A stretch of 64,000 nt of DNA from Acidimicrobiia bacterium (lineage in GTDB: Bacteria; Actinomycetota; Acidimicrobiia; Spongiisociales; UBA11373), in assembly GCA_040878325.1 (NCBI GenBank), contig JBBDMM010000018.1, positions 1 to 64,000 of the forward strand, given 5' to 3'. A program made the position numbers and the translations under genes. Under the pieces are notes generated by a model. That model was not told the origin of the DNA. It saw nothing but the letters and a program-made list of their open reading frames with translations, and ran no database searches. Shown piece by piece: positions 1-64,000 of this stretch (position 1 is the first letter of the stretch; every line of letters begins with the position of its first letter).

Positions 1-96
1 CCACGACGGTGGCCCCAACGACGACCACGACGGTGGCCCCAACGACGACCACGACGGTGGCCCCAACGACGACCACGACGGTGGCCCCAACGACGA
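1..96 (+). repeat. 24-bp minisatellite, four exact copies
   Basis: Four identical 24-bp units run head to tail from the first base and encode the octapeptide TTTTTVAP. The array probably continues upstream of the window. Identity at the DNA level, including third codon positions, points to recent copying rather than only protein-level selection. Confidence 0.9.
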
Positions 97-602
97 CCAC
101 GACCGAGGCCGTGTACCACCTCGTCCTTGAACCGGCTCAGCCCGCGGATCTCAAGAATGGCTGCATTCGGACCTTTACGGCGACCATCAAGGACGCCCAG
201 GAGAACACCGTCGACGACGCGGCCACGATCACCTTCCTCAACACGCAGACGATCAATCGGATCACCTTCGTGGGTGGCCCCAACGCGACTCCGGTGAACG
301 GGGTGGCCACCAAGCAGATCACCGCGAACGCCAACGGAGCCGTAGCCATCCAGGCGACTGCCGACGGGATCATCTCCTCCAACACGGCGACCTTCAACAT
401 CACTTCCAGCCCGAGCGCGGATTGCCCTAGCGCGGCAGTCGTAGCGCTGCCGCCTCCGCGGTCGCCCGGCGGATTCGGTGACGCTCCCTTCGGGATCTCC
501 ATCGGCGCCCTCCTCGGCATCCTCGGGTTGTTCGCAGTGGCGATCCGGCGCCCCTCCCGCGCCGCGGGTATGGGCTGGGCCACCACGTTTCTGGGCCACT
601 GA
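3..602 (+). CDS. C-terminal part of a Thr-rich surface protein with an Ig-like domain and membrane anchor (5' partial)
   Basis: The reading frame is open to the left edge, so the true start lies outside the window. The visible 199 residues begin with a TTTTTVAP linker repeated four times. A beta-rich domain of about 100 residues follows, resembling bacterial Big-1-type immunoglobulin-like folds. A Pro/Gly-rich stretch leads to a C-terminal hydrophobic segment (GALLGILGLFAVAI) followed by RRP, which looks like a membrane anchor with a short basic tail. The linker matches the style of the FecR-domain lipoprotein downstream, so both are probably cell-surface proteins. The function of the missing N-terminal part cannot be told. 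Confidence 0.75.
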   Translation, partial: TTVAPTTTTTVAPTTTTTVAPTTTTTVAPTTTTTEAVYHLVLEPAQPADLKNGCIRTFTATIKDAQENTVDDAATITFLNTQTINRITFVGGPNATPVNGVATKQITANANGAVAIQATADGIISSNTATFNITSSPSADCPSAAVVALPPPRSPGGFGDAPFGISIGALLGILGLFAVAIRRPSRAAGMGWATTFLGH

Positions 603-945
603 CACCCCCCGTCGATGACATTCGGACCCCGGCAGATCCGAGGCCCGATCAAATTCCGGGGCGGCGGCGCGGCGGTCGCTCCCAACACTCGCCTTGGCAA
701 CGCCATCGAAATTGATTCTGCCGGGTAGCGCCGCGACGTGAATGGTGCTCATCGCTCGTTGCGCCGGCTCGTCTGACCACTGCCACGAGATCGGTTGTCC
801 TAGCTGGGGATAAGCACCACGCTGGCTCGTCAGGCCAGGGGCCATCAGCGGCTCGCCTGACCACCGACAGAATTCAGTTGCATAAGGTTCGGGCCGGTAC
901 CACAATGGCCCGTCGGGCCTACTTCTATGAAGCGGGGACGCGGTC
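603..945. other. Intergenic region without a protein gene
   Basis: About 340 bases separate the surface protein from the first FecR gene. Codon use and frames give no convincing gene on either strand. The notable content is three spaced copies of a 14-bp motif at 766-863. The promoter of the FecR gene should lie here, but no clear -35/-10 pair stands out. Confidence 0.6.
766..863 (+). repeat. Three direct copies of a 14-bp motif GGCTCGYCWGRCCA
   Basis: Copies lie at 766-779, 824-837 and 850-863, upstream of the FecR-domain gene. They differ only at three degenerate positions. Spaced direct repeats in a promoter region may be operator sites for a regulator, but no regulator is identified. Confidence 0.5.
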
Positions 946-978
946 ATAAAGTTTCGTCTTATCGCTGGACTCGCACTG

Positions 979-2892
979 GTGGCGGCGTTCGCGCTCGCCG
1001 CCTGTGGGGATGACTCCGGCTCGAGTGTCCCCAGCGCCACTCTCCGCGTTCACGCCGGGACGGTGGAGGTCAGCTTCGACGGTGCAACCTTTGCCGCCGC
1101 CACCGACGGCCAGGCGCTCACCGAGGGCGCCACGGTGCGCACCGGGGCAGACGGCCGAGCCGCCATCGAGTACTTCGACGGGTCGGTCACCCGCCTCGAC
1201 CACGGCACCACTTTCAAGATCGTCACGCTGCAGATCCTCGACAACGACGCCCAGTCGAAGGTGATCGAGGGCGAGCAGACCTCGGGCAACACCTACAACC
1301 GCGTCACGGCACTCACGGACGCGGCGAGCCGCTTCGACATCGAGACCCCCACCGCCACCGCTTCGGTACAGGGCACGGTGTACGCGGTGCTCCTCAACGC
1401 CGACGGGTCGACCACGATCGCGGTGATCGAGGGGTCAGTCGACGCCGGCGATGGACCGGTGCCCGCTGGGTTCATGGTGACCGTCGACGAGGATGGCAAC
1501 GTCAGCGATCCGATCCCGATCCCTGACAACCTGATCGACGATGAGTGGATCGTGTACAACTGCGAGCTCGACGAAGGTCCCGACTGTCCGGACGACGGCA
1601 CGACCACCACAACGGTGGCCGGCCCCGATACGACGGTGACCACGGTCCCCGACACGACGACCACCACCGTCCCGCCGACGACTACCACGACCGCCGTGTC
1701 GCCGCCGCCAGTGACGACGACCACGGTTCCGGCGACGACGACGACGACCACGGTTCCGCCGACGACCACCACGACGACGGTGCCGGCGACGACGACTTCG
1801 ACGACCGTTCCGGCGACGACGACTACGACGACGGTGCCGGCGACGACGACTACGACGACGGTGCCTGCGACGACGACTACGACGACGGTGCCTGCGACGA
1901 CGACTACGACGACGGTGCCTGCGACGACCACCACTACGACGGTGGACGCTGGCCCCGACTTCGACCACATCGTGATCAGACCCGATGGTTGGACTGCCGA
2001 CGCCGGCGATTCCACGGCCTATGTCGCCGAGGCGTTCGCCGCTAACGGCGGTTCGTTGGGCTACGTCACCGACGACACCGAGTTCACCATCTCAGGTGGG
2101 GGCTTTTGTAACGGGAATGCCTGCGGTTCCAACGTTGCGGGGCCGTACACGGTCACAGGCACATTCGAAGGGATGGAGGACTCCACCAGCCTCACGGTGG
2201 TGCCTGGCCAGCTCGACTCGATCCAGATCTCACCGGCGGACTCCACCATCAACCTCGGCCAGTCACAGGCGTATACGGGCGCGGGTTTCGACGAGTACGA
2301 CAACCAGATACCGGACATCGACGAGAGCGATTTCGAATTCGAGATGATCAGCGGCGATTGCGTCGACGCGACCTGTACGCCTGACGCCGCCGGCGACTGG
2401 GTAGTGACCGCCATCTACGGGGACGGGGAGGCCGAAGCCAATGCCGACCTCACCGTGCTCAATACCGGCGTGGTGCAGGTGACCCTCGGCTGGGACGCAC
2501 CGGTGGACCTCGACTTGTGGGTGACCGATCCGGACGGTGGCCGGATCAAGTGGGACACACTGTATGTCGGTGAGGACGAGAACGGAGATCCCAATCTCTC
2601 TCCGTCGGGCGGCTATCTCGATCGGGACGCAATCTGTGAGAGCAACGGGATTGAGAACATCATCTGGCCTGTCGACGCCCCGACCGGCGAGTATCGGGTC
2701 GACATCGACTACTGGTCGGATTGCGATGGGAACAGCGAAGTGACGCTCCTGGTGAACTGGGTGCTCACGGTCACCCTGAATGGCGAGGTCTACACGGTCA
2801 TTGAAGGCTCGTTCAACTCGCTTAACGACACCCACGTTCCTGACTTCACAACCTACTTCGACTTCCTCGGGCTGCCGCCGCCGGAGGAGTAG
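979..2892 (+). CDS. FecR-domain lipoprotein with Thr-rich linker, Ig-like domains and YfaP-like C-terminal domain
   Basis: From the first usable codon (GTG 979) the protein has 637 residues. The sequence LAAC at the N-terminus is a lipobox, so it should be a lipid-anchored exported protein. Residues about 17-150 form a FecR-type domain (PF04773-like). Residues about 207-322 are a TTTTTTVPA repeat linker. Two beta-rich Ig-like modules follow. Residues about 498-620 resemble the YfaP/DUF2135 type (DLDLWVTDPDG and SGGYLDRDA motifs). From GTG 979 only eight residues precede the lipobox Cys. The basic signal-peptide start (IKFRL) is encoded just upstream in frame, from 946, without a normal start codon. 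A paralogue follows immediately downstream, then a CHASE2 cyclase. The ligand is unknown. Confidence 0.8.
   Translation: MAAFALAACGDDSGSSVPSATLRVHAGTVEVSFDGATFAAATDGQALTEGATVRTGADGRAAIEYFDGSVTRLDHGTTFKIVTLQILDNDAQSKVIEGEQTSGNTYNRVTALTDAASRFDIETPTATASVQGTVYAVLLNADGSTTIAVIEGSVDAGDGPVPAGFMVTVDEDGNVSDPIPIPDNLIDDEWIVYNCELDEGPDCPDDGTTTTTVAGPDTTVTTVPDTTTTTVPPTTTTTAVSPPPVTTTTVPATTTTTTVPPTTTTTTVPATTTSTTVPATTTTTTVPATTTTTTVPATTTTTTVPATTTTTTVPATTTTTTVDAGPDFDHIVIRPDGWTADAGDSTAYVAEAFAANGGSLGYVTDDTEFTISGGGFCNGNACGSNVAGPYTVTGTFEGMEDSTSLTVVPGQLDSIQISPADSTINLGQSQAYTGAGFDEYDNQIPDIDESDFEFEMISGDCVDATCTPDAAGDWVVTAIYGDGEAEANADLTVLNTGVVQVTLGWDAPVDLDLWVTDPDGGRIKWDTLYVGEDENGDPNLSPSGGYLDRDAICESNGIENIIWPVDAPTGEYRVDIDYWSDCDGNSEVTLLVNWVLTVTLNGEVYTVIEGSFNSLNDTHVPDFTTYFDFLGLPPPEE
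1726..1941 (+). repeat. 27-bp minisatellite inside the FecR lipoprotein gene, eight units
   Basis: Valine codons recur every 27 bases at 1726, 1753, 1780, 1807, 1834, 1861, 1888 and 1915, each unit encoding VPATTTTTT or a close variant. The last three units are nearly identical in DNA. The paralogue at 2931 lacks this linker completely, so the array is a gene-specific expansion that could vary in length between strains. Confidence 0.9.
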
Positions 2893-2930
2893 GCCTCGAT
2901 CGGTCGCACCGGCCAACCCCGTCGGCCACA

Positions 2931-4235
2931 ATGGACGCCATGTTGACGAATCGGCCATCCCTCCGGCTACTTCTCTCCGCCGTTGTACTGGCATCCCTAT
3001 CGCTAGCCTGCGGCGACGACGGCGGGGACGCCACGCTCACCGCCACGCTTCGCATCCACGGCGGCACGGTCGAGGTAGATGCAGATGGCGCGGGCACCTT
3101 TAGCGCCGGTACCGAAGGCCAAACCCTCACCGAAGGCGCCACCGTCCGCACCGGTTTGGCCGGCCGGGCGAGTGTCGAATGGCCCGACGGCAGCGTCACC
3201 CGCCTCGACTTCGAGACCTCGCTGCGGATAGTCGGGCTCGAACGCGGGGGCGGCGTGTTGCCTTCGACGGTCGTCGAAGCCGAGCAGCAGGCCGGCAACA
3301 CCTACAGCCGCGTCGTCGACATCACCGAGACCGGCAGCCGATTCGAGATCGAAACCCCCACCGCCTCGGCGGCGGTGCAGGGAACCACCTACGCGGTGCT
3401 GGTCGCCCCCGACGGGTCCACTTCGATCGTGGTGCTGGAGGGAGCGGTGCTGGTCACCTTGCCCTCCGGCGAGGAGGTTTTGGTGGAGGCCGGCTTCACC
3501 CTGACCGTCGCCGCCGACGGATCCTTCACCGGCCCGACGGCGACGTCGGCTGAGATGCTCAACAGCGACTGGCTGGTCTTCAACGACGACTGCGATGACA
3601 GCGGGGAGTGCACCACCGATTTCACCGCAGGTGGCCCGTCGGGCATCGAGTTGGTCCCGGCCGAGGCGACCATCAACCTCGGCGAGTCGCAGGTCTACTC
3701 CGCCCAGGGCCTCGACGATTCCGGGAGTCCGGTGGGGGCAGTGGCGGCCAGCTTCGACGTCGACGGAGTGCCTTGCGAGGACGCCGTATGCACGCCCACC
3801 GCAGCCGGTGACTACACGGTGACGGCAACCTTCGGTGACCTCCAGGCAACGGGCACCCTGATCGTGCTGACCACCGGTGACATCCAGGTGACCCTCGACT
3901 GGAATGCGATTGTCGACCTCGACCTGTGGGTGACCGACCCGGCGGGGGAGACCATCGCCTGGGACCATCGCCAGTCTGCGTCGGGCGGAAGTCTCGACCG
4001 TGACGCCTATGCCAACTGCGATGGGAGCGACGCTCCGCCGGAGAATGCGGTCTGGTCCTCCGGCGCACCCTCGGGTGAGTACGTCGTGACCGTGCATGTC
4101 TACGACCTGTGCGGGCTCGACTCGACCGGATTCGAGTTGACGGTCCGGGTCGGTGGACAGGTGGTGTTGGTGGTCGACGACGTGGTGCTGGCCGAAAACG
4201 ACGCGACCCACGAGGCGACCTTCACCGTTCCCTAG
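2931..4235 (+). CDS. FecR-domain lipoprotein, shorter paralogue
   Basis: This 434-residue protein starts at ATG 2931, with an alternative ATG at 2940. It has a clear lipoprotein signal ending in LSLAC (Cys about residue 27). A FecR-type domain covers residues about 35-170, followed by one Ig-like module (about 240-315) and a C-terminal YfaP-like domain (DLDLWVTDPAG and SGGSLDRDA). Domain order matches the upstream gene, but the Thr-rich linker and one Ig-like module are missing. The two genes therefore look like a tandem duplication that diverged. It lies 61 bases before the CHASE2 cyclase. An envelope sensing or stress-binding role is inferred from that context only. Confidence 0.85.
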   Translation: MDAMLTNRPSLRLLLSAVVLASLSLACGDDGGDATLTATLRIHGGTVEVDADGAGTFSAGTEGQTLTEGATVRTGLAGRASVEWPDGSVTRLDFETSLRIVGLERGGGVLPSTVVEAEQQAGNTYSRVVDITETGSRFEIETPTASAAVQGTTYAVLVAPDGSTSIVVLEGAVLVTLPSGEEVLVEAGFTLTVAADGSFTGPTATSAEMLNSDWLVFNDDCDDSGECTTDFTAGGPSGIELVPAEATINLGESQVYSAQGLDDSGSPVGAVAASFDVDGVPCEDAVCTPTAAGDYTVTATFGDLQATGTLIVLTTGDIQVTLDWNAIVDLDLWVTDPAGETIAWDHRQSASGGSLDRDAYANCDGSDAPPENAVWSSGAPSGEYVVTVHVYDLCGLDSTGFELTVRVGGQVVLVVDDVVLAENDATHEATFTVP

Positions 4236-4296
4236 GGCAGGCGTCACTGACCCTCCGCCCTCGGTACGATCTGCACCGCCGCCGACGAAGGATCCC

Positions 4297-6285
4297 ATGG
4301 CCAGCAAACACCGCAGCACCTGGTTCAAGCCCGCGATCGCCGTCGGGATCGCGGTGGCGATCGTCGTGGGTTCGTGGTTCGCGATGTCTTCGAATCTGTT
4401 CTTTCGCACTCAGTTGCGGTTCTCCGACGGCCTCTTCCCCGGAACGGGCATCGACTCCCGCATCACCGTGGTGGGAATCGACGACGAGAGCATCGCCTTG
4501 GTGGGCCGGTGGCCGTGGGACCGGTCGATCCACGCCCAGATGATCGAGAACATGGCCGCGGACGGGGCGCTGCTGATCGGGTATGACGTCACGTTCGCCA
4601 GCGCCAACACCGCGAACCCGGAGGGTGATCGCGATCTTGCCGACGCGATCGCCGCCGCCGGGAACGTAGTCCTTGGCGAGACCGCCACCCTCGAGCCGGT
4701 GGGAGACCCGCCGGTGGCCGAGCAGGTGTTCCATCCGCTGCAGATCCTGGCGGACGGCGCCGCCGGCATCGGGCACACCAACACCTACCCCGATACCGAC
4801 GGCGTGGTGCGGGCACTACCCCCGGTGATCGAAGACCCCGCCGGGTCGCTGATCTCGTCGCTGTCGTTCACTCTTGCTCAGTTGGCCACCGGCCAAGGGG
4901 GCCCGGTGACGATCCGGCCCGAGTCGTTGCAGGTTGGGGGCCTGGCGGTGCTCACGGTGGAGAAGCACCTCCTCGAGATCAACTACGCCGCCGGGTTTCC
5001 CACCGTGCAGGCCGTCGATGTGATCGACGGCACATTTCCCCCCGGGACTTTCGACGGGAAGATCGTCCTGGTGGGTGCGACCGCCCTGGGACTGGGCGAC
5101 CTGGTGGCGACGCCGCTCGACAAGGCAAATCGTCAGCCAGGGGTGGAGGTGCACGCCAATGCCCTCAACACGATGATCACCGGCAACTACATCGCGTCGG
5201 AGACGACCAGCTCGACCCTGGTGTGGGTCTTCCTTATTGCCCTACTGGTGGCGGCGGGAACCCTCTACCTACGACCCTGGGTGGCGGTGATCGGCGCGAT
5301 GGTGCTGCTGGTCGGCTACTTCTGGCTGGTGTTCACCCGGTTCGACAGTGGCACCGTGATGAACATGGTCTACCCGCCCTTCGCCCTGCCCATCTCGTAC
5401 GTCGCCGCCCTGGGTGTCAGGTACTTCACCGAGGTGAAAGAGCGGAAGTACGTCACCAACGTGTTCGGCCGTTACCTGGCGAAGGATGTGGTCCACGAGG
5501 TGCTGAACTCCCCCGAAGGTGCGGTTGCCACGCTGTCCGGGGCATCCCGCCCCCTCTCGGTGCTCTTCGCCGATCTCCGCGGATTCACCGCCGCATCGGA
5601 GAAGGCCTCTCCGACCGCGGTGGTCGCTGCCCTCAACGAGTACCTGGATGCGATGACTCGGGCAGTGATCGAAGAGCAGGGGACGATCGACAAGTTCATG
5701 GGTGACTGTGTCATGGCGTTCTGGGGTGCGCCCCGGCGGGAACCCGACATGGCGGTGAAATCACTGCGGTCGGCCATCAAGATGCTCGACTACGTCGACG
5801 ACGCGGTCACCCACGGCAACGCCGGCCAGTTGCGGGTGAATGGCTGCGGCGTGGGGCTGGCCTTCGGAGAAGCGGTCGTCGGCAACATCGGATCCAACGA
5901 GCGGCTCGACTACACGGCCATCGGCGACACGGTCAACACCGCCAGCCGGGTGTGCGGCGTCGCCGCCGGCGGCGAGATCGTGATTACCGCCGATTTCGCT
6001 GAAGCCCTACCCCCGGGCGAGTTCCGCCTCGCCCCGCTGCCTCCGCTGAAGGTCAAGGGCAAGGAGGAGGTCCTCCGGGTGTTCCAGGTGCTGCGCGAAG
6101 GCCAGGAGGCCAAGGTCTTCGGCGAGGACGCCGTCATCGACACCACCGAGGAGAAGGGCGCCTTCCAAGCCCCCGAGGCCGCGAAGCCGGACGAAGAGAA
6201 GACCCAGGAAGCACCCCCCAAGGTCGCCGGCTACGCCCCAGTGGAACCGCGGCCGGAAGAACCCACGGAAGCAAGCACGGAGTGA
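4297..6285 (+). CDS. CHASE2-domain class III adenylate cyclase
   Basis: The 662-residue membrane protein should make cyclic AMP in response to an extracytoplasmic signal. The start at ATG 4297 is preceded by a GAAGGAT ribosome site. One N-terminal membrane segment (about 12-30) leads into an outside CHASE2 sensor domain (about 40-300). Three further membrane segments lie at about 306-375. The cyclase domain begins near 417. The metal-binding Asp residues are D426 (FADLRGFT) and D470 (MGDCVMAFWG). K466 and D544 (AIGDTVN) fit adenine recognition, so ATP is the likely substrate rather than GTP. The C-terminal 70 residues are acidic and Pro-rich. Neighbouring FecR-domain lipoproteins suggest a shared envelope signalling module. 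Confidence 0.9.
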   Translation: MASKHRSTWFKPAIAVGIAVAIVVGSWFAMSSNLFFRTQLRFSDGLFPGTGIDSRITVVGIDDESIALVGRWPWDRSIHAQMIENMAADGALLIGYDVTFASANTANPEGDRDLADAIAAAGNVVLGETATLEPVGDPPVAEQVFHPLQILADGAAGIGHTNTYPDTDGVVRALPPVIEDPAGSLISSLSFTLAQLATGQGGPVTIRPESLQVGGLAVLTVEKHLLEINYAAGFPTVQAVDVIDGTFPPGTFDGKIVLVGATALGLGDLVATPLDKANRQPGVEVHANALNTMITGNYIASETTSSTLVWVFLIALLVAAGTLYLRPWVAVIGAMVLLVGYFWLVFTRFDSGTVMNMVYPPFALPISYVAALGVRYFTEVKERKYVTNVFGRYLAKDVVHEVLNSPEGAVATLSGASRPLSVLFADLRGFTAASEKASPTAVVAALNEYLDAMTRAVIEEQGTIDKFMGDCVMAFWGAPRREPDMAVKSLRSAIKMLDYVDDAVTHGNAGQLRVNGCGVGLAFGEAVVGNIGSNERLDYTAIGDTVNTASRVCGVAAGGEIVITADFAEALPPGEFRLAPLPPLKVKGKEEVLRVFQVLREGQEAKVFGEDAVIDTTEEKGAFQAPEAAKPDEEKTQEAPPKVAGYAPVEPRPEEPTEASTE

Positions 6286-6292
6286 CGCGAGC

Positions 6293-6367
6293 CGAGAGCC
6301 AAGAATCAAGAATCAAGAATCAAGACCCAAGAACCGAGAGAGTCAACAGTCTTGATTCTTGATTCTT
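6293..6367 (+). repeat. Heptamer array (GARYCRA family) ending in a perfect 19-bp inverted repeat
   Basis: Seven-base units of the GAATCAA type run in tandem from about 6293. AAGAATCAAGAATCAAGAC at 6308-6326 is exactly complementary to 6349-6367, giving a 19-bp stem with a 22-base loop. The right arm ends at the base before the AAGGAG ribosome site of the next gene, so the hairpin could act as a terminator or affect translation. Confidence 0.85.
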
Positions 6368-6378
6368 AAGGAGTCCGA

Positions 6379-7182
6379 GTGCCGTTTGCGCGGGTCAATG
6401 GAACGATGCTCTTCTATCGGGAGGCCGGTGAGGGGCCGCTCGCCGTGTTCATCCACGGGTTTCCGCTGGACCACAGCGTTTGGCTCGACCAACTCGACGG
6501 CCTGGCTCATGTGCGCCGGTGCGTGACACTCGATCTCCGGGGTTACGGAAAGTCGGATGCGACCACCGACCGAACCCTGACCATGGAGATGCTCGCCGAC
6601 GATGTGGCGGGATTGATCGAAGCGCTCGGCGCCAGCGGGGCCGACATCGTCGGGCTCTCGATGGGCGGGTATGTCGCCCTCGCCCTGTGGGAATTGCGCC
6701 CCGCATTGGTCCGAAGCCTCACCCTGATCGACACCCGCGCTGCGGCTGACAGTGCCGAGGGCCGCGCCAAACGGGACGCCATGGTCGACCGCCTTCTCGA
6801 CAAGGGTCGCGCCGCCCTTGCCGATGAGATGGTGCTTGGACTCCTCGGCTCCACACCGTCTGTACAGGTTCAGGCGCGGCTGCGTTCCATGATCGAGGGC
6901 ACTCGTTACGAGACGATGGTGGCGTCGATCCTGGGAATGAAGGACCGCGCCGACCGGAGCGCGCTGCTGCCTGGCATCGGTGTGCCCGCCCTCGTGATCG
7001 GGGGCGAGGAGGACGGCCTCATTTCGCCCGATGTGATGCGCGCCATGGCTGGAGAGATCCCCGGCGCCCGCACTTCGATCATCTCCGGCGCCGGTCACCT
7101 GCCCCCGCTCGAGCGGCCGGATGCGGTGAACGAGGCCCTGATCGAGCTGTTCGAGGGTCGCAAGGTCGTCTGGTGGCGTTGA
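6379..7182 (+). CDS. Alpha/beta-fold hydrolase
   Basis: This 267-residue protein is a soluble alpha/beta hydrolase of the 3-oxoadipate enol-lactonase/esterase type. The start is GTG 6379, set by an AAGGAG site five bases upstream. The oxyanion-hole HGFP motif lies at about 26-29, DLRGYGKSD at 52-60, the nucleophile elbow GLSMGG puts the catalytic Ser at S94, and the acid and base are probably D212 and H240 (GAGHLPPLE). The substrate cannot be inferred. It is flanked by heptamer repeats on both sides, which suggests it is its own transcription unit. Confidence 0.85.
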   Translation: MPFARVNGTMLFYREAGEGPLAVFIHGFPLDHSVWLDQLDGLAHVRRCVTLDLRGYGKSDATTDRTLTMEMLADDVAGLIEALGASGADIVGLSMGGYVALALWELRPALVRSLTLIDTRAAADSAEGRAKRDAMVDRLLDKGRAALADEMVLGLLGSTPSVQVQARLRSMIEGTRYETMVASILGMKDRADRSALLPGIGVPALVIGGEEDGLISPDVMRAMAGEIPGARTSIISGAGHLPPLERPDAVNEALIELFEGRKVVWWR

Positions 7183-7188
7183 GCAGCA

Positions 7189-7209
7189 GAATCAAGAATC
7201 AAGAATCGA
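7189..7209 (+). repeat. Heptamer array, three GAATCAA/GAATCGA units
   Basis: Three tandem 7-bp units start six bases after the hydrolase stop codon. They belong to the same family as the arrays at 6293 and 10631. Confidence 0.85.
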
Positions 7210-7220
7210 GACCTGGCGCG

Positions 7221-7415
7221 ATGCCTGCCCCTATCGGATTCACCTTCGCGACTCGCAAGAACGGTGAGGTGGTCATCTCCCACCACGGCCGAGTCGCCAC
7301 CGTGCTCCGTGGCGAGCGCGCCGCAAAGTTCTTGAGAGCGATCGCCACGGGCGATCCCCAGCATGTGATGGCGCGAGCCACCGGCGACTACAAGCGTGGC
7401 AACGAGCGGCGGTAG
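7221..7415 (+). CDS. Small basic hypothetical protein
   Basis: The start ATG 7221 gives 64 residues; starting further upstream would translate the heptamer repeat. The protein is a compact, beta-strand-rich domain (GFTFATRKNGEVVISHHGR) followed by a helix and a basic tail. No signal peptide or membrane segment is visible. The first half resembles small DNA- or RNA-binding folds only vaguely, so I assign no function. It stands alone between the hydrolase and a secreted protein. Confidence 0.6.
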   Translation: MPAPIGFTFATRKNGEVVISHHGRVATVLRGERAAKFLRAIATGDPQHVMARATGDYKRGNERR

Positions 7416-7437
7416 TGCGTAGTCGGACTGCCGCTCG

Positions 7438-7443
7438 TACCCT
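7438..7443 (+). promoter_or_regulatory. Putative leaderless -10 element TACCCT
   Basis: TACCCT lies six bases before the GTG start at 7450 and no Shine-Dalgarno site is present, as expected for a leaderless actinobacterial transcript. Confidence 0.45.
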
Positions 7444-7449
7444 TCCAGG

Positions 7450-8625
7450 GTGAGTCCCACCACGCTGCGGCGGCTCCTCATCGGTGCCGTCGTGGCCGTT
7501 TGCGTCGTGATCGTGTTCTTGTCCGGTACCGGCACCGCGCCGTCGCCGCAGACGGCGACGACGGTGCCGGCGAGCACCACCCTTCCGTGGGTCGACCGGA
7601 CCACGCCAACCGACGACGACCTCGAACCCAGCCTTCTCGAAGAGCGGGTAGCTTCGATCCAGTCCTGGCTGGTCGAGAATCGGGGGCTGCCGTTTCTCAG
7701 GCCCCTGGATATCAAGGTGTTCGATGAGCACGGTCGGGACGCCCTCGCCCAGGAACTGCAAGACGGCAAGGACTACGAATGGCCTTCCTACGGCCTGGTG
7801 GCCCCGCTGTTCGGTGTCGATTGGGGTCCCGATGACTTCTGGGGCCTGTGGGCTATCTCCGATTCCGTAGTCATCCCGATCGAGGGTGCGGACACGATCA
7901 CCTCCGAGAACCTGATTCAGTCCATGCTCCCCTCGTTGACCGACCAGCACTATCACCACCGCGAGCGTATGGACGCCCTGATGCGCTCCGGGCTCATAGG
8001 TGACGAACTCGATGCGCTACGCACCCTCGCGGCGGGAGATGCGGTTTTCACCGCATCGGGTTTCGGATGGGAATTGGCTACTGGGTCGGAATGGATCCCG
8101 GCGGCGGGCGGGTGCCTATCGCCTCGAACCCTCGGCTTCAACTCGAACTGGGGGGCGGGCAACTCCTATGTGTGCAACCTCTACGTCGAAGGGGGCTGGG
8201 ATCGGGTGAACCAGGCGTACTCCGACCCACCCCGGTCGACCGCGGAGATCCTCGGCATCGAATGCGCCGTCGAGGACACGACCCTGACGCCGATCGATTG
8301 GCCGGTGCGGTTCGAAGCATCGCGAGGGCCGATTTGGCTCAACATCATGTTGAATCAGTTGGGCGGAGACATCAGCGGAATCAGTGGGTGGTGCGCCGAT
8401 CATCAACGAGTTCTTGGCGACGGCGGCCTGCAATTCATGGTGATGGAGATCTGGCTGGGGTCGCCCGACGACGCGGCAATCGTCGAGCGGGAAACGCGTG
8501 AGTTCTTCGCCGCGGCCGATGACGAGGTCGAGTCACTGGTGGTCCGCGATGGCTCGTGGGTCGGCATCGCCTCGACTCTCTCGACCCTCAATCTGTGCTC
8601 GCAACTGCCGGCCTGGTGCCCCTAG
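7450..8625 (+). CDS. Secreted or membrane-anchored protein, possibly a degenerate zincin-like protein
   Basis: The 391-residue protein starts at GTG 7450 and has an N-terminal hydrophobic segment (about 9-25) followed by a Thr/Pro linker, so it is exported or membrane-tethered. I do not recognise a named family with certainty. The layout around SLTDQHYHHRERM and the later LRTLAAGDAVFT resembles secreted zincin-like proteins in which an HExxH helix is followed by DQH and a GDA motif, but no HExxH is present here. Loss of catalysis is possible. The gene is convergent with an acetyltransferase and the two stop codons share one CTAG. Confidence 0.7.
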   Translation: MSPTTLRRLLIGAVVAVCVVIVFLSGTGTAPSPQTATTVPASTTLPWVDRTTPTDDDLEPSLLEERVASIQSWLVENRGLPFLRPLDIKVFDEHGRDALAQELQDGKDYEWPSYGLVAPLFGVDWGPDDFWGLWAISDSVVIPIEGADTITSENLIQSMLPSLTDQHYHHRERMDALMRSGLIGDELDALRTLAAGDAVFTASGFGWELATGSEWIPAAGGCLSPRTLGFNSNWGAGNSYVCNLYVEGGWDRVNQAYSDPPRSTAEILGIECAVEDTTLTPIDWPVRFEASRGPIWLNIMLNQLGGDISGISGWCADHQRVLGDGGLQFMVMEIWLGSPDDAAIVERETREFFAAADDEVESLVVRDGSWVGIASTLSTLNLCSQLPAWCP

Positions 8626-9206
8626 GCGAGGTTGCGCCGCATCACCACCCGGTTGTCGGAGGGGCGGTCGACAGGCTCGAAACCGCACGACGAGAAGAGC
8701 GGCTCGACCCCGGTCATCAGGTCGGAGCCGCTCGAGCGGCGCGCCGATCCGGCCAGCGGGAAGCCCTCGATGGCGGGAGCGCCGCTTCGCCGGGCGAGCT
8801 CCACGGCGCCTTCGAGCAGCACCCGGCTGACGCCCTTGCCCCGAGCCTTCGTCGCCACGAAGAAGCACGGCACCAGCCACGCGGTGGAGTCTTCCGCCTT
8901 GTTCCGGTTCCTCAGGGTGGGCACCCGGAGCACCCGGGTGAACCTGTCACGGGGACCGGCGGCGCACCATCCGACGGGCTCGTCGCCGTCGTAGGCGATC
9001 ATGCCCATCGGGTGAGGGTCGGCCTCCATCCGGGCGAGAAACCCCGCCTTGTTGCCGTCGTGGCCCTGCTCGTGAAAGGTCTTCACGGGGATCAGGAACC
9101 ACATGCACCAACAGTGGTCGGGGTCGTCGTCGGACGAGAAGAGCCGGTCGAGGTCCGACGAGCGGTCTTCGGTGAGTTCCTCCACCCGGATCGAAGCGTC
9201 AGCCAC
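8622..9206 (-). CDS. GNAT-family N-acetyltransferase
   Basis: The 194-residue protein starts with GTG at 9206, set by an upstream AGGAGG site. The central acetyl-CoA binding region includes VPCFFVATKARGKGVSRVLL, in which the RGKG segment forms the pyrophosphate loop. An N-terminal HCWCMWF motif is typical of a widespread GNAT subfamily of unknown substrate. The last four bases overlap the convergent gene at 7450-8625 through a shared CTAG. The acceptor substrate is unknown. Confidence 0.85.
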   Translation of the reverse strand: MADASIRVEELTEDRSSDLDRLFSSDDDPDHCWCMWFLIPVKTFHEQGHDGNKAGFLARMEADPHPMGMIAYDGDEPVGWCAAGPRDRFTRVLRVPTLRNRNKAEDSTAWLVPCFFVATKARGKGVSRVLLEGAVELARRSGAPAIEGFPLAGSARRSSGSDLMTGVEPLFSSCGFEPVDRPSDNRVVMRRNLA

Positions 9207-9381
9207 AGTGCCCCACCTCCTTGAAGTCCATGCGGCGCGAACCTAGTGACTCGCCGAGCAGGGGTGATGCCGTTCTTGAAGAAGTCGGGGGAGTGCTCGC
9301 TGGGTCAGCTGCCCCCTCCGGCACCGCCCGACGGCGGCGCCACCTCCCCCGCCGAAGACGGCAGAGGAGGACGCCCGGTGG

Positions 9382-9402
9382 CTGGAGACTGGAGACTGGT
9401 GG
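9382..9402 (+). repeat. Heptamer array, CTGGAGA type
   Basis: Three 7-bp units (CTGGAGA, CTGGAGA, CTGGTGG) lie between the acetyltransferase start and the next lipoprotein gene. Confidence 0.75.
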
Positions 9403-9422
9403 CTGCCTATCCTCCAGGGTTC

Positions 9423-10631
9423 GTGACCCGGCTCGCTCGACTTCTCCTCGTCTTGGGACTCGTTGTTGCGGCGTGCGGTGATGACGATGCGACGACGACC
9501 ACGGGTGCGCCGACCACGACGACTCTGCCTCCGGTGACCACGACCATGGAGCCGGCCAGACCGCTGCTCGGCCTCGATGTCGAGACCGTCGCCCGTACCC
9601 TGATCAACCCGGTGTTCCTCACTGCCCCGGTGGGCGACCACCGGCTCTTCGTGCTGGAGAAAGACGGCCTGGTCGAGATCATCACCGAGGACGGTGTGTC
9701 GGAAGAGCCCTTCCTGGACATCGAGGTGATCGTCGGTTCGAATGCACTCGAGCAGGGCCTGCTCGGTCTCGCCTTTCATCCGGGCTACGAGTCGAACGGG
9801 CGGTTCTTCATCTATTACACGAATGTCGACGGCGACAGCCGCCTCGTCGAGTACCGGGTGTCGGCTGATCCTGATAAAGCGGATCCAGAGAGCGCACGAG
9901 TCCTTCTCGCTCTCGACCAGCCAGACGTCAACCACAACGGGGGGATGCTCCTGTTCGGGCCTGACGGATACCTCTATGTGAGCCTGGGTGACGGCGGCGG
10001 CGCCAGCGACGAGTTCGGTAACGCCCAGAACCTGACGACCCTGCTGGGGTCGATCATCAGGCTCGATGTCGACGCCGGCGACCCTTACGCGGTGCCACCC
10101 GACAACCCGTTCGCAGGTGATCCCGCTGCCAGCTCCGAGATTTGGGCGTATGGCCTGCGCAACCCGTGGCGGATCGACATCGACCCGGCCACCGGGCTGG
10201 TCTACATCGCCGATGTGGGCCAGGACGCTGCCGAAGAAGTGTCGGTGGTGCCGCTCGACGGGGGCGGGGGGAACTTCGGCTGGCCGATCGTCGAGGGCTT
10301 CGACTGCTATCGGGCGGAGGCCTGTGACGACGCCGGGATGATCGAGCCGGTGATCGTCTATCCCCACGCCGAGGGTTGCTCGGTGATCGGCGGATATGTC
10401 TATCGGGGGACCGCCATCCCTGAGCTGCTTGGCCACTACTTCTATGGCGACTGGTGCGGCCAATGGGTGCGCTCGTTCCGCTATGAGGATGGAGCCGCGG
10501 TCGACGAGGCCGACTGGACCAACGACCTGGGACAGATCGGCCAGGTCCAATCATTCGGCCTGGGCGGCGACGGCGAGATGTACGTCCTGAACCAGGCCGG
10601 CTTCGTCTACCGGCTGGTGCCAGTCAGGTAG
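9423..10631 (+). CDS. PQQ-dependent sugar dehydrogenase-like lipoprotein (GSDH family)
   Basis: The start chosen is GTG 9423, because the protein then begins with a basic residue, a hydrophobic core and a lipobox (VVAAC), giving 402 residues. A longer frame upstream would translate the heptamer repeat. A short Thr-rich linker follows the Cys. The rest is a six-bladed propeller of the glucose/sorbosone dehydrogenase family. Typical blocks are GLLGLAFHPGY, NHNGGMLLFGPDGYLYVSLG, LRNPWR and GDWCG. The family uses pyrroloquinoline quinone to oxidise sugars or sugar-like substrates outside the membrane. The true substrate is not predictable from sequence. It stands as a single gene between repeat arrays. 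Confidence 0.85.
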   Translation: MTRLARLLLVLGLVVAACGDDDATTTTGAPTTTTLPPVTTTMEPARPLLGLDVETVARTLINPVFLTAPVGDHRLFVLEKDGLVEIITEDGVSEEPFLDIEVIVGSNALEQGLLGLAFHPGYESNGRFFIYYTNVDGDSRLVEYRVSADPDKADPESARVLLALDQPDVNHNGGMLLFGPDGYLYVSLGDGGGASDEFGNAQNLTTLLGSIIRLDVDAGDPYAVPPDNPFAGDPAASSEIWAYGLRNPWRIDIDPATGLVYIADVGQDAAEEVSVVPLDGGGGNFGWPIVEGFDCYRAEACDDAGMIEPVIVYPHAEGCSVIGGYVYRGTAIPELLGHYFYGDWCGQWVRSFRYEDGAAVDEADWTNDLGQIGQVQSFGLGGDGEMYVLNQAGFVYRLVPVR

Positions 10632-10690
10632 AGAATCAAGAGCCAAGAGCCAAGAGCCAAGAGCAGGATTCTTGATTCTTGATTCTTGAC
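10631..10690 (+). repeat. Heptamer array with imperfect dyad symmetry
   Basis: About five GAGCCAA-type units are followed by about five TTGATTC/TTGACTC units in the opposite sense. The two halves can fold on each other in the same 7-bp register, with G-T and C-A mismatches. The array starts at the stop codon of the dehydrogenase gene and may end its transcript. Confidence 0.8.
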
Positions 10691-10723
10691 TCTTGACTCT
10701 CCTTTCCCGTCACCCCCTCTCAC

Positions 10724-10729
10724 TACCAT
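10724..10729 (+). promoter_or_regulatory. Putative leaderless -10 element TACCAT
   Basis: TACCAT lies eight bases before the ATG of the nurA-like gene, with no ribosome site between. It would drive the whole nurA-herA-sbcD-sbcC operon. Confidence 0.45.
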
Positions 10730-10737
10730 CGCCGGCC

Positions 10738-11664
10738 ATGGCCCGATTGCATGTCGAGGGGTGGGCACCGGAGTACGGCGCCGCCGTCGAACCAGAGGAT
10801 GCGCTCTCTCCGGCAGAGGGTTCGGTCGACATCGACGTCGAGGACCGCCCCTGGGAGCCGATTCCCGGGGTCGACGATGGGGTGCCGATGGTCGCCTTCG
10901 TCGACGGGGTTCGGCGAATCGATGCCCGGCTTCTACTCGACGACGAGTCCGGTCCCGTGCCCGGGATCTGCGGGTCGTTCGCCGTCGGCGCGGTGGTGTG
11001 GGATCGCACCGCGCCGAGGAGCGAGGTGGTGAGGCCGCAGGTCGTCCGGATGGCGCTGCTCGGGAAGGGCAACTCGCCGAGTCTCCCCCCGCTTCCGCCG
11101 TGGCTGCAGTACCGCAGCTCGTCGGTGGACGACGACGATCCTGCGTCCCTCATTCGGTCGTTCCATGACGCAATGCGCCGCGCCGAGGCGGTGCTGGCCG
11201 AGGACCTCGCCGGCTCCGGGTACTTCGTGGTGGCCGACGGCCCCCTCTACGACTACACGGCCTCCGACAAGATGGGTTACGTGAAGAGCCATCGGCGGTC
11301 TTACCTGCCCGATACCGCCATCGTCGGGCAACTGCCGGCTGCGCACCGCACCCCCCTGTTCACTATCGGCGAGGGGCGGTTCCGCCGCTACTCGTGGTAC
11401 CTGCGCCTCGCCGATCGCGCCGACGGCCACTCCTGGGTGGGGGTGGTCCGCTGTGAGGCTTCGGCCTCCCTCGACCGCGAGACGGTGGTGCGAATAGCCG
11501 ACCGGTCGGCGGCCGTGCTCCCGAGGGTGGGGTCAGAGCCACACATCGAGCCGCGGGCACCACAGAACCTGGTGCCGATCGCCGCGCTGGAACGCGACCT
11601 GCGCCATCGGCTCGGCGACGCCGGCCTGGTGTTGCGGGCGCTGCGGTCGGCGGTGGCCGCATGA
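10738..11664 (+). CDS. nurA: NurA-like 5'-3' nuclease
   Basis: This 308-residue protein matches the NurA nuclease family, which works with the HerA translocase to resect DNA ends. The metal-binding motif near the N-terminus is VAFVDGVRRIDAR (Asp about residue 57). Further family blocks are GYVKSHRR in the middle and SWYLRLAD...VVRCEA toward the C-terminus, where NurA proteins carry their conserved RL and VR-E residues. ATG 10738 is preferred over an upstream in-frame codon that lies in a repeat. The gene overlaps herA by ATGA, so translation is coupled. Its place before herA, sbcD and sbcC matches the archaeal operon and supports the call more than similarity alone. Confidence 0.8.
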   Translation: MARLHVEGWAPEYGAAVEPEDALSPAEGSVDIDVEDRPWEPIPGVDDGVPMVAFVDGVRRIDARLLLDDESGPVPGICGSFAVGAVVWDRTAPRSEVVRPQVVRMALLGKGNSPSLPPLPPWLQYRSSSVDDDDPASLIRSFHDAMRRAEAVLAEDLAGSGYFVVADGPLYDYTASDKMGYVKSHRRSYLPDTAIVGQLPAAHRTPLFTIGEGRFRRYSWYLRLADRADGHSWVGVVRCEASASLDRETVVRIADRSAAVLPRVGSEPHIEPRAPQNLVPIAALERDLRHRLGDAGLVLRALRSAVAA

Positions 11665-13370
11665 GCGTCGGGCGGGTCCTGGGAAGCCAGCACACCAACA
11701 CCCGTGAGTTCCGGGTGGTCATCGGCGATGGTGAGTACCTGCAGCTCGACGATCTGGTGGTGGTCCGCACCGAGGTGCCGGGCGCGAACGAGGTGAGCAC
11801 CTACGGGATCGTCACCGAGGTCGAAGCCGTGTACGAAGGGGCGTCGTTCGAATCCGACACCTTTCGCATCGCCGACGAGGGCAGCATGCCGGGGGCCAAG
11901 GTGCGGTCGGCCCAGGTGGCGGTCACCCGGGTCGATCCCGAGCTGTGGGTGGCGCCTGATCCGGGCGGGGCAGTGGAAAGGGCAACTGGCGAGGCACGGG
12001 CGAAAGCCCTCTACACCGACGAGATGGGCCGTCCCCTGCCCGTCGGCCTCGGTCGCGACGGCCTGCCGCTCTACGTCGATCTCGACTTCTTCGACGGCCG
12101 CAAGGGCGGCCACATGTCGATCTCGGGCATCTCGGGCGTCGCCACCAAGACTTCGTTCGCCCTGTTCTTTCTGCGGATGCTCACCGGCCGGCGCGACATC
12201 GTCGGCGAAGCGGGTAAGAACCTGCGCGTCCTGGTGTTCAACGTGAAGGGCGAGGACCTGCTTTGGCTCGACAAGCCGAACCGCGACTTCACGCCCGAGC
12301 ACGCCACCAAGTGGGCGGCCCTCGGGGTCGAGCCTCAGGCGTTCCCCTCGGTGTCGTTGTGGGCCCCACCGCGCCCGCGCTCGGGGGATGTGCTGGTGCC
12401 CGACATCGCCGGTCGTCAGGACGTGAGCGTCTTCGCCTGGACCCCCCGGGAGTTCATCGACGAGGGACTGCTGCGATTTCTCTTCACCGACGCTTCCGAC
12501 GCCCGCAATCAAATCTCCTTCGTCGCCGAGCGGGTGGAGTCGCAATTGCGGCGGTTCGCGGTCGACGTCGCCGGGGTACCCGGGGCGATCGTGCTGCGCG
12601 ACCCCTCGGAGGGCCATTCCCCCGGCGATCTGGTTCGCCCCAACCAGGGGGAGCGAGTGATCAAAGACCTCGCCGGCCTCGCCACCGCATTGGAGGAATT
12701 CCTCGATCCGCCCGATGGGGAACCCGACCTGCGGTGGTCTGGAAGAGTTCAAGGCGGCACCGTCTCGGCGTTCATGCGACGGTTCCATGCTGCGGTGATC
12801 CGACTGGGGCATTTGATCCAGCCGGGGGAGAGCCGCCGCATCGACCGGGCCCAGGCCCAGGTCACCGTGGTCGCCCTCCAGTCGCTCCACGACCTCGCGC
12901 AGCGCTTCGTAGTGGGTGCGCTGCTGTCCGAAGCATTCAAGGAGAAGGAGGGCAGCGGCCAGAGGTTCCCGCTGTCGGTCGTGGTCCTCGACGAGCTGAA
13001 CAAGTACGCCCCCCGCGAGGGCCAGAGCCCTATCAAGGACATGTTGATCGATATCGCCCAGCGGGGCCGCTCGCTGGGGGTGCTCCTGGTGGGCGCCCAG
13101 CAGACCGCTTCCCGGGTGGCGTCGGAGGTGCTGGAGAACGCCGCCCTTCGAGTGACCGGCCGTCTCGACGCCGCCGAGGCCGAACGCGCGGAATACGGGT
13201 GGATGCTGCCTTCGACCCGGGCCCGGGCGCGCCTTCTCAAGCCGGGCACGATGGTCATCTCGCAGCCGTCGATCCCGGTGCCCCTCGTCGTCGACTTCCC
13301 CTTTCCCCCATGGGCCACCCGTAAGGAAGAGGTGGCCGAAGACGACGCGGACGTGTTCGAGGGGCTTTGA
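11661..13370 (+). CDS. herA: HerA-like DNA translocase ATPase (DUF87/FtsK-HerA superfamily)
   Basis: The 569-residue protein is a HerA-type ATPase expected to form a hexameric ring that pumps DNA to NurA. An N-terminal beta-barrel (HAS-type, about 1-110) precedes the ATPase core. The P-loop region (about 156-166) reads GISGVATKTS, which lacks the usual GxGK arrangement and has one extra residue; this looks like a subfamily feature, not damage, because the rest is intact. Walker B is LDELNKYAP at about 443-451. The C-terminal QTASRVASEVLENAALRVTG region carries the conserved Arg residues. It overlaps nurA by ATGA and is followed, after 109 bases, by sbcD. Confidence 0.85.
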   Translation: MSVGRVLGSQHTNTREFRVVIGDGEYLQLDDLVVVRTEVPGANEVSTYGIVTEVEAVYEGASFESDTFRIADEGSMPGAKVRSAQVAVTRVDPELWVAPDPGGAVERATGEARAKALYTDEMGRPLPVGLGRDGLPLYVDLDFFDGRKGGHMSISGISGVATKTSFALFFLRMLTGRRDIVGEAGKNLRVLVFNVKGEDLLWLDKPNRDFTPEHATKWAALGVEPQAFPSVSLWAPPRPRSGDVLVPDIAGRQDVSVFAWTPREFIDEGLLRFLFTDASDARNQISFVAERVESQLRRFAVDVAGVPGAIVLRDPSEGHSPGDLVRPNQGERVIKDLAGLATALEEFLDPPDGEPDLRWSGRVQGGTVSAFMRRFHAAVIRLGHLIQPGESRRIDRAQAQVTVVALQSLHDLAQRFVVGALLSEAFKEKEGSGQRFPLSVVVLDELNKYAPREGQSPIKDMLIDIAQRGRSLGVLLVGAQQTASRVASEVLENAALRVTGRLDAAEAERAEYGWMLPSTRARARLLKPGTMVISQPSIPVPLVVDFPFPPWATRKEEVAEDDADVFEGL

Positions 13371-13393
13371 GAGCTTCCCGCTTCCCGCCTCCG

Positions 13394-13410
13394 GGCGGCC
13401 TTCGGCCGCC
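13394..13410. terminator. Small GC hairpin between herA and sbcD
   Basis: GGCGGCC and GGCCGCC pair across a TTC loop. There is no U-run after it, so it may be an attenuator or mRNA-stability hairpin inside the operon, not a full stop. Confidence 0.5.
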
Positions 13411-13479
13411 TTGGGCTGGCCCTCGGCCGGCAACGCCTTTGGGCGGCGATCGCGCGCCGGCTCTCCTTGAGCGTTTGAC

Positions 13480-14646
13480 GTGAGAGTCCTTCACACCTCC
13501 GATTGGCACCTGGGGCGGCGGCTGGAGCGGCACGACCGGTTGGAGGAGCACCGCGCCGTGGTCGATTCGGTGGTGGCGATCGCCGCCGCCGAGGGCGCCG
13601 ACCTCGTGCTCCATTCCGGTGACCTGTTCGATCGGGCGGTCCCCCCGGTAGAAGCGCTGCGTCTCGGCCTCGAGGGACTGGTGCGTCTGGCCGACGGGGG
13701 AACCCGCCCGGTGGTGGTGGTCGCCGGCAATCACGACTCGCCGGAGTTGTTCGAGACTCTCGCACCGTTCCTGGCACCGTTCGGGGTGCATCTGGTGGGG
13801 CGGATCAAGCCCCCGGACGAGGGCGGGATCATGTCGCTGGAAACCGCCAACGGACGGGCGCATGTCGCCTGCTTCCCGTTTCTCCGCGCCGCCCAGACGG
13901 TCGACTTCATGGCTCGGGCCGACGACTGGTACGGCAAGTACGCCGACCGGGTGCGCAAGATCACCGAGCGGTACGCGGCGGCCCTGGGCGAGCCAGCCGA
14001 GCCGGACGATGCCACCTTCGTGGTGGCCCACTTCATGGTCGGCGGGGTGAAGGTGAACACCGGGGCGCCCCGGGGCGAACGCGACCTCCACATGGGTGAG
14101 GCATACGCCGCAGCCGAGTCGGCGGTGCCGACCACCGTCGACTACGTCGCCCTCGGGCACATTCACGCGCCCCAGAAGGTTCCCGGCGCCCGGGTGCCCG
14201 CCGAGTACGCCGGTTCACTGCTGCAGCTCGACTTCGGCGAGGCCGGCGAGGTGAAGCGAGTGGTCGTCGTCGATACCGCCCCGGACGCGCCCGCCTCGAT
14301 TCGATCGGTTCCGGTGTCCGGAGGAAGGCCCTTGATCCGGGTGGAGGGGACCTGGGAGGAGATCGTCGGGCGCGACGATCTCGACGACGCCTATCTCGAC
14401 CTGGCGGTGCGCACCGACGGGCCTGATCCCGGGCTGATGGATGTGGTCCGCGAGCGCTTTCCCGACGTGATCAAGGTGCGGGCCGAGTACGAGCGGTCGC
14501 GAGACGAACGGCCGTCGACGACCGGTCGGCCGCTCGACGACCTGTATGCCGACTACCACCGCGAGGTCCATGGCGAGGCCGCCTCGGACGACTTGATGGA
14601 CCTTTTCCGCGAGATCACCCTCGAGGTGGCCGATGCGGCCGATTGA
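13480..14646 (+). CDS. sbcD: SbcD/Mre11 family nuclease subunit
   Basis: The 388-residue protein starts with GTG 13480 and carries all metallophosphoesterase motifs of SbcD/Mre11: DWHLG (8-12), GDLFDR (about 47-52), GNHDSP (about 83-88), HFMVGG, and GHIH (226-229). With SbcC it should form a Mn-dependent nuclease that opens hairpins and cleaves blocked DNA double-strand ends. Its last 14 bases overlap the start of sbcC in another frame, so the two subunits are translationally coupled. Length is normal for the family. Confidence 0.95.
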   Translation: MRVLHTSDWHLGRRLERHDRLEEHRAVVDSVVAIAAAEGADLVLHSGDLFDRAVPPVEALRLGLEGLVRLADGGTRPVVVVAGNHDSPELFETLAPFLAPFGVHLVGRIKPPDEGGIMSLETANGRAHVACFPFLRAAQTVDFMARADDWYGKYADRVRKITERYAAALGEPAEPDDATFVVAHFMVGGVKVNTGAPRGERDLHMGEAYAAAESAVPTTVDYVALGHIHAPQKVPGARVPAEYAGSLLQLDFGEAGEVKRVVVVDTAPDAPASIRSVPVSGGRPLIRVEGTWEEIVGRDDLDDAYLDLAVRTDGPDPGLMDVVRERFPDVIKVRAEYERSRDERPSTTGRPLDDLYADYHREVHGEAASDDLMDLFREITLEVADAAD

Positions 14647-17149
14647 GCTGACGCTGCGCGGATTCCGGTCGTATGCCGACGACACCACCTTTGATTTCAC
14701 AGGTCGGAACCTGGTGGGGATCGTCGGGCCAATCGGCAGCGGGAAGTCGTCGATCCTCGATGCGGTGTCGTTCGCCCTCTACGGAAAGACCCCGCGTATC
14801 GCTGGCGAGACCAAGACGCTCATCAATCAGCGGAAGGACAGCCTCCATGTGTCCCTGTCCTTCGAGGTCGACGGCACCGTGTGGAAGGCGACGCGGGCGC
14901 TGCGCCGTAACGGAGCAGCGGCGCACACCCTCTACCGGGTAGAGGACGGCGAGGACCACCCGATCGCCGACAAGGCGCGCGACATGGGGGAGAAGATCGA
15001 GGAGATCCTCGGCCTGGACTTCGAGGCGTTCCGCCGTTCGGTCCTCCTGGCGCAGAACCAGTTCGCCGGATTCCTCGAAGCCACCGGGACCGACCGCAAC
15101 AAGGTGCTCAAGGGCGTGTTCGGGTTCGATCGGCTCGACGCGATGCGGCAGGCGGTGAAGGCCCGCGTCGACAAACTCGGCGGGCGGATGCAGGTGTTGG
15201 CCGATCGGCGGGAGACGGCCGAATCGGATCGGAAGGAGTTGGCCGAGAAGAAGAAGACCCTGGTCGGCACCGACGAACGCGCCCGCACGCTCGAAGCGCT
15301 GCGGGGGTCGGTGAATCAGGTGGACGAGGTGCTGCGCGGCGCCGAGGACAAGAGGGCCGCCGCTGCCACCCGGCTCGCCGCCCTCGACGCACTGGCCGGC
15401 TCGATTCCAGACAGGGAATCCACCGAGGGCCTTTTCCGGGCTTCGACGGACGCCGACACCACCCTCACCGCGGCTGTCGGTGCCCTTTCGGCCGCCGAGG
15501 AGATGGCCGTCGAGGCGTTGTCTCAACTGGAGGCGGCCATCGAGGCAGTGGGGGGTCGGCAAGCGCTTGAATCGGCAGCCGACCAGGTGGCGCGCCACCG
15601 CGCTGCCGGCGTGCGAGCGGAAGCCGAGGCGAAGCGTCTCGCCGAAGTCCGCGAGGCAGTGACCGTGGCCGAGAAGGGGCGGGACGCCTCCGAGGCTGCT
15701 TTGGTGGAGGCGCTCGAGGCCGAGAACGTCGCTGCGGCGGCGGTCGAGAAGGCAGATGAGGACGAACGGGCCGCTCGCGACGCGCTACACGCAGCCCACA
15801 CCGCCGACAGGGCGCACTCCCTCCGGTCGGAACTGGCTGCCGGCGAACCCTGTCCGGTGTGCGACCAGTTGGTGGCGAAGGTTCCACCGAAGCGGGCGGC
15901 CGCCAAAGTGGACGCTGCCGAGAAGGCTGCGGCCAAGGCAACTGCCTTCGCGGCCAAGGTTCGTGAGGCGCGGGCAGCCGCCCACAGCCTGGTGGCCCAA
16001 CGCGAGGCGGCGCGCGACGCCGCGATCGACCGGGTGACCCAGTCACTCGCCGCGGTGGAGCAGGCCGAGGTCGCCACCCAGACCGCGGTCGGTTCTGTCA
16101 CGGAACTCGGCGCGGTGCTGGAGGCGCTGTTGGGCAAGGGCGATCCCGAGGAGCGCCTCGCCGCCCACCGCGCCGCGGTGTCATCGGCCGAGAAGTCGCT
16201 CGAGGCAGCCCGAAGTGCCGAAGCGGCGGCCCGGAAGAAGTCAGAGGAGGCTCGGGGGGCTCGCGACGCCGCCGGTAAGGCGGTCGAGCGCCTGCGGACC
16301 GGCCTCGCCAACCTGGCCGGACGACTCGGCGCGGAGATCGACATCGGCGAGACCGCCGCCGAGGTCGAGGCGGGATTGAAGGCGGTCAGATCACACTGGC
16401 TCGACGCTCACGCCGGCGCCGACGGGGAGCGAGAGCAGGCGTCGAACGAGGCGGAAGCCGCCCACAAGGCCAGGGTCGAACTACTCGAGGGAGCCGGTCT
16501 CGCCGCCAAGGACGACATCATGGAGGTGGCGGCTGAAGCGGCGAAGGAGGCGACCGCCCTCGGCGCCACGGTCGCGCATCTCGAGAAGCGTCTTGCCGAG
16601 ATGGACGCCCTGGCCGGGGAGGAGGCCGATCTGGTGGCCCAGGCGGGCCTGCTCGATCGGCTGCTCACCGATCTGCTTCCTTCGGGCTTTCTGGTGTTTG
16701 TGCTCGACGAGCGCCGGCACGACCTGGCCGACCTCGCCGGTGCGCACCTCGAGACTCTCACGGCCAGCCGCTACCGGTTCAGTGACGACGGCGATTTCAA
16801 CATGGTGGATCTCGCCGCGGCCGACTCGGTGCGGGCCCCGTCATCGTTGAGCGGCGGCGAGACCTTTCTCGCCTCACTGGCCCTCGCTCTGGCCCTCGCC
16901 GAGATCGTCGCCCGTGAGGGTGGCCGGCTCGACGCGTTCTTCCTCGATGAGGGCTTCGGCAGCCTCGACGTGGAGCACCTCGATCTGGCGATGCGGGGGA
17001 TCGAACGCCTGGTCGCGACCGAGACAGACAGGCTGGTGGTACTGGTCAGCCACGTGCCTGCGATGCGGGAGTGGATCGAGGATCTGATCGTGCTCGACCG
17101 CGACGGGTTGACGGGGGCCACCCGGGTGGTCGAGGGGGCCTCGCGATGA
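14633..17149 (+). CDS. sbcC: SbcC/Rad50 family ATPase subunit
   Basis: The 838-residue protein is the SMC-like partner of SbcD. The N-terminal half-ATPase has Walker [10 protein letters not shown] (about 32-40) and a Q-loop in [10 protein letters not shown] (about 140). Two coiled-coil arms flank the zinc hook CPVC at 407-410. The C-terminal half has the signature LSGGE (about 741), Walker [12 protein letters not shown] and the switch His in VLVSHV. It is shorter than many SbcC proteins (about 1000 residues), so the coiled-coil arms are short. It overlaps sbcD by 14 bases and the next gene by ATGA. Confidence 0.95.
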
Positions 17150-18282
17150 GCGGTCCGCTGCGCGGGATCGAAGTCGTCGAAGTGGCGTCGATCGGGCCCG
17201 GGCCGTTCGCGGCAATGGTGCTCGCCGATCTCGGGGCGACGGTGACCCGGGTGGAGCGCAAGGGAGCCGGCCCTCCCATCGTGCCCGACGTGATGCTGCG
17301 CGGCCGTGACGCTTCGATCGCCGTCGACCTGAAGGATCCCGCCGGCCTCGAGGTGCTGCTTCGCCTGGTGGAACGGTCGGACATCCTGATCGAAGGCTTT
17401 CGGCCCGGCGTCATGGAACGTCTCGGGGCAGGGCCGGAGGAGAGCCTGGATCGGAATCCCCGCCTGGTCTACGGGCGGATCACCGGCTGGGGCCAGGAAG
17501 GCCCCCGGGCAGCACAAGCGGGTCACGACATCGACTACATCGCATTGGCCGGGGCGCTCCATCCGATCGGCCCCGCGGATGCCCCGCCGCCTCCACCGCT
17601 CAACCTGGTGGCCGACTTCGGCGGAGGGGGAATGCTGCTGGTGGCCGGCCTGCTCGCCGCCCTCGTCGAGCGAGCCGGGTCGGGTCGGGGGCAGGTGGTG
17701 GACGCGGCGATGGTCGACGGTGCGGCGCTGCTCACGGCGATGTTTCACGGGCTGACCGCTGGCGGACTGTGGACCGAGGCGCGCGGGTCCAATCTGCTCG
17801 ACGGGGGAGCGCCGTTCTACCGCTGCTACCGCACCGCCGACGGCGGGTTCATGGCGGTGGGTGCGCTCGAACCGCAGTTCTACGAGGTGCTCCTCGAGGG
17901 TCTGGGGCTTTCAGGTGAAGACCTACCCGGGCAGTACGACCGTGGCGGCTGGCCCGTACTGGCGGCGCGGTTCGCGGCGGCCTTCGCGGCCAGGACGCGG
18001 GCGGATTGGACCGAGGTGTTCGACGGCACCGACGCATGCGTGGCCCCCGTGCTGTCGATGTCCGAGGCCCCGAGTGACCCGCACGCGACGGCGCGGCGTG
18101 GTTTCGTCGAACTGTCGGGTCTCCACCAGCCGGCGCCGGCGCCGCGGTTCTCACGGACCCGGCCGTCCGACCCGGATGCCGCCCGTCCCGTTGGGGCCGA
18201 TGCCGAGCGAGTGTTGGCGCTCCTGGGATACGACAAAGGCGAGGTTGCCGTGCTGCTCGACGGACCCGTGGGCCGCGGCTAG
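17146..18282 (+). CDS. mcr: Alpha-methylacyl-CoA racemase (CoA-transferase family III)
   Basis: The 378-residue protein belongs to the CaiB/BaiF family. The catalytic pair of alpha-methylacyl-CoA racemases is visible: His127 in GHDIDY and Asp157 in ADFGGGG, at nearly the same positions as in the studied mycobacterial enzyme (126 and 156). That favours racemase over formyl- or crotonobetainyl-CoA transferase activity. The role would be epimerising 2-methyl branched acyl-CoAs for beta-oxidation. The ATG at 17146 overlaps the sbcC stop codon (ATGA), an odd coupling of lipid metabolism with a DNA repair operon. Confidence 0.85.
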
Positions 18283-18330
18283 CCCCCGTTGTCTACGCGG
18301 GCCAACGGCTGAGCGATGCTGCTGCCTCGG

Positions 18331-18336
18331 TACCAT
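18331..18336 (+). promoter_or_regulatory. Putative -10 element TACCAT upstream of ychF
   Basis: TACCAT lies eight bases before the TTG start at 18345. No ribosome site is seen, consistent with a leaderless transcript. Confidence 0.4.
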
Positions 18337-18344
18337 CGCCCTTC

Positions 18345-19415
18345 TTGGCTCGCCTCGCCCTAATCGGACTGCCCAACGTCGGAAAGACGACGCTCTTCAA
18401 CGCGCTCACCGCACTGGGCGCCCCCACGGCTGCGCATCCCTTTTCCACCACCGAGCCCAATGTCGGTGTGGCCAAGATCCCCGACGACCGCCTCGAGCGC
18501 GCCGCGGTGGTTGAGGCGTCGGCGAAGGTGGTCCACGCAACCCTCGACCTCCTCGACCTGCCGGCGATGTCGCCGGGCGGCTCCTCCTTCGCCGCCCAGT
18601 TCGTCGGGCGGCTGCGCGAGATGGATGCGCTGGCGGTGGTGTTGCGGGCGTTCGAGGACGAGTCGGTCCCCGACGCCGAATCCGGTACCGACCCGGTCGT
18701 CCAGGCGGAGACGTTGCTGCTCGAACTCGTGCTCGCCGACGCGGAGGTGTTCGAGCGCCGCGCCGGGAAGGCCGCGAAGGAGGCCACGGCCGATGCATCC
18801 AAGAAGGGTTCGGCCGCCGCTATTGCCAAGGGATCCGAGATGCTTGTCGGCGGCAGACCGCTACGGGAGGGCGTGTGGGATGAAGGCGAGCTCGCCGCGT
18901 TCCGGGACCTTGCGCCGTTGACGCTCAAGCCATGCGTGTGGGTCGTCAACGCCGGAGAGGATCAAGCGCCCGAGAAGCTGCAGTCGGCGGTGGAGGCGGC
19001 CGTGCCGCCGGGTGACGTGGTCGTGGTGGTGAGTGCGGCGCTCGAGGAAGAGGCCGCCCGGCTCGACCCTGCCGACCGGCAGGAGCTCTACGAAGGGCTC
19101 GGCCTCGGCGAGGGGGCGCTCGCCCGAATGGTTCAGGCCACCTACCGGGCGCTCGGGCTGCTGTCGTTCTTCACCGTCGGACCGAAGGAATCCCACGCTT
19201 GGACGGTCCGCGCGGGCGCTTCGGCCAAAGAGGCGGCCGGCAAGATCCACTCCGACCTCGAGCGCGGGTTCATCCGCGCCGAAGTCGCCCCGATCGAAAC
19301 CGTGATCGAATCCGGGGGCTGGGACAAGGCGAAAGCCGGCGGGCTCATACGACTCGAAGGCAAGGAATACCCGGTCGCCGAAGGCGACGTAATGGTGGTG
19401 CGCTTCTCGGTGTGA
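18345..19415 (+). CDS. ychF: YchF/OLA1-type P-loop ATPase
   Basis: The 356-residue protein has the G1 motif GLPNVGKTT near the N-terminus, FSTTEPNVG as switch region, DLLDLPAM in place of G3, and VVNAGED where Ras-like proteins have NKxD; YchF/OLA1 proteins are known to prefer ATP over GTP. A coiled-coil insertion (about 115-165) and a C-terminal TGS domain (GGLIRLEGKEYPVAEGDVM) complete the family layout. It is thought to act on ribosomes in stress responses. The start is TTG 18345, as no ATG or GTG fits the conserved N-terminus. The length is close to the usual 363. Confidence 0.9.
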   Translation: MARLALIGLPNVGKTTLFNALTALGAPTAAHPFSTTEPNVGVAKIPDDRLERAAVVEASAKVVHATLDLLDLPAMSPGGSSFAAQFVGRLREMDALAVVLRAFEDESVPDAESGTDPVVQAETLLLELVLADAEVFERRAGKAAKEATADASKKGSAAAIAKGSEMLVGGRPLREGVWDEGELAAFRDLAPLTLKPCVWVVNAGEDQAPEKLQSAVEAAVPPGDVVVVVSAALEEEAARLDPADRQELYEGLGLGEGALARMVQATYRALGLLSFFTVGPKESHAWTVRAGASAKEAAGKIHSDLERGFIRAEVAPIETVIESGGWDKAKAGGLIRLEGKEYPVAEGDVMVVRFSV

Positions 19416-19432
19416 GGAGGACCCTCGCGTTT

Positions 19433-19451
19433 CTCCCTCCGGAGGGGGGAG
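19433..19451. terminator. Hairpin after ychF
   Basis: CTCCCTCC pairs with the following GGAGG...GAG, with two extra G residues in the right arm. It lies about 20 bases after the stop codon. No clear U-run follows. Confidence 0.4.
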
Positions 19452-19527
19452 TACGGGAATCCTCTGGGTTCCTTGGGGAGGGGGGCGCTCAGACCAAACG
19501 AACACAAGGAGCCTGGTCCCCTCTGGC

Positions 19528-19562
19528 GGATGGCGGATGGCGGATGGCGGAAGGCGGAAGGC
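19528..19562 (+). repeat. Heptamer array, GGATGGC/GGAAGGC type, five units
   Basis: Three GGATGGC and two GGAAGGC units run in tandem between ychF and the TrkA-like gene. The same family is found at 30702-30729. The remainder of this 200-base gap shows no gene; CATAAT at about 19579 may be a -10 element for the next gene. Confidence 0.85.
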
Positions 19563-19623
19563 TCTTTTCGCCTCGGCCATAATGTCCCGACCCGCCTGAG
19601 CGGCGTCGTCTTTGGAGAGGGCA

Positions 19624-21066
19624 ATGAGAGCAATCATCGTCGGTGCTCGGGGGGCTACTCGGGACCTGCTCCGGCGGCTCAGTGAACGCTGGAGCGTGAC
19701 GGTGATCGATCTCGATCCGGAACTCCTCGCCCGCGTCCAGGCCGTCCGTGAGGTGGATGTGATCGAGGGCGATGGCTCCAGCCGGGTGGTTCTGGAGAAG
19801 GCGCGCTACACCGACGCCGATGCGCTGGTGGCGGCATCCGGGGACGACGAGGTGAACCTCGAGGTGTGCCAACTCGCCCTCGATGCCGGGTTGATCCGGG
19901 TCGTGGCGATCGCCGCCGATCCCGAACAGATCCCGCGTTACCGGGATCTCGGCGTGCCGGCTTTCTCGCCCGATTCGCTCACCGCCCGCCAGTTGGAGAT
20001 CAGCCTCGAACCCCGGCGGATCTCGTCGACGGCATTTGCGGCCGGCCGCGCCGAGGCGCTCGAGTTCTTCATCGCCGACGACAGCCCCGTTCGGGGAATG
20101 GCATTGCGCGATATCCATTCGGAGTCGTGGCTGGTGGCGGCGATACTGCGAGGTGAGGAGCTGATCGTGCCGCACGGTTCGACCGTCATCCAGACCGGCG
20201 ATCTGGTGACGGTGGTCGGGGCTACCGCCGACTTCAGCCTCATCGTGCGGCGGTTCACTGCGGGCGAGGCGCGGTTCCCGCTCGACTTCGGGAAGGGGGT
20301 GCTGGTCGCCTTCGGGTCGGTCAGCCAAGCATCCCAGGTACTCGCTGAGGCGCTCGAGATAACCCGGAACAGCCCGGCTGAGGAGCTGGTGGTGGCCCAT
20401 CCCGACCTCGGCGCAATCCGCGAAGAATCAGAAGCGGCCGAGGTCGAGGCGATGCTGGATGAGATCAAGGGATCTGCTGCGAGCGTGGACGTTCGCTTCC
20501 ACCCGGTGGCTGGAGATCCATCACAGCGGATCGGGGCGGTGGTACTCGAACAGAGCATCGGTTTGGTGGTCGTGCCCGCACCCTCGTCCTCCATCATCGG
20601 AAGGTTCCGCGCCATACGAATGCTGCGGCGCGCAGCCGATTGGAACCGCCCGGTGTTGTTCGCTCGCGGCACTCACCCATATCAGCGGATCGTCGCCCCC
20701 GCCCGGAATACCCCGTCTGGCGCCGCCGCGGCTCGCGCCGCGATCGACCTTGCGGCCGCGGGAAGGGCTTCGGTCAAGGCGGTGGCCGTGGTGCCTCCCA
20801 CCTTTATCACCGGGAGCGACGGACGTGACGAAGCGGTGAAGGCGCTGGTTCGGATTCGGGAGGATGCCTCGGTTCATGGGGTCGAGGTAGCCCGGCAGCT
20901 GCGGGAGGGCAACCCGGTGAGGGTCATCGAGTCAGAGGTCGACGGCGCCGACCTGTTGGTGCTGGGCGCGTCGGACCGAAGGCCGACGGTGTTGGCGCCG
21001 GGCATCGTCGGGCATCTGGTGTTGCGAGTCGACATCAGCACCCTTGTGGTGCCGAGTCGGCGCTGA
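19624..21066 (+). CDS. TrkA/RCK-type potassium transport regulator with C-terminal Usp-like domain
   Basis: The ATG at 19624 is preceded by GGAGAGG and gives 480 residues. Residues 1-115 form an RCK-N (TrkA-N) Rossmann domain with an abnormal glycine loop (VGARGATRDLL) and acidic VIDLDPE. A TrkA-C domain follows (about 125-210, ending LVTVVGATADF). The second half contains two regions of about 120 residues that look like universal stress protein domains (LVVAHPDL, LVVVPAPSS; later VKAVAVVPP and LLVLGASDRRP). It likely senses a nucleotide and gates the antiporter encoded next, whose ATG overlaps this stop codon. Ligand and ion cannot be fixed from sequence. Confidence 0.8.
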   Translation: MRAIIVGARGATRDLLRRLSERWSVTVIDLDPELLARVQAVREVDVIEGDGSSRVVLEKARYTDADALVAASGDDEVNLEVCQLALDAGLIRVVAIAADPEQIPRYRDLGVPAFSPDSLTARQLEISLEPRRISSTAFAAGRAEALEFFIADDSPVRGMALRDIHSESWLVAAILRGEELIVPHGSTVIQTGDLVTVVGATADFSLIVRRFTAGEARFPLDFGKGVLVAFGSVSQASQVLAEALEITRNSPAEELVVAHPDLGAIREESEAAEVEAMLDEIKGSAASVDVRFHPVAGDPSQRIGAVVLEQSIGLVVVPAPSSSIIGRFRAIRMLRRAADWNRPVLFARGTHPYQRIVAPARNTPSGAAAARAAIDLAAAGRASVKAVAVVPPTFITGSDGRDEAVKALVRIREDASVHGVEVARQLREGNPVRVIESEVDGADLLVLGASDRRPTVLAPGIVGHLVLRVDISTLVVPSRR

Positions 21067-22334
21067 TGTTCTCCGCGCTGGCGGCCGGGGTGGAGGTGTC
21101 GAGCGGGGGCAGCCCGCATGGCATTGCGACTCCGGTGTCCCTGATCGCCATCGCGGCGGCGGCGTTTCTCATCCCTCTGATAGCGGGGCGGATTCGGGTT
21201 CCCGCCATCGTGCTCGAAATCGGGTTCGGGGTCGTCGTTGGCCCAGTATTCGGGATCATCGCCGCCAGCGAACCGCTGCTCGGCTTTCTGGCCGAGTTTG
21301 GCCTGTTCCTCTTGATGTTCCTCGCCGGGTTCGAAATCGACTTCACCAGACTGGAACGTCAGGGCCCGGCCCAGCTGGTCAGCGGTCTCGCACTGGTGGG
21401 TGCCTTCGTGGCCGCGGCCTTCTTCGGCGCAGGATTTCTCGAGCACGAGTCGCTGGAGCAGCGGCTCTTCGTCACCTTCCTCATCGGAGCGACCGCGCTG
21501 GGCCTCGTGGTGCCGGCGCTGCGCGACACCCGGAGGACCGGAACGAGGGTCGGCCAGATGATCCTGATCACTGCCGTCCTCGGCGAGGTGCTGAGCCTCG
21601 TCGGGATCGTCTTCTTGAGTGTGGTGGTGGAGAAGGGCCTGGGGATCGACCTGCTTTCGATCCCGGCGTTGCTTGCCGTGATGCTCGTCGCTCTGGTCGT
21701 CCTGCGGCGGGCGGCCTGGTGGCACCCGGAGAGATTCGAGCGGCTCTTCCGGTCCGATGACCCTGCGGAGATGGGTACCCGCGCCACGTTGGCGCTCCTG
21801 TTCGTTTTCGTCGGACTGTCGGCCCTCCTGGAGATCGAAGCGATCCTGGGGGCGTTTCTCGCCGGAGCGGTGTTCAAGTTTGTGTTCCGGGAGCCGGGGG
21901 GCCTCGAGGAACAGCTCAACGGCTTCGCCTACGGCTTTTTCATCCCGATCTTCTTCATCAATGTCGGGATCGCATTCCCGCTCGACGAGTTGCGCGATCC
22001 GGCGATTCTCGGCCAGGCGCTCTCGCTCGTGGTGATCGCCTTCGTCGTGAAGCTGGTTCCGTCGATGCTGCTGATGCTGCGACGGTTCTCCGCCCGGGAG
22101 GCGCTGGCTTCGGGGTTCATCCTCGCGGGACAGCTGTCTGTGATCATCGCCCTGGCCGACTTCGGCCTCGACCTCGGGCTGCTGTCTACGGGGCTGAGGG
22201 CGGGGGCGATCATGCTTGTGGCGGTGTCCGCCGTCATCAGTCCGGTGGCCTTTCGCTTCCTGGCCCCTCCAATCGTCCAGACGGGGTCTCAAGCAAGTTT
22301 GCGGAGCCGCTTGCTCGGCGGCCGACGGCCCTGA
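21066..22334 (+). CDS. Kef/NapA-type monovalent cation:proton antiporter (CPA2)
   Basis: The 422-residue integral membrane protein has about 12 hydrophobic segments arranged as in the CPA2 family, without the C-terminal RCK domain found in KefB/KefC. The regulatory RCK function is instead supplied by the preceding gene, with which it overlaps by one base (TGATG). Polar breaks inside membrane segments (for example FLAGFEIDF) fit ion-binding sites. Potassium or sodium efflux in exchange for protons is likely. Spacing indicates a two-gene operon. Confidence 0.85.
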   Translation: MFSALAAGVEVSSGGSPHGIATPVSLIAIAAAAFLIPLIAGRIRVPAIVLEIGFGVVVGPVFGIIAASEPLLGFLAEFGLFLLMFLAGFEIDFTRLERQGPAQLVSGLALVGAFVAAAFFGAGFLEHESLEQRLFVTFLIGATALGLVVPALRDTRRTGTRVGQMILITAVLGEVLSLVGIVFLSVVVEKGLGIDLLSIPALLAVMLVALVVLRRAAWWHPERFERLFRSDDPAEMGTRATLALLFVFVGLSALLEIEAILGAFLAGAVFKFVFREPGGLEEQLNGFAYGFFIPIFFINVGIAFPLDELRDPAILGQALSLVVIAFVVKLVPSMLLMLRRFSAREALASGFILAGQLSVIIALADFGLDLGLLSTGLRAGAIMLVAVSAVISPVAFRFLAPPIVQTGSQASLRSRLLGGRRP

Positions 22335-22374
22335 CCCGGGTGGGGGTGAAAACCCGTCTGACCCGGAGGGTCCA

Positions 22375-22749
22375 TTAGGCAGCGCAGGTGATCACGACGG
22401 AGAGAAAGTCGTCTGGCTCTATGAGGACCTGCTGAGCAGAGCAGACGGTGCCACCGCGCATCACCGCCGTCAGAAGGTATGCGCCAGGGGGCAGATCAGC
22501 GTGGAACTGGCCCATCGAATCTGCCGGGACCTTCATGAGGGGTTCCGCTCCGGGTAGTCGATAGATTTCGTGCTGATGGCCCTGGCCGGTATAGGTATAG
22601 ATGGCGACGGTGCCAGCCACCGGGCGGTCGAGGAGACCTGCGGGGCCGCCGACCTCGCGAAGGATCCCTTCTACTCCTGAAGGTCCGGCGCTGCCGGTGC
22701 ACGCTGCGCCGAGGACGAGACCGAGAATCAACCCGCCGATGCGAATCAC
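22375..22749 (-). CDS. Small lipoprotein with a prealbumin-like beta-sandwich domain
   Basis: The GTG start at 22749 gives 124 residues with a short lipoprotein signal ending in LGAAC (Cys 17). The rest is a single beta-sandwich, with VAGTVAIYTYTG, MGQFHADLPPGAYLLTAVMRGG and two Cys residues (VCSAQQ, VITCAA) that could form a disulfide. The PPGAYLL pattern resembles carboxypeptidase-regulatory-like or transthyretin-like domains. Function unknown. The gene faces the antiporter gene tail to tail. Confidence 0.65.
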   Translation of the reverse strand: MIRIGGLILGLVLGAACTGSAGPSGVEGILREVGGPAGLLDRPVAGTVAIYTYTGQGHQHEIYRLPGAEPLMKVPADSMGQFHADLPPGAYLLTAVMRGGTVCSAQQVLIEPDDFLSVVITCAA

Positions 22750-22822
22750 GCCGGGTTAGACGATGGCCGGGAAGCCCTGGTTCCAGGGGGTGTCGGCCCC
22801 GAATGACACCCGTACGCTGGCG

Positions 22823-22854
22823 AGGGTGGGGCGGGCTTTCGCCCGCCCCACCCT
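22823..22854. terminator. Strong symmetric hairpin, 14-bp stem
   Basis: AGGGTGGGGCGGGC pairs perfectly with GCCCGCCCCACCCT around a TTTC loop. It follows the stop codon of the minus-strand secreted-protein gene by 18 bases and is probably its terminator; the symmetry would work in both directions. Confidence 0.75.
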
Positions 22855-22872
22855 CATCGCTTCCCTGACGAT

Positions 22873-23343
22873 CTACAGCGAGTAGTTCACTCGCACTCCG
22901 CCGGGTGTCCAGGTTCCGAAGTACCCGCCGGTGGCCCGGTACCAGCCTCGTCCTTGGAGGAACGCGACACCGGTGCCCTTGGCGAAGATTCGACGGAACC
23001 TGCCTTCGGCTTCGATCGTGAAGTCCGAACCCCTCACGACGATCACGCCCTTGAAGTCCTCGAGGACCACGGTGGTGTCGTCGGAGCGCTCCCAGTGGTG
23101 GCCGAAGGGTCGGATCCGGATGGAAGCGTCACCGGCGTTGTCCACGATGGTGATGTCGCCATTCATCTTGATCTTCACCCAGCCCGCCCCCTCAATGGCG
23201 ACGTTGCCTACGCCGTGGGCGCTGAGCTTGCCGGTGCCGTCGATCGTGACCTCGTCGCTCGTGGTGTCGAGCGCGAAGGCCGCGCCGCTCACCGAGAGCA
23301 CCGAGAGGATCAACGCCACCACGACGATCATTCGCTTACGCAT
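22873..23343 (-). CDS. Small secreted beta-rich protein
   Basis: The start ATG at 23343 has a near-perfect AAGGAGGT site four bases upstream, which rejects a longer frame. The protein has 156 residues with a classical signal peptide (MRKRMIVVVALILSVLSVSG, then AAFA). The mature part is built of short repeated beta strands (VTIDGTGKLSAHGVGNVAIEGAGWVKIKM as alternating VxI/G patterns), suggesting a small beta-solenoid like the DUF2807 type. No membrane anchor or catalytic motif is seen. The strong ribosome site implies high expression. Function unknown. Confidence 0.7.
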   Translation of the reverse strand: MRKRMIVVVALILSVLSVSGAAFALDTTSDEVTIDGTGKLSAHGVGNVAIEGAGWVKIKMNGDITIVDNAGDASIRIRPFGHHWERSDDTTVVLEDFKGVIVVRGSDFTIEAEGRFRRIFAKGTGVAFLQGRGWYRATGGYFGTWTPGGVRVNYSL

Positions 23344-23452
23344 GGCTACCTCCTTTTGCTGGTTGCCATCGTCAATGTCGACCGCGCGTGTTCGGGATTC
23401 GTGAAGTGGATGCAAGAAGAGTGCGCTCGACCGTGCCCCGGGGGGTAAACCC

Positions 23453-23553
23453 CCTAAGGGCGTGCGCGGATAGGCTCGCCCCGGGATCAACTCTCGGCTT
23501 GCCGCAAGCCGAGAGTTGATGGGATCCGCGACCTATCCGCGCACGCCCTTAGG
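23453..23553. repeat. Nested-palindrome element, copy A
   Basis: A perfect 22-bp outer stem (23453-23474 with 23532-23553) encloses an 11x11 internal loop (CTCGCCCCGGG on the left) and a 16-bp inner stem (23486-23501 with 23505-23520) closed by CCG. Copy B at 49228-49320 has the same geometry. It lies between divergent genes, the secreted beta-rich protein and dtd. A smaller GGGGG-TAAA-CCCCC dyad overlaps its left end. Confidence 0.9.
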
Positions 23554-23563
23554 CTCCCGATGA

Positions 23564-24019
23564 ATGCGAGCCGTGGTACAGCGAGTCACTCGAGCATCGG
23601 TCACGGTCGACGGCCTGCCGATCGCCTCGATCGACCGCGGGCTGCTCGTTCTTGTCGGGGTCGGCACCGACGATGGGGACCCGGATGCGGTGGCACTTGC
23701 CGAGAAGGTGGCGACCCTCCGAGTGTTCCCCGACGCAGACGGGAAGATGAACCGGTCGGTGGGAGAGGCGGGAGGTTCGGTGCTGGTGGTGAGTCAGTTC
23801 ACGTTGCTCGCCGACGTCCGTCGCGGCCGCCGGCCATCGTTCGTGGGTGCCGCCGAGCCGGTGATCGCCGAGCAACTGGTCGAGTTGTTCGCATCGACCA
23901 TCGCCGCCGAGGGCATCCCCGTGAGCCTCGGGAGGTTCGGGGCGCACATGGAGGTCGAGCTGGTGAACGACGGCCCGGTGACGATTCCGCTGCAGACCTC
24001 TGCCGGGCGGGTGCTCTAG
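23564..24019 (+). CDS. dtd: D-aminoacyl-tRNA deacylase
   Basis: The 151-residue protein is a full-length Dtd enzyme, which removes D-amino acids wrongly attached to tRNA. The active-site blocks SQFTLLADVRRGRRPSF and NDGPVTIPLQ (cross-subunit NxGPVT loop) are intact. The ATG at 23564 lies only 10 bases after the nested-palindrome element, without a clear ribosome site, so the element may sit in the promoter or 5' end of the mRNA. The stop shares CTAG with the convergent plsY gene. Confidence 0.95.
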   Translation: MRAVVQRVTRASVTVDGLPIASIDRGLLVLVGVGTDDGDPDAVALAEKVATLRVFPDADGKMNRSVGEAGGSVLVVSQFTLLADVRRGRRPSFVGAAEPVIAEQLVELFASTIAAEGIPVSLGRFGAHMEVELVNDGPVTIPLQTSAGRVL

Positions 24020-24594
24020 GTCCCGCGGCCGAGGAGGTCGTCGACGAACTTGGGGAGGGTGAGGACGCCGATCCCGATCGTGAACCACACCAGCGTGTCG
24101 TCAGGGGCAATACCCCACAATGTCGTCCATCCTTCGTTGGCCCACAGAAGGCTGAAGAGGAAGAATGAGAGGATGCCGAGGGCGGCACCTACCGCGGCCC
24201 GGAAGGCCACTGCGCCGAGCGCAATGACCGGCAGCACGACTGCAACCCCCACCGGCCATATCACGAGCGCGGCTCCGCCGGTGACCCCGAGACCTTTCCC
24301 ACCACGGAAGCCGAACCACGGGTTGAGCACCTGCCCGGCCACCGCGGCCACCGCCGCCGCCACGGCGGTCGAGTCACCCCCCTGGGCCAGCCCGAAAATC
24401 GCCGCCCCGGCGCCTTTGAGCAGATCGAGGAGCAGGATCGTCACTGCCGCCGCCCGCCCGACCACGCGGAGGGCGTTGGCGGTCCCTGGATTGCCAGTAC
24501 CGGCCGTCCGCAGGTCGACGCCCCGGAGTCTTCCGACGAGGTCGGCGGTGGGGATGCTGCCGATGAGGTAACCGAGGAGCAGCGCCCAGGTCAT
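24016..24594 (-). CDS. plsY: Acyl-phosphate:glycerol-3-phosphate acyltransferase
   Basis: The 192-residue membrane protein acylates glycerol-3-phosphate with acyl-phosphate, the first committed step of phospholipid synthesis; its partner plsX is at 50104. Family motifs GTGNPGTANALR (near 33-44) and GGKGLGVTGG are present, with about five membrane segments. The ATG at 24594 overlaps the stop of the upstream helicase gene (ATGA), so it is the last gene of the adnA-adnB-plsY operon. Confidence 0.92.
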   Translation of the reverse strand: MTWALLLGYLIGSIPTADLVGRLRGVDLRTAGTGNPGTANALRVVGRAAAVTILLLDLLKGAGAAIFGLAQGGDSTAVAAAVAAVAGQVLNPWFGFRGGKGLGVTGGAALVIWPVGVAVVLPVIALGAVAFRAAVGAALGILSFFLFSLLWANEGWTTLWGIAPDDTLVWFTIGIGVLTLPKFVDDLLGRGT

Positions 24595-27500
24595 GCGTTG
24601 GCCGCCAGCCATGCAGTGCCGGGTTCGCAGAACCGGTTGAAGTCGCAGTTGCGGCATGCCGCCGACGGGGCGGCCGGAAACACGTCGCCCGTGGCCACCC
24701 CGACGAGTTCGGCGAGATGAGTGCGGGCACCCGCGAGCCACTCTCGGTCGACGACCTCCGACTGCTCGACGATGGCGTCACCGCCGAGGTAGGCGAAAGT
24801 CACCCGGGTCTTGTCGGGGGCCCGACCTCCGCTGAACCCCGCTTCCTCGGCGGCGACTGCGTAGGCCTCCAGCTGAACACGGCGCGCCGGATCGTCGCTC
24901 GGCCTACCGGACTTGAAGTCGACGACCTCCCACGACCCGGGCTCATCCTCGTAGACGGCGTCGATACGGCCGGCGACCCTCACCCCTTCGACCAGCAGGT
25001 CGAACGGGGCCTCTACGAGCAGCGGCAGGCGGTCGGCGAAGCGGGAGGCGAGGAACTTGTCGTATGCCGAGGTGACCGGCCCCTCGTATCCGTCGACGGC
25101 GTCGTAGAAGGTCTCGTCGGCCTCGTCGAACGCCACCGTGCCCCGGTTGTGGAGCTCGATCTTTCGGTGGACCTCGACCCCGCGTCGGGCCGCAGGCGTG
25201 GGCTTGCGAGGCAGGCGCTCGACCTCGGTCCAGTAGAAGCGGAGAGGGCAGCCGGCGAGGGTGACCAGGCCGGTGACCGAAGTGCGAAACGGCGGGTCTG
25301 TGGGTGATGTGTCGCCTGGGGTGGGCAAGCCGTCGAGCTTGAGCTGAAGCTGGTCCACTGCCGCATCGTATGCCACGCTCACCCCCGCCTCCTTGGCCAG
25401 ATTGCGCACGGTCGAACGGTCGGTGACCGCGGTGGCCAATGCCGACCGCCAGCCATCGGCGAAGAGCGGATCGGGCTCGGCGGCGCGCTCGGAGTCGAAA
25501 CGCAGGGTGACGGGCGGATCGCCCGGCTCCTCGCAGCGACCGGGAGCCGGATTGGCCAGTTGGTCGATCACCGCAAACAGCTCGCTCCGCTCCTTGGCCG
25601 TCTTCTCGGTGTACCAGAAGGCCCCGGTGGCGATGAGGACGTCCCGGGCTCGGGTCACTGCGACATAGGCGGTGCGCCACTCCTGATCGGAATGCGCCCC
25701 CAGCAACGCCGCCTTGCGTTCGTCGGGATCCTCGCCGAGATGAGGGAGGTCAGAGGCGTCTAGCCGCAACTCGCGCGGCATCACCTCGGGTTTGGAGCGG
25801 GGGTCTTCGTAGCTTCGTATCCCGGACGGGAAGGTGCCCTTGCAGAGCGCGGGGAGGAACACCGCCGGCCACTCCAGGCCTTTGGCCCGATGGACCGTTA
25901 TGAGGACCACCGCATCCTCGGAGCTGATGCGGGCGGTATCGAGTTCGTCGGAGGTGTTTTCGTCTTGGAGCACCTCGAGGTGCTCCAAGAACGCCTGCAG
26001 CGAAGGGGCGCCTTCGAGCGGGCTCCACTCCTCGGCGAGGTCGAGGAACCGGTAGAGGTTGAGGCGGGCTGACAGGCGGGCGGCACCATCGAGGGCATCG
26101 ACCTCGGGCCAGGCGCCGGTACGGTCGAGCACCCGCCGGCTCAGTTCCACCAGGCTCACCCCCTGGGCGATCTCGAGCAGATCCCGGTAGCGGGAACGGA
26201 ACCCTTCCAGGCGGCGGCGGGCTTCGGGGGAGAGGCCATCGACGGACTCGAGGTCGTCGATCGCCTCGAGGATCGCCCAGCCGATCGGCGAATCCTCGTC
26301 GCGGGGCCGCGAGCGGGCGCGTACCCAGGCGGCGAGTGGGGCGAGATCCCCGAGTCCGAGCCGATAGGAGGCGCCGAGCAGCAACCTGATGAGGGCGGGG
26401 GCATCGTCAGGCTTGCCGAGGATCCGTAACCATGCGTGCAGATCGGCCACCTCGGGCACCTCGAGTAGTCCGCCGAGCGACGCCACCTCCACCGGGATAC
26501 CGCGGTGCTCCAGTGCTTCGCGCACCAGACCCATCTGGCGGTGCTTGCGAAACAGCACGGCGATGTCACTCCACGCCAGGCCGCCCTCGTGGAGCCATTC
26601 GGCCTCGGCGGCGATCCAGCGAGCCTCCTCGACCGCCGAGTGGAGCCAGTGGGTGCGCACACTGCCCTCGGGAGCATTCGGGCGCGGATTCAGCCTGTCC
26701 AGCGGGCTGCGCGTGACGATCCGGCCGCGCACCGCGTTGGCGACATCGATGATCGACACGGCCGAGCGCCAGTTGGTGGACAGGTCGAGCGATGGCGACG
26801 GCTCTCCGGATGCCAGCGGGAAGTGTTCGGGGAATCGGTTGAAGTTGGCGGGCGATGCTCCGCGCCATTCGTAGATCGTCTGGTCGGAGTCGCCCACCGC
26901 GGTCACCGGGAAGCCGCCCCCGAAGATTGCCCGCAGCATCTCGCGCTGCCCGGGGTTCGTGTCCTGATACTCATCGAGCAGGACGACGCGGTAGCGGTCG
27001 CGTACCCGGGCGGCCACCTCGGGCACTTCGGTGAGCAGCCGGTGAGCCCGGACCACGAGGTCGGCATAGTCGAGGACGCCGAGGCGGTCCTTGCGCGCTT
27101 GATAATCGGCGATGACCTCGACCAACTCGAGTCGGGGGCCATCGACCGCGGCGTCGCCAGTGAGGTGCTCTCGGACGAGATCGACGGCCGCCAGGTGATC
27201 GCCGATCGAAGACGACAGCGTCACCAACTCGGCGACCCGACTCCCGGGAATCGTCAGGTCGAGGTGGGTTCGTGGCTTTGCCCCGAGGGAGTCGCGCAGC
27301 AGCTGGCGGACATACCCCGGCGTTATCACCTGGACCCCACGGGGCACCCCCACCATCGGGCCGAACTCGCGCAGCAGACCATGGGCGAAGCCGTGGTAGG
27401 TGGCGACCTCCACCTCGCGTCCATGTGCGGCCATTTCCGGTAGGTACTCCCGCAGCCGCGATGCCAGCTCTCCCGCCGCCTTGTGGGTGAAGGTGATCCC

Positions 27501-27653
27501 GAGCGCCTGTTCCGGTTCGAGGCCATTCTCCCGCACCAGGTGGGCGAGACGTAGGGCCATCGTGGTCGTCTTGCCGGTGCCGGCGCCGGCGGTGACCCGG
27601 ACGGGTTCGAGCGGATGCTCGATGATCTTCTGCTGCTCGGCCGTGGGCTTCAT
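24591..27653 (-). CDS. adnB: UvrD-like helicase with C-terminal RecB-like nuclease (AdnB type)
   Basis: The true start is ATG 27653, overlapping the stop of the previous gene by ATGA; a longer frame upstream is only a shadow of that gene. The protein has 1020 residues. Helicase motifs in order are Q/I AGAGTGKTTT, II LLDEYQDTN, III GDSDQTIYEWRGA, IV STNWRS, V VHRAKGLEWP and VI VAVTRAR. The C-terminal PD-(D/E)XK nuclease has VVDFKSG and QLEAY, and the final CRNCDFNRFC is the end of an iron-sulfur cluster site. With the upstream gene it matches the mycobacterial AdnA-AdnB end-resection motor; this would be the AdnB-like subunit by order. Confidence 0.85.
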   Translation of the reverse strand: MKPTAEQQKIIEHPLEPVRVTAGAGTGKTTTMALRLAHLVRENGLEPEQALGITFTHKAAGELASRLREYLPEMAAHGREVEVATYHGFAHGLLREFGPMVGVPRGVQVITPGYVRQLLRDSLGAKPRTHLDLTIPGSRVAELVTLSSSIGDHLAAVDLVREHLTGDAAVDGPRLELVEVIADYQARKDRLGVLDYADLVVRAHRLLTEVPEVAARVRDRYRVVLLDEYQDTNPGQREMLRAIFGGGFPVTAVGDSDQTIYEWRGASPANFNRFPEHFPLASGEPSPSLDLSTNWRSAVSIIDVANAVRGRIVTRSPLDRLNPRPNAPEGSVRTHWLHSAVEEARWIAAEAEWLHEGGLAWSDIAVLFRKHRQMGLVREALEHRGIPVEVASLGGLLEVPEVADLHAWLRILGKPDDAPALIRLLLGASYRLGLGDLAPLAAWVRARSRPRDEDSPIGWAILEAIDDLESVDGLSPEARRRLEGFRSRYRDLLEIAQGVSLVELSRRVLDRTGAWPEVDALDGAARLSARLNLYRFLDLAEEWSPLEGAPSLQAFLEHLEVLQDENTSDELDTARISSEDAVVLITVHRAKGLEWPAVFLPALCKGTFPSGIRSYEDPRSKPEVMPRELRLDASDLPHLGEDPDERKAALLGAHSDQEWRTAYVAVTRARDVLIATGAFWYTEKTAKERSELFAVIDQLANPAPGRCEEPGDPPVTLRFDSERAAEPDPLFADGWRSALATAVTDRSTVRNLAKEAGVSVAYDAAVDQLQLKLDGLPTPGDTSPTDPPFRTSVTGLVTLAGCPLRFYWTEVERLPRKPTPAARRGVEVHRKIELHNRGTVAFDEADETFYDAVDGYEGPVTSAYDKFLASRFADRLPLLVEAPFDLLVEGVRVAGRIDAVYEDEPGSWEVVDFKSGRPSDDPARRVQLEAYAVAAEEAGFSGGRAPDKTRVTFAYLGGDAIVEQSEVVDREWLAGARTHLAELVGVATGDVFPAAPSAACRNCDFNRFCEPGTAWLAANA

Positions 27654-30583
27654 GAGGCGAATGCCTCCCGGCCCTCGGGCCATTCGGGGCATACGGAGCG
27701 GACGGCGCATCCATCGCAAGCAGGCCCGGGGATGGGGGTCCAGTCTTCGCCGAAAATTCCTCGCTGCGCGTCGGCCATCGCTGTTTCGACCAGAGGGAGG
27801 TTGGCGAGATCGAACCTGCGGGTGGTGACGCTCTTGGCCCTGGTGGCCGGGAACCACAATTCGGCGCCGCCCACCGGGTCGTCGGATGAGTCGGTGGCGA
27901 GGGCATAGAAGCCCAACTGGACCGACTGGGCTGCCGCGGGCACGCCGGGCACTGTGGTGCCGGTCTTGTAGTCGATGATCCAACGGCCATCGGGCCGGCG
28001 CTCGATCCGGTCGACCCGACCCGACCAGGTGACGCCGTCGACCTCGTGGGTGACCCGCTGCTCCAGGCTCACGGCGGGACCCTGGCCCGGCCAGGCCTCG
28101 TAGAGCTTGGTGGCGATCCGCACCGCCCGTGCCTTCCACGCCTCGGCCCATGCCTCGGAGCCGAAGGCCACGGGGTCGAACTCCTCGTCGAGGATCCGCA
28201 AGGCAGTCGCCAGGTCGGCGTGGTCGGCCCCTTGCTTGCGAGCGCCTTCCTCCGCAAGCTCGAAGACACGGTGGAGCACCGATCCGAGTTCCTGGTACAC
28301 CGAGCCGCCGTCGTCGACGTGGAGCAACCGGCTGAACACATACTTCCGGGGGCACGAGATGTAGGCGTCGGCGGCGCTCGGCGAGAGCGACATCCCGGGG
28401 GAGACCAGCCCATGGTCGGGACCTCGATCGAGGATCCCGGCGAACTCTGATGGGGGCCGGGGGTGCCACTCGGCTTCGTCGGTGAGGGCCGCCAGAGCGG
28501 CAAGCCGGGTCGCCGCAGGGAGCAGCGGGTCGCGCACCTGTCGCCGCAGCCAGGCCTCGGCCTCGAGCGGTGTGGTGGGGTCGACCCAGGGCGGCGGCGG
28601 CTGTGAAGCCTCCTCCATCGAGGACCCCGCCACGAGGGGGAGCACCCGGCTCGGATTACCCGAGGTGCCCTCGTTGGGGGCGACCGTGCAGGTGAAGACC
28701 ACCCGCAGGCGGGCACGACACATGGCGGTGTAAACGAGCCGCATTTCCTCCTGCAGCCGGAACCGCAGGTAGCCGGCATCGTCCTCACCCTGGTTGGGCG
28801 ACAGATGGCGGGCGCCGAGCAGCGAGTCGCGTGTGCGCAGGTCGGGGAGCACCCCTTCGCGGGCGTCGGCGACGATGACCACGTCGAACTCCAACCCCTT
28901 GGCCTGGTGGAGCGTGGTGAGGGCGACGCGGTCGACGCCGTGCTCCCGGTACTCGAGGAGGGGTTGTGCCTCGAAGTCCTCGCTGTCGACCACCGCTGCG
29001 TAGTCGACGAGCGAGGCGCGTGGGTTGCGTTCGCGCAGCCGGTCGAGGGCCTGGGCGAACGAGGCGAGCGCTGCCCGGTCGTCGGACCGGGCCGGTTCGG
29101 CGACAACTCGTTCGAAATGGGGGAGCCGCGTCCACAGCTCCCAGAACCCGTCGGCGGCGGGCTGTTTCGTCGCCCAGTCGCTGATCTTGAGGAAGGGGAC
29201 GAGTGGGGCCGCCGCCGGGCTGCCGGTCACCGCGGTCAACCAATCGTCCCGCATCGCGATCCGCTCCAGGTCGCGGGCCGCCGACAGGGTGAGGCCGACC
29301 ATCGGGCCGAGCAGCACCCGGCGCAGCGAATTGGAGCGTTCGGGCTCGGGCCGGGCGACGGCGGCGACCAGATCGAGGACCGGGCGGATGGCGGGGTGAT
29401 CGACGAGCCGGGCGTCGGGGGGGTCGTGGGGAATCCGGCGGCGGTCGAGGGCCCGGGACAGCTCGGGGAGGAAGCGCCGCTTCGAGCGCACCACCACCGC
29501 CATGCGTAGATAGGGGATGTTGTCGCGAAGGTGGACTCGCTGCAGCTCGGAGGCGATCCACTCCGCTTCATTGGACGCCTGGTCGAAGGCGTAGGTCTCC
29601 ACCGAGCCATCCCCCGGGGCGGGCACCACCGGGCCGGCCGCTCCCGGCAGGCCTGCCCCCGCCGTAACTCGCACCGCGGCGTCGAGGATCGCCCGGGGTA
29701 CCCGGAATGAGGTGGTGAGGACTATGCGCCGTGCCGGTTCGCCGTCGGCGCCTCGAAACCGTTCGGGGAAGGCGGCGACATTCGACAGCTCGGCGCCCCG
29801 GAACGAGTAGATCGACTGATAGGGATCGCCCGCGGCCGTGACATTTCCGTGCGGCTGGCAGATTCGCTCGACCATGCGCGCCTGGGCAACGGTCGTGTCC
29901 TGATACTCGTCGACGAGGACGTACTGAAACGCCGCCGCGATCGCTTCGCGTACCGACGGTGCCTCCAGCAGACGGACCGCCTCGGCCTGGAGGGTGCCGT
30001 AGTCGATGCGGTCGCGTTCGAGCAGCGCGACGCGGTACCTGCGGAAGAAGGCGGGGAGCGCCCGCCAGTCAGCCCGGCCCCTGGCGGCGATCTCGTCGGG
30101 CCCCATCAGCCGCTCGGATGCCCGTTGCATGAAATCGGTGACCTCGTCGGCGAAGCTGCGCGAACCGAGCATCGTGCGGAAGGGCAGCGGCCAGTCGCTC
30201 GCGTCCTCGGCGGCGAGCAACTCCGAGATCAACGCCACATGCTCGGGGCCGGTGAGGATCTGGGGGGCGGTTGCCCAGTCGCCGGCAGATCCGTGTGCTT
30301 CGACCACCCGCATCGCCAGCGCGTGGAAAGTCATGGCCGGGACGACAGTGAGCGACCGCTCGATCCCGGCGACGACTCGGGAGCGGAGCTCGGCTGCACC
30401 ACGTCGGGAGAATGACAGCAGGAGCACCTGTTCCGGGGCGACGCCCGAGGCGATCAGATGGCGCGCCCGGCGCGCCAGGAACTCGGTCTTGCCGGCTCCC
30501 GGCCCGGCGACCACCAACTGAGGGCCCTCGGTATCGGCAATCGCCGCATCCCAGCCCTCCGGCTCTACAAGCAGTTCACGCAC
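27650..30583 (-). CDS. adnA: UvrD-like helicase with C-terminal RecB-like nuclease (AdnA type)
   Basis: The chosen start is GTG 30583 (977 residues); an upstream GTG at 30676 would translate an intergenic repeat. Helicase motifs are GPGAGKTEF, LVDEYQDTTVAQ, AAGDPYQSIYSFRGAE, TLHQAKGLEFD and VYTAMCRARLR. The C-terminal nuclease has WIIDYKTGT and QLGFYALA and ends with CDGCAVRSVC, the iron-sulfur ligands. Gene order (this gene first) and the double nuclease content match AdnA-AdnB of mycobacteria, which processes double-strand ends for recombination. It overlaps the next gene by four bases. Which subunit leads the motor cannot be told from sequence. Confidence 0.82.
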   Translation of the reverse strand: MRELLVEPEGWDAAIADTEGPQLVVAGPGAGKTEFLARRARHLIASGVAPEQVLLLSFSRRGAAELRSRVVAGIERSLTVVPAMTFHALAMRVVEAHGSAGDWATAPQILTGPEHVALISELLAAEDASDWPLPFRTMLGSRSFADEVTDFMQRASERLMGPDEIAARGRADWRALPAFFRRYRVALLERDRIDYGTLQAEAVRLLEAPSVREAIAAAFQYVLVDEYQDTTVAQARMVERICQPHGNVTAAGDPYQSIYSFRGAELSNVAAFPERFRGADGEPARRIVLTTSFRVPRAILDAAVRVTAGAGLPGAAGPVVPAPGDGSVETYAFDQASNEAEWIASELQRVHLRDNIPYLRMAVVVRSKRRFLPELSRALDRRRIPHDPPDARLVDHPAIRPVLDLVAAVARPEPERSNSLRRVLLGPMVGLTLSAARDLERIAMRDDWLTAVTGSPAAAPLVPFLKISDWATKQPAADGFWELWTRLPHFERVVAEPARSDDRAALASFAQALDRLRERNPRASLVDYAAVVDSEDFEAQPLLEYREHGVDRVALTTLHQAKGLEFDVVIVADAREGVLPDLRTRDSLLGARHLSPNQGEDDAGYLRFRLQEEMRLVYTAMCRARLRVVFTCTVAPNEGTSGNPSRVLPLVAGSSMEEASQPPPPWVDPTTPLEAEAWLRRQVRDPLLPAATRLAALAALTDEAEWHPRPPSEFAGILDRGPDHGLVSPGMSLSPSAADAYISCPRKYVFSRLLHVDDGGSVYQELGSVLHRVFELAEEGARKQGADHADLATALRILDEEFDPVAFGSEAWAEAWKARAVRIATKLYEAWPGQGPAVSLEQRVTHEVDGVTWSGRVDRIERRPDGRWIIDYKTGTTVPGVPAAAQSVQLGFYALATDSSDDPVGGAELWFPATRAKSVTTRRFDLANLPLVETAMADAQRGIFGEDWTPIPGPACDGCAVRSVCPEWPEGREAFAS

Positions 30584-30614
30584 GATGTGAAGGTAACGGT
30601 TAGGTGTGACACGC

Positions 30615-30664
30615 GGGGGCCCTTCGCTTCGCTCGGCCCCCGCAATTCGCAATAACGCAAGAAC
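30615..30664. repeat. Composite module: GC palindrome plus GCAATT units
   Basis: GGGGCCCTTCGCTTCGCTCG with following CCCCC forms a GC-rich palindromic block, followed by GCAATTC, GCAATAAC and GCAAGAAC. Related modules lie at 38786, 43570 and 60661. Confidence 0.6.
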
Positions 30665-30701
30665 GGGTGATCGCACTCGACGGGGTCAGGTCGGATCTTG
30701 C

Positions 30702-30729
30702 GGATGGAGGATGGAGGATGGCGGATGGC
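30702..30729 (+). repeat. Heptamer array, GGATGGA/GGATGGC, four units
   Basis: Four tandem 7-bp units end two bases before the DUF488 stop codon. They are the same family as those at 19528-19562. Confidence 0.85.
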
Positions 30730-30731
30730 TC

Positions 30732-31208
30732 TCAGATTCCCAGTGGCTCCTGATGCATCTGGGTGGTGCCGTCGTGGCGGAGGTGGAGGACCCGGGCGCC
30801 GCGGTCGAGCAAGGCGGGGGTGATGAGGGTGGACCGGTGGCAGTTGGCTGGGTCCTCCTCGGCGCAGAGGATGGCGACGGGTCCGCCTGCGGCGATTTCG
30901 AGGAGCAGGCCGAGGTCGGCGGCGAAGCCGGGGGTGGCGGCGATGCGGGCGGGGTCCGGCAGACCATCGGGCCCTTGCAGGGAGGGGTGGGTGGGCCGGC
31001 CCCCGAGCTGGCGGCCGAGAAATCGATAGCCGATACCCGCGTCGGCGCACATTTGGTCGAGAAGGGGGCGGGCGAAGTCGGGCGCGTGGGTGCTGTACGG
31101 AGCCGAGCGGATGTCGATCAGAGTGCTGACTCCGGCCTCACGGAGAAGGGCCGCAATCCTCTCGAACGGCTCGCGTCCATGACCGACGGTGTAGATCGTG
31201 ACGGTCAA
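30732..31208 (-). CDS. DUF488 family protein
   Basis: The TTG at 31208 gives 158 residues beginning LTVTIYTVGHG, the conserved N-terminus of DUF488. Further family blocks are IDIRSAPYS and CAEEDPANCHR, where Cys, Glu and His could form an active or metal site. Biochemical function is not established for the family. The gene is divergent from glutamate dehydrogenase, 61 bases away. Confidence 0.85.
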   Translation of the reverse strand: MTVTIYTVGHGREPFERIAALLREAGVSTLIDIRSAPYSTHAPDFARPLLDQMCADAGIGYRFLGRQLGGRPTHPSLQGPDGLPDPARIAATPGFAADLGLLLEIAAGGPVAILCAEEDPANCHRSTLITPALLDRGARVLHLRHDGTTQMHQEPLGI

Positions 31209-31269
31209 GCTGGCGGCCCCCTTCGACCCGTTAGATTGGACTTCCCGCCATTCTGCTGGAAAGAGGACC

Positions 31270-32556
31270 ATGGAGCAGAAGTTCGTCGGTGAGGGTCTGC
31301 GCGAGTGGGACTCACCGCTCTACCAAGAAGCGTTGCACCAGTTCGACCGGGTCGCCGAGATGACCGGCCTCGACGACAACATCGCCGAACGGCTCCGAGT
31401 GCCACAGCGATCGATCATCGTCACCTTCCCGTATCGGCGGGACGACTACTCGGACGTCGAGAGCCTGTTCGGGTACCGGGTTCAGCATCTCCTCACGATG
31501 GGTCCCACCAAGGGCGGCATCCGTTACTCCCCCGACGTGAACCTCGGTGAGGTCGCCGCCCTGGCGATGCTGATGACGTGGAAGTGCGCCATCGTCGGCC
31601 TGCCGTTCGGCGGGGCCAAGGGTGGGGTGCGAGTGGATCCGCTCACCCTCAGCCGGTCGGAGAAGCAACGCGTCACCCGCCGGTACACCGCCGAGATCAT
31701 CGACTTCATCGGCCCCAACAAGGACATCCCCGCCCCCGACATGGGTACCGACGAGCAGACCATGGCGTGGATCATGGACACCTACAGCCAGCAGAAGGGC
31801 CACGCCGTGCCGGCGGTCGTCACTGGTAAGCCCCCGGCGCTCGGCGGTTCAGTCGCTCGTCGCGAGGCGACTGGTCGGGGAATGGTCAGCCTTTTGCCGG
31901 TGGCCGCCCAACAGATCGGTCTCACCGTGGAAGGAGCGCGCGTCTCCGTCCATGGATTCGGGAATGTCGGCCGCTATGCGGCAGTGGCCGCCCACCAACT
32001 CGGCACCAAGGTGGTTGCGATCTCCGACATCTCCGGCGGGGCCCACAACGGAAATGGGCTCGATATCGACGAGGCGATGGCCTATGTCGACAAGAACCGG
32101 ACCCTCGAGGGTTACAACGGCGGTGGCGACCGCATCACCAACGAGGAGATCCTCGCCATCGACTGCGACGTGCTGATGCCGTGCGCCACCGGGGGAGTGA
32201 TCACCGAGGCCAACGCCGGGGATGTGAAGGCGAAGATGATCATGGAAGGCGCCAACGGGCCGACCACTCTCGCCGCCGACGACATTCTCAGAGACCGGGG
32301 GGTGCTGGTGATCCCCGACATCCTCGCCAACGCCGGTGGCGTGACCGTCTCCTACTTCGAATGGGTCCAGGACCTGCAGAACTACTTCTGGTCGGAGTCG
32401 GAGATCGTGGGGCGGCTGCGCGAGATCATGAGCCGGGCTTACGACGAAGTGTCGTCGGTGGCGACGAAGCACAACACCGACCTGCGCACCGCCGCCCTCA
32501 TCAAGGGGATTCGCCGAGTCGCCGAGGCCAAACTGGCCCGCGGCGTCTTTCCGTAG
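31270..32556 (+). CDS. gdhA: Glutamate dehydrogenase
   Basis: The ATG at 31270 follows a GAGG site and gives 428 residues. Substrate-domain blocks are GPTKGGIRYSPDVNLGEV, MTWKCAIVGLPFGGAKGG (with the catalytic Lys) and PAPDMGTDE; the dinucleotide domain has GFGNVGRYAA. It interconverts glutamate with 2-oxoglutarate and ammonia. A Leu/Phe dehydrogenase is possible in the same superfamily, but length and the GPTKGGIR block favour glutamate. Coenzyme preference is not clear. Confidence 0.9.
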   Translation: MEQKFVGEGLREWDSPLYQEALHQFDRVAEMTGLDDNIAERLRVPQRSIIVTFPYRRDDYSDVESLFGYRVQHLLTMGPTKGGIRYSPDVNLGEVAALAMLMTWKCAIVGLPFGGAKGGVRVDPLTLSRSEKQRVTRRYTAEIIDFIGPNKDIPAPDMGTDEQTMAWIMDTYSQQKGHAVPAVVTGKPPALGGSVARREATGRGMVSLLPVAAQQIGLTVEGARVSVHGFGNVGRYAAVAAHQLGTKVVAISDISGGAHNGNGLDIDEAMAYVDKNRTLEGYNGGGDRITNEEILAIDCDVLMPCATGGVITEANAGDVKAKMIMEGANGPTTLAADDILRDRGVLVIPDILANAGGVTVSYFEWVQDLQNYFWSESEIVGRLREIMSRAYDEVSSVATKHNTDLRTAALIKGIRRVAEAKLARGVFP

Positions 32557-32571
32557 GCCGGGGCTACGCCT

Positions 32572-33366
32572 CTATTGGCCTGCCGCCGCCAATGCCTTGG
32601 CCGCGACCTCCGTGCCCGCCCATGCGGGGCAGATCGATTGGAACGAGCACCAGTCGCAGAGGCGGCTGACCCGTGGGGGGAACCGTTCTTCGTCGATGGC
32701 CTTGTCGATCGCGGACCAGAGCGCTCGCAGTTGACGGTCCATCGCGTCCAGTTGGGCGTCGTTCACCGGGATCCGGTACACCGTCGGCCCGTTCAAGTAC
32801 ATCAGCTGGATCTCGTCGGGAGTGCGCCCGGTCTTGCGGCGGATCAACAGCGCATAGATCTTGAGAGCGAAGAATGCCGGAAGGGCGTATCGCTCGGGGG
32901 GCGCCTTTCCCGTCTTGTAGTCGGTGATCACCAGCCGGCCATCGGCGGTCTCCTCCATCCGGTCGAGGATTCCCCGGATGGTGATGCCTTCGAGATCCTC
33001 GAGCATGTCGAGTTCGCGATCGATGGGATCGAACGAGGTGGGGTCCTCGATCGAGAAGTAGTTGGCCAACAGGGCGAGACTCTCGATCCCCCAGGCTCGT
33101 TCCTCCTCGGTCGTCTCGAACAGGCCCTCGTATTCGCCCATCCGCACCTCGGCCCAAGCGACGCGGAACAGATCGAAGAGCACTTCGGGCGTTCGGCCTG
33201 CGGCGGGTAGGTCGAACAGCCGTTGCAGAGCGAGGTGAGCCGTGGTGCCTCGTGCCTGATAGACCGTGGTCGGTTCAGGCAGGCGGTCGATCGCTCGGAA
33301 TTTGAAGAGCTGGGGGCAGGTCTTGAAATCGCTTGCCCGGCTCGGACTCAATGTCTCCAGTCCCAT
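32572..33366 (-). CDS. RecB-family PD-(D/E)XK nuclease with likely iron-sulfur cluster
   Basis: The 264-residue protein has SPSRASDFKTCPQLFKFR at the N-terminus, the nuclease core with ITDYKTG and a downstream ALKIYALL helix, and the C-terminal CDWCSFQSIC. The early Cys plus these three fit the four-Cys cluster of RecB/AddB/Cas4-like nucleases. No cas gene is nearby. A free-standing protein of this kind is widespread in actinobacteria. It stands 15 bases from the gdhA stop, convergent. Confidence 0.85.
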   Translation of the reverse strand: MGLETLSPSRASDFKTCPQLFKFRAIDRLPEPTTVYQARGTTAHLALQRLFDLPAAGRTPEVLFDLFRVAWAEVRMGEYEGLFETTEEERAWGIESLALLANYFSIEDPTSFDPIDRELDMLEDLEGITIRGILDRMEETADGRLVITDYKTGKAPPERYALPAFFALKIYALLIRRKTGRTPDEIQLMYLNGPTVYRIPVNDAQLDAMDRQLRALWSAIDKAIDEERFPPRVSRLCDWCSFQSICPAWAGTEVAAKALAAAGQ

Positions 33367-33382
33367 GCCTCGGGACTATACG

Positions 33383-34579
33383 TCACCCGACTGACACAGA
33401 TGTAGTTCGGAGCTGCTTGCGGGGTCCGATGTCGCCTTCCAGGAGGCTGAAGACGAGCGACCCGACCGTCACCCAAACGGCGGCGATGAGGAACATCGAC
33501 GAGTAGCCGAACCAGGTCACCAGGGCCCCGAACATCGGACCGCCGATGAGGGCCCCCATGTCGAACAGGCCGGTGAAGATCGCCGACGCGGACCCCCGGT
33601 CGGTGGAGGCAGCCCGGGTGAACGCCAGCGAGTACAGGATTGGGAACGCATAGGCGTGCCCCGCTCCGCAGAACGCTCCGGCCAGCAGAATCGATCCGCC
33701 GTCGCTGGCCGTCGCCAGCAGGACGAAACCGGTGGCGAAGACCAACATCGCCGGGTACAGCACTCGCTTGGGGCCGATCTTGTCCGGCAGCCATCCACCG
33801 ACGAGCCGCAACGACATCGCGGTGCCGGCATAGGCAGCGAAGAAGCCGGCGACGGTCCCGATCCCCGTCTCATCCACGAACGTGCGCAGGAAGGTGAAGT
33901 AGGCGGTCAACGACAGGGCGAATACCAGGGTGAGCCACCACAGCGGGCGGAGGTTGGGCTGCTTCAGGGGGCGCAAGAAGGACACCGCCCCGTCCTTGCC
34001 CATGGGAACGCACGATTCGGGAATCCGGGTGGAGAGCGCCAGTCCGATCACGCTGAGGCCGAGGGAAGTCAGGAAGAGGCCGTCGAAGTCCCAACGATCG
34101 AGCACGAACTCGCCGAGCACTCCGCCCAGCGCGATCGGTAGTAGCCCTGACACTCCGAAAAGGGCGAGGCCCTGGGTCCGCTTCCTTTCGGGAACCAGGT
34201 CGGCGGCGATCGTGTGGATGGCAGTGAACGCCAGCGCCACCCCGAAGCCATGGATGATCCGGATGGTGTAGAGCCACGGTCCGAGCGACGTCACCGTGAG
34301 GTAGAGGCCGAGGACGCAGACATTCACCGCGCCGCCGAGCAACAGCACCGGCCGCCGGCCGCGCCGGTCGAGTTCCCGGCCGAGGAGGGGGCGGGCCGCC
34401 AGTGCGCTGAGCGCCGTCGCCGCGACCACCAACCCGATCTCGACCTTGCTCGCCCCCACCCCCTCGAGGAACCGGGGGAAGTGGACGAACAGAAAGAAGG
34501 CGAGGCCCGACACGAGGCTTACCAGCCACGCGGCCACGAAGTGGGGGGTGAGGAGGCGGTCCATCGCGGCGCGGGACAT
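33383..34579 (-). CDS. MFS transporter
   Basis: A 12-helix major facilitator. Start ATG 34579 gives 398 residues; ATG 34564 (MDRLLTPHF) is an equally good choice. The cytoplasmic loop between helices 2 and 3 has GRELDRRGRRP, the MFS signature, and the matching loop in the second half has GGWLPDKIGPKR. The sequence is of the general efflux type (drug or metabolite), but the substrate cannot be inferred. It is divergent from the structured-RNA candidates at 34608-35340. Confidence 0.88.
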   Translation of the reverse strand: MSRAAMDRLLTPHFVAAWLVSLVSGLAFFLFVHFPRFLEGVGASKVEIGLVVAATALSALAARPLLGRELDRRGRRPVLLLGGAVNVCVLGLYLTVTSLGPWLYTIRIIHGFGVALAFTAIHTIAADLVPERKRTQGLALFGVSGLLPIALGGVLGEFVLDRWDFDGLFLTSLGLSVIGLALSTRIPESCVPMGKDGAVSFLRPLKQPNLRPLWWLTLVFALSLTAYFTFLRTFVDETGIGTVAGFFAAYAGTAMSLRLVGGWLPDKIGPKRVLYPAMLVFATGFVLLATASDGGSILLAGAFCGAGHAYAFPILYSLAFTRAASTDRGSASAIFTGLFDMGALIGGPMFGALVTWFGYSSMFLIAAVWVTVGSLVFSLLEGDIGPRKQLRTTSVSVG

Positions 34580-34607
34580 TAGAACTGCCGCACGCCACCG
34601 GAATCCC

Positions 34608-34960
34608 GCGCGAAAACTCGGGTAGGCACGCGAAAACGAGATAGCAGTTTCGGTTGCCCGCGTCGTGGGCAAGGTCGTATGGTGCCCCCAGTTCTTCCCG
34701 AGGATCCGAAAGGAAACACGGGAGGCGGCCCCGGGGACCACCCCGCAAGGGGTCGCCGGAGAGGGTCTTCGGGCTCACTTCGGCGCCACGGGGCCACGGC
34801 CCACCGCTGGGCTTCGGTCCAGCAGGAGGGTGCCGGGCGGTGGCAACACCGGTCGGTTCCCCCTGGGGAGCAGCCCGCAAGGGTTTGCTCAACGGGGGGA
34901 CATGGAGCCCCGAGAGGGCTGCGGCTTCGGCCAAAGCTTTCTCGGGGTTCCACCTTTTTG
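34608..34960 (+). ncRNA. Putative structured RNA, unit 1 of a tandem pair
   Basis: No protein gene fits here. A promoter-like block (CGCGAAAACTC at 34609, ACGCGAAA at 34628, ATAGC at 34641) is repeated in the same register 420 bases further on. After it comes a series of hairpins, including TTGCCC/GGGCAA and CCCC-GCAA-GGGG and GCCC-GCAA-GGGT with GNRA-type loops. It ends with a terminator-like stem AGCCCCGAGA/TCTCGGGGTT (34906-34949) with an inner GGC-TTCG-GCC hairpin and a T-run to 34960. The transcript would be about 300 nt. The class is not recognised: RNase P, tmRNA and SRP signatures are absent. A 6S/Ms1-like RNA is possible by size only. Confidence 0.55.
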
Positions 34961-34967
34961 GAGTCTC

Positions 34968-35021
34968 CAGTCTCCAGTCTCTCCAGTCTCCAGATTCCAG
35001 TCTCCAGTGACTGGAGACTGG
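34968..35021. repeat. Heptamer array, CCAGTCT type, with a 12-bp dyad
   Basis: Tandem CCAGTCT-type units separate the two RNA candidates. CCAGTCTCCAGT (34997-35008) and ACTGGAGACTGG (35010-35021) form a perfect inverted repeat around one base. Confidence 0.85.
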
Positions 35022-35027
35022 AATTGC

Positions 35028-35340
35028 CCGCGAAAACTCCGGCTGAGACGCGAAATCCATATAGCGTTCTGGCTTGCGCTCGGTGGGGGTGGCACGTACT
35101 GTCCCACTTGTCCAAGCAGCGATGCGGGGATGCCAAGAGCCGGTAACGGCAGGCGGCGGCTTCCGACCTAGCTCCTTCGGGAGGGTCGCATCGGCCGAAA
35201 GGTACGGTGCGGTCGCCGGGCCGGCTTTGACACCGAACTTCGGTTCGAGGTCAGGGACAGGAGCGATTCGCAAGGAGCGCTTCGATCGGAACAACCCCGA
35301 GAGGGTGGAGGCTTCGGCCAAGACTCCCTCGGGGTTTTCC
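35028..35340 (+). ncRNA. Putative structured RNA, unit 2 of a tandem pair
   Basis: The promoter-like block repeats that of unit 1 (CGCGAAAACTC at 35029, ACGCGAAA at 35048, ATAGC at 35061, with identical spacing). The body shows related features, such as CGTAnnGTnCC near the 5' end and a GCAAGGA loop near the 3' end, plus GCTCC-TTCG-GGAG. It ends in AACCCCGAG.../CTCGGGGTTTT (35293-35338) with the same inner GGC-TTCG-GCC hairpin. Stem bases differ between the copies while pairing is kept. Predicted length is about 270 nt. Function unknown. Confidence 0.55.
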
Positions 35341-35480
35341 GCGTTCTGGGGGCGAACTCCATCGAATCTGCGCCGTAGCAATCGGTCGATGCCGCCGGGG
35401 CGATCATCCCGGGAGGCTTCTCTATGCGCTCAGTCTGACATTCCGGCCCGCCGGCCCGTCACCAGGCCCCTGCCCGCGCC

Positions 35481-35486
35481 TACTCT
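35481..35486 (+). promoter_or_regulatory. Putative leaderless -10 element TACTCT
   Basis: TACTCT-TGGCAC-ATG: the hexamer lies six bases before the start at 35493. The same hexamer and nearly the same spacer occur at 42141. Confidence 0.5.
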
Positions 35487-35492
35487 TGGCAC

Positions 35493-36110
35493 ATGTCCTA
35501 CCCCGAAAAGTTTCTGACCGAGGGCGAGTCCGTAGTCCGGGAGTTCCGCCCGCATTGGCGACTGCTCTTCATCCCATTCGCGTGGACGCTGCTGTTCGCC
35601 GCGCTGATCTTCCTCACCTGGCGTTACCCGCCCGACAACAGCACCTTCGACTGGGCCGTGACCGGAATCGTTCTCCTGGCATTCCTGAAGTTGGGCCTCT
35701 ACCCCTTCATTGCCTGGTGGTTCACCCACTACATAGTGACCAACGAGCGCATCATCCGGCGCAGCGGGATCCTCTCCCGCGCCGGCACGGAGATCCCGCT
35801 TGAGAACATCAACCACATGTCGTTCTCGCAGTCGATCCTCGAGCGGATTCTGCGCTCCGGCGACCTGCTGATCGAGTCGGCCGGCGAGAACGCCCAGTCG
35901 AACTTCAACGACATCCCCCAGCCTGAGGCGTTCCAGAGCCTCGTCTACCGCCTGCGCGAACTGCGGGCGAAGAGCCTGGGGAGGGACGGCATCGAGGAGA
36001 CCGACACGGTGGCCCAGTTGGAGCGATTTGGCGCACTCCTCAAGGAGGGCCTGATCACCCAGGACGAGTACGACCGCCAGAAGGCAAAACTCCTCCGCGA
36101 CCAGACCTAA
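35493..36110 (+). CDS. Membrane protein with bacterial PH domain and SHOCT domain
   Basis: The 205-residue protein has two membrane segments (about 25-42 and 56-75), then a bPH2-type domain (HYIVTNERIIRRSGILSRAGTEIPLENINHM is typical of the YdbS/YdbT group), and a C-terminal SHOCT motif (LERFGALLKEGLITQDEYDRQKAKLL). SHOCT motifs are thought to mediate oligomer or nucleic-acid contacts. No enzyme function is expected. It appears to be monocistronic. Confidence 0.85.
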   Translation: MSYPEKFLTEGESVVREFRPHWRLLFIPFAWTLLFAALIFLTWRYPPDNSTFDWAVTGIVLLAFLKLGLYPFIAWWFTHYIVTNERIIRRSGILSRAGTEIPLENINHMSFSQSILERILRSGDLLIESAGENAQSNFNDIPQPEAFQSLVYRLRELRAKSLGRDGIEETDTVAQLERFGALLKEGLITQDEYDRQKAKLLRDQT

Positions 36111-36195
36111 CGAGAACGCCTCGGACCGGGTTTTGCCTTTCGCTCTTCGCCCGGTACATGCGTCGTCGGCTGAACCCGTCCGATAGGTTTACGAA

Positions 36196-37806
36196 ATGCA
36201 CATGATGGATGATTTCCCGCTGCTTCTCTCGACCCTCTACGACCGGTCGGTGCGCATCCATCCCGACAGGAAGATCGTCTCGGTGGGCCACGACCTGGCC
36301 CGCACCCGCACCACATATTCCGAGACCGACGGGCGGGTGCGCCGGCTCGCCACCGCGTTGGCCGGGCTCGGGGTGGACCAGGGCGACGCGGTGGGCACCT
36401 TCGCCTGGAACAACCACCGCCACCACGAGCTCTACTGGGCCACCGCCAACACCGGGCGGGTTTGCCACACGCTGAACATCAGGCTCTTCGCCGACCAGTT
36501 GTCGTACATCGTCAACCACGCCGGCGACAAGGCGTTGTTCGTCGACATCGACCTGGTGCCCCTGGTGGAGCGGTTCGCCCCCGAACTCACCTCCGTGGAG
36601 CATTTCGTGGTCATGGGAGGCGAGGCACCCGACTCACCTCTCGGGTTTATCTCCTACGAGGACCTGATCGCCGATGCCGAACCCTGGGGGCAGTGGCCGC
36701 TGCTCGACGAACGCTCGCCGATGATGCTCTGTTACACCTCGGGCACCACGGGCAACCCCAAGGGGGTGGCCTACACCCAGCGGTCCACCTACCTGCACAC
36801 CATCTCGGGCCTGGCGATGCTCCACATCGGGCCGGAGGACACCATCCTCCCTGTGGTCCCGATGTTTCACGCCGCCGCTTGGGGCTATCCGTTCACGGCG
36901 GTGACGGCCGGGGCCGGGCTGGTGTATCCCGGGCCGGACTACAGCCCAAGCGGTCTCGTCGATCTGTTCGAATCCGAGAAGGTCACGTTTTCGCCAGGGG
37001 TGCCCACGGTTTGGCTGGGGGTACAGCAGTACCTGATGGACCATCCGGAGAAGCGGCTGGAGAGCATTCGCATGCTGCTGTCGGGCGGGTCAGCGGTGCC
37101 GCGGGCCCTGGTCGAGTGGTTCGAGCGGGAACGCGGAATCCGGGTACAGCAGGGCTGGGGGATGACGGAGACCAACCCGGTGGCGTCGGCGGCGATGCTG
37201 CTGCCTGAGCACAATGGCCTGTCGCTCGACGGCAAACTCGATCGTCTCGAGACCGCCGGCCTGCCCGCTCCTGGCCTGCAGATCAAGATCGTCGACGAGG
37301 CGGGCGAGGAACTTCCCTGGGACGGGGTGGCGTTCGGCGAGCTGCTGATCCGGGGCCCGTGGATCGCCGCCGAGTACTACCGGGACCCCCGGTCGCCCAA
37401 CTCCTTCGTCGACGGTTGGCTGCGCACCGGCGATGTCTGCAAGATCACCACGGAGGGTTACATCGTGATCACCGACCGGGCCAAGGATGTGATCAAGTCG
37501 GGTGGCGAGTGGATCTCCTCCCTCGACCTCGAGCGGGAGCTGATGGCTCACCCCGGAGTCGCCGAGGCGGCGGTGATCGGGGTCAAGCACATCAAGTGGC
37601 AGGAGCGCCCGCTCGCCCTGGTGGTCCGCCGCCCCGGCGCGGAGGTCACCGCCGAGGAGTTGCTGGCTCATCTCGAAGGCCGGGTCGCCAAGTGGTGGCT
37701 GCCCGATCGGATTGACTTCGCCGACGAGTTGCCGAAGACCGGTACCGGCAAGTTCGACAAGAAGGTGGTCCGGGAGCGCTACTCCGACCTGCTCCTCGAA
37801 GGGTGA
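36196..37806 (+). CDS. fadD: Medium/long-chain acyl-CoA ligase
   Basis: The 536-residue protein is an adenylate-forming enzyme that activates fatty acids to acyl-CoA. The AMP-binding motif is [16 protein letters not shown], with GWGMTETNP, then [35 protein letters not shown], and the final catalytic Lys lies in TGTGKFDKK. The closest type is the fatty-acyl-CoA synthase group that includes the medium-chain enzyme AlkK, but chain length cannot be fixed. ATG 36196 is used; further in-frame ATGs follow at 36202 and 36205. The stop overlaps the ybaK start by GTGA. Confidence 0.88.
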
Positions 37807-38264
37807 CCGACACGCCGGCGACCCGGGCCGCCGCTGACTCAGGAGTCGCCCATGAGGTGGTCGAGTACGGCCGGGTCAATTCCGTGGAGGAGGCGGCCGA
37901 GAAGCGCGGCGTAGAGGTGCGCCGGGTGCTCAAGTCGATCGTCGTGCGGAGGGCCGAGGGTGACCACTTGATGGTCCTGGTGCCCGGCGATCGGGTGATC
38001 GACTGGGCGAAGCTGCGTAAGCTCGCCGGCGTCTCGCGGATGTCCCTGGCCGAGGCGGAGGAGGCATTCGAGGTGACCGGGTATCGCCCGGGGACGATCA
38101 CGCCGTTCGGATCGAAGACGGCCCTGCCGGTGATCGCCGACGCCACGATCGAAGGGCTTGCCTCGCTCGGAGGAGGAGCCCATGGAGTAGCCATCCACCT
38201 CGACGCCGCCGACCTGATCCGACACTTCGCGGCGACGGTGGCGGATGTGACCAAGCCCGCCTGA
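37803..38264 (+). CDS. ybaK: YbaK/ProX-type aminoacyl-tRNA deacylase
   Basis: The 153-residue protein matches the YbaK/EbsC family, which hydrolyses mischarged tRNA such as Cys-tRNA(Pro). Conserved parts are VLKSIVVRR (with the key Lys of the family), VPGDRVIDWAKLRKL and the GTITPFG loop. The GTG start overlaps the upstream stop codon. Which misacylated tRNA it clears is uncertain. Together with dtd at 23564 the window encodes two trans-editing factors. Confidence 0.88.
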   Translation: MTDTPATRAAADSGVAHEVVEYGRVNSVEEAAEKRGVEVRRVLKSIVVRRAEGDHLMVLVPGDRVIDWAKLRKLAGVSRMSLAEAEEAFEVTGYRPGTITPFGSKTALPVIADATIEGLASLGGGAHGVAIHLDAADLIRHFAATVADVTKPA

Positions 38265-38272
38265 CGGCGGGC

Positions 38273-38290
38273 GGCAATTGGTAATTGGCC
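38273..38290 (+). repeat. Short heptamer array, GGCAATT/GGTAATT
   Basis: Two 7-bp units and a partial third lie eight bases after the ybaK stop codon. Confidence 0.65.
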
Positions 38291-38318
38291 TGGACGCGGG
38301 TCGCGGTGCTCTCCTACC

Positions 38319-38324
38319 TACCAT
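38319..38324 (+). promoter_or_regulatory. Putative leaderless -10 element TACCAT
   Basis: TACCAT lies seven bases before ATG 38332, with no ribosome site. Confidence 0.45.
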
Positions 38325-38331
38325 CACCCCC

Positions 38332-38685
38332 ATGCGCGGTCTTCACTCGAAATGGTTCTTTGTCGCGGTGATCGCTACAGGGCTCGTCGGACTCTGGGGC
38401 CTGGCGGCGGCGATTGCCAAGAAGGCACCGGGACGCTGGTTCAAGGTGGCCACGTGGGTGGCGATCGGAGCGATGCTGGTCCAGGTGGGCCTCGGGTTCG
38501 CCCTCTACGGCCAGGGGATCCGGCCCGACGACGACTTCCACCTGTTCTACGGCTTCGTGATCCTCTTCACCTTCACCTTCGCCTACATCTACCGGTCCCA
38601 ACTCGCCAAGCGCCCCGCTTTGGCGTACGGCCTGCTCCTCCTCTTCGTGATGGGTCTGGGTTTGCGGGCCTGGGCCAACGTCTAG
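38332..38685 (+). CDS. Four-helix integral membrane protein, unknown function
   Basis: The ATG at 38332 gives 117 residues with four hydrophobic segments (about 8-26, 38-58, 67-86, 93-113) and short basic loops (KKAPGRWFK, SQLAKRP). His residues in DDDFHLFYG might bind a metal or heme, but this is speculation. No known family is recognised. The stop codon is followed after one base by a heptamer array. Confidence 0.7.
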   Translation: MRGLHSKWFFVAVIATGLVGLWGLAAAIAKKAPGRWFKVATWVAIGAMLVQVGLGFALYGQGIRPDDDFHLFYGFVILFTFTFAYIYRSQLAKRPALAYGLLLLFVMGLGLRAWANV

Positions 38686-38686
38686 T

Positions 38687-38707
38687 AGTCGCCAGTCGCC
38701 AGTCACC
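38687..38707 (-). repeat. Heptamer array, GGCGACT family, inverted
   Basis: AGTCGCC, AGTCGCC and AGTCACC follow one base after a stop codon. On the other strand this is the GGCGACT family seen at 58871. Confidence 0.8.
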
Positions 38708-38785
38708 AGGAAGAGCCGCTCCGGCTACGGCTCCCGCTCCGGCCAGACCGGGTGCAAAATCCCGAACGTGGTTGGTCGGGTCTTA

Positions 38786-38820
38786 CTAATTGCCAATTGC
38801 GGGCCGAGCGGAGCGAGGCC
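38786..38820 (-). repeat. Composite module (inverted): GCAATTGG units plus GGCCGAGCG palindrome
   Basis: Reading on the minus strand, GGCCTCGCTCCGCTCGGCCC is followed by GCAATTG and GCAATTA. This is the same composite as at 43570, in the opposite orientation. Confidence 0.65.
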
Positions 38821-38869
38821 ACCCGCCCGCTCCGATACCATGCCCTGACACACCGGAGGGGGAGATTCC

Positions 38870-39658
38870 GTGCTCTTGGACGGCAAGCGGCTGCTGATCA
38901 CCGGGGTGCTCACTGACGACTCGATTGCGTGGCACTCGGCCCGGATCGCCCAGGAGCAGGGCGCCTCGATCGTCCTCACCGGCTTCGGGCGGGGGATGAG
39001 CCTCACGGAGCGGTCGGCCAAGCGCCTCCCCGACCCGCCCGACGTGATCGAACTCGACATCAACGACCCGGCCCACATGGAGGCCCTGGTCGCCGACCTC
39101 GACAAGCGGTGGGGGTCCGTCGACGGCGCGCTCCATGCCATCGCCTTTGCCCCGGAGGATGCCCTCGGGGGCCGCTTCCTCACGACCCCGGCGGAGAGTG
39201 CTTCGACCGCGTTTCTAACTTCGGCGTTCTCGTACAAGACCCTCGCCGTCGGACTGCTGCCGCTCATGCAGAAGGCCGGGGGCGGCGCGCTGGTCACCCT
39301 CGACTTCGACAACACCCAGGCGTGGCCCGCCTATGACTGGATGGGGGTCGCCAAGGCGGCGCTGGTGGCGGTGACCCGGTACCTCGCTCGCGACCTGGGC
39401 CAGCACGGCATTCGGGTGAATGCGGTATCGGCCGGCCCGTTGGGGACCGTGGCCGCCAAGTCGATCCCCGGGTTCGCCAAGTTCCAAGAAGTCTGGGCCG
39501 AACGGGCGCCCCTCACCTGGGATGTCGGCGACCCGGAGCCGGTTGCCCGGATGATCGGTGTCCTGCTCAGTGACTGGGCGCCGATGACGACCGGCGAGGT
39601 AGTGCACGTCGACGGCGGGTTTCACGCCATCGCTGCCGGCGGAACCGGCGAGTCCTAG
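38870..39658 (+). CDS. Enoyl-[acyl-carrier-protein] reductase, InhA-like
   Basis: The GTG start at 38870 follows a GGAGGGGGAG site and gives 262 residues. It is a short-chain dehydrogenase of the enoyl reductase branch. The N-terminal LLITGVLTDDSIAWHSA fits the NADH site, and the catalytic pair is Tyr155 and Lys162 in YDWMGVAK, almost the same spacing and context as in mycobacterial InhA. It reduces the enoyl group in the last step of fatty acid elongation. The stop shares a CTAG with the convergent histidine kinase gene. It is not next to other fab genes. Confidence 0.9.
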   Translation: MLLDGKRLLITGVLTDDSIAWHSARIAQEQGASIVLTGFGRGMSLTERSAKRLPDPPDVIELDINDPAHMEALVADLDKRWGSVDGALHAIAFAPEDALGGRFLTTPAESASTAFLTSAFSYKTLAVGLLPLMQKAGGGALVTLDFDNTQAWPAYDWMGVAKAALVAVTRYLARDLGQHGIRVNAVSAGPLGTVAAKSIPGFAKFQEVWAERAPLTWDVGDPEPVARMIGVLLSDWAPMTTGEVVHVDGGFHAIAAGGTGES

Positions 39659-40725
39659 GAGTCGGCTTCCGCGGGAAGCTCGAGGACGAACGTTGCCCCT
39701 CCACCAGGAGTGGCGTGGTGGCTCAACTTGGCGCCGACGGCGGAGGCCAAGCCCCCGGCGATCCGTAAGCCGAGGCCGAGCCCCGTTTCGGATTGGTGGT
39801 CCCCGGAGAACGGATCGAGGGCAACGATCGGCGGCAGTCCCGGGCCGTGGTCGGTGACCTCGACGAGAGCGCCCGACCCTGACGCCTCGATGACCACTGC
39901 CGGTCGGTCTCCGTGGCGGACGGCGTTGTCGACCAGGTTGGTGACGATGCGGCGGAGATGGTCCTCGTCGGTGTCGACCTTGGGGATGTGTCCTACGGCG
40001 CGAACGTCGACTCCGGCCGCCCCCGGCACGTCGGCAACGGCTTGCTCCACGACCTCCACCACGTCGGTGAGTTGCGGGCGGATCGGCAGGCGACCCCCAT
40101 TGATCTTGGTGGCGACGAGCAGGTCCTCGACCAGATGGCGGAGGCGGGAAGCGCCCTCGCGCACCGAGATCTGTAGCGAGTCGGCCTTGGGGTCTGCCGG
40201 GTCGAGGCGTTCGAGGGTTTGCAGTGCTCCGACGATCGTGGTCAGGGGGGCCCGCAGCTCGTGGCTCACGTGGGCGACGAACTCGTCCTTGAGAGCGGCG
40301 GATCGGATTGCCTTCTGGGTGGCTGCAGCCAGCGCGGCCATGTCGATGCCAAGCGCGGCGATCTCGGCCAGGGTTTCGTGATCAGAGGCCGGATCCGCGC
40401 CGACCACCACCAGGCTGGCGGGCGAGGGGAGCGCTTCGGCGGGCAGGGGCACGATCACGGTGTTCGAAGGATCGCTCTGGATCGCGGCCGAGGCGCTGGG
40501 GGAGAGCGGGGCCAGGTCGTGGCCGTCACGGTGCACTGCGACTACTGCGCCGCCGGCGACGATCGCCACGCTGGAAGCGCCGGTTACCGCCGCGATCGCC
40601 CCGGCGATGGCTCGCGCCGCCTCGACCGGATTGGTATGACCGCGGCTCTCAGCAGCAACCACGGATGTGGCCCGGTGACCATTGAACCCCAAGGGTCGTC
40701 GATACACTTCGGCAGGCACGCTCAC
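39655..40725 (-). CDS. Sensor histidine kinase, cytoplasmic, orphan
   Basis: GTG 40725 has an upstream GGAG site and gives 356 residues. Residues about 30-125 form a GAF-like input domain. The HisKA helix starts near 143, with phospho-acceptor His155 in HVSHELRAP. The HATPase_c domain has TNLVDNAVRHG (N box), TDHGPGLPP (G1) and GLGLGLRIAGGLA (G2). No membrane segment is visible, so it senses something in the cytoplasm or binds a membrane partner. No response regulator is adjacent. The start lies 16 bases from the divergent ddl start. Confidence 0.85.
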   Translation of the reverse strand: MSVPAEVYRRPLGFNGHRATSVVAAESRGHTNPVEAARAIAGAIAAVTGASSVAIVAGGAVVAVHRDGHDLAPLSPSASAAIQSDPSNTVIVPLPAEALPSPASLVVVGADPASDHETLAEIAALGIDMAALAAATQKAIRSAALKDEFVAHVSHELRAPLTTIVGALQTLERLDPADPKADSLQISVREGASRLRHLVEDLLVATKINGGRLPIRPQLTDVVEVVEQAVADVPGAAGVDVRAVGHIPKVDTDEDHLRRIVTNLVDNAVRHGDRPAVVIEASGSGALVEVTDHGPGLPPIVALDPFSGDHQSETGLGLGLRIAGGLASAVGAKLSHHATPGGGATFVLELPAEADS

Positions 40726-40741
40726 GGCAGGATCTCCAAAT

Positions 40742-41752
40742 ATGGCTCGAGTAGCCCTCTTCTTCGGCGGACGTTCCGAGGAACATGAGGTTTCGTGCGT
40801 TTCGGCAGTTTCGACCCTCCAGGCGCTGGAGAGCCGCGGCCATGCCGTTACTGCCGTGGGAATCGACCGCGACGGCATCTGGCACCTCGCCGACCCGGCG
40901 ACCCGGCCGTTGAGCGCCGAGGGGCCGCACGCATCCCTCGAGGTCCCTGGTGGCCGCCTCTTGGCCGATGGGCTTGCCATCGAGATCGATGTTGCCTTTC
41001 CCGTGCTGCACGGCCCTTTCGGAGAGGACGGGACGATCCAGGGGTTGTTCGAGATGGCGTCGCTGCCCTATGTCGGGTCAGGTGTGCTGGGATCGGCCGT
41101 GGCCATGGACAAGGATGTGGCGAACCGACTCTGCCGGGATGCCGGGCTGGCGATTGCCGACTACGTCGTCGTGCGCAGGTCCGCCTACCTCGATGATCCC
41201 TCAGCGGTGGTGGGTGGCGTCGCCGACGACCTCGGCTTCCCGGTCTTCGTCAAGCCCGCCAACCTGGGTTCATCGGTGGGGATCTCACGCGCCGACGATC
41301 ACGGGAGCCTCAAGGACGCCATCGACGACGCCCTCCGTCACGGGAGCAAGGTGCTTGTCGAGAAGGAGGTCAACGGACGCGAGATCGAGGTGGCGGTGCT
41401 CGAGGGGCCTCGCGCTTCGGTACCGGGGGAGATCGTCGTCAAGGACGGCTGGTACACGTACGACGCCAAGTATCGGGACGACGCCACCGAATTGGTCGTC
41501 CCGGCCAACCTGCACGAGTCCGAGGCGGCAATAGTCCGGGCCATGGCATGCAAGGTGTTCGAAGTGCTCGAATGCCGCGGCCTCGCCCGGGTCGATTTCT
41601 TCTACGAGGCCGACGGACGCGGGTTCCTGGTGAACGAGCTGAACACCATGCCCGGATTCACCCCCAAGTCGATGTTCCCGATGATGTGGGCCGCGACGGG
41701 GATGTCGTACGCCGAACTATGCGACGAACTGGTAAGCCTGGCGCTTTCTTAG
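40742..41752 (+). CDS. ddl: D-alanine--D-alanine ligase
   Basis: The ATG at 40742 gives 336 residues with the complete ATP-grasp layout: LFFGGRSEEHEVS near the N-terminus, VLHGPFGEDGTIQG, FVKPANLGSSVGIS (phosphate loop), YDAKYRDDAT and NELNTMPGFT (metal ligands). The Tyr in AKYRDDAT is the residue typical of D-Ala over D-lactate ligases. It makes the D-Ala-D-Ala end of peptidoglycan precursors. It stands outside the dcw cluster. The start is only 16 bases from the divergent kinase start. Confidence 0.94.
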   Translation: MARVALFFGGRSEEHEVSCVSAVSTLQALESRGHAVTAVGIDRDGIWHLADPATRPLSAEGPHASLEVPGGRLLADGLAIEIDVAFPVLHGPFGEDGTIQGLFEMASLPYVGSGVLGSAVAMDKDVANRLCRDAGLAIADYVVVRRSAYLDDPSAVVGGVADDLGFPVFVKPANLGSSVGISRADDHGSLKDAIDDALRHGSKVLVEKEVNGREIEVAVLEGPRASVPGEIVVKDGWYTYDAKYRDDATELVVPANLHESEAAIVRAMACKVFEVLECRGLARVDFFYEADGRGFLVNELNTMPGFTPKSMFPMMWAATGMSYAELCDELVSLALS

Positions 41753-41834
41753 GTCGCAGGTGGCAGAACGCGCCCAAACGAGGCGCCTGGACGCGTCGGG
41801 CTATGGGCCATGGACCGCGAGCGCAGCGAGGCTC

Positions 41835-42068
41835 TTAGAGCTTGACGACCGGGCAGGTCAGGGTGCGGGTGATCCCCTCGACGGACTGGATCTTGGCCAC
41901 GACCAACTTGCCGAGTGAATCGACGTCGTCCGCGGATACATGGACGATGGCGTCGTAGGGCCCGGTGACGGCTTCGGATGCTTTCACACCGTCGATCTTC
42001 CCGACTTCCATTGCCACCTGGGCCGCTTTTCCGACCTCGGTCTGGATCAGCACGTAGGCCTCGACCAT
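41835..42068 (-). CDS. Stand-alone AsnC/Lrp ligand-binding (RAM) domain protein
   Basis: ATG 42068 follows an AAGGAG site and gives 77 residues. The protein is only the RAM domain of Lrp/AsnC regulators (VEAYVLIQTEVGKAAQVAMEV, GPYDAIVHVSADD), with no DNA-binding helix-turn-helix. Such proteins form multimers that bind amino acids and may modulate full-length Lrp partners. It is not in an operon with its convergent neighbours. Confidence 0.9.
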   Translation of the reverse strand: MVEAYVLIQTEVGKAAQVAMEVGKIDGVKASEAVTGPYDAIVHVSADDVDSLGKLVVAKIQSVEGITRTLTCPVVKL

Positions 42069-42140
42069 GTCACTCCTTAGGGGTCGTCGTCCTCCGCGGA
42101 CTATACCCGCGCCGGTGTTCAAGGGTTGGGGCGGGTGCCG

Positions 42141-42146
42141 TACTCT
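42141..42146 (+). promoter_or_regulatory. Putative leaderless -10 element TACTCT
   Basis: TACTCT-TGGCGG-ATG: six-base spacing to the start at 42153, nearly the same string as upstream of 35493. Confidence 0.5.
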
Positions 42147-42152
42147 TGGCGG

Positions 42153-43313
42153 ATGTCTTTCGTTTTCCTGGCGCTGTCGCTCACCGCGCTCGTTCTCGGA
42201 GTCACCTCCACGATGGGCCGGGGGATGCGGGGGCCGTGGTGGGGGCCGGCAATGGCGGCGGCGGAACTGGCCCCCTGGTTCCTCGGCGGGATCGGCTTGG
42301 TCGCCTCAGTGTTCATTGCCGCCGAGTGGACGGCGGGTTGGGCCGGGATGATCGGCTTGCTGCTCATGGGGTTGGGCGCGTCCGGGTTCCTCCTAGCTCT
42401 ATTCCGCAGCCTGCGGGGACGGGCGGCGATCGTCGCCGGGGTCGAGCAGGTGCTCGGCGAGAACGTGGTCGTACCGCGTATCCGGCTTCGCACGCTGCTG
42501 CGCCCGTTCCCGCCGCTTGCGAGCGGTCTCCGGCTGGAAACCCATTCGTACGGACCCCACGAGCGGCATTTGGTGGATCGGGTGACCTCGGTGGGTTTCA
42601 CTGGCCCCGCCCCGGTGCTGATCCACCTCCACGGCGGCGGATGGTGGCGGGGCGAGAAGGGGCAGCAGGCACGGCCGCTGCTCAGACATATGGCCCGGTC
42701 GGGGTGGGTGGTGCTTGCCGCCACCTACCGCCTCAGCCCTGAGGCCACCTTCCCGGACCACCTCCACGACGTCGAGCGCCTTATCGCATGGGCCAGAGGG
42801 AATGCCGACGAACTGGGGATCGATCCCGGTTTCGTCGCCGTCACCGGCGGATCGGCTGGGGGACACCTGGCGGCGCTGGCGGGCCTCGGCAACGGAGCGG
42901 CCCGCGTGCAATTGGCTGTGCCTTTCTACGGCGTTCACGACATGCTCGCCTCCGATGGCGTGTCGGCGAAGTGGCCGTACTTGGTGACTCAGATCATGAA
43001 ATCGGATCCAGTGACCCATCGGGAGGCGTGGCTGACGGCATCGCCGATCCATCGGGCCACGGCAGACCGGCCTCCGTTCCTGGTGGTGCATGGCGGTGAC
43101 GACTCTCTCGTCAACGCCGAGGAGTCGAGGCTGCTGGCGCAGAGGCTGCGGGGAGCGGGCGGGCCTCCGGCGGGATACATCGAAGTGCCCTGGGCTCATC
43201 ACGGCTTCGACTTCTTTTCGTCGATCCGAGCACAGCGCCTCGCCGTTGCCGTGGGGGCGGTACTGAACCGGCTGTACGAGCGGCAGAAGCAGCGGCTGGT
43301 GGAAGAGCCATGA
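42153..43313 (+). CDS. Membrane-anchored alpha/beta hydrolase of the HSL/lipase GDXG type
   Basis: The 386-residue protein starts at ATG 42153. The first about 90 residues contain three hydrophobic segments. The catalytic domain has LHGGGWWRG as oxyanion motif, TGGSAGGHLA with the nucleophile Ser, HGGDDSLV with the acid Asp and AHHGFDFF with the base His. This is the hormone-sensitive-lipase type of carboxylesterase. A substrate cannot be named; membrane anchoring suggests a lipid or hydrophobic ester. Confidence 0.87.
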   Translation: MSFVFLALSLTALVLGVTSTMGRGMRGPWWGPAMAAAELAPWFLGGIGLVASVFIAAEWTAGWAGMIGLLLMGLGASGFLLALFRSLRGRAAIVAGVEQVLGENVVVPRIRLRTLLRPFPPLASGLRLETHSYGPHERHLVDRVTSVGFTGPAPVLIHLHGGGWWRGEKGQQARPLLRHMARSGWVVLAATYRLSPEATFPDHLHDVERLIAWARGNADELGIDPGFVAVTGGSAGGHLAALAGLGNGAARVQLAVPFYGVHDMLASDGVSAKWPYLVTQIMKSDPVTHREAWLTASPIHRATADRPPFLVVHGGDDSLVNAEESRLLAQRLRGAGGPPAGYIEVPWAHHGFDFFSSIRAQRLAVAVGAVLNRLYERQKQRLVEEP

Positions 43314-43335
43314 GGGGGTTCGAACGGCGGTCGGA

Positions 43336-43548
43336 TCAGTAGCCGTCGGACCCCATTCGCACCCGGCTGGCGAAAGGCTTGGCGCCGCTGGAGTCGACCT
43401 CGAAGACGATCCGTTGACCCTGCCTGAGCACCCGGAAGACGCTGTCCTTCAAACTGCCCGGCTGAAGGAACACTTCGGACTGATCGGAGTCGAGCACGAC
43501 CACGCCGAACCCGGTCTTCGGGTCATACACCTTGACGACACCCTGCAT
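43336..43548 (-). CDS. Small cold-shock-domain-like OB-fold protein
   Basis: ATG 43548 gives 70 residues. The start VVKVYDPKTGFGVVVLDSDQSEVFLQPGSL follows the cold-shock pattern (strand, K-GFG strand, Asp, then VF), but RNP motif 1 is altered: GFGVVVL in place of GFGFI. RNA binding is likely but may be weaker or more specific than in CspA. It is convergent with the esterase gene. Confidence 0.8.
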   Translation of the reverse strand: MQGVVKVYDPKTGFGVVVLDSDQSEVFLQPGSLKDSVFRVLRQGQRIVFEVDSSGAKPFASRVRMGSDGY

Positions 43549-43569
43549 AGAGCGGGGAGTATAGAAGAG

Positions 43570-43615
43570 GGCCTCGCTGCGCTCGGCCCCGCAATTGGCA
43601 ATTGGCAATTGGCAG
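43570..43615 (+). repeat. Composite module: GC palindrome plus three GCAATTG units
   Basis: GGCCTCGCTGCGCTCGGCCC is followed by GCAATTG three times and GCAGG. It lies upstream of rpmB and in front of the cold-shock-like gene. Confidence 0.75.
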
Positions 43616-43690
43616 GAGTAGTGGAACGCGAGCGGAGGGTCTGGACCCTGTTCCCCCGTGTTACTGTTCACCTCCGCTTCGGAGGTTCCC

Positions 43691-43879
43691 TTGTCTTTTC
43701 GTTGTGAGGTCTGCGGAAAAGAGCCGTGGGTCGGTAAACAGGTCAGCCACTCGCACCGGCGTAGCAGTCGCCGGTGGGTGCCGAACATCCAGCGCGTCCG
43801 GGTGCGCCACGGGAGCAACTCCCGCCGTGCCCACGTGTGCACGTCGTGCATCAAGGCCGGCAAGATCGAGAAGGCGTAG
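43691..43879 (+). CDS. rpmB: 50S ribosomal protein L28
   Basis: The TTG at 43691 is set by a GGAGGT site five bases upstream and gives 62 residues. The two Cys pairs CEVCG and CTSC form the zinc-ribbon version of L28, and [14 protein letters not shown] is the conserved RNA-binding part. The zinc (C+) form implies no dependence on zinc-free paralogues here. It appears to be a single-gene unit before fakA. Confidence 0.93.
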
Positions 43880-43963
43880 CCCGACCGAGTAGGTCTTCGG
43901 CGGTTCCGGTCAGCCCGGGCCGGTCTTGCTGGGGCTTAAGCCGGGGCGGGAGCAGGCCCTCCG

Positions 43964-43969
43964 TATACT
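43964..43969 (+). promoter_or_regulatory. Putative leaderless -10 element TATACT
   Basis: TATACT is six bases before the GTG start of fakA (43976) and there is no ribosome site. It would drive the fakA-recG-rsmD-coaD run. Confidence 0.55.
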
Positions 43970-43975
43970 CCTCGG

Positions 43976-45622
43976 GTGGCTGCCCACCGTTTGTTGCTTC
44001 GTGCGCAGGACCTCAAATCGATCCTCCAGCGGTACCTCGATCGCCTGCACCAGCATCGGGATGCCCTCAATCGGCTCAATGTGTATCCGGTCCCCGACGG
44101 CGACACCGGTACGAACATGACCCTCACCCTCGAATCGGTGATGAACGAGGTTCGGCCTGCCGAGACGATGGATCAGGTTGCCACTGCTCTCGCCCACGGC
44201 TCGCTGATGGGCGCCCAGGGGAACAGCGGGATCATTCTGTCGCAGATCCTCGCCGGGCTCGCCAACGCCTTTCGCGGCTCCCCATCGCTGGGCACGGCGC
44301 AGTTGGTCGACGCTCTCGGCCGCGCCTCGGTCGCCGCCTACAGGGCCGTCGGTCGGCCAGTCGAAGGCACCATTCTCACCGTGCTGCGCGAGGCCGCTGA
44401 AGCCGCCCAAGATGCCGACACCCCCGAAGGGGAGGATCTCGCGGCGTTTCTCCTGAGGATCTACCAACGCGCCGAGGACGCGCTCCACTCGACCCCCGAC
44501 CTGCTGCCGGTCCTCAAGGAGGCGGGAGTGGTCGATGCCGGCGGCGCCGGGTTCTTGCTGCTACTGGTGGCCTTCCTCGAGGAGGTGACCGGTGAAGACG
44601 TGGTGCTGCCCGAGGCGATCTTCCGCGCCGCCGCGGCGCAACTGATCCCCAGTAGCGGTGCCGATCCAGACCACTCGGTCGCCTTGCTCCGCTACGAGGT
44701 GATGTTCCTGCTCCACGCGGACGATCCCGATGCCGGTGACCGGCTGCGGGAGTCCTGGTCGGATATGGGGGATTCGATCGTCGTCGTCGGCGCAGAGGGG
44801 GTGTGGAACTGCCACATCCACACGGATGACGTCGGCCCTGCGGTCGAAGCCGGCATCGCCTTGGGCCGACCCGAGCGCATCAAGATCACGGACCTGCTGG
44901 ATCAGGCGGCCGAGGAGGCGTTCCACCGGGCTCTGTCCTTCAGTCCGTTGCCCGAGTTCGCAGAGATGGAGGTCGGGGTGGTGGCGGTGGCGGTGGGTGA
45001 CGGGATCGTCGAGCTATTTCGCGACGCCGGAGCGCAGGGTCTGGTCGTCGGCGGCCAAACGATGAACCCTTCGGTGCGGGAGATGCTGGCCGTCGTCGAC
45101 TCGACGGCGGCGAACACGGTGATCGTGCTGCCCAACAACAAGAACATCATTCCCGTCGCCGAGCAGCTCGATGCGCTCTCGTCGAAACGAGTCCTCGTTG
45201 TGCCCACGCGTTCGGTGCCAGAGGGGCTCGCGGCGATGATCGCCTACCTCCCCGGTGCCGACCCCGACGAGCTGGTGAAGGCAATGGCCTCGGCGGCAGG
45301 TTCGGTCGCGTGGGGTGAGGTGACCCAGGCGGTCCGCGGCGCCATGACGCCGGTGGGCGCCTGCGAGGAGGGGGACTGGCTGGGGATCATCGGGGGCGAC
45401 GTGGCACTGGTCGAACACGAGCTGGCACCGGCAGCCACCAGGGTGATGGATGCGTTGGTGGCCAACGACGCCGAGATGATCACGATCTTCACCGGGAGCG
45501 ACGCCGCCGCCGCCGCCACTGCCGCCCTGGTTGCTCACCTGGCCGATGACCATCCCGCGGTGGAGGTGTCGGTCATCGACGGCGGCCAGCCGCTCTACCC
45601 CTACATCTTCGGGGTCGAGTGA
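43976..45622 (+). CDS. fakA: Fatty acid kinase subunit A (DAK2-domain, YloV type)
   Basis: The 548-residue protein starts at GTG 43976. The N-terminal DAK2 kinase domain has NVYPVPDGDTGTNM (Asp41 and Asp43 as Mg ligands) and GSLMGAQGNSGIILSQ. A middle domain and a C-terminal DegV-like domain follow. FakA phosphorylates fatty acids that are bound to a FakB partner; no FakB is in the window. The position just before recG is conserved in many bacteria. The stop overlaps the recG start by GTGA. Confidence 0.9.
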   Translation: MAAHRLLLRAQDLKSILQRYLDRLHQHRDALNRLNVYPVPDGDTGTNMTLTLESVMNEVRPAETMDQVATALAHGSLMGAQGNSGIILSQILAGLANAFRGSPSLGTAQLVDALGRASVAAYRAVGRPVEGTILTVLREAAEAAQDADTPEGEDLAAFLLRIYQRAEDALHSTPDLLPVLKEAGVVDAGGAGFLLLLVAFLEEVTGEDVVLPEAIFRAAAAQLIPSSGADPDHSVALLRYEVMFLLHADDPDAGDRLRESWSDMGDSIVVVGAEGVWNCHIHTDDVGPAVEAGIALGRPERIKITDLLDQAAEEAFHRALSFSPLPEFAEMEVGVVAVAVGDGIVELFRDAGAQGLVVGGQTMNPSVREMLAVVDSTAANTVIVLPNNKNIIPVAEQLDALSSKRVLVVPTRSVPEGLAAMIAYLPGADPDELVKAMASAAGSVAWGEVTQAVRGAMTPVGACEEGDWLGIIGGDVALVEHELAPAATRVMDALVANDAEMITIFTGSDAAAAATAALVAHLADDHPAVEVSVIDGGQPLYPYIFGVE

Positions 45623-47700
45623 GCGGGCGCAGCCTCGCTTATCTCGCCGGGATCCCGATCGAGCGGGTGCAAGGCTTGACGGGCAAACGGGGAGCGAACC
45701 TGCGCAAGGCCGGCATCGAGTCGGTCGCCGATCTGTTGATGCACGTTCCCCGCCGCTACGTCGATCGGTCCCGTCTCTTGCCGCTGGGCGAGCTGCCGCT
45801 GGGCGAGGAGATCACCGTGATCGGCCGGGTGACAAAGGTGTCGACTCGCCGGCCACGGCGCAATCTCACCATCGTGGAAGCAACGATTGACGACGGCTCC
45901 GGATTGCTCGTCGCCACGTGGTTCAACCAGGGGTTCCGAGCGACGCAGCTCACCGAGGGAGTGGAGGTCGCCCTCTCCGGCACGGTCGAGCGCTACCGGG
46001 GACGGCTGCAGATGGCGTCGCCCGATGCCGACGTGCTCGATCGCCCTTCGGAGTCGCTCACCACGGGCAGGGTGATGCCGGTCCACCCGACCGCCGGAGG
46101 GGTAGGACCGGGGCACATGCGGCGGGCGATCCACAACGCCCTTCTCCGGGCGCGTCCGGTCACCGACCCGGTCCCGCCGGGGATCCGGGAGCGCCTCGGC
46201 CTCATCGACCGCGACACGGCGATCGCCGACATTCACTTCCCCGAGGAGATGGGACTGATCGACCCGGCGCGAGACCGGCTGGTATTCGACGAGTTCTTCC
46301 GGCTCGAGGTCGCGCTGGCCGTGCGTAAGCACCGACAGATCCAGGCAGCCGAGGGCATCGCCCATTCTGTGGACGGCGGTCTGGTCGATGAGTTCATCGA
46401 TGTGCTCCCCTACACGCTCACCAATGCCCAGAAGAAAGTGATCGCCGAGATCCAGGGCGACATGAGCTCACCCCATCCGATGCACCGGCTGCTCCAGGGG
46501 GAAGTGGGGTCGGGCAAGACGGTGGTCGCCATGGCGGCTCTGCTCACCGCGGTCCAGGGTGGTTATCAGGGGGCGGTGATGGCGCCCACCGAGGTGCTCG
46601 CTGAGCAGCACTTCCTCGGTCTCGCCCCGATGGCGCTGTGGGTCGGCGTGCGGATGTCACTTCTCACCGGGTCGTCGCCCGACCGCGCGACGGTGCTATC
46701 CCGCATCGCCGAAGGGACGGTCGACATCGTCGTCGGCACCCACGCCCTCATCCAGGAGGGGGTGGAGTTCAGCCGGCTAGGGGTGGCCGTCATCGACGAG
46801 CAGCATCGGTTCGGGGTGCACCAGCGGGTGCAACTCAAGGAGAAGGCCACCGGCCCCGAACCCGACCTGCTGATCATGACGGCGACCCCGATCCCGCGCA
46901 CGCTGGCGATGACCCTTTACGGCGACCTCGACATGAGCATTCTCGACGAGATGCCGGGTGGTCGGCTCCCGGTGATCACCCGGGTGGTCCCACCTGATCC
47001 GGGATCGCTCGCCGAGGTGTACTCGTTGATCCGCAAGGAGGTCGCCGCCGGCCGCCAGGTCTTCGTGGTGTGCCCGCTGGTGGAGGACTCCGAGAAGTTG
47101 CAAGCGGCGTCGGCGACCGCCGAGCACGAGCGCCTGTCGACGGTGTTCTCCGACTTGCGGGTTGGCCTGATCCACGGCCAGATGCGGTCCGCCGACAAGG
47201 AAGAGGTGATGGGACGGATGCGGGCCGGCGAAGTCGACGTGCTCGTCGCCACCACGGTGATCGAGGTGGGCATCGACATCGCCAACGCCACCGTGATGGT
47301 GGTCGAGGACGCCGATCGATTCGGGCTGAGCCAATTGCATCAACTGCGTGGCCGGGTGGGGCGCGGCGAGCATCAGTCGTATTGCATCCTGATCGCCGAC
47401 CCCGGTACCCCCGAAGGAGAGCAGCGGCTGGCGGCGATGGCGGAGAGCAACGACGGCTTCTTTCTCGCCGAGGAGGACCTTCGCATCCGGGGCCACGGCA
47501 CCGTCTTCGGCGCCAAGCAGGCAGGCATGGCCGACCTCCACCTCGCCGACATCCTGCGCGACACCGAGATGCTGGTCACTTCTCGCCGGGAGGCTTTCGC
47601 CCTCGTCGCCAATGATCCCGAACTGGTGACCCATCCGGAATTGGCCGAGGAGATACGGGCGCTGCTCGGCGAGGCCGACGACTGGCTGTTCATCTCGTGA
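45619..47700 (+). CDS. recG: ATP-dependent DNA helicase RecG
   Basis: The 693-residue protein starts with GTG 45619. An N-terminal wedge domain (OB fold, about 60-150) precedes the two helicase domains: EVGSGKTVVA (about 295-304), IDEQHRFG (DEQH box), TATPIPRTLA, then VIEVGIDI and QLRGRVGRG. RecG remodels stalled forks and Holliday junctions. It overlaps both neighbours by four bases and so is translationally coupled. Confidence 0.96.
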   Translation: MSGRSLAYLAGIPIERVQGLTGKRGANLRKAGIESVADLLMHVPRRYVDRSRLLPLGELPLGEEITVIGRVTKVSTRRPRRNLTIVEATIDDGSGLLVATWFNQGFRATQLTEGVEVALSGTVERYRGRLQMASPDADVLDRPSESLTTGRVMPVHPTAGGVGPGHMRRAIHNALLRARPVTDPVPPGIRERLGLIDRDTAIADIHFPEEMGLIDPARDRLVFDEFFRLEVALAVRKHRQIQAAEGIAHSVDGGLVDEFIDVLPYTLTNAQKKVIAEIQGDMSSPHPMHRLLQGEVGSGKTVVAMAALLTAVQGGYQGAVMAPTEVLAEQHFLGLAPMALWVGVRMSLLTGSSPDRATVLSRIAEGTVDIVVGTHALIQEGVEFSRLGVAVIDEQHRFGVHQRVQLKEKATGPEPDLLIMTATPIPRTLAMTLYGDLDMSILDEMPGGRLPVITRVVPPDPGSLAEVYSLIRKEVAAGRQVFVVCPLVEDSEKLQAASATAEHERLSTVFSDLRVGLIHGQMRSADKEEVMGRMRAGEVDVLVATTVIEVGIDIANATVMVVEDADRFGLSQLHQLRGRVGRGEHQSYCILIADPGTPEGEQRLAAMAESNDGFFLAEEDLRIRGHGTVFGAKQAGMADLHLADILRDTEMLVTSRREAFALVANDPELVTHPELAEEIRALLGEADDWLFIS

Positions 47701-48239
47701 GGATCATCGCCGGAGCCGCCAAGGGACGCCGGCTCAAGGGTCCGCCCGGTGACTCCACCCGGCCGATGATGGACCGGGTGAAGGAGGCGATCTTCTCCTC
47801 GCTCGGCTCGGCGGTCAACGGGGCCCGGGTGCTCGATCTCTACGCAGGATCCGGCAGCCTGGGCCTTGAGGCGTTGAGCAGAGGGGCGGAGTCAGCCACC
47901 TTCGTCGAGTGGCGGCGCGATGTGGCCCGGGTACTGCGGGAGAACGTCGACACGGTCGCGCTCGGTGGGGTGGTCGTCCCCGAGAAGGTCGAGGATCACC
48001 TCAAGAAGCCGGGGGCGCGAGTGGATCTCGCATTCGTTGACCCCCCCTACGACCTGGCACTACCGTCGGTTGAACAGGTTCTCGGTCTATTGACCCGTAG
48101 GCTGGTCGACGGCGCGATCGTGGTGCTCCACCGCAGGGTGGGATCCGGCGAACCCGCGTTGCCTCCCGGTCTCGAGGTTGCCGGTCGGCACCGATACGGA
48201 GATGCGGAGGTCACCATGCTGACCAAGGAGGATCGGTGA
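47697..48239 (+). CDS. rsmD: 16S rRNA (guanine(966)-N(2))-methyltransferase RsmD
   Basis: The 180-residue protein starts with GTG 47697. MRIIAGAAKGRRL is the typical N-terminus, LDLYAGSGSLGLEALSRG is the SAM-binding motif, and VDPPYDL is the catalytic DPPY motif for N2 methylation of guanine. It overlaps recG and coaD by four bases each. Confidence 0.95.
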   Translation: MRIIAGAAKGRRLKGPPGDSTRPMMDRVKEAIFSSLGSAVNGARVLDLYAGSGSLGLEALSRGAESATFVEWRRDVARVLRENVDTVALGGVVVPEKVEDHLKKPGARVDLAFVDPPYDLALPSVEQVLGLLTRRLVDGAIVVLHRRVGSGEPALPPGLEVAGRHRYGDAEVTMLTKEDR

Positions 48240-48709
48240 TCACGGCTCTGGTCCCTGGCAGTTTCGACCCGCCGACCAACGGGCATGTCGATGTCGTGTC
48301 GCGCTGCGTGGCGGTGTTCGATCGGGTGGTGGTCGGAGTGGTAACCAATCCGTCGAAGCAGCCGCTGTTCACTATCGAAGAGCGCAAGGCGATGCTCGAG
48401 GAGTGCTGCCCCTGGGACACCGTCGAGGTGGCCGGGTTCGAGGGCCTGCTCGTCGACTTCGCCCGTGAGATCGGCGCCGACATCGTGGTGAAGGGCCTGC
48501 GGGCGATGACCGACTTCGACTACGAGATCCAGCTCGCGCAGATGAACCGACAGCTTTCCGGCATCGTGACCATGTTCATCGCCACGAAGCCTGAGTTCGG
48601 CTACCTGTCTTCGTCACTGGTGAAGGAAGTAGCCGGATTCGGGGGATCGGTGGATGAACTCGTCCCCGATGTCGTCGCCAAGGCCCTTCAGGAGAGGTTC
48701 CGCAAATGA
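48236..48709 (+). CDS. coaD: Phosphopantetheine adenylyltransferase
   Basis: The 157-residue protein starts with GTG 48236. GSFDPPTNGHVDV has the T/HxGH nucleotide-binding motif, KGLRAMTDFDYE binds substrate, and YLSSSLVKEVA is the ISSS-type loop. It makes dephospho-CoA in coenzyme A synthesis. The rsmD-coaD neighbourhood is conserved widely. It overlaps the following gene by ATGA. Confidence 0.96.
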   Translation: MITALVPGSFDPPTNGHVDVVSRCVAVFDRVVVGVVTNPSKQPLFTIEERKAMLEECCPWDTVEVAGFEGLLVDFAREIGADIVVKGLRAMTDFDYEIQLAQMNRQLSGIVTMFIATKPEFGYLSSSLVKEVAGFGGSVDELVPDVVAKALQERFRK

Positions 48710-49227
48710 CCGACGAGCACGACCTTGGCATCGATCCCCCCGACGAGATCCCGGTACCGCCCCGGTTGGGTGAACTGCTCGAACTCGTCGACGAGTTGAT
48801 CATCGCCGTCGAAGGGGCCCGAACGGTTCCCCTCTCGGGCAACGTGATGCTCGATCGCGACCGGCTCATCGACATGCTCTATCGCCTGCGCGACGACCTC
48901 CCCGAGGAGCTGCGGGCGGCGCGTTGGATGGTGCGGGAGCGTGAGGCGTTCGTGGCCCGTACCAATGAGAAGGCGCGCGAGATGCTCGAACGAGCCCGAC
49001 AGCGTTCCGAGGAATTGGTGACCGAGTCGTACATCGTGAAGGAAGCGGTCGACGAGGCCAACGCCCTGATCCGCCACGCCGAGAACGAGGCGACACGGAT
49101 CCGGCTCGAGGCAGAGGACTACTCGGAGCAGGCGTTCGAGCAAACCGAAACGGTGCTGTCCGATCTACTCTCTCAGGTGAGAGGGTTCCGCGCAGAGCTG
49201 CACCAGGCGCGGCGCCACGAAGACTGA
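48706..49227 (+). CDS. DivIVA-like coiled-coil protein
   Basis: The 173-residue protein has a short acidic, Pro-rich start and a long heptad-type helix (about 60-165; REREAFVARTNEKAREMLERA and so on) rich in Ala, Glu and Arg. Similar proteins follow coaD in many actinobacteria, where they are annotated as DivIVA-like or cell-division-associated. A scaffold role at poles or septa is inferred. No membrane segment. The nested-palindrome element B begins at the base after its stop codon. Confidence 0.75.
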   Translation: MTDEHDLGIDPPDEIPVPPRLGELLELVDELIIAVEGARTVPLSGNVMLDRDRLIDMLYRLRDDLPEELRAARWMVREREAFVARTNEKAREMLERARQRSEELVTESYIVKEAVDEANALIRHAENEATRIRLEAEDYSEQAFEQTETVLSDLLSQVRGFRAELHQARRHED

Positions 49228-49320
49228 AGGGGGTGAGCGAATAGGCTCGCCCCGGGATAGGGTCTCGGCTTGCCACAAGCCGAGACCCTATGAAGCCAGC
49301 GACCTATTCGCTCACCCCCT
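49228..49320. repeat. Nested-palindrome element, copy B
   Basis: An 18-bp perfect outer stem (49228-49245 with 49303-49320), an 11x11 internal loop (left strand CTCGCCCCGGG, identical to copy A), a 16-bp inner stem (49257-49272 with 49276-49291) and loop CCA. It starts at the base after a stop codon and ends 14 bases before the yceD start, so it is probably transcribed between two co-directional genes. Confidence 0.9.
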
Positions 49321-49334
49321 AAGACGAGGCACCA

Positions 49335-49835
49335 ATGACCCGGGGACATGCTCCCTTCCGCATCCCCGTTTCCGATGTCCACGGTGATGGCGGCAAACGC
49401 CGTTCCGTCACCATCGACGCCGAGATCGAGTGGCCCCTCGAGTTGTCGGTGGTGGGGCCTCATCTGCACGCCGATCTGGTGTTGCAGGGCGCCGCCGGCG
49501 GAGTGCTCGTCCGGGGGGTGATCGACACCGACGTCACCCACACCTGCCACCGCTGCCTGGTGGAGTGGGCCGAACCCCTTCGAGTCGAGTTCTCCGAGGT
49601 GCTCGGGCTCGATGAGGATCCCGACGCCTACCCCCTCGACGGAGACGTCGCCGACCTCGAAATCCCCATACGCGACGCCGTATTGCTGTCGGTGACGCTT
49701 GTTCCGACGTGCAAGCCCGACTGTCGCGGAATTTGCGCCACGTGCGGGGGCGACTTGAATACCAACTCCTGCCCGGGGCATGACGAGGATGGTGACTCCC
49801 CGTTTGCGTCGTTGCGGGAATTGTTCGAATCCTGA
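49335..49835 (+). CDS. yceD: YceD/DUF177 family protein
   Basis: The 166-residue protein has the DUF177 pattern: CHRC in the middle and CKPDCRGICATCGGDLN toward the end, likely a zinc site. DUF177 is linked to 23S rRNA accumulation and typically precedes rpmF and plsX, as here. The ATG at 49335 lies just after the nested-palindrome element and has no strong ribosome site (GACGAGG is the best candidate). Confidence 0.92.
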   Translation: MTRGHAPFRIPVSDVHGDGGKRRSVTIDAEIEWPLELSVVGPHLHADLVLQGAAGGVLVRGVIDTDVTHTCHRCLVEWAEPLRVEFSEVLGLDEDPDAYPLDGDVADLEIPIRDAVLLSVTLVPTCKPDCRGICATCGGDLNTNSCPGHDEDGDSPFASLRELFES

Positions 49836-49853
49836 GGTCTCGAAAGGCGCGTC

Positions 49854-50027
49854 ATGGCGGTCCCGAAGAAGAAGATGTCCGCCTCCCGCACCCGGCGGCG
49901 GAAGGCGATGTGGAAGATCACTCCTACTGCCACCATTCGCTGCCCGCAGTGCAACGCGCCCAAGCTTTCTCACCGCGTCTGCAAGGAGTGCGGTACGTAC
50001 AAGGGCCGGGAGGTCCTCCCCAGCTGA
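49854..50027 (+). CDS. rpmF: 50S ribosomal protein L32
   Basis: This 57-residue gene begins MAVPKKKMSASRTRRRKAMW, the typical L32 N-terminus, and carries the zinc ligands CPQC and CKEC. The start ATG 49854 follows GAAAGG. The order yceD-rpmF-plsX is conserved in bacteria. Confidence 0.96.
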   Translation: MAVPKKKMSASRTRRRKAMWKITPTATIRCPQCNAPKLSHRVCKECGTYKGREVLPS

Positions 50028-50103
50028 GGTCATGGCGGCGATCGGCAATAACGACTTCTCATTGGTGCCGTGAACGATTTCCGCATATCTTGAGGCCCAT
50101 TTC

Positions 50104-51090
50104 ATGGTCCGTATAGCGCTCGACGCCATGGGCGGGGACTTCGCCCCACAGCAGACGGTTCTTGGCGCGATCGACGCGTCGGCCCGCGGGGTCGATGTCG
50201 TCCTCGTAGGCGACGAGGGCCTTCTCCGCACCGAACTCGAGAAGGCCGGCCCCGATCTCCCGATCGTTCACGCCCCCGATGTGATCGACATGAGCGATGA
50301 CCCCGCCGCCGCGATCCGGGAGAAGAAGGGCGCATCGGTGAGCGTCGCCGCCCGTCTGGTCAGCGAAGGCTTGGCCGCTGGCATGGTCTCGGCCGGATCG
50401 ACCGGAGCGGCAATGGCTGCGGCCGCCATCGTCATCGGGCGTATCCCCGGCGTATCCCGGCCAGCCATCGCCACCATCTTCCCGCTGGGCACCCCGACCG
50501 TGGTGCTCGACGCCGGCGCCAACATCGACGTCAAGGCCAGCCACCTTGCCCAATTCGCCGTCATGGGATCGGTGGTGGCCGAGGTGTACCTCGGGGTCAC
50601 CGAGCCCACGGTGGGTCTGCTCAACATCGGTGAGGAGGAGGGGAAGGGCCGCGATCTCGAGCGCGAGGCCCACAAGGTCCTTTCCGGGCAGGCGGGCATC
50701 CGCTTCGTCGGCAATGTCGAGGGCCGCGACCTGGGCCGAGGTAAGGCCGATGTGATCGTGACCGACGGTTTCACCGGCAATGTGCTTCTCAAGACCGCCG
50801 AGGGCTCGGTCCGGGCAGTGGCCCGGGTGATCCTCGAGGCGATCTCGTCGGACACCGATCCCGAAGTGCAGACCGCGGCCCAGGTGATCCTCCCCCGCCT
50901 CATGGCGCTGCGCGCCCGGTTTGATCCCGAGGCATATGGCGGAGCGCACCTCGTCGGGGTCAAGGGCACCGTGGTGATCGCACACGGGTCGTCGTCGCGC
51001 GTCGCCATCGCCAATGCCCTCGCGATGGCCGCCGAAGGCGCCGAGCGGGGACTGGTGGCGCGCATCGAGGCCGGGCTGAGTGGTGGCTGA
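50104..51090 (+). CDS. plsX: Phosphate acyltransferase PlsX
   Basis: The 328-residue protein begins VRIALDAMGGDFAP and has SAGSTGAAMAAA, LDAGANIDVKASHL and VTDGFTGNVLLKTAEG, all family signatures. It makes acyl-phosphate from acyl-ACP for PlsY (24016). It overlaps rnc by 11 bases. A small gap (50028-50103) upstream may hold a promoter. Confidence 0.95.
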   Translation: MVRIALDAMGGDFAPQQTVLGAIDASARGVDVVLVGDEGLLRTELEKAGPDLPIVHAPDVIDMSDDPAAAIREKKGASVSVAARLVSEGLAAGMVSAGSTGAAMAAAAIVIGRIPGVSRPAIATIFPLGTPTVVLDAGANIDVKASHLAQFAVMGSVVAEVYLGVTEPTVGLLNIGEEEGKGRDLEREAHKVLSGQAGIRFVGNVEGRDLGRGKADVIVTDGFTGNVLLKTAEGSVRAVARVILEAISSDTDPEVQTAAQVILPRLMALRARFDPEAYGGAHLVGVKGTVVIAHGSSSRVAIANALAMAAEGAERGLVARIEAGLSGG

Positions 51091-51769
51091 GCCCGCCCCG
51101 GCACTGGAGACTGCCCTGGGCCACACCTTTGCCGACCGCTCGCTTCTCGACCTCGCCCTCACCCACCGGTCGTGGATCGGCGAGGAGGACACCGACGAAT
51201 CGAACGAGCGCCTCGAGTTCCTCGGCGACGCGGTGCTGGGGCTGATCGTCTCGACTGAACTCCACGAAGCCTGGGATCTGACCGAGGGCGAGATGGCAAA
51301 GGTGCGGGCGGGGGTCGTCAACGAGGCGACGCTGGCCGTGGTCGCCCGCTCGATCGGCCTCGACGCGTCGCTGCGCGTCAGCCGTGGCGAGGAGGCCAGC
51401 GGGGGCCGCCACAAGGCATCGATCCTGTCGGACGGCATGGAGGCTCTGATCGGCGCGGTGTTTCTCGACGGTGGGTTCGAAGCCGCCCGGGAAGTCGTTC
51501 TCGAACGGTGGCGGCCGATCATCGCCGAACGCGCCTCGGCTCCCGGGGAGCGCGACTACAAGACCAGGCTTCAGGAGGTGATCGCCCAGGAGGGAAGTGT
51601 CCCGGTCTACGACATGATCGGATCGGGACCCGACCACTCGCGGGCATTCGCCGCGACGGTCCGGGTAGGAGACGAAGTGATCGGCCGCGGCACCGGCACA
51701 TCGAAGAAGCGCGCCCAACAGGCCGCTGCCCGGGCGGCGCTCGAAGCGCGCGGCTTCGCCGATGCCTGA
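51080..51769 (+). CDS. rnc: Ribonuclease III
   Basis: The 229-residue protein starts with GTG 51080 inside plsX. The RNase III signature NERLEFLGDAVLG holds Glu46 and Asp50, with further metal ligands in DGMEALIGAVFLDGG. A C-terminal double-stranded RNA-binding domain (DYKTRLQEVIAQEG to KKRAQQAAARAAL) completes it. It cuts structured RNA, including rRNA precursors. It overlaps mutM by eight bases. Confidence 0.96.
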   Translation: MVAEPAPALETALGHTFADRSLLDLALTHRSWIGEEDTDESNERLEFLGDAVLGLIVSTELHEAWDLTEGEMAKVRAGVVNEATLAVVARSIGLDASLRVSRGEEASGGRHKASILSDGMEALIGAVFLDGGFEAAREVVLERWRPIIAERASAPGERDYKTRLQEVIAQEGSVPVYDMIGSGPDHSRAFAATVRVGDEVIGRGTGTSKKRAQQAAARAALEARGFADA

Positions 51770-52592
51770 GCTGCCTGAGGTCGAGTCCACCCGCCGATTT
51801 CTCGCCCCGGTGATCGTCGGGCACACGATTCGGGCGGCCGATGTGCGGCGTGACCGGATGGTCCGTCGCCACGAACGGCCCGGCGACTTTGCCGATCGGG
51901 TCGTCGGCCGGCGGATCGAATCGCTCGACCGACGAGGCAAGTTCCTCCTCGCCCGGCTCGCCGGCGACATCACCTGGGTGACTCACCTGGGGATGTCGGG
52001 ACGGATCGCGGTGGCCGAACCGGGCGAGGCCGAAGCCCCCCACACCAACGTCGTCGTCCACATCGACGGGCCGGTAGAGATCAGGCTGGTGGATCCGCGC
52101 ACTTTCGGGTTCGTGGCGGCGTGGACGGCCGACGAACTGGCGCTGATGTTCGAGGGCCGGATCGGACGGGACGCGCTCGGCGATCTCCCCACCTCTCGGG
52201 ACCTCGAGCAGGCGCTGGCCGGTCGCACCAGCCCGATCAAGGCGCTGCTGCTCGACCAACGGATCGTCAGTGGCCTCGGCAACATCTATGTCGACGAGGT
52301 CCTCCACCGCGCCGCCATTCGTCCTGATCGCCCCGGAGGATCTCTCGACGCCCTCGAGGTGCGGGCACTCCGGCGGGCCATCAGACCCGTTCTCGAAGCC
52401 GGCATCCGCCACGGGGGGACGAGCCTGGGCGACCTCGCGTACCTGCTCCCCGATGGCCGCGCCGGCGACTACATGCAGCGTCTGGCGGCGTACGGGCGCG
52501 AGGGGGAACCATGTCGGCGATGTGGTGGCATCATCGAGAGGAGCGTCATCCGCGATAGGAGCAGTTTCTGGTGCGCCGGCTGTCAAGTGTGA
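51762..52592 (+). CDS. mutM: Formamidopyrimidine-DNA glycosylase
   Basis: The 276-residue protein begins MPELPEVE: after removal of Met, the N-terminal Pro is the nucleophile and Glu the general acid. RRGKFLL carries the conserved Lys. The C-terminal zinc finger is CRRC...CAGC. It removes 8-oxoguanine and related lesions. The association with rnc (and smc further on) is common in actinobacteria. It overlaps the next gene by 22 bases. Confidence 0.96.
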   Translation: MPELPEVESTRRFLAPVIVGHTIRAADVRRDRMVRRHERPGDFADRVVGRRIESLDRRGKFLLARLAGDITWVTHLGMSGRIAVAEPGEAEAPHTNVVVHIDGPVEIRLVDPRTFGFVAAWTADELALMFEGRIGRDALGDLPTSRDLEQALAGRTSPIKALLLDQRIVSGLGNIYVDEVLHRAAIRPDRPGGSLDALEVRALRRAIRPVLEAGIRHGGTSLGDLAYLLPDGRAGDYMQRLAAYGREGEPCRRCGGIIERSVIRDRSSFWCAGCQV

Positions 52593-53224
52593 CGGTGGTG
52601 GCGATGACCCTGGTCGCCGCCGCTTGCTCCGCCGGAACACCAGAGGACTCCTCGAGTGGGCTCATGCCGGCCGCCATCCAGTTTGCCGCGGAGGCAGACC
52701 GCGCTCTCGACGGTTCGAGGTTCGAGGAGATGCCGGCGGACGATCTCGCCGATGCCATCGTCAGCCTTTGCGCGTCGGGGGGTTCGATCGAGGAGGTCAT
52801 CGAAGGGTTGCCGGCAGCACCCGGTGACCCGGCCGACGACCTGATCATTCGTGAAGTCATCGTGGCCGGATTGGTGCAGGTGTGCCCGACGCAGACCGGC
52901 GACGCCTCGGTCGTGGACGCATTCCTCGCCTCGGTGCGGACCGCGATCGCTTCAGCAGGAGCGGACCTCGTTCTGGACGACGAGCCCCTCATCGCGGGCG
53001 GCACCATTGCCTGCGCCTCGCTCGACGCGGGCGGGGGCGTCGATGGTGCAGCCCTCTCCGCGGCCGCCATCCTCTTCGGGGTCGAGCGATCCACCATCGA
53101 GGAGTTGGAGGGTGCGCTCGACGATTCCCAGGGCATCGCGGTCGGGGCGACGCTGGCCTCCGCCGCCCTCTATTTCTGCCCCGAGCACGAGCAGGTCGTC
53201 GCAGACTTCGTTGGTGGGGCATGA
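52571..53224 (+). CDS. DUF732-like lipoprotein with two Cys-containing repeats
   Basis: The GTG at 52571 lies inside mutM and gives 217 residues with a lipobox (VAAAC). The mature part has two similar helical units, each with a Cys pair (LCASGG...VQVCP and IACASL...YFCPE), which fits DUF732-type small secreted domains of actinobacteria. The function is unknown. It sits between mutM and acyP in a run of overlapping genes. Confidence 0.72.
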   Translation: MRRLSSVTVVAMTLVAAACSAGTPEDSSSGLMPAAIQFAAEADRALDGSRFEEMPADDLADAIVSLCASGGSIEEVIEGLPAAPGDPADDLIIREVIVAGLVQVCPTQTGDASVVDAFLASVRTAIASAGADLVLDDEPLIAGGTIACASLDAGGGVDGAALSAAAILFGVERSTIEELEGALDDSQGIAVGATLASAALYFCPEHEQVVADFVGGA

Positions 53225-53490
53225 AGGCGATCCGGGTGGTGGTTGCCGGGCGGGTGCAGGGGGTGGGTTTTCGCTGGTCGACTCGCCGGGCCGCCGAACG
53301 AATCGGAGTGACCGGATGGGTACGCAATCGGGAGGATGGCGCGGTCGAGGCTCACATCGAGGGGCCAGCGGAGCGGGTGGCGGCGATGGTGGCGTGGCTC
53401 GAGCAGGGTCCTGCCGAGGCGAAGGTGGCCAGTGTCGAGACCGCCGAGGCATCGCCAGAGGGCGTCGAAGGGTTCGGGATCAGGGCTTGA
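53221..53490 (+). CDS. acyP: Acylphosphatase
   Basis: The ATG at 53221 overlaps the upstream stop (ATGA) and gives 89 residues. GRVQGVGFRWSTRRAA carries the phosphate-binding loop with the catalytic Arg, and GWVRNREDGAVEAHIEG has the catalytic Asn. It hydrolyses acyl-phosphates, possibly including those made by PlsX. The position before smc is common in actinobacteria. Confidence 0.94.
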   Translation: MKAIRVVVAGRVQGVGFRWSTRRAAERIGVTGWVRNREDGAVEAHIEGPAERVAAMVAWLEQGPAEAKVASVETAEASPEGVEGFGIRA

Positions 53491-53513
53491 CCCTGGGCCT
53501 CAGGCCCAGGGTC
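53489..53513. terminator. Hairpin terminator after acyP
   Basis: An 11-bp stem (GACCCTGGGCC pairing with GGCCCAGGGTC) with TCA loop begins within the acyP stop codon. There is no U-run. It separates the plsX-acyP run from smc. Confidence 0.65.
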
Positions 53514-53616
53514 GGCTGGGCAGGGACCCAGTCGACACCGCGATGAGGCGTCAGCCGAAGAGCCATAAATACGAACAACACGCGTGTGATTTCGGGGTGA
53601 TACCCTGCGACCACTT

Positions 53617-56600
53617 GTGCATCTGAAGACCCTCACACTGGTGGGATTCAAGTCCTTCGCCGAGCGGACCAGGATCGAGTGCGAGCCCGGGGTGACCGTG
53701 GTCGTCGGCCCGAATGGCTCTGGCAAGTCGAACCTGGTCGACGCGATCGCGTGGGCCATGGGTACCCAGGCCACCACCTCCCTTCGCACCTCGAAGATGG
53801 AGGACGTGATCTTCGCCGGGACGGCCATACGGTCGGCGCTGGGCCGGGCGGAGGTTTCGCTCACCTTCGACAACTCCTCGGGGCGTCTCGAACTCGACAT
53901 GGCCGACGTGACGGTGACCCGGCGGCTCTTCAGGGACGGCACGAGCGAGTACGAAATCAACGGAGCCCCGTGTCGGCTGCTCGACATCCAGGAACTCCTC
54001 TCCGACAGCGGGGTGGGGCGCCATCAGCATGTTCTCGTCGGTCAGGGCCGGATCGACTCAGTGCTCAATGCCAGCCCCGAGGAGCATCGGGCAGTTATCG
54101 AGGAGGCGGCCGGTGTGGTCAAGCATCGGGCACGCCGCGACCGGGCGATGCGGCGACTCGAGGCCACCGACATCGACCTTTCCCGGCTACGCGATCTGCT
54201 CAACGAGCAGCAGAAGCGGATCAAGCCCCTCAAGCGTCAGGCGAGTGCCGCCGCTCGCCACGATGAGGTTCGCAACGCCTGGCGATCCGTGCGGCTGTGG
54301 GTGGGGGGTGAGCGTCTCAGGGATGCACGGACCCGTCTCCAAGAGCTCTCGACCACCGAGACCGAGAACCGCAAGTCGCTCGACGCTTCCGTGGCCGAAC
54401 GCGAGCACATCGTCGCCAGTCTTGGAGACCTGCAAGCCGCCGCAGGCGAGACCGGAGAGGCACTCGACCGCGACACCGCGGCCGCAGGGCGCCTCGAGAC
54501 TTCGGCCGAGCGGTTCCACCGGATAGCCCTGGTCGCCCGTGAGCGCCGGATCGCGCTGGAGGCGACGATGACCGGGGTCGATACTCGGCGGCGCGACCTC
54601 ACCGCCGAGCACGACGACCTCGCCAGTCGGATCGCGGCGACCCGCACCGAGGAGACCGGTGCCGGGGAGACAGCCGATCGCGCCGAGATGATGTTCCGCT
54701 CGCTCGAAGAGGAGGAGCGATCGTTGGCCGATGCCGATCGGCTCCCCGCCGAGGGCGCCGCCGCTTCGATGCGGGGTGACCTCGCCGCCCTCGAGGCCGC
54801 CGCAATTCGCGACGAGCGCGAGTCGGCCGAGTTGGCGCAGCGCCGTGGCGGGGTGGCGGCCATCGTCGACGAGGAGGGAAGGGAGTTGGACCGGCTCCGC
54901 GGCGAAGCCGGCGAGTTGTCTGCCGAGCGCTCCCGGTTGGCCAGGGAGCATGAGAGTGCCGGGATCGCAGCCGAACGCGATCGAGTGGATTTCGCTGCAG
55001 CCGAGGACGCCCATCGGGCTGTCGAGACGGTGCTCGCCGCCGCCCGGGCAAGGGTGGAGGCGCTGGAAGCGGCCGGGGCAGGTCTGGCCGACCCCGAAAC
55101 CCGGGAGCGGGCGGCGGCCCTCGAGGGGGTCATGGGCACGATTGCCGCCCGCCTCGATGTACCCGGCCGGTTGATCGCCGCCGTCGCCACCGCCCTGGGT
55201 CCGTGGTCGGACGCATTCGTCACCAGGGACGTCGCCGGTGTCGCCTCCGCGGCTGGGGCGTTGAAGTCTGAGGGCCGGGGGGGAGTGGCTTTCGTCAGCG
55301 GCACCGGCGACGGCAAGGTGCCGGCCCGTGAGGCGGCCGTGTCCGGTGGTGGGCACGCCATCGTCGACCTGCTCGGGCCCGGAGCCGACCGGGTACTGGC
55401 GGGCTCGCTGCTCGGTGATGTCGTCCTGGTCGAGGGCTGGGTCCAGGCACGAGCGATCGTCGCGGCCTACCCGGGGGTACGGGTGGTCACGCCTGAAGGC
55501 GATCTGGTCACTTCGGTCGGCATCGTCGCCGCTCACCCCGACGGTGTCGGCCCCGCGGCGATCGAGGCGGCCCGCGTCGCTGCCGAACGGGCCGAGACCG
55601 ATGCCGCCCGCGCCGCCAGCCGGCAAACCACCGCGCTTCGGGCGCGTCAGGCCTCCACCGCCCGGGAGGCCGAGGCTGCCGCCGCCTCCAACGCGATGGA
55701 GCGCCGGGTGGCTGCGATCGAGGAAACCCTGGCATTGCTCGAACGGTCACGGGCGGAGCGCCAGGCTGAGCTCGATCGGCTCGATGCCCGCGCCCGGGCG
55801 ATCGCAGAGGCTGCTTCCGGGCGGAGTGAACGGATCGTGCGGATGCGGAGCAGGGTCGATGACCTCGAAGGTGACGACTCGGTTCGGCAGGCAGCGTGGG
55901 ACGACATCGCCCGCCGCCGCGAGGAGATTGCGGGGCGGCGCGACGATGCCCGCAAGCGCCGCGAAGAGGCGGCCGCCGTCCTCGCCGCCGCTGCCGAGCG
56001 GCGCTCACTCCTCGAGACGCGACTGGCCGAAGTCGCCGGAGCGCTCGCCGGAGGCGAACCCGTGGTTGACACCGGCCGGGTGACGCTGCTGGCAAGGGTC
56101 GAGGACCACGCCCGCCGTGCGGGTGAAGCGGTTCGCAGCCACCTGGGCGCAATCCGCGAGCGCCAGCGGCTGCTGCGGTCGGAGGCCGGCGAAGCTGGAT
56201 CGAGGCTGGACAAAGCGCGCGAACGGCGTGAGGCGCTCAACTCCATCATCGAATCCGCCAGGGAGTCGCTGTCGGCGGTGGGGGTGGAAGCAGCCGAACT
56301 GCGGGTGCGTGATGAGTCGATCTCCGAGGGACTCCGTCGGGACATCGACGCCTCCGAGGAGGAAGCGCTCGGCGCTCCTCGGCCCGAGATCCCCGAGGGG
56401 GTCGAACCCGAGGCGCACGCCGACTCACTGCACGCCACCCTTCGCCGCCTCGGTCCGATCAACCAGTTGGCTGCGGCCGAGTACCGCGAACTCAGTGAAC
56501 GGGTCGAGTTCATGGACGGGCAGTTGGCCGATCTAGAGGAGAGCCGGTCCGAACTCCGCAAGGTGATCAAGGCTCTCGACGAGGAGATCGGCCGCCTGTT

Positions 56601-57066
56601 CAGGCATGCGTTCGACGACATCGCGGCCAAGTTCGCCGAGAACTTCTCGGTGCTGTTCCCCGGTGGCACTGGCCGCCTCGAACTCACCCACCCCGACGAT
56701 CCGCTCGAGACGGGTGTGGAGATCCACGCCCAGCCGATGGGCAAGAAGGTGGGGCGCCTCACCCTGCTCTCGGGCGGCGAGCGATCGCTGGCCGCCCTCG
56801 CCTTTCTGTTCGGGGTGTTCCGCTCGCGGCCCAGCCCCTTCTACGTCCTCGACGAGGTCGAGGCGGCACTCGATGACGCCAACTTGCGACGGTTCATCAG
56901 GCTCGTCGACACGCTTCGTGACACTTCGCAGTTGGTGATCATCACCCACCAGCAGCAGACGATGGAAGCGGCCGACATCCTGTATGGCGTCACCATGGAG
57001 CCCGGCGAGACCTCGCGAGTACTGGCCAAACGCATGACCGTTGCGGCAAAGGCAACCTCGAACTGA
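53617..57066 (+). CDS. smc: Chromosome segregation protein SMC
   Basis: The 1149-residue protein starts at GTG 53617. Walker A is GPNGSGKSN (31-39), the coiled-coil arms surround a hinge at about 500-650, and the C-terminal head has LLSGGERSLAALAF (about 1050) and YVLDEVEAALDDAN (Walker B, about 1075). It is a full-length bacterial condensin ATPase. Its ScpA and ScpB partners are not in the window. TACCCT, 10 bases upstream of the start, may be the -10 element. Confidence 0.97.
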   Translation: MHLKTLTLVGFKSFAERTRIECEPGVTVVVGPNGSGKSNLVDAIAWAMGTQATTSLRTSKMEDVIFAGTAIRSALGRAEVSLTFDNSSGRLELDMADVTVTRRLFRDGTSEYEINGAPCRLLDIQELLSDSGVGRHQHVLVGQGRIDSVLNASPEEHRAVIEEAAGVVKHRARRDRAMRRLEATDIDLSRLRDLLNEQQKRIKPLKRQASAAARHDEVRNAWRSVRLWVGGERLRDARTRLQELSTTETENRKSLDASVAEREHIVASLGDLQAAAGETGEALDRDTAAAGRLETSAERFHRIALVARERRIALEATMTGVDTRRRDLTAEHDDLASRIAATRTEETGAGETADRAEMMFRSLEEEERSLADADRLPAEGAAASMRGDLAALEAAAIRDERESAELAQRRGGVAAIVDEEGRELDRLRGEAGELSAERSRLAREHESAGIAAERDRVDFAAAEDAHRAVETVLAAARARVEALEAAGAGLADPETRERAAALEGVMGTIAARLDVPGRLIAAVATALGPWSDAFVTRDVAGVASAAGALKSEGRGGVAFVSGTGDGKVPAREAAVSGGGHAIVDLLGPGADRVLAGSLLGDVVLVEGWVQARAIVAAYPGVRVVTPEGDLVTSVGIVAAHPDGVGPAAIEAARVAAERAETDAARAASRQTTALRARQASTAREAEAAAASNAMERRVAAIEETLALLERSRAERQAELDRLDARARAIAEAASGRSERIVRMRSRVDDLEGDDSVRQAAWDDIARRREEIAGRRDDARKRREEAAAVLAAAAERRSLLETRLAEVAGALAGGEPVVDTGRVTLLARVEDHARRAGEAVRSHLGAIRERQRLLRSEAGEAGSRLDKARERREALNSIIESARESLSAVGVEAAELRVRDESISEGLRRDIDASEEEALGAPRPEIPEGVEPEAHADSLHATLRRLGPINQLAAAEYRELSERVEFMDGQLADLEESRSELRKVIKALDEEIGRLFRHAFDDIAAKFAENFSVLFPGGTGRLELTHPDDPLETGVEIHAQPMGKKVGRLTLLSGGERSLAALAFLFGVFRSRPSPFYVLDEVEAALDDANLRRFIRLVDTLRDTSQLVIITHQQQTMEAADILYGVTMEPGETSRVLAKRMTVAAKATSN

Positions 57067-57114
57067 TCGACTCGATGGCTTCGGGCGCCCGGGCTCGTCT
57101 GTCGACCCCGTAAC

Positions 57115-57120
57115 TACCGT
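57115..57120 (+). promoter_or_regulatory. Putative leaderless -10 element TACCGT
   Basis: TACCGT lies six bases before the ftsY ATG (57127). Confidence 0.4.
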
Positions 57121-57126
57121 GTGGGC

Positions 57127-58107
57127 ATGGACCCGATTCTGACGGTTGCCGCGGTTGTCGCCGCCCTCGTCATCGGGGTCGTCGTCTGGCGATGGCGATT
57201 CCGCCGGGAGTCACCCCAGATCCGTCGAGTCACTCCGACGGTCGATCGCCCCCCCGCCATCCGCGGTTTCGGGGGGCGGCTCGGCGGTCTCTTCGGGAGA
57301 GGCATCGACGACGCCTTCTGGGCCGGGGTCGAGGAGACGCTGATCGAGGCCGATGTCGGGGTGGCATCTTCTGTGGGGATCGTGGAGAGGGTCCGCAATC
57401 AAGGGGTGTCGACGCCTGAGGAGGCGCGGGCAGCGCTGCGGCGCGAGTTGATCGCCGCCTTCGCCGACCGGGATCGGAGCCTCACCCTGGAGGGAAGCCC
57501 GGCGGTGATCGTCGTCGTCGGCGTGAACGGCTCGGGCAAGACCACGACGATCGCCAAGATTGCCTCCCTCCTGCAAAGCGAGGGGAAATCGGTGCTGTTG
57601 GGGGCGGCCGACACTTTCCGCGCCGCGGCCGCAGAGCAGCTGAAGCAGTGGGGTGCTCGCCTCGGGGTCGACGTGGTCGCCGGCCAGGAGGGCGCCGACC
57701 CGGCCTCGGTGGCGTTCGATGCACGCTCGGCGGCGGCGGCCCGTGGAATCGACGTCGTCATCATCGACACCGCCGGCCGGCTCCACTCGAAGCGGAATCT
57801 CATGGACGAACTCGGCAAGGTCGTCCGGATCCTTGGACGCGATGGGCCGGTCTCAGAGGTGCTGCTGGTGCTCGACGGCACCGCGGGCCAGAACGGCATC
57901 GTCCAAACCAAGGCGTTCGTCGGGTCTGTCGGGGTGACCGGGGTCATCCTCACCAAACTGGACGGCACCGCCCGAGGCGGCATCGCGGTCGCCGTCGAAC
58001 GCGAGTTGGGGGTGCCGGTGAAGCTGCTCGGAGTGGGCGAGGGTCCCGGTGACCTGCTTCACTTTCAAGGAGAGCGATTCGTCGACGCGCTGATGGAGGA
58101 AGAGTGA
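57127..58107 (+). CDS. ftsY: Signal recognition particle receptor FtsY
   Basis: ATG 57127 gives 326 residues. An N-terminal membrane segment (about 6-22) anchors the protein, as in other actinobacteria, in place of the long acidic A domain of E. coli. The NG domain has GVNGSGKTTT (about 132-141), DTFRAAA, DTAGR and TKLDGTARGG. It receives ribosome-SRP complexes at the membrane. It overlaps cdd by GTGA. Confidence 0.96.
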   Translation: MDPILTVAAVVAALVIGVVVWRWRFRRESPQIRRVTPTVDRPPAIRGFGGRLGGLFGRGIDDAFWAGVEETLIEADVGVASSVGIVERVRNQGVSTPEEARAALRRELIAAFADRDRSLTLEGSPAVIVVVGVNGSGKTTTIAKIASLLQSEGKSVLLGAADTFRAAAAEQLKQWGARLGVDVVAGQEGADPASVAFDARSAAAARGIDVVIIDTAGRLHSKRNLMDELGKVVRILGRDGPVSEVLLVLDGTAGQNGIVQTKAFVGSVGVTGVILTKLDGTARGGIAVAVERELGVPVKLLGVGEGPGDLLHFQGERFVDALMEEE

Positions 58108-58490
58108 GCACGAACGAGGAATTGATCTCCGAAGCGCGTAAAGCTGCGGAGCACGCGTACGCCCCTTATTCGAAATACCGGGTGGGGGCGGTGGTGGTGG
58201 CAGCCGACGGCACCCATTACTCCGGAGCCAATGTCGAGAACAGCGCCTACGGCTCCGGAATCTGCGCGGAAGGATCGGCGATCGCTCGAGCCTCCTCGGC
58301 GGGAGTTCGCAAGATCGACACCGTCGCCGTCTCCTGCCTCGACGGCGGCGACACCCCCGGCTACCCCTGCGGCAACTGCCGCCAGTTGATGGTCGAATTC
58401 GACGTCGACCGCGTCATCGTCGACGGACTTGCGAAGGGCCCCATCGAGCACACCAGGGAGGAACTGATCCCCCACGGGTTCAGGCTCTAG
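58104..58490 (+). CDS. cdd: Cytidine deaminase
   Basis: The 128-residue protein starts with GTG 58104. PYSKYRVGAVVV and NVENSAYG bind substrate; zinc ligands are Cys54 (with Glu56 in CAE), Cys89 and Cys92 (PCGNC). It is the tetrameric type that turns cytidine and deoxycytidine into uridines. Coupling to ftsY is unusual functionally. Confidence 0.95.
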   Translation: MSTNEELISEARKAAEHAYAPYSKYRVGAVVVAADGTHYSGANVENSAYGSGICAEGSAIARASSAGVRKIDTVAVSCLDGGDTPGYPCGNCRQLMVEFDVDRVIVDGLAKGPIEHTREELIPHGFRL

Positions 58491-58580
58491 ACCCGCAGGC
58501 GTCAGCCGGCAGGTCGCAAGTGGGGGTCGATTCGCGAAATCCTTCCTTCATGTCTGGGGCGCTGACGCCGATACGGGTGC

Positions 58581-58841
58581 GTGACCACGCAGACATCACA
58601 TCACGCCGATTGGAAAGTCACCACCTCGTACCGGGTGCTGGTGAAGGTCGGCTGGGGGGCTGTCGTCCTCGCCGTCTACTTCGCCGCTGCCGCCCTTATC
58701 CTTCAGTCCGTCACCGCGTGGTGGGCCGTGGCCGCCCTGGCCGGTGGGGCGATCATGGTCGGAGTGATGCTTCCCGAGCCCGTGCCGCGCGACATGCTCA
58801 ACAGCCATCGCACCCACGTGGACCCGCTACAGCGTAGGTAG
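58581..58841 (+). CDS. Small membrane protein with two helices
   Basis: GTG 58581 gives 86 residues with two hydrophobic segments (about 24-43 and 46-64) and polar ends. No known family is recognised. A longer leader of 90 bases after cdd has no gene. It is convergent with etfA, separated by a heptamer array. Confidence 0.6.
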   Translation: MTTQTSHHADWKVTTSYRVLVKVGWGAVVLAVYFAAAALILQSVTAWWAVAALAGGAIMVGVMLPEPVPRDMLNSHRTHVDPLQRR

Positions 58842-58870
58842 CCGAAGAGGTCGCAGGCTCTTGGCTCTGA

Positions 58871-58905
58871 CTGGAGACTGGCGACTGGCGACTGGCGACT
58901 GGCGA
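58871..58905 (+). repeat. Heptamer array, CTGGCGA type, five units
   Basis: One CTGGAGA and four CTGGCGA units run directly up to the etfA stop codon, which begins at the next base on the opposite strand. Confidence 0.85.
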
Positions 58906-59850
58906 CTACTTAGCTTTCAGCGCCTCGATCAGCTTGGGGAGCACCTTGTGGACGTCTCCGACGATCCCGAGGTCGGCGACTCCGAAGATCGGCGCCTCCT
59001 CGTCCTTGTTGATGGCGATGATCGTGGTCGAATCCTTCATCCCCACCAGGTGCTGCATCGCCCCGCTGATTCCGCAGGCGATGTAGACGGTCGGCTTCAC
59101 GATCTTGCCCGTCTGGCCCACCTGCATCGCGTAAGGCACCCAGCCCGAGTCGACGATTGCCCGGGTCGCCCCGGTGGCGGCGCCGAGCAGGCTGGCGAGT
59201 TCCTCGATCATGCCGAACTTCTCGGCCGAGCCGAGGCCGCGGCCCCCGGAGACGATGACGCTCGCCTCGGACAGTTTGGGGCCTTGTGCCGGCTCTTCGT
59301 GCCGCTCGACGATGGTCGCCGATCCGGCGTGGCCGAGGTCGGGCATCGGCACCGCAATCACCTCGGGAGTGCCCCCCGACCCTGACTCGGCAACGAACGA
59401 CTTGGGGCGAACCACCACGAGGTGAGGCCCGCCACCGGTGAAGAGGGTCTCCACCAGAGTGGTGCCGCCGAGGATCTCGTTCACCGCCGACACGCCATCG
59501 CCCACGACGATGTCGACCGCGTTCGAGAGGACGGGTACCCCGAGTCGGGCGCTCAGCCTTCCGGCGACGTCACGGTCCGTGGGGGCGAGGCCGAAGAGCA
59601 CGAGGTCGCCGGCACCAACGAGGTCGGCGAGGGCGGCAGCGGCCGCGGCGGAAGGAAGGGCGTTTCCCGGGTCGAGGTGATGGACGGTGGCGGCCCCGTG
59701 CGAGCCGAGGGCCGACCAGATCGAATCCGACCCGGGACCGACGAAGAACGCCGCGACATCGCCGCCAAGTGATCGAGCCTTGGTGAGCATCTCGAGTGCG
59801 ATCGACGCCGGCGACCCGCCTGCATCTTCGGCGAATACCCAGATCTTCAT
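58906..59850 (-). CDS. etfA: Electron transfer flavoprotein alpha subunit
   Basis: ATG 59850 gives 314 residues. The C-terminal FAD domain has VSGGRGLGSAEKF and QTGKIVKPTVYIACGISGAMQHLVGM, the alpha-subunit signatures. With EtfB it passes electrons from acyl-CoA dehydrogenases to the membrane quinone pool. It starts one base after the etfB stop. The stop codon borders a heptamer array. Confidence 0.95.
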   Translation of the reverse strand: MKIWVFAEDAGGSPASIALEMLTKARSLGGDVAAFFVGPGSDSIWSALGSHGAATVHHLDPGNALPSAAAAAALADLVGAGDLVLFGLAPTDRDVAGRLSARLGVPVLSNAVDIVVGDGVSAVNEILGGTTLVETLFTGGGPHLVVVRPKSFVAESGSGGTPEVIAVPMPDLGHAGSATIVERHEEPAQGPKLSEASVIVSGGRGLGSAEKFGMIEELASLLGAATGATRAIVDSGWVPYAMQVGQTGKIVKPTVYIACGISGAMQHLVGMKDSTTIIAINKDEEAPIFGVADLGIVGDVHKVLPKLIEALKAK

Positions 59851-59851
59851 T

Positions 59852-60622
59852 TCAAACCACCTTCGCCTGCTCGAGGAGTTTGACGATCTCGAGATGCGCC
59901 TCACCGTCATCGACCACCTTGCGGCCGGCGGCCCGCTCCGGTGCGGGCCGCACCGCGCTGATCCGCTGGCCGGAACCTTCGGCGCCCACCGAGTCGACGC
60001 CAAGTTCGGCGGCGGTGGGCTGATCGACCGGCTTTTGTTTCGCCTGCATGATTCCCTTGAAGGTGGGATACCGGGGTTCGACCGCCCCCGCCGTCACCGA
60101 CACGACTGCCGGCAATGGCGCCTCGACGATGTCGTAGCCGGCGGCGGTCTGCCGCTCGATCCGGAGGCGACCGTCGACATGCTCCACCTTGCGGGCGAAG
60201 GTCAACGCCGGCATCCCCAGCAATTCGGCGAGCTGCTGGGGGACGACGCCGGCGTAGCCATCGGTGGACTCGGTGCCGGCGACAACCAGATCGACTTCCT
60301 CGCGCTTGATGGCTGCGGCCAACACTCGAGCGGTGACCAGCGCACCCGAACCACGCAGGGCGGGGTCACTGACGACCACCGCCTTGTCGGCGCCCATCGC
60401 CAGTGCCTGACGAATCCCCTGGAGGTTGCCGGCCGGTGACATCGACACGAGGACGACGCTGCCCTCGGTCGCCTCGGCGAGTTGAAGGCCGACCTCGATC
60501 CCGTAGCGGTCTGTGTCGTCGAGGACCTGGTCCTCGGGTCGGACCACGAAGTGAGTCTCCGGATCCAATTGATACGGCGTCGCCGGATCAGGAATTTGCT
60601 TGACGCACACCGCGATCTTCAA
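59852..60622 (-). CDS. etfB: Electron transfer flavoprotein beta subunit
   Basis: The TTG at 60622 is set by a GAGGAG site and gives 256 residues (MKIAVCVKQIPDPATPY). The AMP-binding part ADKAVVVSDP and VVAGTESTDGYAGVVPQQLAELLG are beta-subunit features. It is the first gene of the etfBA operon and is expected to serve fatty-acid oxidation along with fadD and mcr elsewhere in the window. Confidence 0.94.
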   Translation of the reverse strand: MKIAVCVKQIPDPATPYQLDPETHFVVRPEDQVLDDTDRYGIEVGLQLAEATEGSVVLVSMSPAGNLQGIRQALAMGADKAVVVSDPALRGSGALVTARVLAAAIKREEVDLVVAGTESTDGYAGVVPQQLAELLGMPALTFARKVEHVDGRLRIERQTAAGYDIVEAPLPAVVSVTAGAVEPRYPTFKGIMQAKQKPVDQPTAAELGVDSVGAEGSGQRISAVRPAPERAAGRKVVDDGEAHLEIVKLLEQAKVV

Positions 60623-60660
60623 CAGGACTCCTCAAGCCGCCGGAAGCAGATGTTAGAGGG

Positions 60661-60702
60661 ACCCCGCTTCGCTTCGGCCCGCAGTTCGCAGTCCGCAATC
60701 CG
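60661..60702 (+). repeat. Composite module: GC block plus GCAGTTC/GCAGTCC/GCAATCC units
   Basis: CCCCGCTTCGCTTCGGCCC is followed by three 7-bp units beginning GCA. It is a diverged member of the composite family at 43570, and lies upstream of etfB. Confidence 0.6.
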
Positions 60703-60800
60703 GGGCGGGGGGTGTTGCCGGTTGGTCCGAGCGGCAGTGAAGTCCGACCAAGGCGCCCGAGGGACTCGTTGGGACAAGAGTGGACGGACACATCGTGAGG

Positions 60801-60823
60801 CTGCCGCGAGTCAGTCGCGGCAG
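60801..60823. promoter_or_regulatory. Perfect 9-bp dyad upstream of the ECF sigma gene
   Basis: CTGCCGCGA and TCGCGGCAG flank GTCAG. It lies 38 bases before the sigma start and may be an operator or an early mRNA hairpin. The rest of 60703-60860 shows no gene. Confidence 0.5.
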
Positions 60824-60860
60824 ACTGTCGTATGGATGTGCGTTTCGTTGGCCTTTGAAG

Positions 60861-61334
60861 GTGAGCAAGTTGCGAGACAACACCGAGGAAGCATTCGTGG
60901 CGTTCGTGCGTGCTGTGGAATCCGGCTTGCGTGCTGCGCTGGTGGCACGGCACGGTGCGGACCGCGGCTGGGAGGCGACCAACGACGCGCTGACGTACGG
61001 CTGGCAGCACTGGGATCGGGTTTGCCAGATGCAGAACCCCGCTGGCTACTTGTACCGAGTGGGGCAGCGGAGGGCGAGGCGGCGGCGTCTGCGCCCGGCC
61101 CTGCAGCTCGATGAGCCTGTTCGCTCGGACCCGTGGGTGGAGCCTGGACTCGCAGCGGCGCTTCTCGCGCTGTCGAAACGTCAGAGGCAGGCGGTGATGC
61201 TGATAGAGGCGTATGAGTTCACGTTCCGCGAGGCCGCCGAACTTCTCGGCCTCTCGATCTCCTCAGTACAGACCCACCACGAGCGCGGCCTTTCCCGAAT
61301 GCGAACAGCACTGGGGGTTGAAGCCGATGAGTGA
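60861..61334 (+). CDS. ECF-type RNA polymerase sigma factor
   Basis: GTG 60861 gives 157 residues. Region 2 lies in the N-terminal half (WEATNDALTYGWQHWDRV, YLYRVGQRRARRRR) and region 4 has LLALSKRQRQAVMLIEAYEFTFREAAELLGLSISSVQTHHERGLSRMR as a helix-turn-helix. Length is short for ECF sigma (usually 170-200), as region 2 appears reduced. The stop codon overlaps the start of the next gene, a membrane-anchored sensor-like protein, in ATGAGTGA. Confidence 0.82.
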   Translation: MSKLRDNTEEAFVAFVRAVESGLRAALVARHGADRGWEATNDALTYGWQHWDRVCQMQNPAGYLYRVGQRRARRRRLRPALQLDEPVRSDPWVEPGLAAALLALSKRQRQAVMLIEAYEFTFREAAELLGLSISSVQTHHERGLSRMRTALGVEADE

Positions 61335-64000
61335 CCTGGGAACCAGTATTCGGCGGCTCGTCGACGAAACAGCCCCACCGATCGATGGAATGGAGATCGT
61401 CCACAGGTCTGACCGGCGAACGGCGCGGCCAGGATGGGCGATCGGGGTCGCGGCCGGATTCGCTGCCCTGGCCTTCGGGCTGCTGACCTTTGCAGTACTC
61501 GGCTGGGGGCGTAACCAGGCAGGGGCAACTCGGATCAGCGCGGCCGATCTGCCCACGGAAGACCTGATCGCGGTCGCCGACCTCCACACGGGGGACGAGC
61601 TGTATCGCGTTCCGGCAGGTCAGTATTCGGTGTTCGTTCGGATACGAGCTGGAGAGCCGACGCTGTTGTTCGGAACGTCATGCGACGTGGTGAGTGCCAC
61701 CCCTCTTCCGGTTGGCTGGGAAGGAATCTGTCTCGAGTACACGAGCGACGGTCGGCGTATCGCCGGCTCGTTCCCACACGGAACGCGAAGTGATGCTTCT
61801 CCGACCTCGACGCAGTCCGCTCACCTTCAGCCATCGGCGCGATGGTCACTCGATGGCATCGGCGTCGCCGACCCCACCAACCTTTTGGGTAGGGGTTCGC
61901 TGGTCCTCCGCGACGGTCCGGTTGTCCTCGTCGCCGATGGGGACGGGGAGACGGTGACGGCCCTCGATACTGCGACCGGTGAGCAGTTGTGGCAGCAGAC
62001 CGTCGACGGCGGGGTCGTGGTATTGCTGGGCACCGCTGCGGACTCGGTAATCGTCGGCGGCTACGGCTTGGTCGTCGCGCTCGATCGCGCCGCGGGTGCC
62101 GAGCAGTGGCGATTCATCGATCCGAGCGGAGCCCTCCGGCCTATGGCCGCGTATGCGGGGGAGTTCGGAATCCACGTCATTCTCGACCGGCCTCACGAGG
62201 GCGACACCGATCCCCCGGTGGTGATGACGTTCGACCGTGTCGACGGCTCGGTGATCTGGTCGAACACACTGGACGGCACCGGCCACCCGGACCTCGAACT
62301 TCAAACCGGTTTCAATAGCAGCCGCCTCATCTTTGATCGACTGTTCGTGAAGACCACGGGCACCCTGCACGCGCTCGACGCCCGCACCGGAGAGATCCTA
62401 TGGATTCATCGCTTCGCCGCCGTGCCGCACGAGAGCCACGGGCCGGCGCCGATCCTTTTCGACGGCGTCGTCCTCTACGTACCCGACCCCAACGGGGAGC
62501 TGGTCGCATTGGAGGCTGACACCGGACAGCAGCGGTGGCGCCTCGAGGTGGAACCCGGCTACGTCGCCCCCGTCTCGAGCGACGGTGGCCTCTTGGTGTT
62601 CGTCGACGGCGCAGGCGTGCACGCCGTCCACTCCGCCACCGGCGACCGAGTGTGGGACCATCCCATCGCCGACACCAGGACTCAGGCCGCCGTCGTCGGT
62701 GACGTCGTGGTCGCGCTGGGCGCACGTCAGCTCATCGGCCTCGACGTCGCCACCGGTGACCCTTTGTGGAGCGCTTCCGTCGACCTCGAAATTGGCTATG
62801 CCGTCCTGGCCGCCGGTGACGTGGCGGTGGCGGCCGCCGAGGACGGCGTGGTCGCGGTCGTGGCAGGCACTGGCGCCATCTTGTGGGAGCTCGACCGCGG
62901 AGTCGCCGAGCCGCCCTTCATCGTCGACGACTCAATACTCCTTGCCCACCCAGACGACCAACGTACGACCGCGCTATATCCGGTCCGGCCGTCAACGACG
63001 ACCTTCGTTTGGCCAATGGGGTGGTCGGAGGCACCTGGCCACACGGTTGCCGGACGCACGTTTCCGACGACCGTCTGGACCGGGAGCGAGTACATCGTCT
63101 GGGGTGGCGAGAAGCCCAGCGACGATTGGCATACGACAGGTGCGGCATTCAGCCCGTCCGTCGGGCGCTGGCGTGACCTCGCACCAAGCCCACTCGCCCC
63201 GAGGAGCCAGCATGCAGCTGTCTGGACCGGCACCGAGGTTCTCATCTGCTGCGGCCGTCAAGTGGGCCCAGGCGCTTCTGCGGGGGCGTACCAACCCGCC
63301 ACCGACGCGTGGCGCACAATCCCTCAGCCTCCGATCTCCCCAAGCTTCGCCGAGGCAGTCTGGACCGGGTCCGAGATGATTGTCTTCGGCGGCGTTAGCC
63401 GCCTAGGGGCAGGCAACCTTCGGGGTGCTGCTGCTTACAACCCCGCCACTGGCACTTGGCGGACGCTCGCCGACCTTCCATATGGCATTGAGCGAGAAGC
63501 CGAGGCGGTGCTCGCCGGAGGCGTCATCTATGCCTGGCCCAGCGCCGGTCGCCCTGACGACGCCACCGCGCCACTCGCCTATCACATCGGCAACGACACG
63601 TGGCAGGTCCTCGCGGTGCCCTCCGAACTCGCCCTTCCTCTCTCGCCGAGCCTCGTGTGGACCGGAAGCGAACTCATTGCCTGGGGCCTCGCCCACGACT
63701 TCGGAGAGAGCTTCGGTGTCGGGGTGGCGTTCGAACCGACCACCGAGACCTGGCGATCCCTACCGCCCACCCCACTTCCAGCGACCAGTGGCTCCGACGG
63801 TAGTCAGGGAAGTCAGGGCGCGGTGTGGACCGGTACACAAATGATCGTCTGGACCGGTTGGATCGGAAGCGAGTGGGACGATCCAACGACCGCGATACTC
63901 GCATATGACCCCGTTGCTGACTCTTGGTCCCCCCTGGAACCTGCGCCAGTTCGTGGCGCAGGTCTGTGGCAGAACCCCCTCATCTGGACCGGCACCCAGC
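61327..64000 (+). CDS. Membrane-anchored PQQ-propeller and Kelch-repeat protein (3' partial)
   Basis: The frame opens at ATG 61327, overlapping the sigma gene stop, and is still open at the right edge, so at least 891 residues exist. A short cytoplasmic segment (1-36) precedes one membrane helix (about 37-60). Residues about 175-520 form a PQQ-type beta-propeller with recurring blocks such as VTALDTATGEQLW, VVALDRAAGAEQW, LHALDARTGEIL and LVALEADTGQQRW. From about 560 Kelch-like units recur (VWTGSEYIVWGG, VWTGTEVLICCG, VWTGSEMIVFGG, VWTGSELIAWG, VWTGTQMIVW). The coupling to an ECF sigma suggests a sensor or anti-sigma-like role, but no classical zinc anti-sigma motif is in the cytoplasmic part. 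Confidence 0.85.
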   Translation, partial: MSDLGTSIRRLVDETAPPIDGMEIVHRSDRRTARPGWAIGVAAGFAALAFGLLTFAVLGWGRNQAGATRISAADLPTEDLIAVADLHTGDELYRVPAGQYSVFVRIRAGEPTLLFGTSCDVVSATPLPVGWEGICLEYTSDGRRIAGSFPHGTRSDASPTSTQSAHLQPSARWSLDGIGVADPTNLLGRGSLVLRDGPVVLVADGDGETVTALDTATGEQLWQQTVDGGVVVLLGTAADSVIVGGYGLVVALDRAAGAEQWRFIDPSGALRPMAAYAGEFGIHVILDRPHEGDTDPPVVMTFDRVDGSVIWSNTLDGTGHPDLELQTGFNSSRLIFDRLFVKTTGTLHALDARTGEILWIHRFAAVPHESHGPAPILFDGVVLYVPDPNGELVALEADTGQQRWRLEVEPGYVAPVSSDGGLLVFVDGAGVHAVHSATGDRVWDHPIADTRTQAAVVGDVVVALGARQLIGLDVATGDPLWSASVDLEIGYAVLAAGDVAVAAAEDGVVAVVAGTGAILWELDRGVAEPPFIVDDSILLAHPDDQRTTALYPVRPSTTTFVWPMGWSEAPGHTVAGRTFPTTVWTGSEYIVWGGEKPSDDWHTTGAAFSPSVGRWRDLAPSPLAPRSQHAAVWTGTEVLICCGRQVGPGASAGAYQPATDAWRTIPQPPISPSFAEAVWTGSEMIVFGGVSRLGAGNLRGAAAYNPATGTWRTLADLPYGIEREAEAVLAGGVIYAWPSAGRPDDATAPLAYHIGNDTWQVLAVPSELALPLSPSLVWTGSELIAWGLAHDFGESFGVGVAFEPTTETWRSLPPTPLPATSGSDGSQGSQGAVWTGTQMIVWTGWIGSEWDDPTTAILAYDPVADSWSPLEPAPVRGAGLWQNPLIWTGTQ

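Follow-up and report, generated by a model that had tools for sequence, protein, structure and literature searches.

Two predicted small-RNA genes, read from the sequence as a tandem pair on the + strand at about 34690-34959 and 35107-35346 of the window (the whole 64,000-nucleotide stretch of Acidimicrobiia DNA analysed here), are putative members of an uncatalogued, fast-evolving and order-wide kind of RNA gene that is kept at one chromosomal locus. The larger finding, which goes beyond the tandem pair, is this order-wide locus together with a promoter box, CGCGAAA-N13-CGCGAAA, which the predicted RNA genes have in common with dnaA and nrdJ of relatives. The original prediction, two structured RNA genes in tandem without a recognised class, is borne out, in that there is no Rfam match, homologues exist and covariation is positive. 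We describe a putative RNA family with no Rfam entry, in a bacterial class where 14 family genomes show no 6S RNA. The source genome is of 2.2 Mb in 18 contigs, nearly all the named records are metagenome assemblies, and the analysis is sequence-based throughout.

Layout and promoters of the tandem units

The genes around the two units encode PDDEXK_1, MFS_1 and bPH_2 proteins (Pfam). The features of the locus are:

32575-33366, - strand: PDDEXK_1 (RecB-like) nuclease gene, upstream landmark (PF12705, 1.6e-35); conserved neighbour
34609-34635, + strand: unit 1 upstream regulatory box, exact CGCGAAA-N13-CGCGAAA; fixed distance in family units
34654-34659, + strand: unit 1 -35, TTGCCC, at position 45 from the box start, the position seen in other RNA boxes too
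34678-34683, + strand: unit 1 -10, TATGGT, at position 69 from the box start (68-70 in 25/25 units)
34690-34959, + strand: predicted unit 1 RNA, about 270 nt; fold z = -7.8; matches in 12/14 family genomes (own genome included, some over the terminator alone)
34694-34801, + strand: unit 1 conserved core (covariance model R1); 8/30 pairs changed on both sides
34908-34947, + strand: unit 1 composite terminator hairpin, from repeat comparison, followed by TTCCACCTTTTT
35029-35055, + strand: unit 2 upstream regulatory box, exact match; fixed distance in family units
35074-35079, + strand: unit 2 -35, TTGCGC, at position 45 from the box start
35097-35102, + strand: unit 2 -10, TACTGT, at position 68 from the box start
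35107-35346, + strand: predicted unit 2 RNA, about 240 nt; fold z = -3.6; matches in 14/14 family genomes (counted likewise)
35109-35222, + strand: unit 2 conserved core (covariance model R2); 11/34 pairs changed on both sides
35295-35334, + strand: unit 2 composite terminator hairpin, from repeat comparison, followed by TTTTCCGCGTTC
35493-36110, + strand: bPH_2 + SHOCT protein gene, downstream landmark (PF03703); predicted leaderless promoter TACTCT at 35481-35486

The box is a 20-bp direct repeat, and in both units its distance to a TTGNCN / TANNNT promoter of the primary-sigma type is fixed. This spacing is constant in the window's family: the TANNNT is found 68-70 bases from the first base of the box in all 25 units inspected and the TTG usually at 45, and the box itself sometimes shows a mismatch. 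A whole-genome pattern search recovered only two exact boxes in the genome of the window, both at these RNA units. Box-RNAs of several other families display the same -35/-10 geometry, giving 55 distinct boxes in all. The blocks originally read as promoter-like, CGCGAAAACTC at 34609 and 35029 (420 bases apart) and ACGCGAAA at 34628 and 35048, do match in register and are conserved, and ATAGC is present at +32 in both units; however, they represent a regulatory repeat upstream of the -35/-10 hexamers, with the promoters lying further down. As the -10 spacing is fixed in all 25 family units, transcription is predicted to begin at about 34690 and 35107, in place of the starts earlier expected near 34650 and 35070. 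We infer that the box is an upstream element of the activator-bound kind, two helical turns long. A literature search for the box word gave nothing relevant among the matches listed.

Each unit ends in a composite terminator of the form CCCCGAG...GGCTTCGGCC...CTCGGGG, and the two terminators, noted at the outset as having this stem in common, are 83% identical over 42 bases (34908-34949 and 35295-35336). This terminator recurs in named records labelled Acidimicrobiia, Actinobacteria or the like, nearly all of them metagenome assemblies. The description of the pair as duplicated is apt for the promoter and the terminator but not for the bodies, whose cores are not recognisably alike. Model R1 scores unit 2 at 14.2 bits in the window and at 12-15 bits in relatives, values that are inseparable from background in a 39-kb scan. 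Judged on their sequences, the two units appear to have bodies of different RNA types behind a common promoter and before a common terminator. The space between the units holds, at 34966-35022, TCCAGTCTCCAG repeats that belong to a short repeat dispersed through the genome in more than 20 copies; comparable short tandem repeats come after the RNA genes in some relatives.

Conservation of the locus and selection on folding

Unit-type RNAs with compensatory base changes were identified in 14/14 genomes examined from the window's family. The homologous intergenic sequence looked for in related genomes was found for unit 1 in 12 and for unit 2 in all 14 of them, counts which include the window's own genome and some matches that cover the terminator alone. 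Model R1 matches 9 of the 14 family genomes, five genomes of family f8 and one of family f2, with the box upstream of each; the box is not part of this model, and three of the f8 sequences were in its alignment. The matches of model R2, in nine genomes, are all from the window's family. Both copies are unit-2-like in genus g8, and G003 has a single unit in which a unit-1-like start is joined to a unit-2-like end, arrangements which imply that the copies turn over. The two units are separated by about 8 kb in G004 and G005, suggesting that action in cis is not required.

Outside the window's family the bodies soon diverge beyond detection by the models, while the locus, the box-promoter and the terminator are retained. 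Across the class, 40 of the 65 flanks fetched, each of at least 600 bases (61 from the order and four from the f12 genus), have a box-driven RNA no more than 2.5 kb from the same PDDEXK nuclease gene; about one third of the fetched flanks are without a box-RNA, some of the flanks being short, and divergent boxes would escape. None of the four nuclease-gene flanks from the f12 genus has a box-driven promoter within 2.5 kb. In six families a box-RNA lies by the PDDEXK_1 nuclease gene, in several of these with a bPH_2 gene on its other side, and several of the flanks, like the window, carry a tandem of two RNAs. With promoter, locus and terminator preserved around diverging bodies, these genes offer a good case of an RNA gene persisting without persistence of its sequence, and a warning that orthologous sRNAs are missed when searching by sequence or covariance alone. 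A survey of 2.9 million viral contigs for spread into viruses returned five pattern matches, none of which resembles these RNAs.

Single-sequence folds of the first-guess transcripts beat every shuffle for both units (z = -7.8 and -3.6), and the predicted MFE and consensus folds are strings of hairpins capped by UUCG and GNRA loops, with large covariation terms in the consensus folds drawn from the aligned relatives of unit 1 and unit 2. The covariation check that had been called for on the aligned units and their homologues was positive for both cores, each above all 500 shuffles: the unit 1 core has 17 both-side-change cells (7.6 shuffled) and a covariation of 0.250 (0.185 shuffled), and the unit 2 core 32 such cells (11.8 shuffled) and 0.328 (0.154 shuffled), figures for which the structures were drawn from the same alignments they were scored on and which relatedness inflates. 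Pairing is 94% in this test and about 50% after a one-base slide, and the signal is still strong. Among 82 non-redundant bodies, which were chosen by promoter and terminator and not by body structure, tetraloop hairpins are enriched over shuffled sequence with each of three loops: TTCG (146 versus 6.8), GCAA (76 versus 3.4) and GAAA (71 versus 5.5). The compensatory base changes and this tetraloop enrichment together point to selection on RNA folding. Some box-RNAs (L254, L169 and L132) contain internally repeated hairpins, e.g. GGCACACTGCCAATCTGGCTTCGGTCAGGGA, a possible sign that they grew as hairpins were duplicated.

The box beyond the RNA units

The exact box is present in 159 of 395 genomes of the class, and the reversed control pattern gave one match. 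By an approximate hand count the order accounts for about 120 of these (out of 138 genomes), the low-GC f12 genus for about 34 (out of 42) and the remaining 215 genomes for 5, the last rate being near background. A phylum sample yielded the box with TTG in five genomes of the class, all from the window's order, and in one genome elsewhere. The latter, L312 (G460), the sample's single such case beyond the class, is a lone box with TTG at 45, TAGATT at 69 and a short hairpin GCACCCG...CGGGTGC followed by TTTTC.

Targets outside the RNA units were counted among the matches listed. There, dnaA is downstream of the box in other families of the order (L138, L139, L143, L144, L147, L150, L151 and L164), with at least six DnaA proteins confirmed by Pfam, and a class II (B12-dependent) ribonucleotide reductase is downstream of it in L146 and L148, with at least two confirmed by Pfam. 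In the f12 genus, which has low-GC genomes of about 1 Mb (L104-L131), the box lies between dnaA and the rnpA region, with at least one DnaA confirmed. The boxes before dnaA and the class II ribonucleotide reductase are without the fixed -10. Promoters of rRNA were considered as further targets and rejected, as no box is found upstream of 16S rRNA in the window's family. Given that genes for DnaA and class II ribonucleotide reductase have this box in relatives, the RNAs are probable members of a regulon linked to growth or replication. One regulator appears to join dnaA, dNTP synthesis and the structured RNAs through the box, which provides a handle on this putative protein.

Further boxes occur in other settings. 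L142 has three CGCGAAA units in 20-bp steps close upstream of an ORF, which suggests a repeat-binding protein able to stack. In L134 and L136 the box is followed by about 100 conserved, RNA-like bases (CACAGGCGGAGT...GGGGCCTGT) and a GC-rich terminator, without a TTG -35, and in family f7 (L152, L153, L155 and L158) it precedes a conserved stretch, CCCGCCACCACCTGTCCTG, without the fixed promoter. One genome from a different order (L103) has repeats of the CGCGAAATGGCG type immediately 5' of an mraZ-like gene.

Relation to known RNAs and possible functions

At the gathering cut-off no Rfam family matches anywhere in the window, on which ground RNase P, tmRNA, SRP RNA and the known riboswitches were rejected; the best sub-threshold match in the region of the units scores 23.5 bits against a cut-off of 45, in keeping with the earlier failure to place the units in a class. 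Nothing reached threshold in 38 related loci searched at gathering score and at a loose E-value, and ARAGORN found no tRNA or tmRNA in the window. The RNAs are like 6S RNA (RF00013) in size class and in having a single locus, and 6S too has two paralogues in some bacteria. They differ from it in that their predicted folds are multi-hairpin, and not the single long hairpin with a promoter-mimicking central bubble; the 6S model matches none of the 14 family genomes at gathering score, in a search whose control gave a match in 5 of 14 known genomes.

Ms1 RNA, known from mycobacteria, Rhodococcus and Streptomyces, forms one long hairpin that opens into a central bubble, and has a HAD-IB hydrolase or oxidoreductase gene alongside (PMC4191392, PMC9130861). 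It resembles the RNAs described here as an actinobacterial structured sRNA of similar length with a primary-sigma-like promoter and a single conserved locus, and also in its weak sequence conservation, which leaves synteny as the main guide. Unlike Ms1, the present RNAs are predicted hairpin strings in tandem units; their landmarks are the PDDEXK nuclease and bPH_2 genes, and their box is a direct repeat of CGCGAAA. Assignment to Ms1 was rejected, as the predicted folds lack the long hairpin with a single-stranded central bubble described in PMC4191392, and as the neighbours are PDDEXK_1, MFS_1 and bPH_2 genes and not the HAD-IB hydrolase / oxidoreductase / CpaE-type flanks; one Ms1 synteny word list does include 'PH', a gene label beside Ms1 in Cellulomonas that might stand for the same protein. 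Of the initial suggestion of the 6S/Ms1 size class, therefore, a functional guess survives, with neither 6S in the 14 family genomes nor the Ms1 flanking genes and bubble hairpin here. CoRP of Corynebacterium glutamicum, one 516-nt RNA cut into two, with tRNA genes flanking and RNA polymerase binding shown (PMC11077062), is likewise a lineage-specific, long, structured actinobacterial RNA missed by Ms1/6S synteny and structure searches; the polymerase binding demonstrated for CoRP is only proposed for the RNAs considered here. Actinobacteria do have RNA-polymerase-binding RNAs that escape similarity searches (PMC9130861, PMC11077062).

We propose that a DNA-binding protein would recognise the box and set transcription by growth or replication state, a regulator of this kind being suggested by the same box preceding dnaA and the class II ribonucleotide reductase in relatives. 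The two units would be independent sRNA genes whose products act in trans. In the likeliest mechanism the folded RNAs would attach to some part of the core gene-expression machinery and so fill, in this lineage, the role of 6S, Ms1 and CoRP elsewhere. Being folded throughout with no conserved open seed, the RNAs are suggestive of protein binding, and we rate trans-acting protein-binding RNAs as a serious possibility that falls a little short of even. RNA polymerase would be the first candidate, because the search-evading actinobacterial RNAs Ms1 and CoRP bind it and 6S was not found in the family; as the actual partner it is possible, though doubtful, and the predicted hairpin string without a bubble and the lack of adjacent Ms1 landmark genes speak against it. 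Against any common protein partner stands the fast change of the bodies between families, in which a shared binding surface is not evident. The broadest reading, in which order-wide RNAs are co-regulated with dnaA and ribonucleotide reductase, locus, box and terminator being fixed and the ultra-stable hairpin-string body free, and in which the paired RNA couples growth or cell cycle to the gene-expression machinery, we regard as rather unlikely; if true, it would be a new way of achieving such coupling.

The design just described is also that of CsrB and RsmX/Y/Z under the GacA upstream activating sequence, which combine a box, a sigma70-type promoter, a variable hairpin body and a terminator and are often multicopy, although the box here is a direct repeat whereas the GacA site is a palindrome. 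An unlikely alternative is hence a sponge, with a box-bound regulator driving hairpin RNAs that titrate a non-CsrA protein recognising capped hairpins; it would account for the upstream box, the promoter, the variable hairpin string, the strong terminator and the tandem copies, and for the repeated hairpins of some bodies (L254, L169). However, CsrA (PF02599) is missing from 14/14 family genomes, which excludes a CsrA sponge for the family, and is found in 23/137 in the order; and the GGA triplet is only slightly enriched over the 82 bodies (749 versus 677 expected), the loops being mostly UUCG and GNRA. Membership of the CsrB/Rsm group was rejected, with neither CsrA nor many loop GGA motifs found. 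Loops of the UUCG and GNRA kinds cap RNA structures generally and are not known as sponge motifs.

Cell-cycle sRNAs with dnaA-type targets exist elsewhere, and a box common to dnaA and the class II ribonucleotide reductase would suit base-pairing sRNAs that tune, for example, dnaA or nrdJ; yet the predicted folds leave little of the bodies unpaired, and no shared single-stranded segment is kept across families, making this quite improbable. The retention of locus, box and terminator while bodies diverge, and the presence of the box before dnaA (in the f12 genus, in the interval from dnaA to rnpA), could also mean that what counts is the DNA element or transcription itself, as at a replication-linked chromosomal site, with the RNA a by-product; we consider this very improbable in view of the selection on folding shown by the compensatory changes and tetraloops. 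That the RNAs are a cis-acting leader or attenuator of bPH_2 is hardly credible, for all that about 150 bases separate the end of unit 2 from that gene in a neighbourhood conserved in several families, since unit 1 is followed by another promoter and not by a gene, the units are some 8 kb apart in G004 and G005, and bPH_2 has its own predicted leaderless promoter, by which token unit 2 would not be its leader: in place of co-transcription with unit 2, TANNNT is found 5-8 nt before the bPH_2 start codon in 28/33 relatives, the placement that leaderless mRNAs should show, against 0 in the control window.
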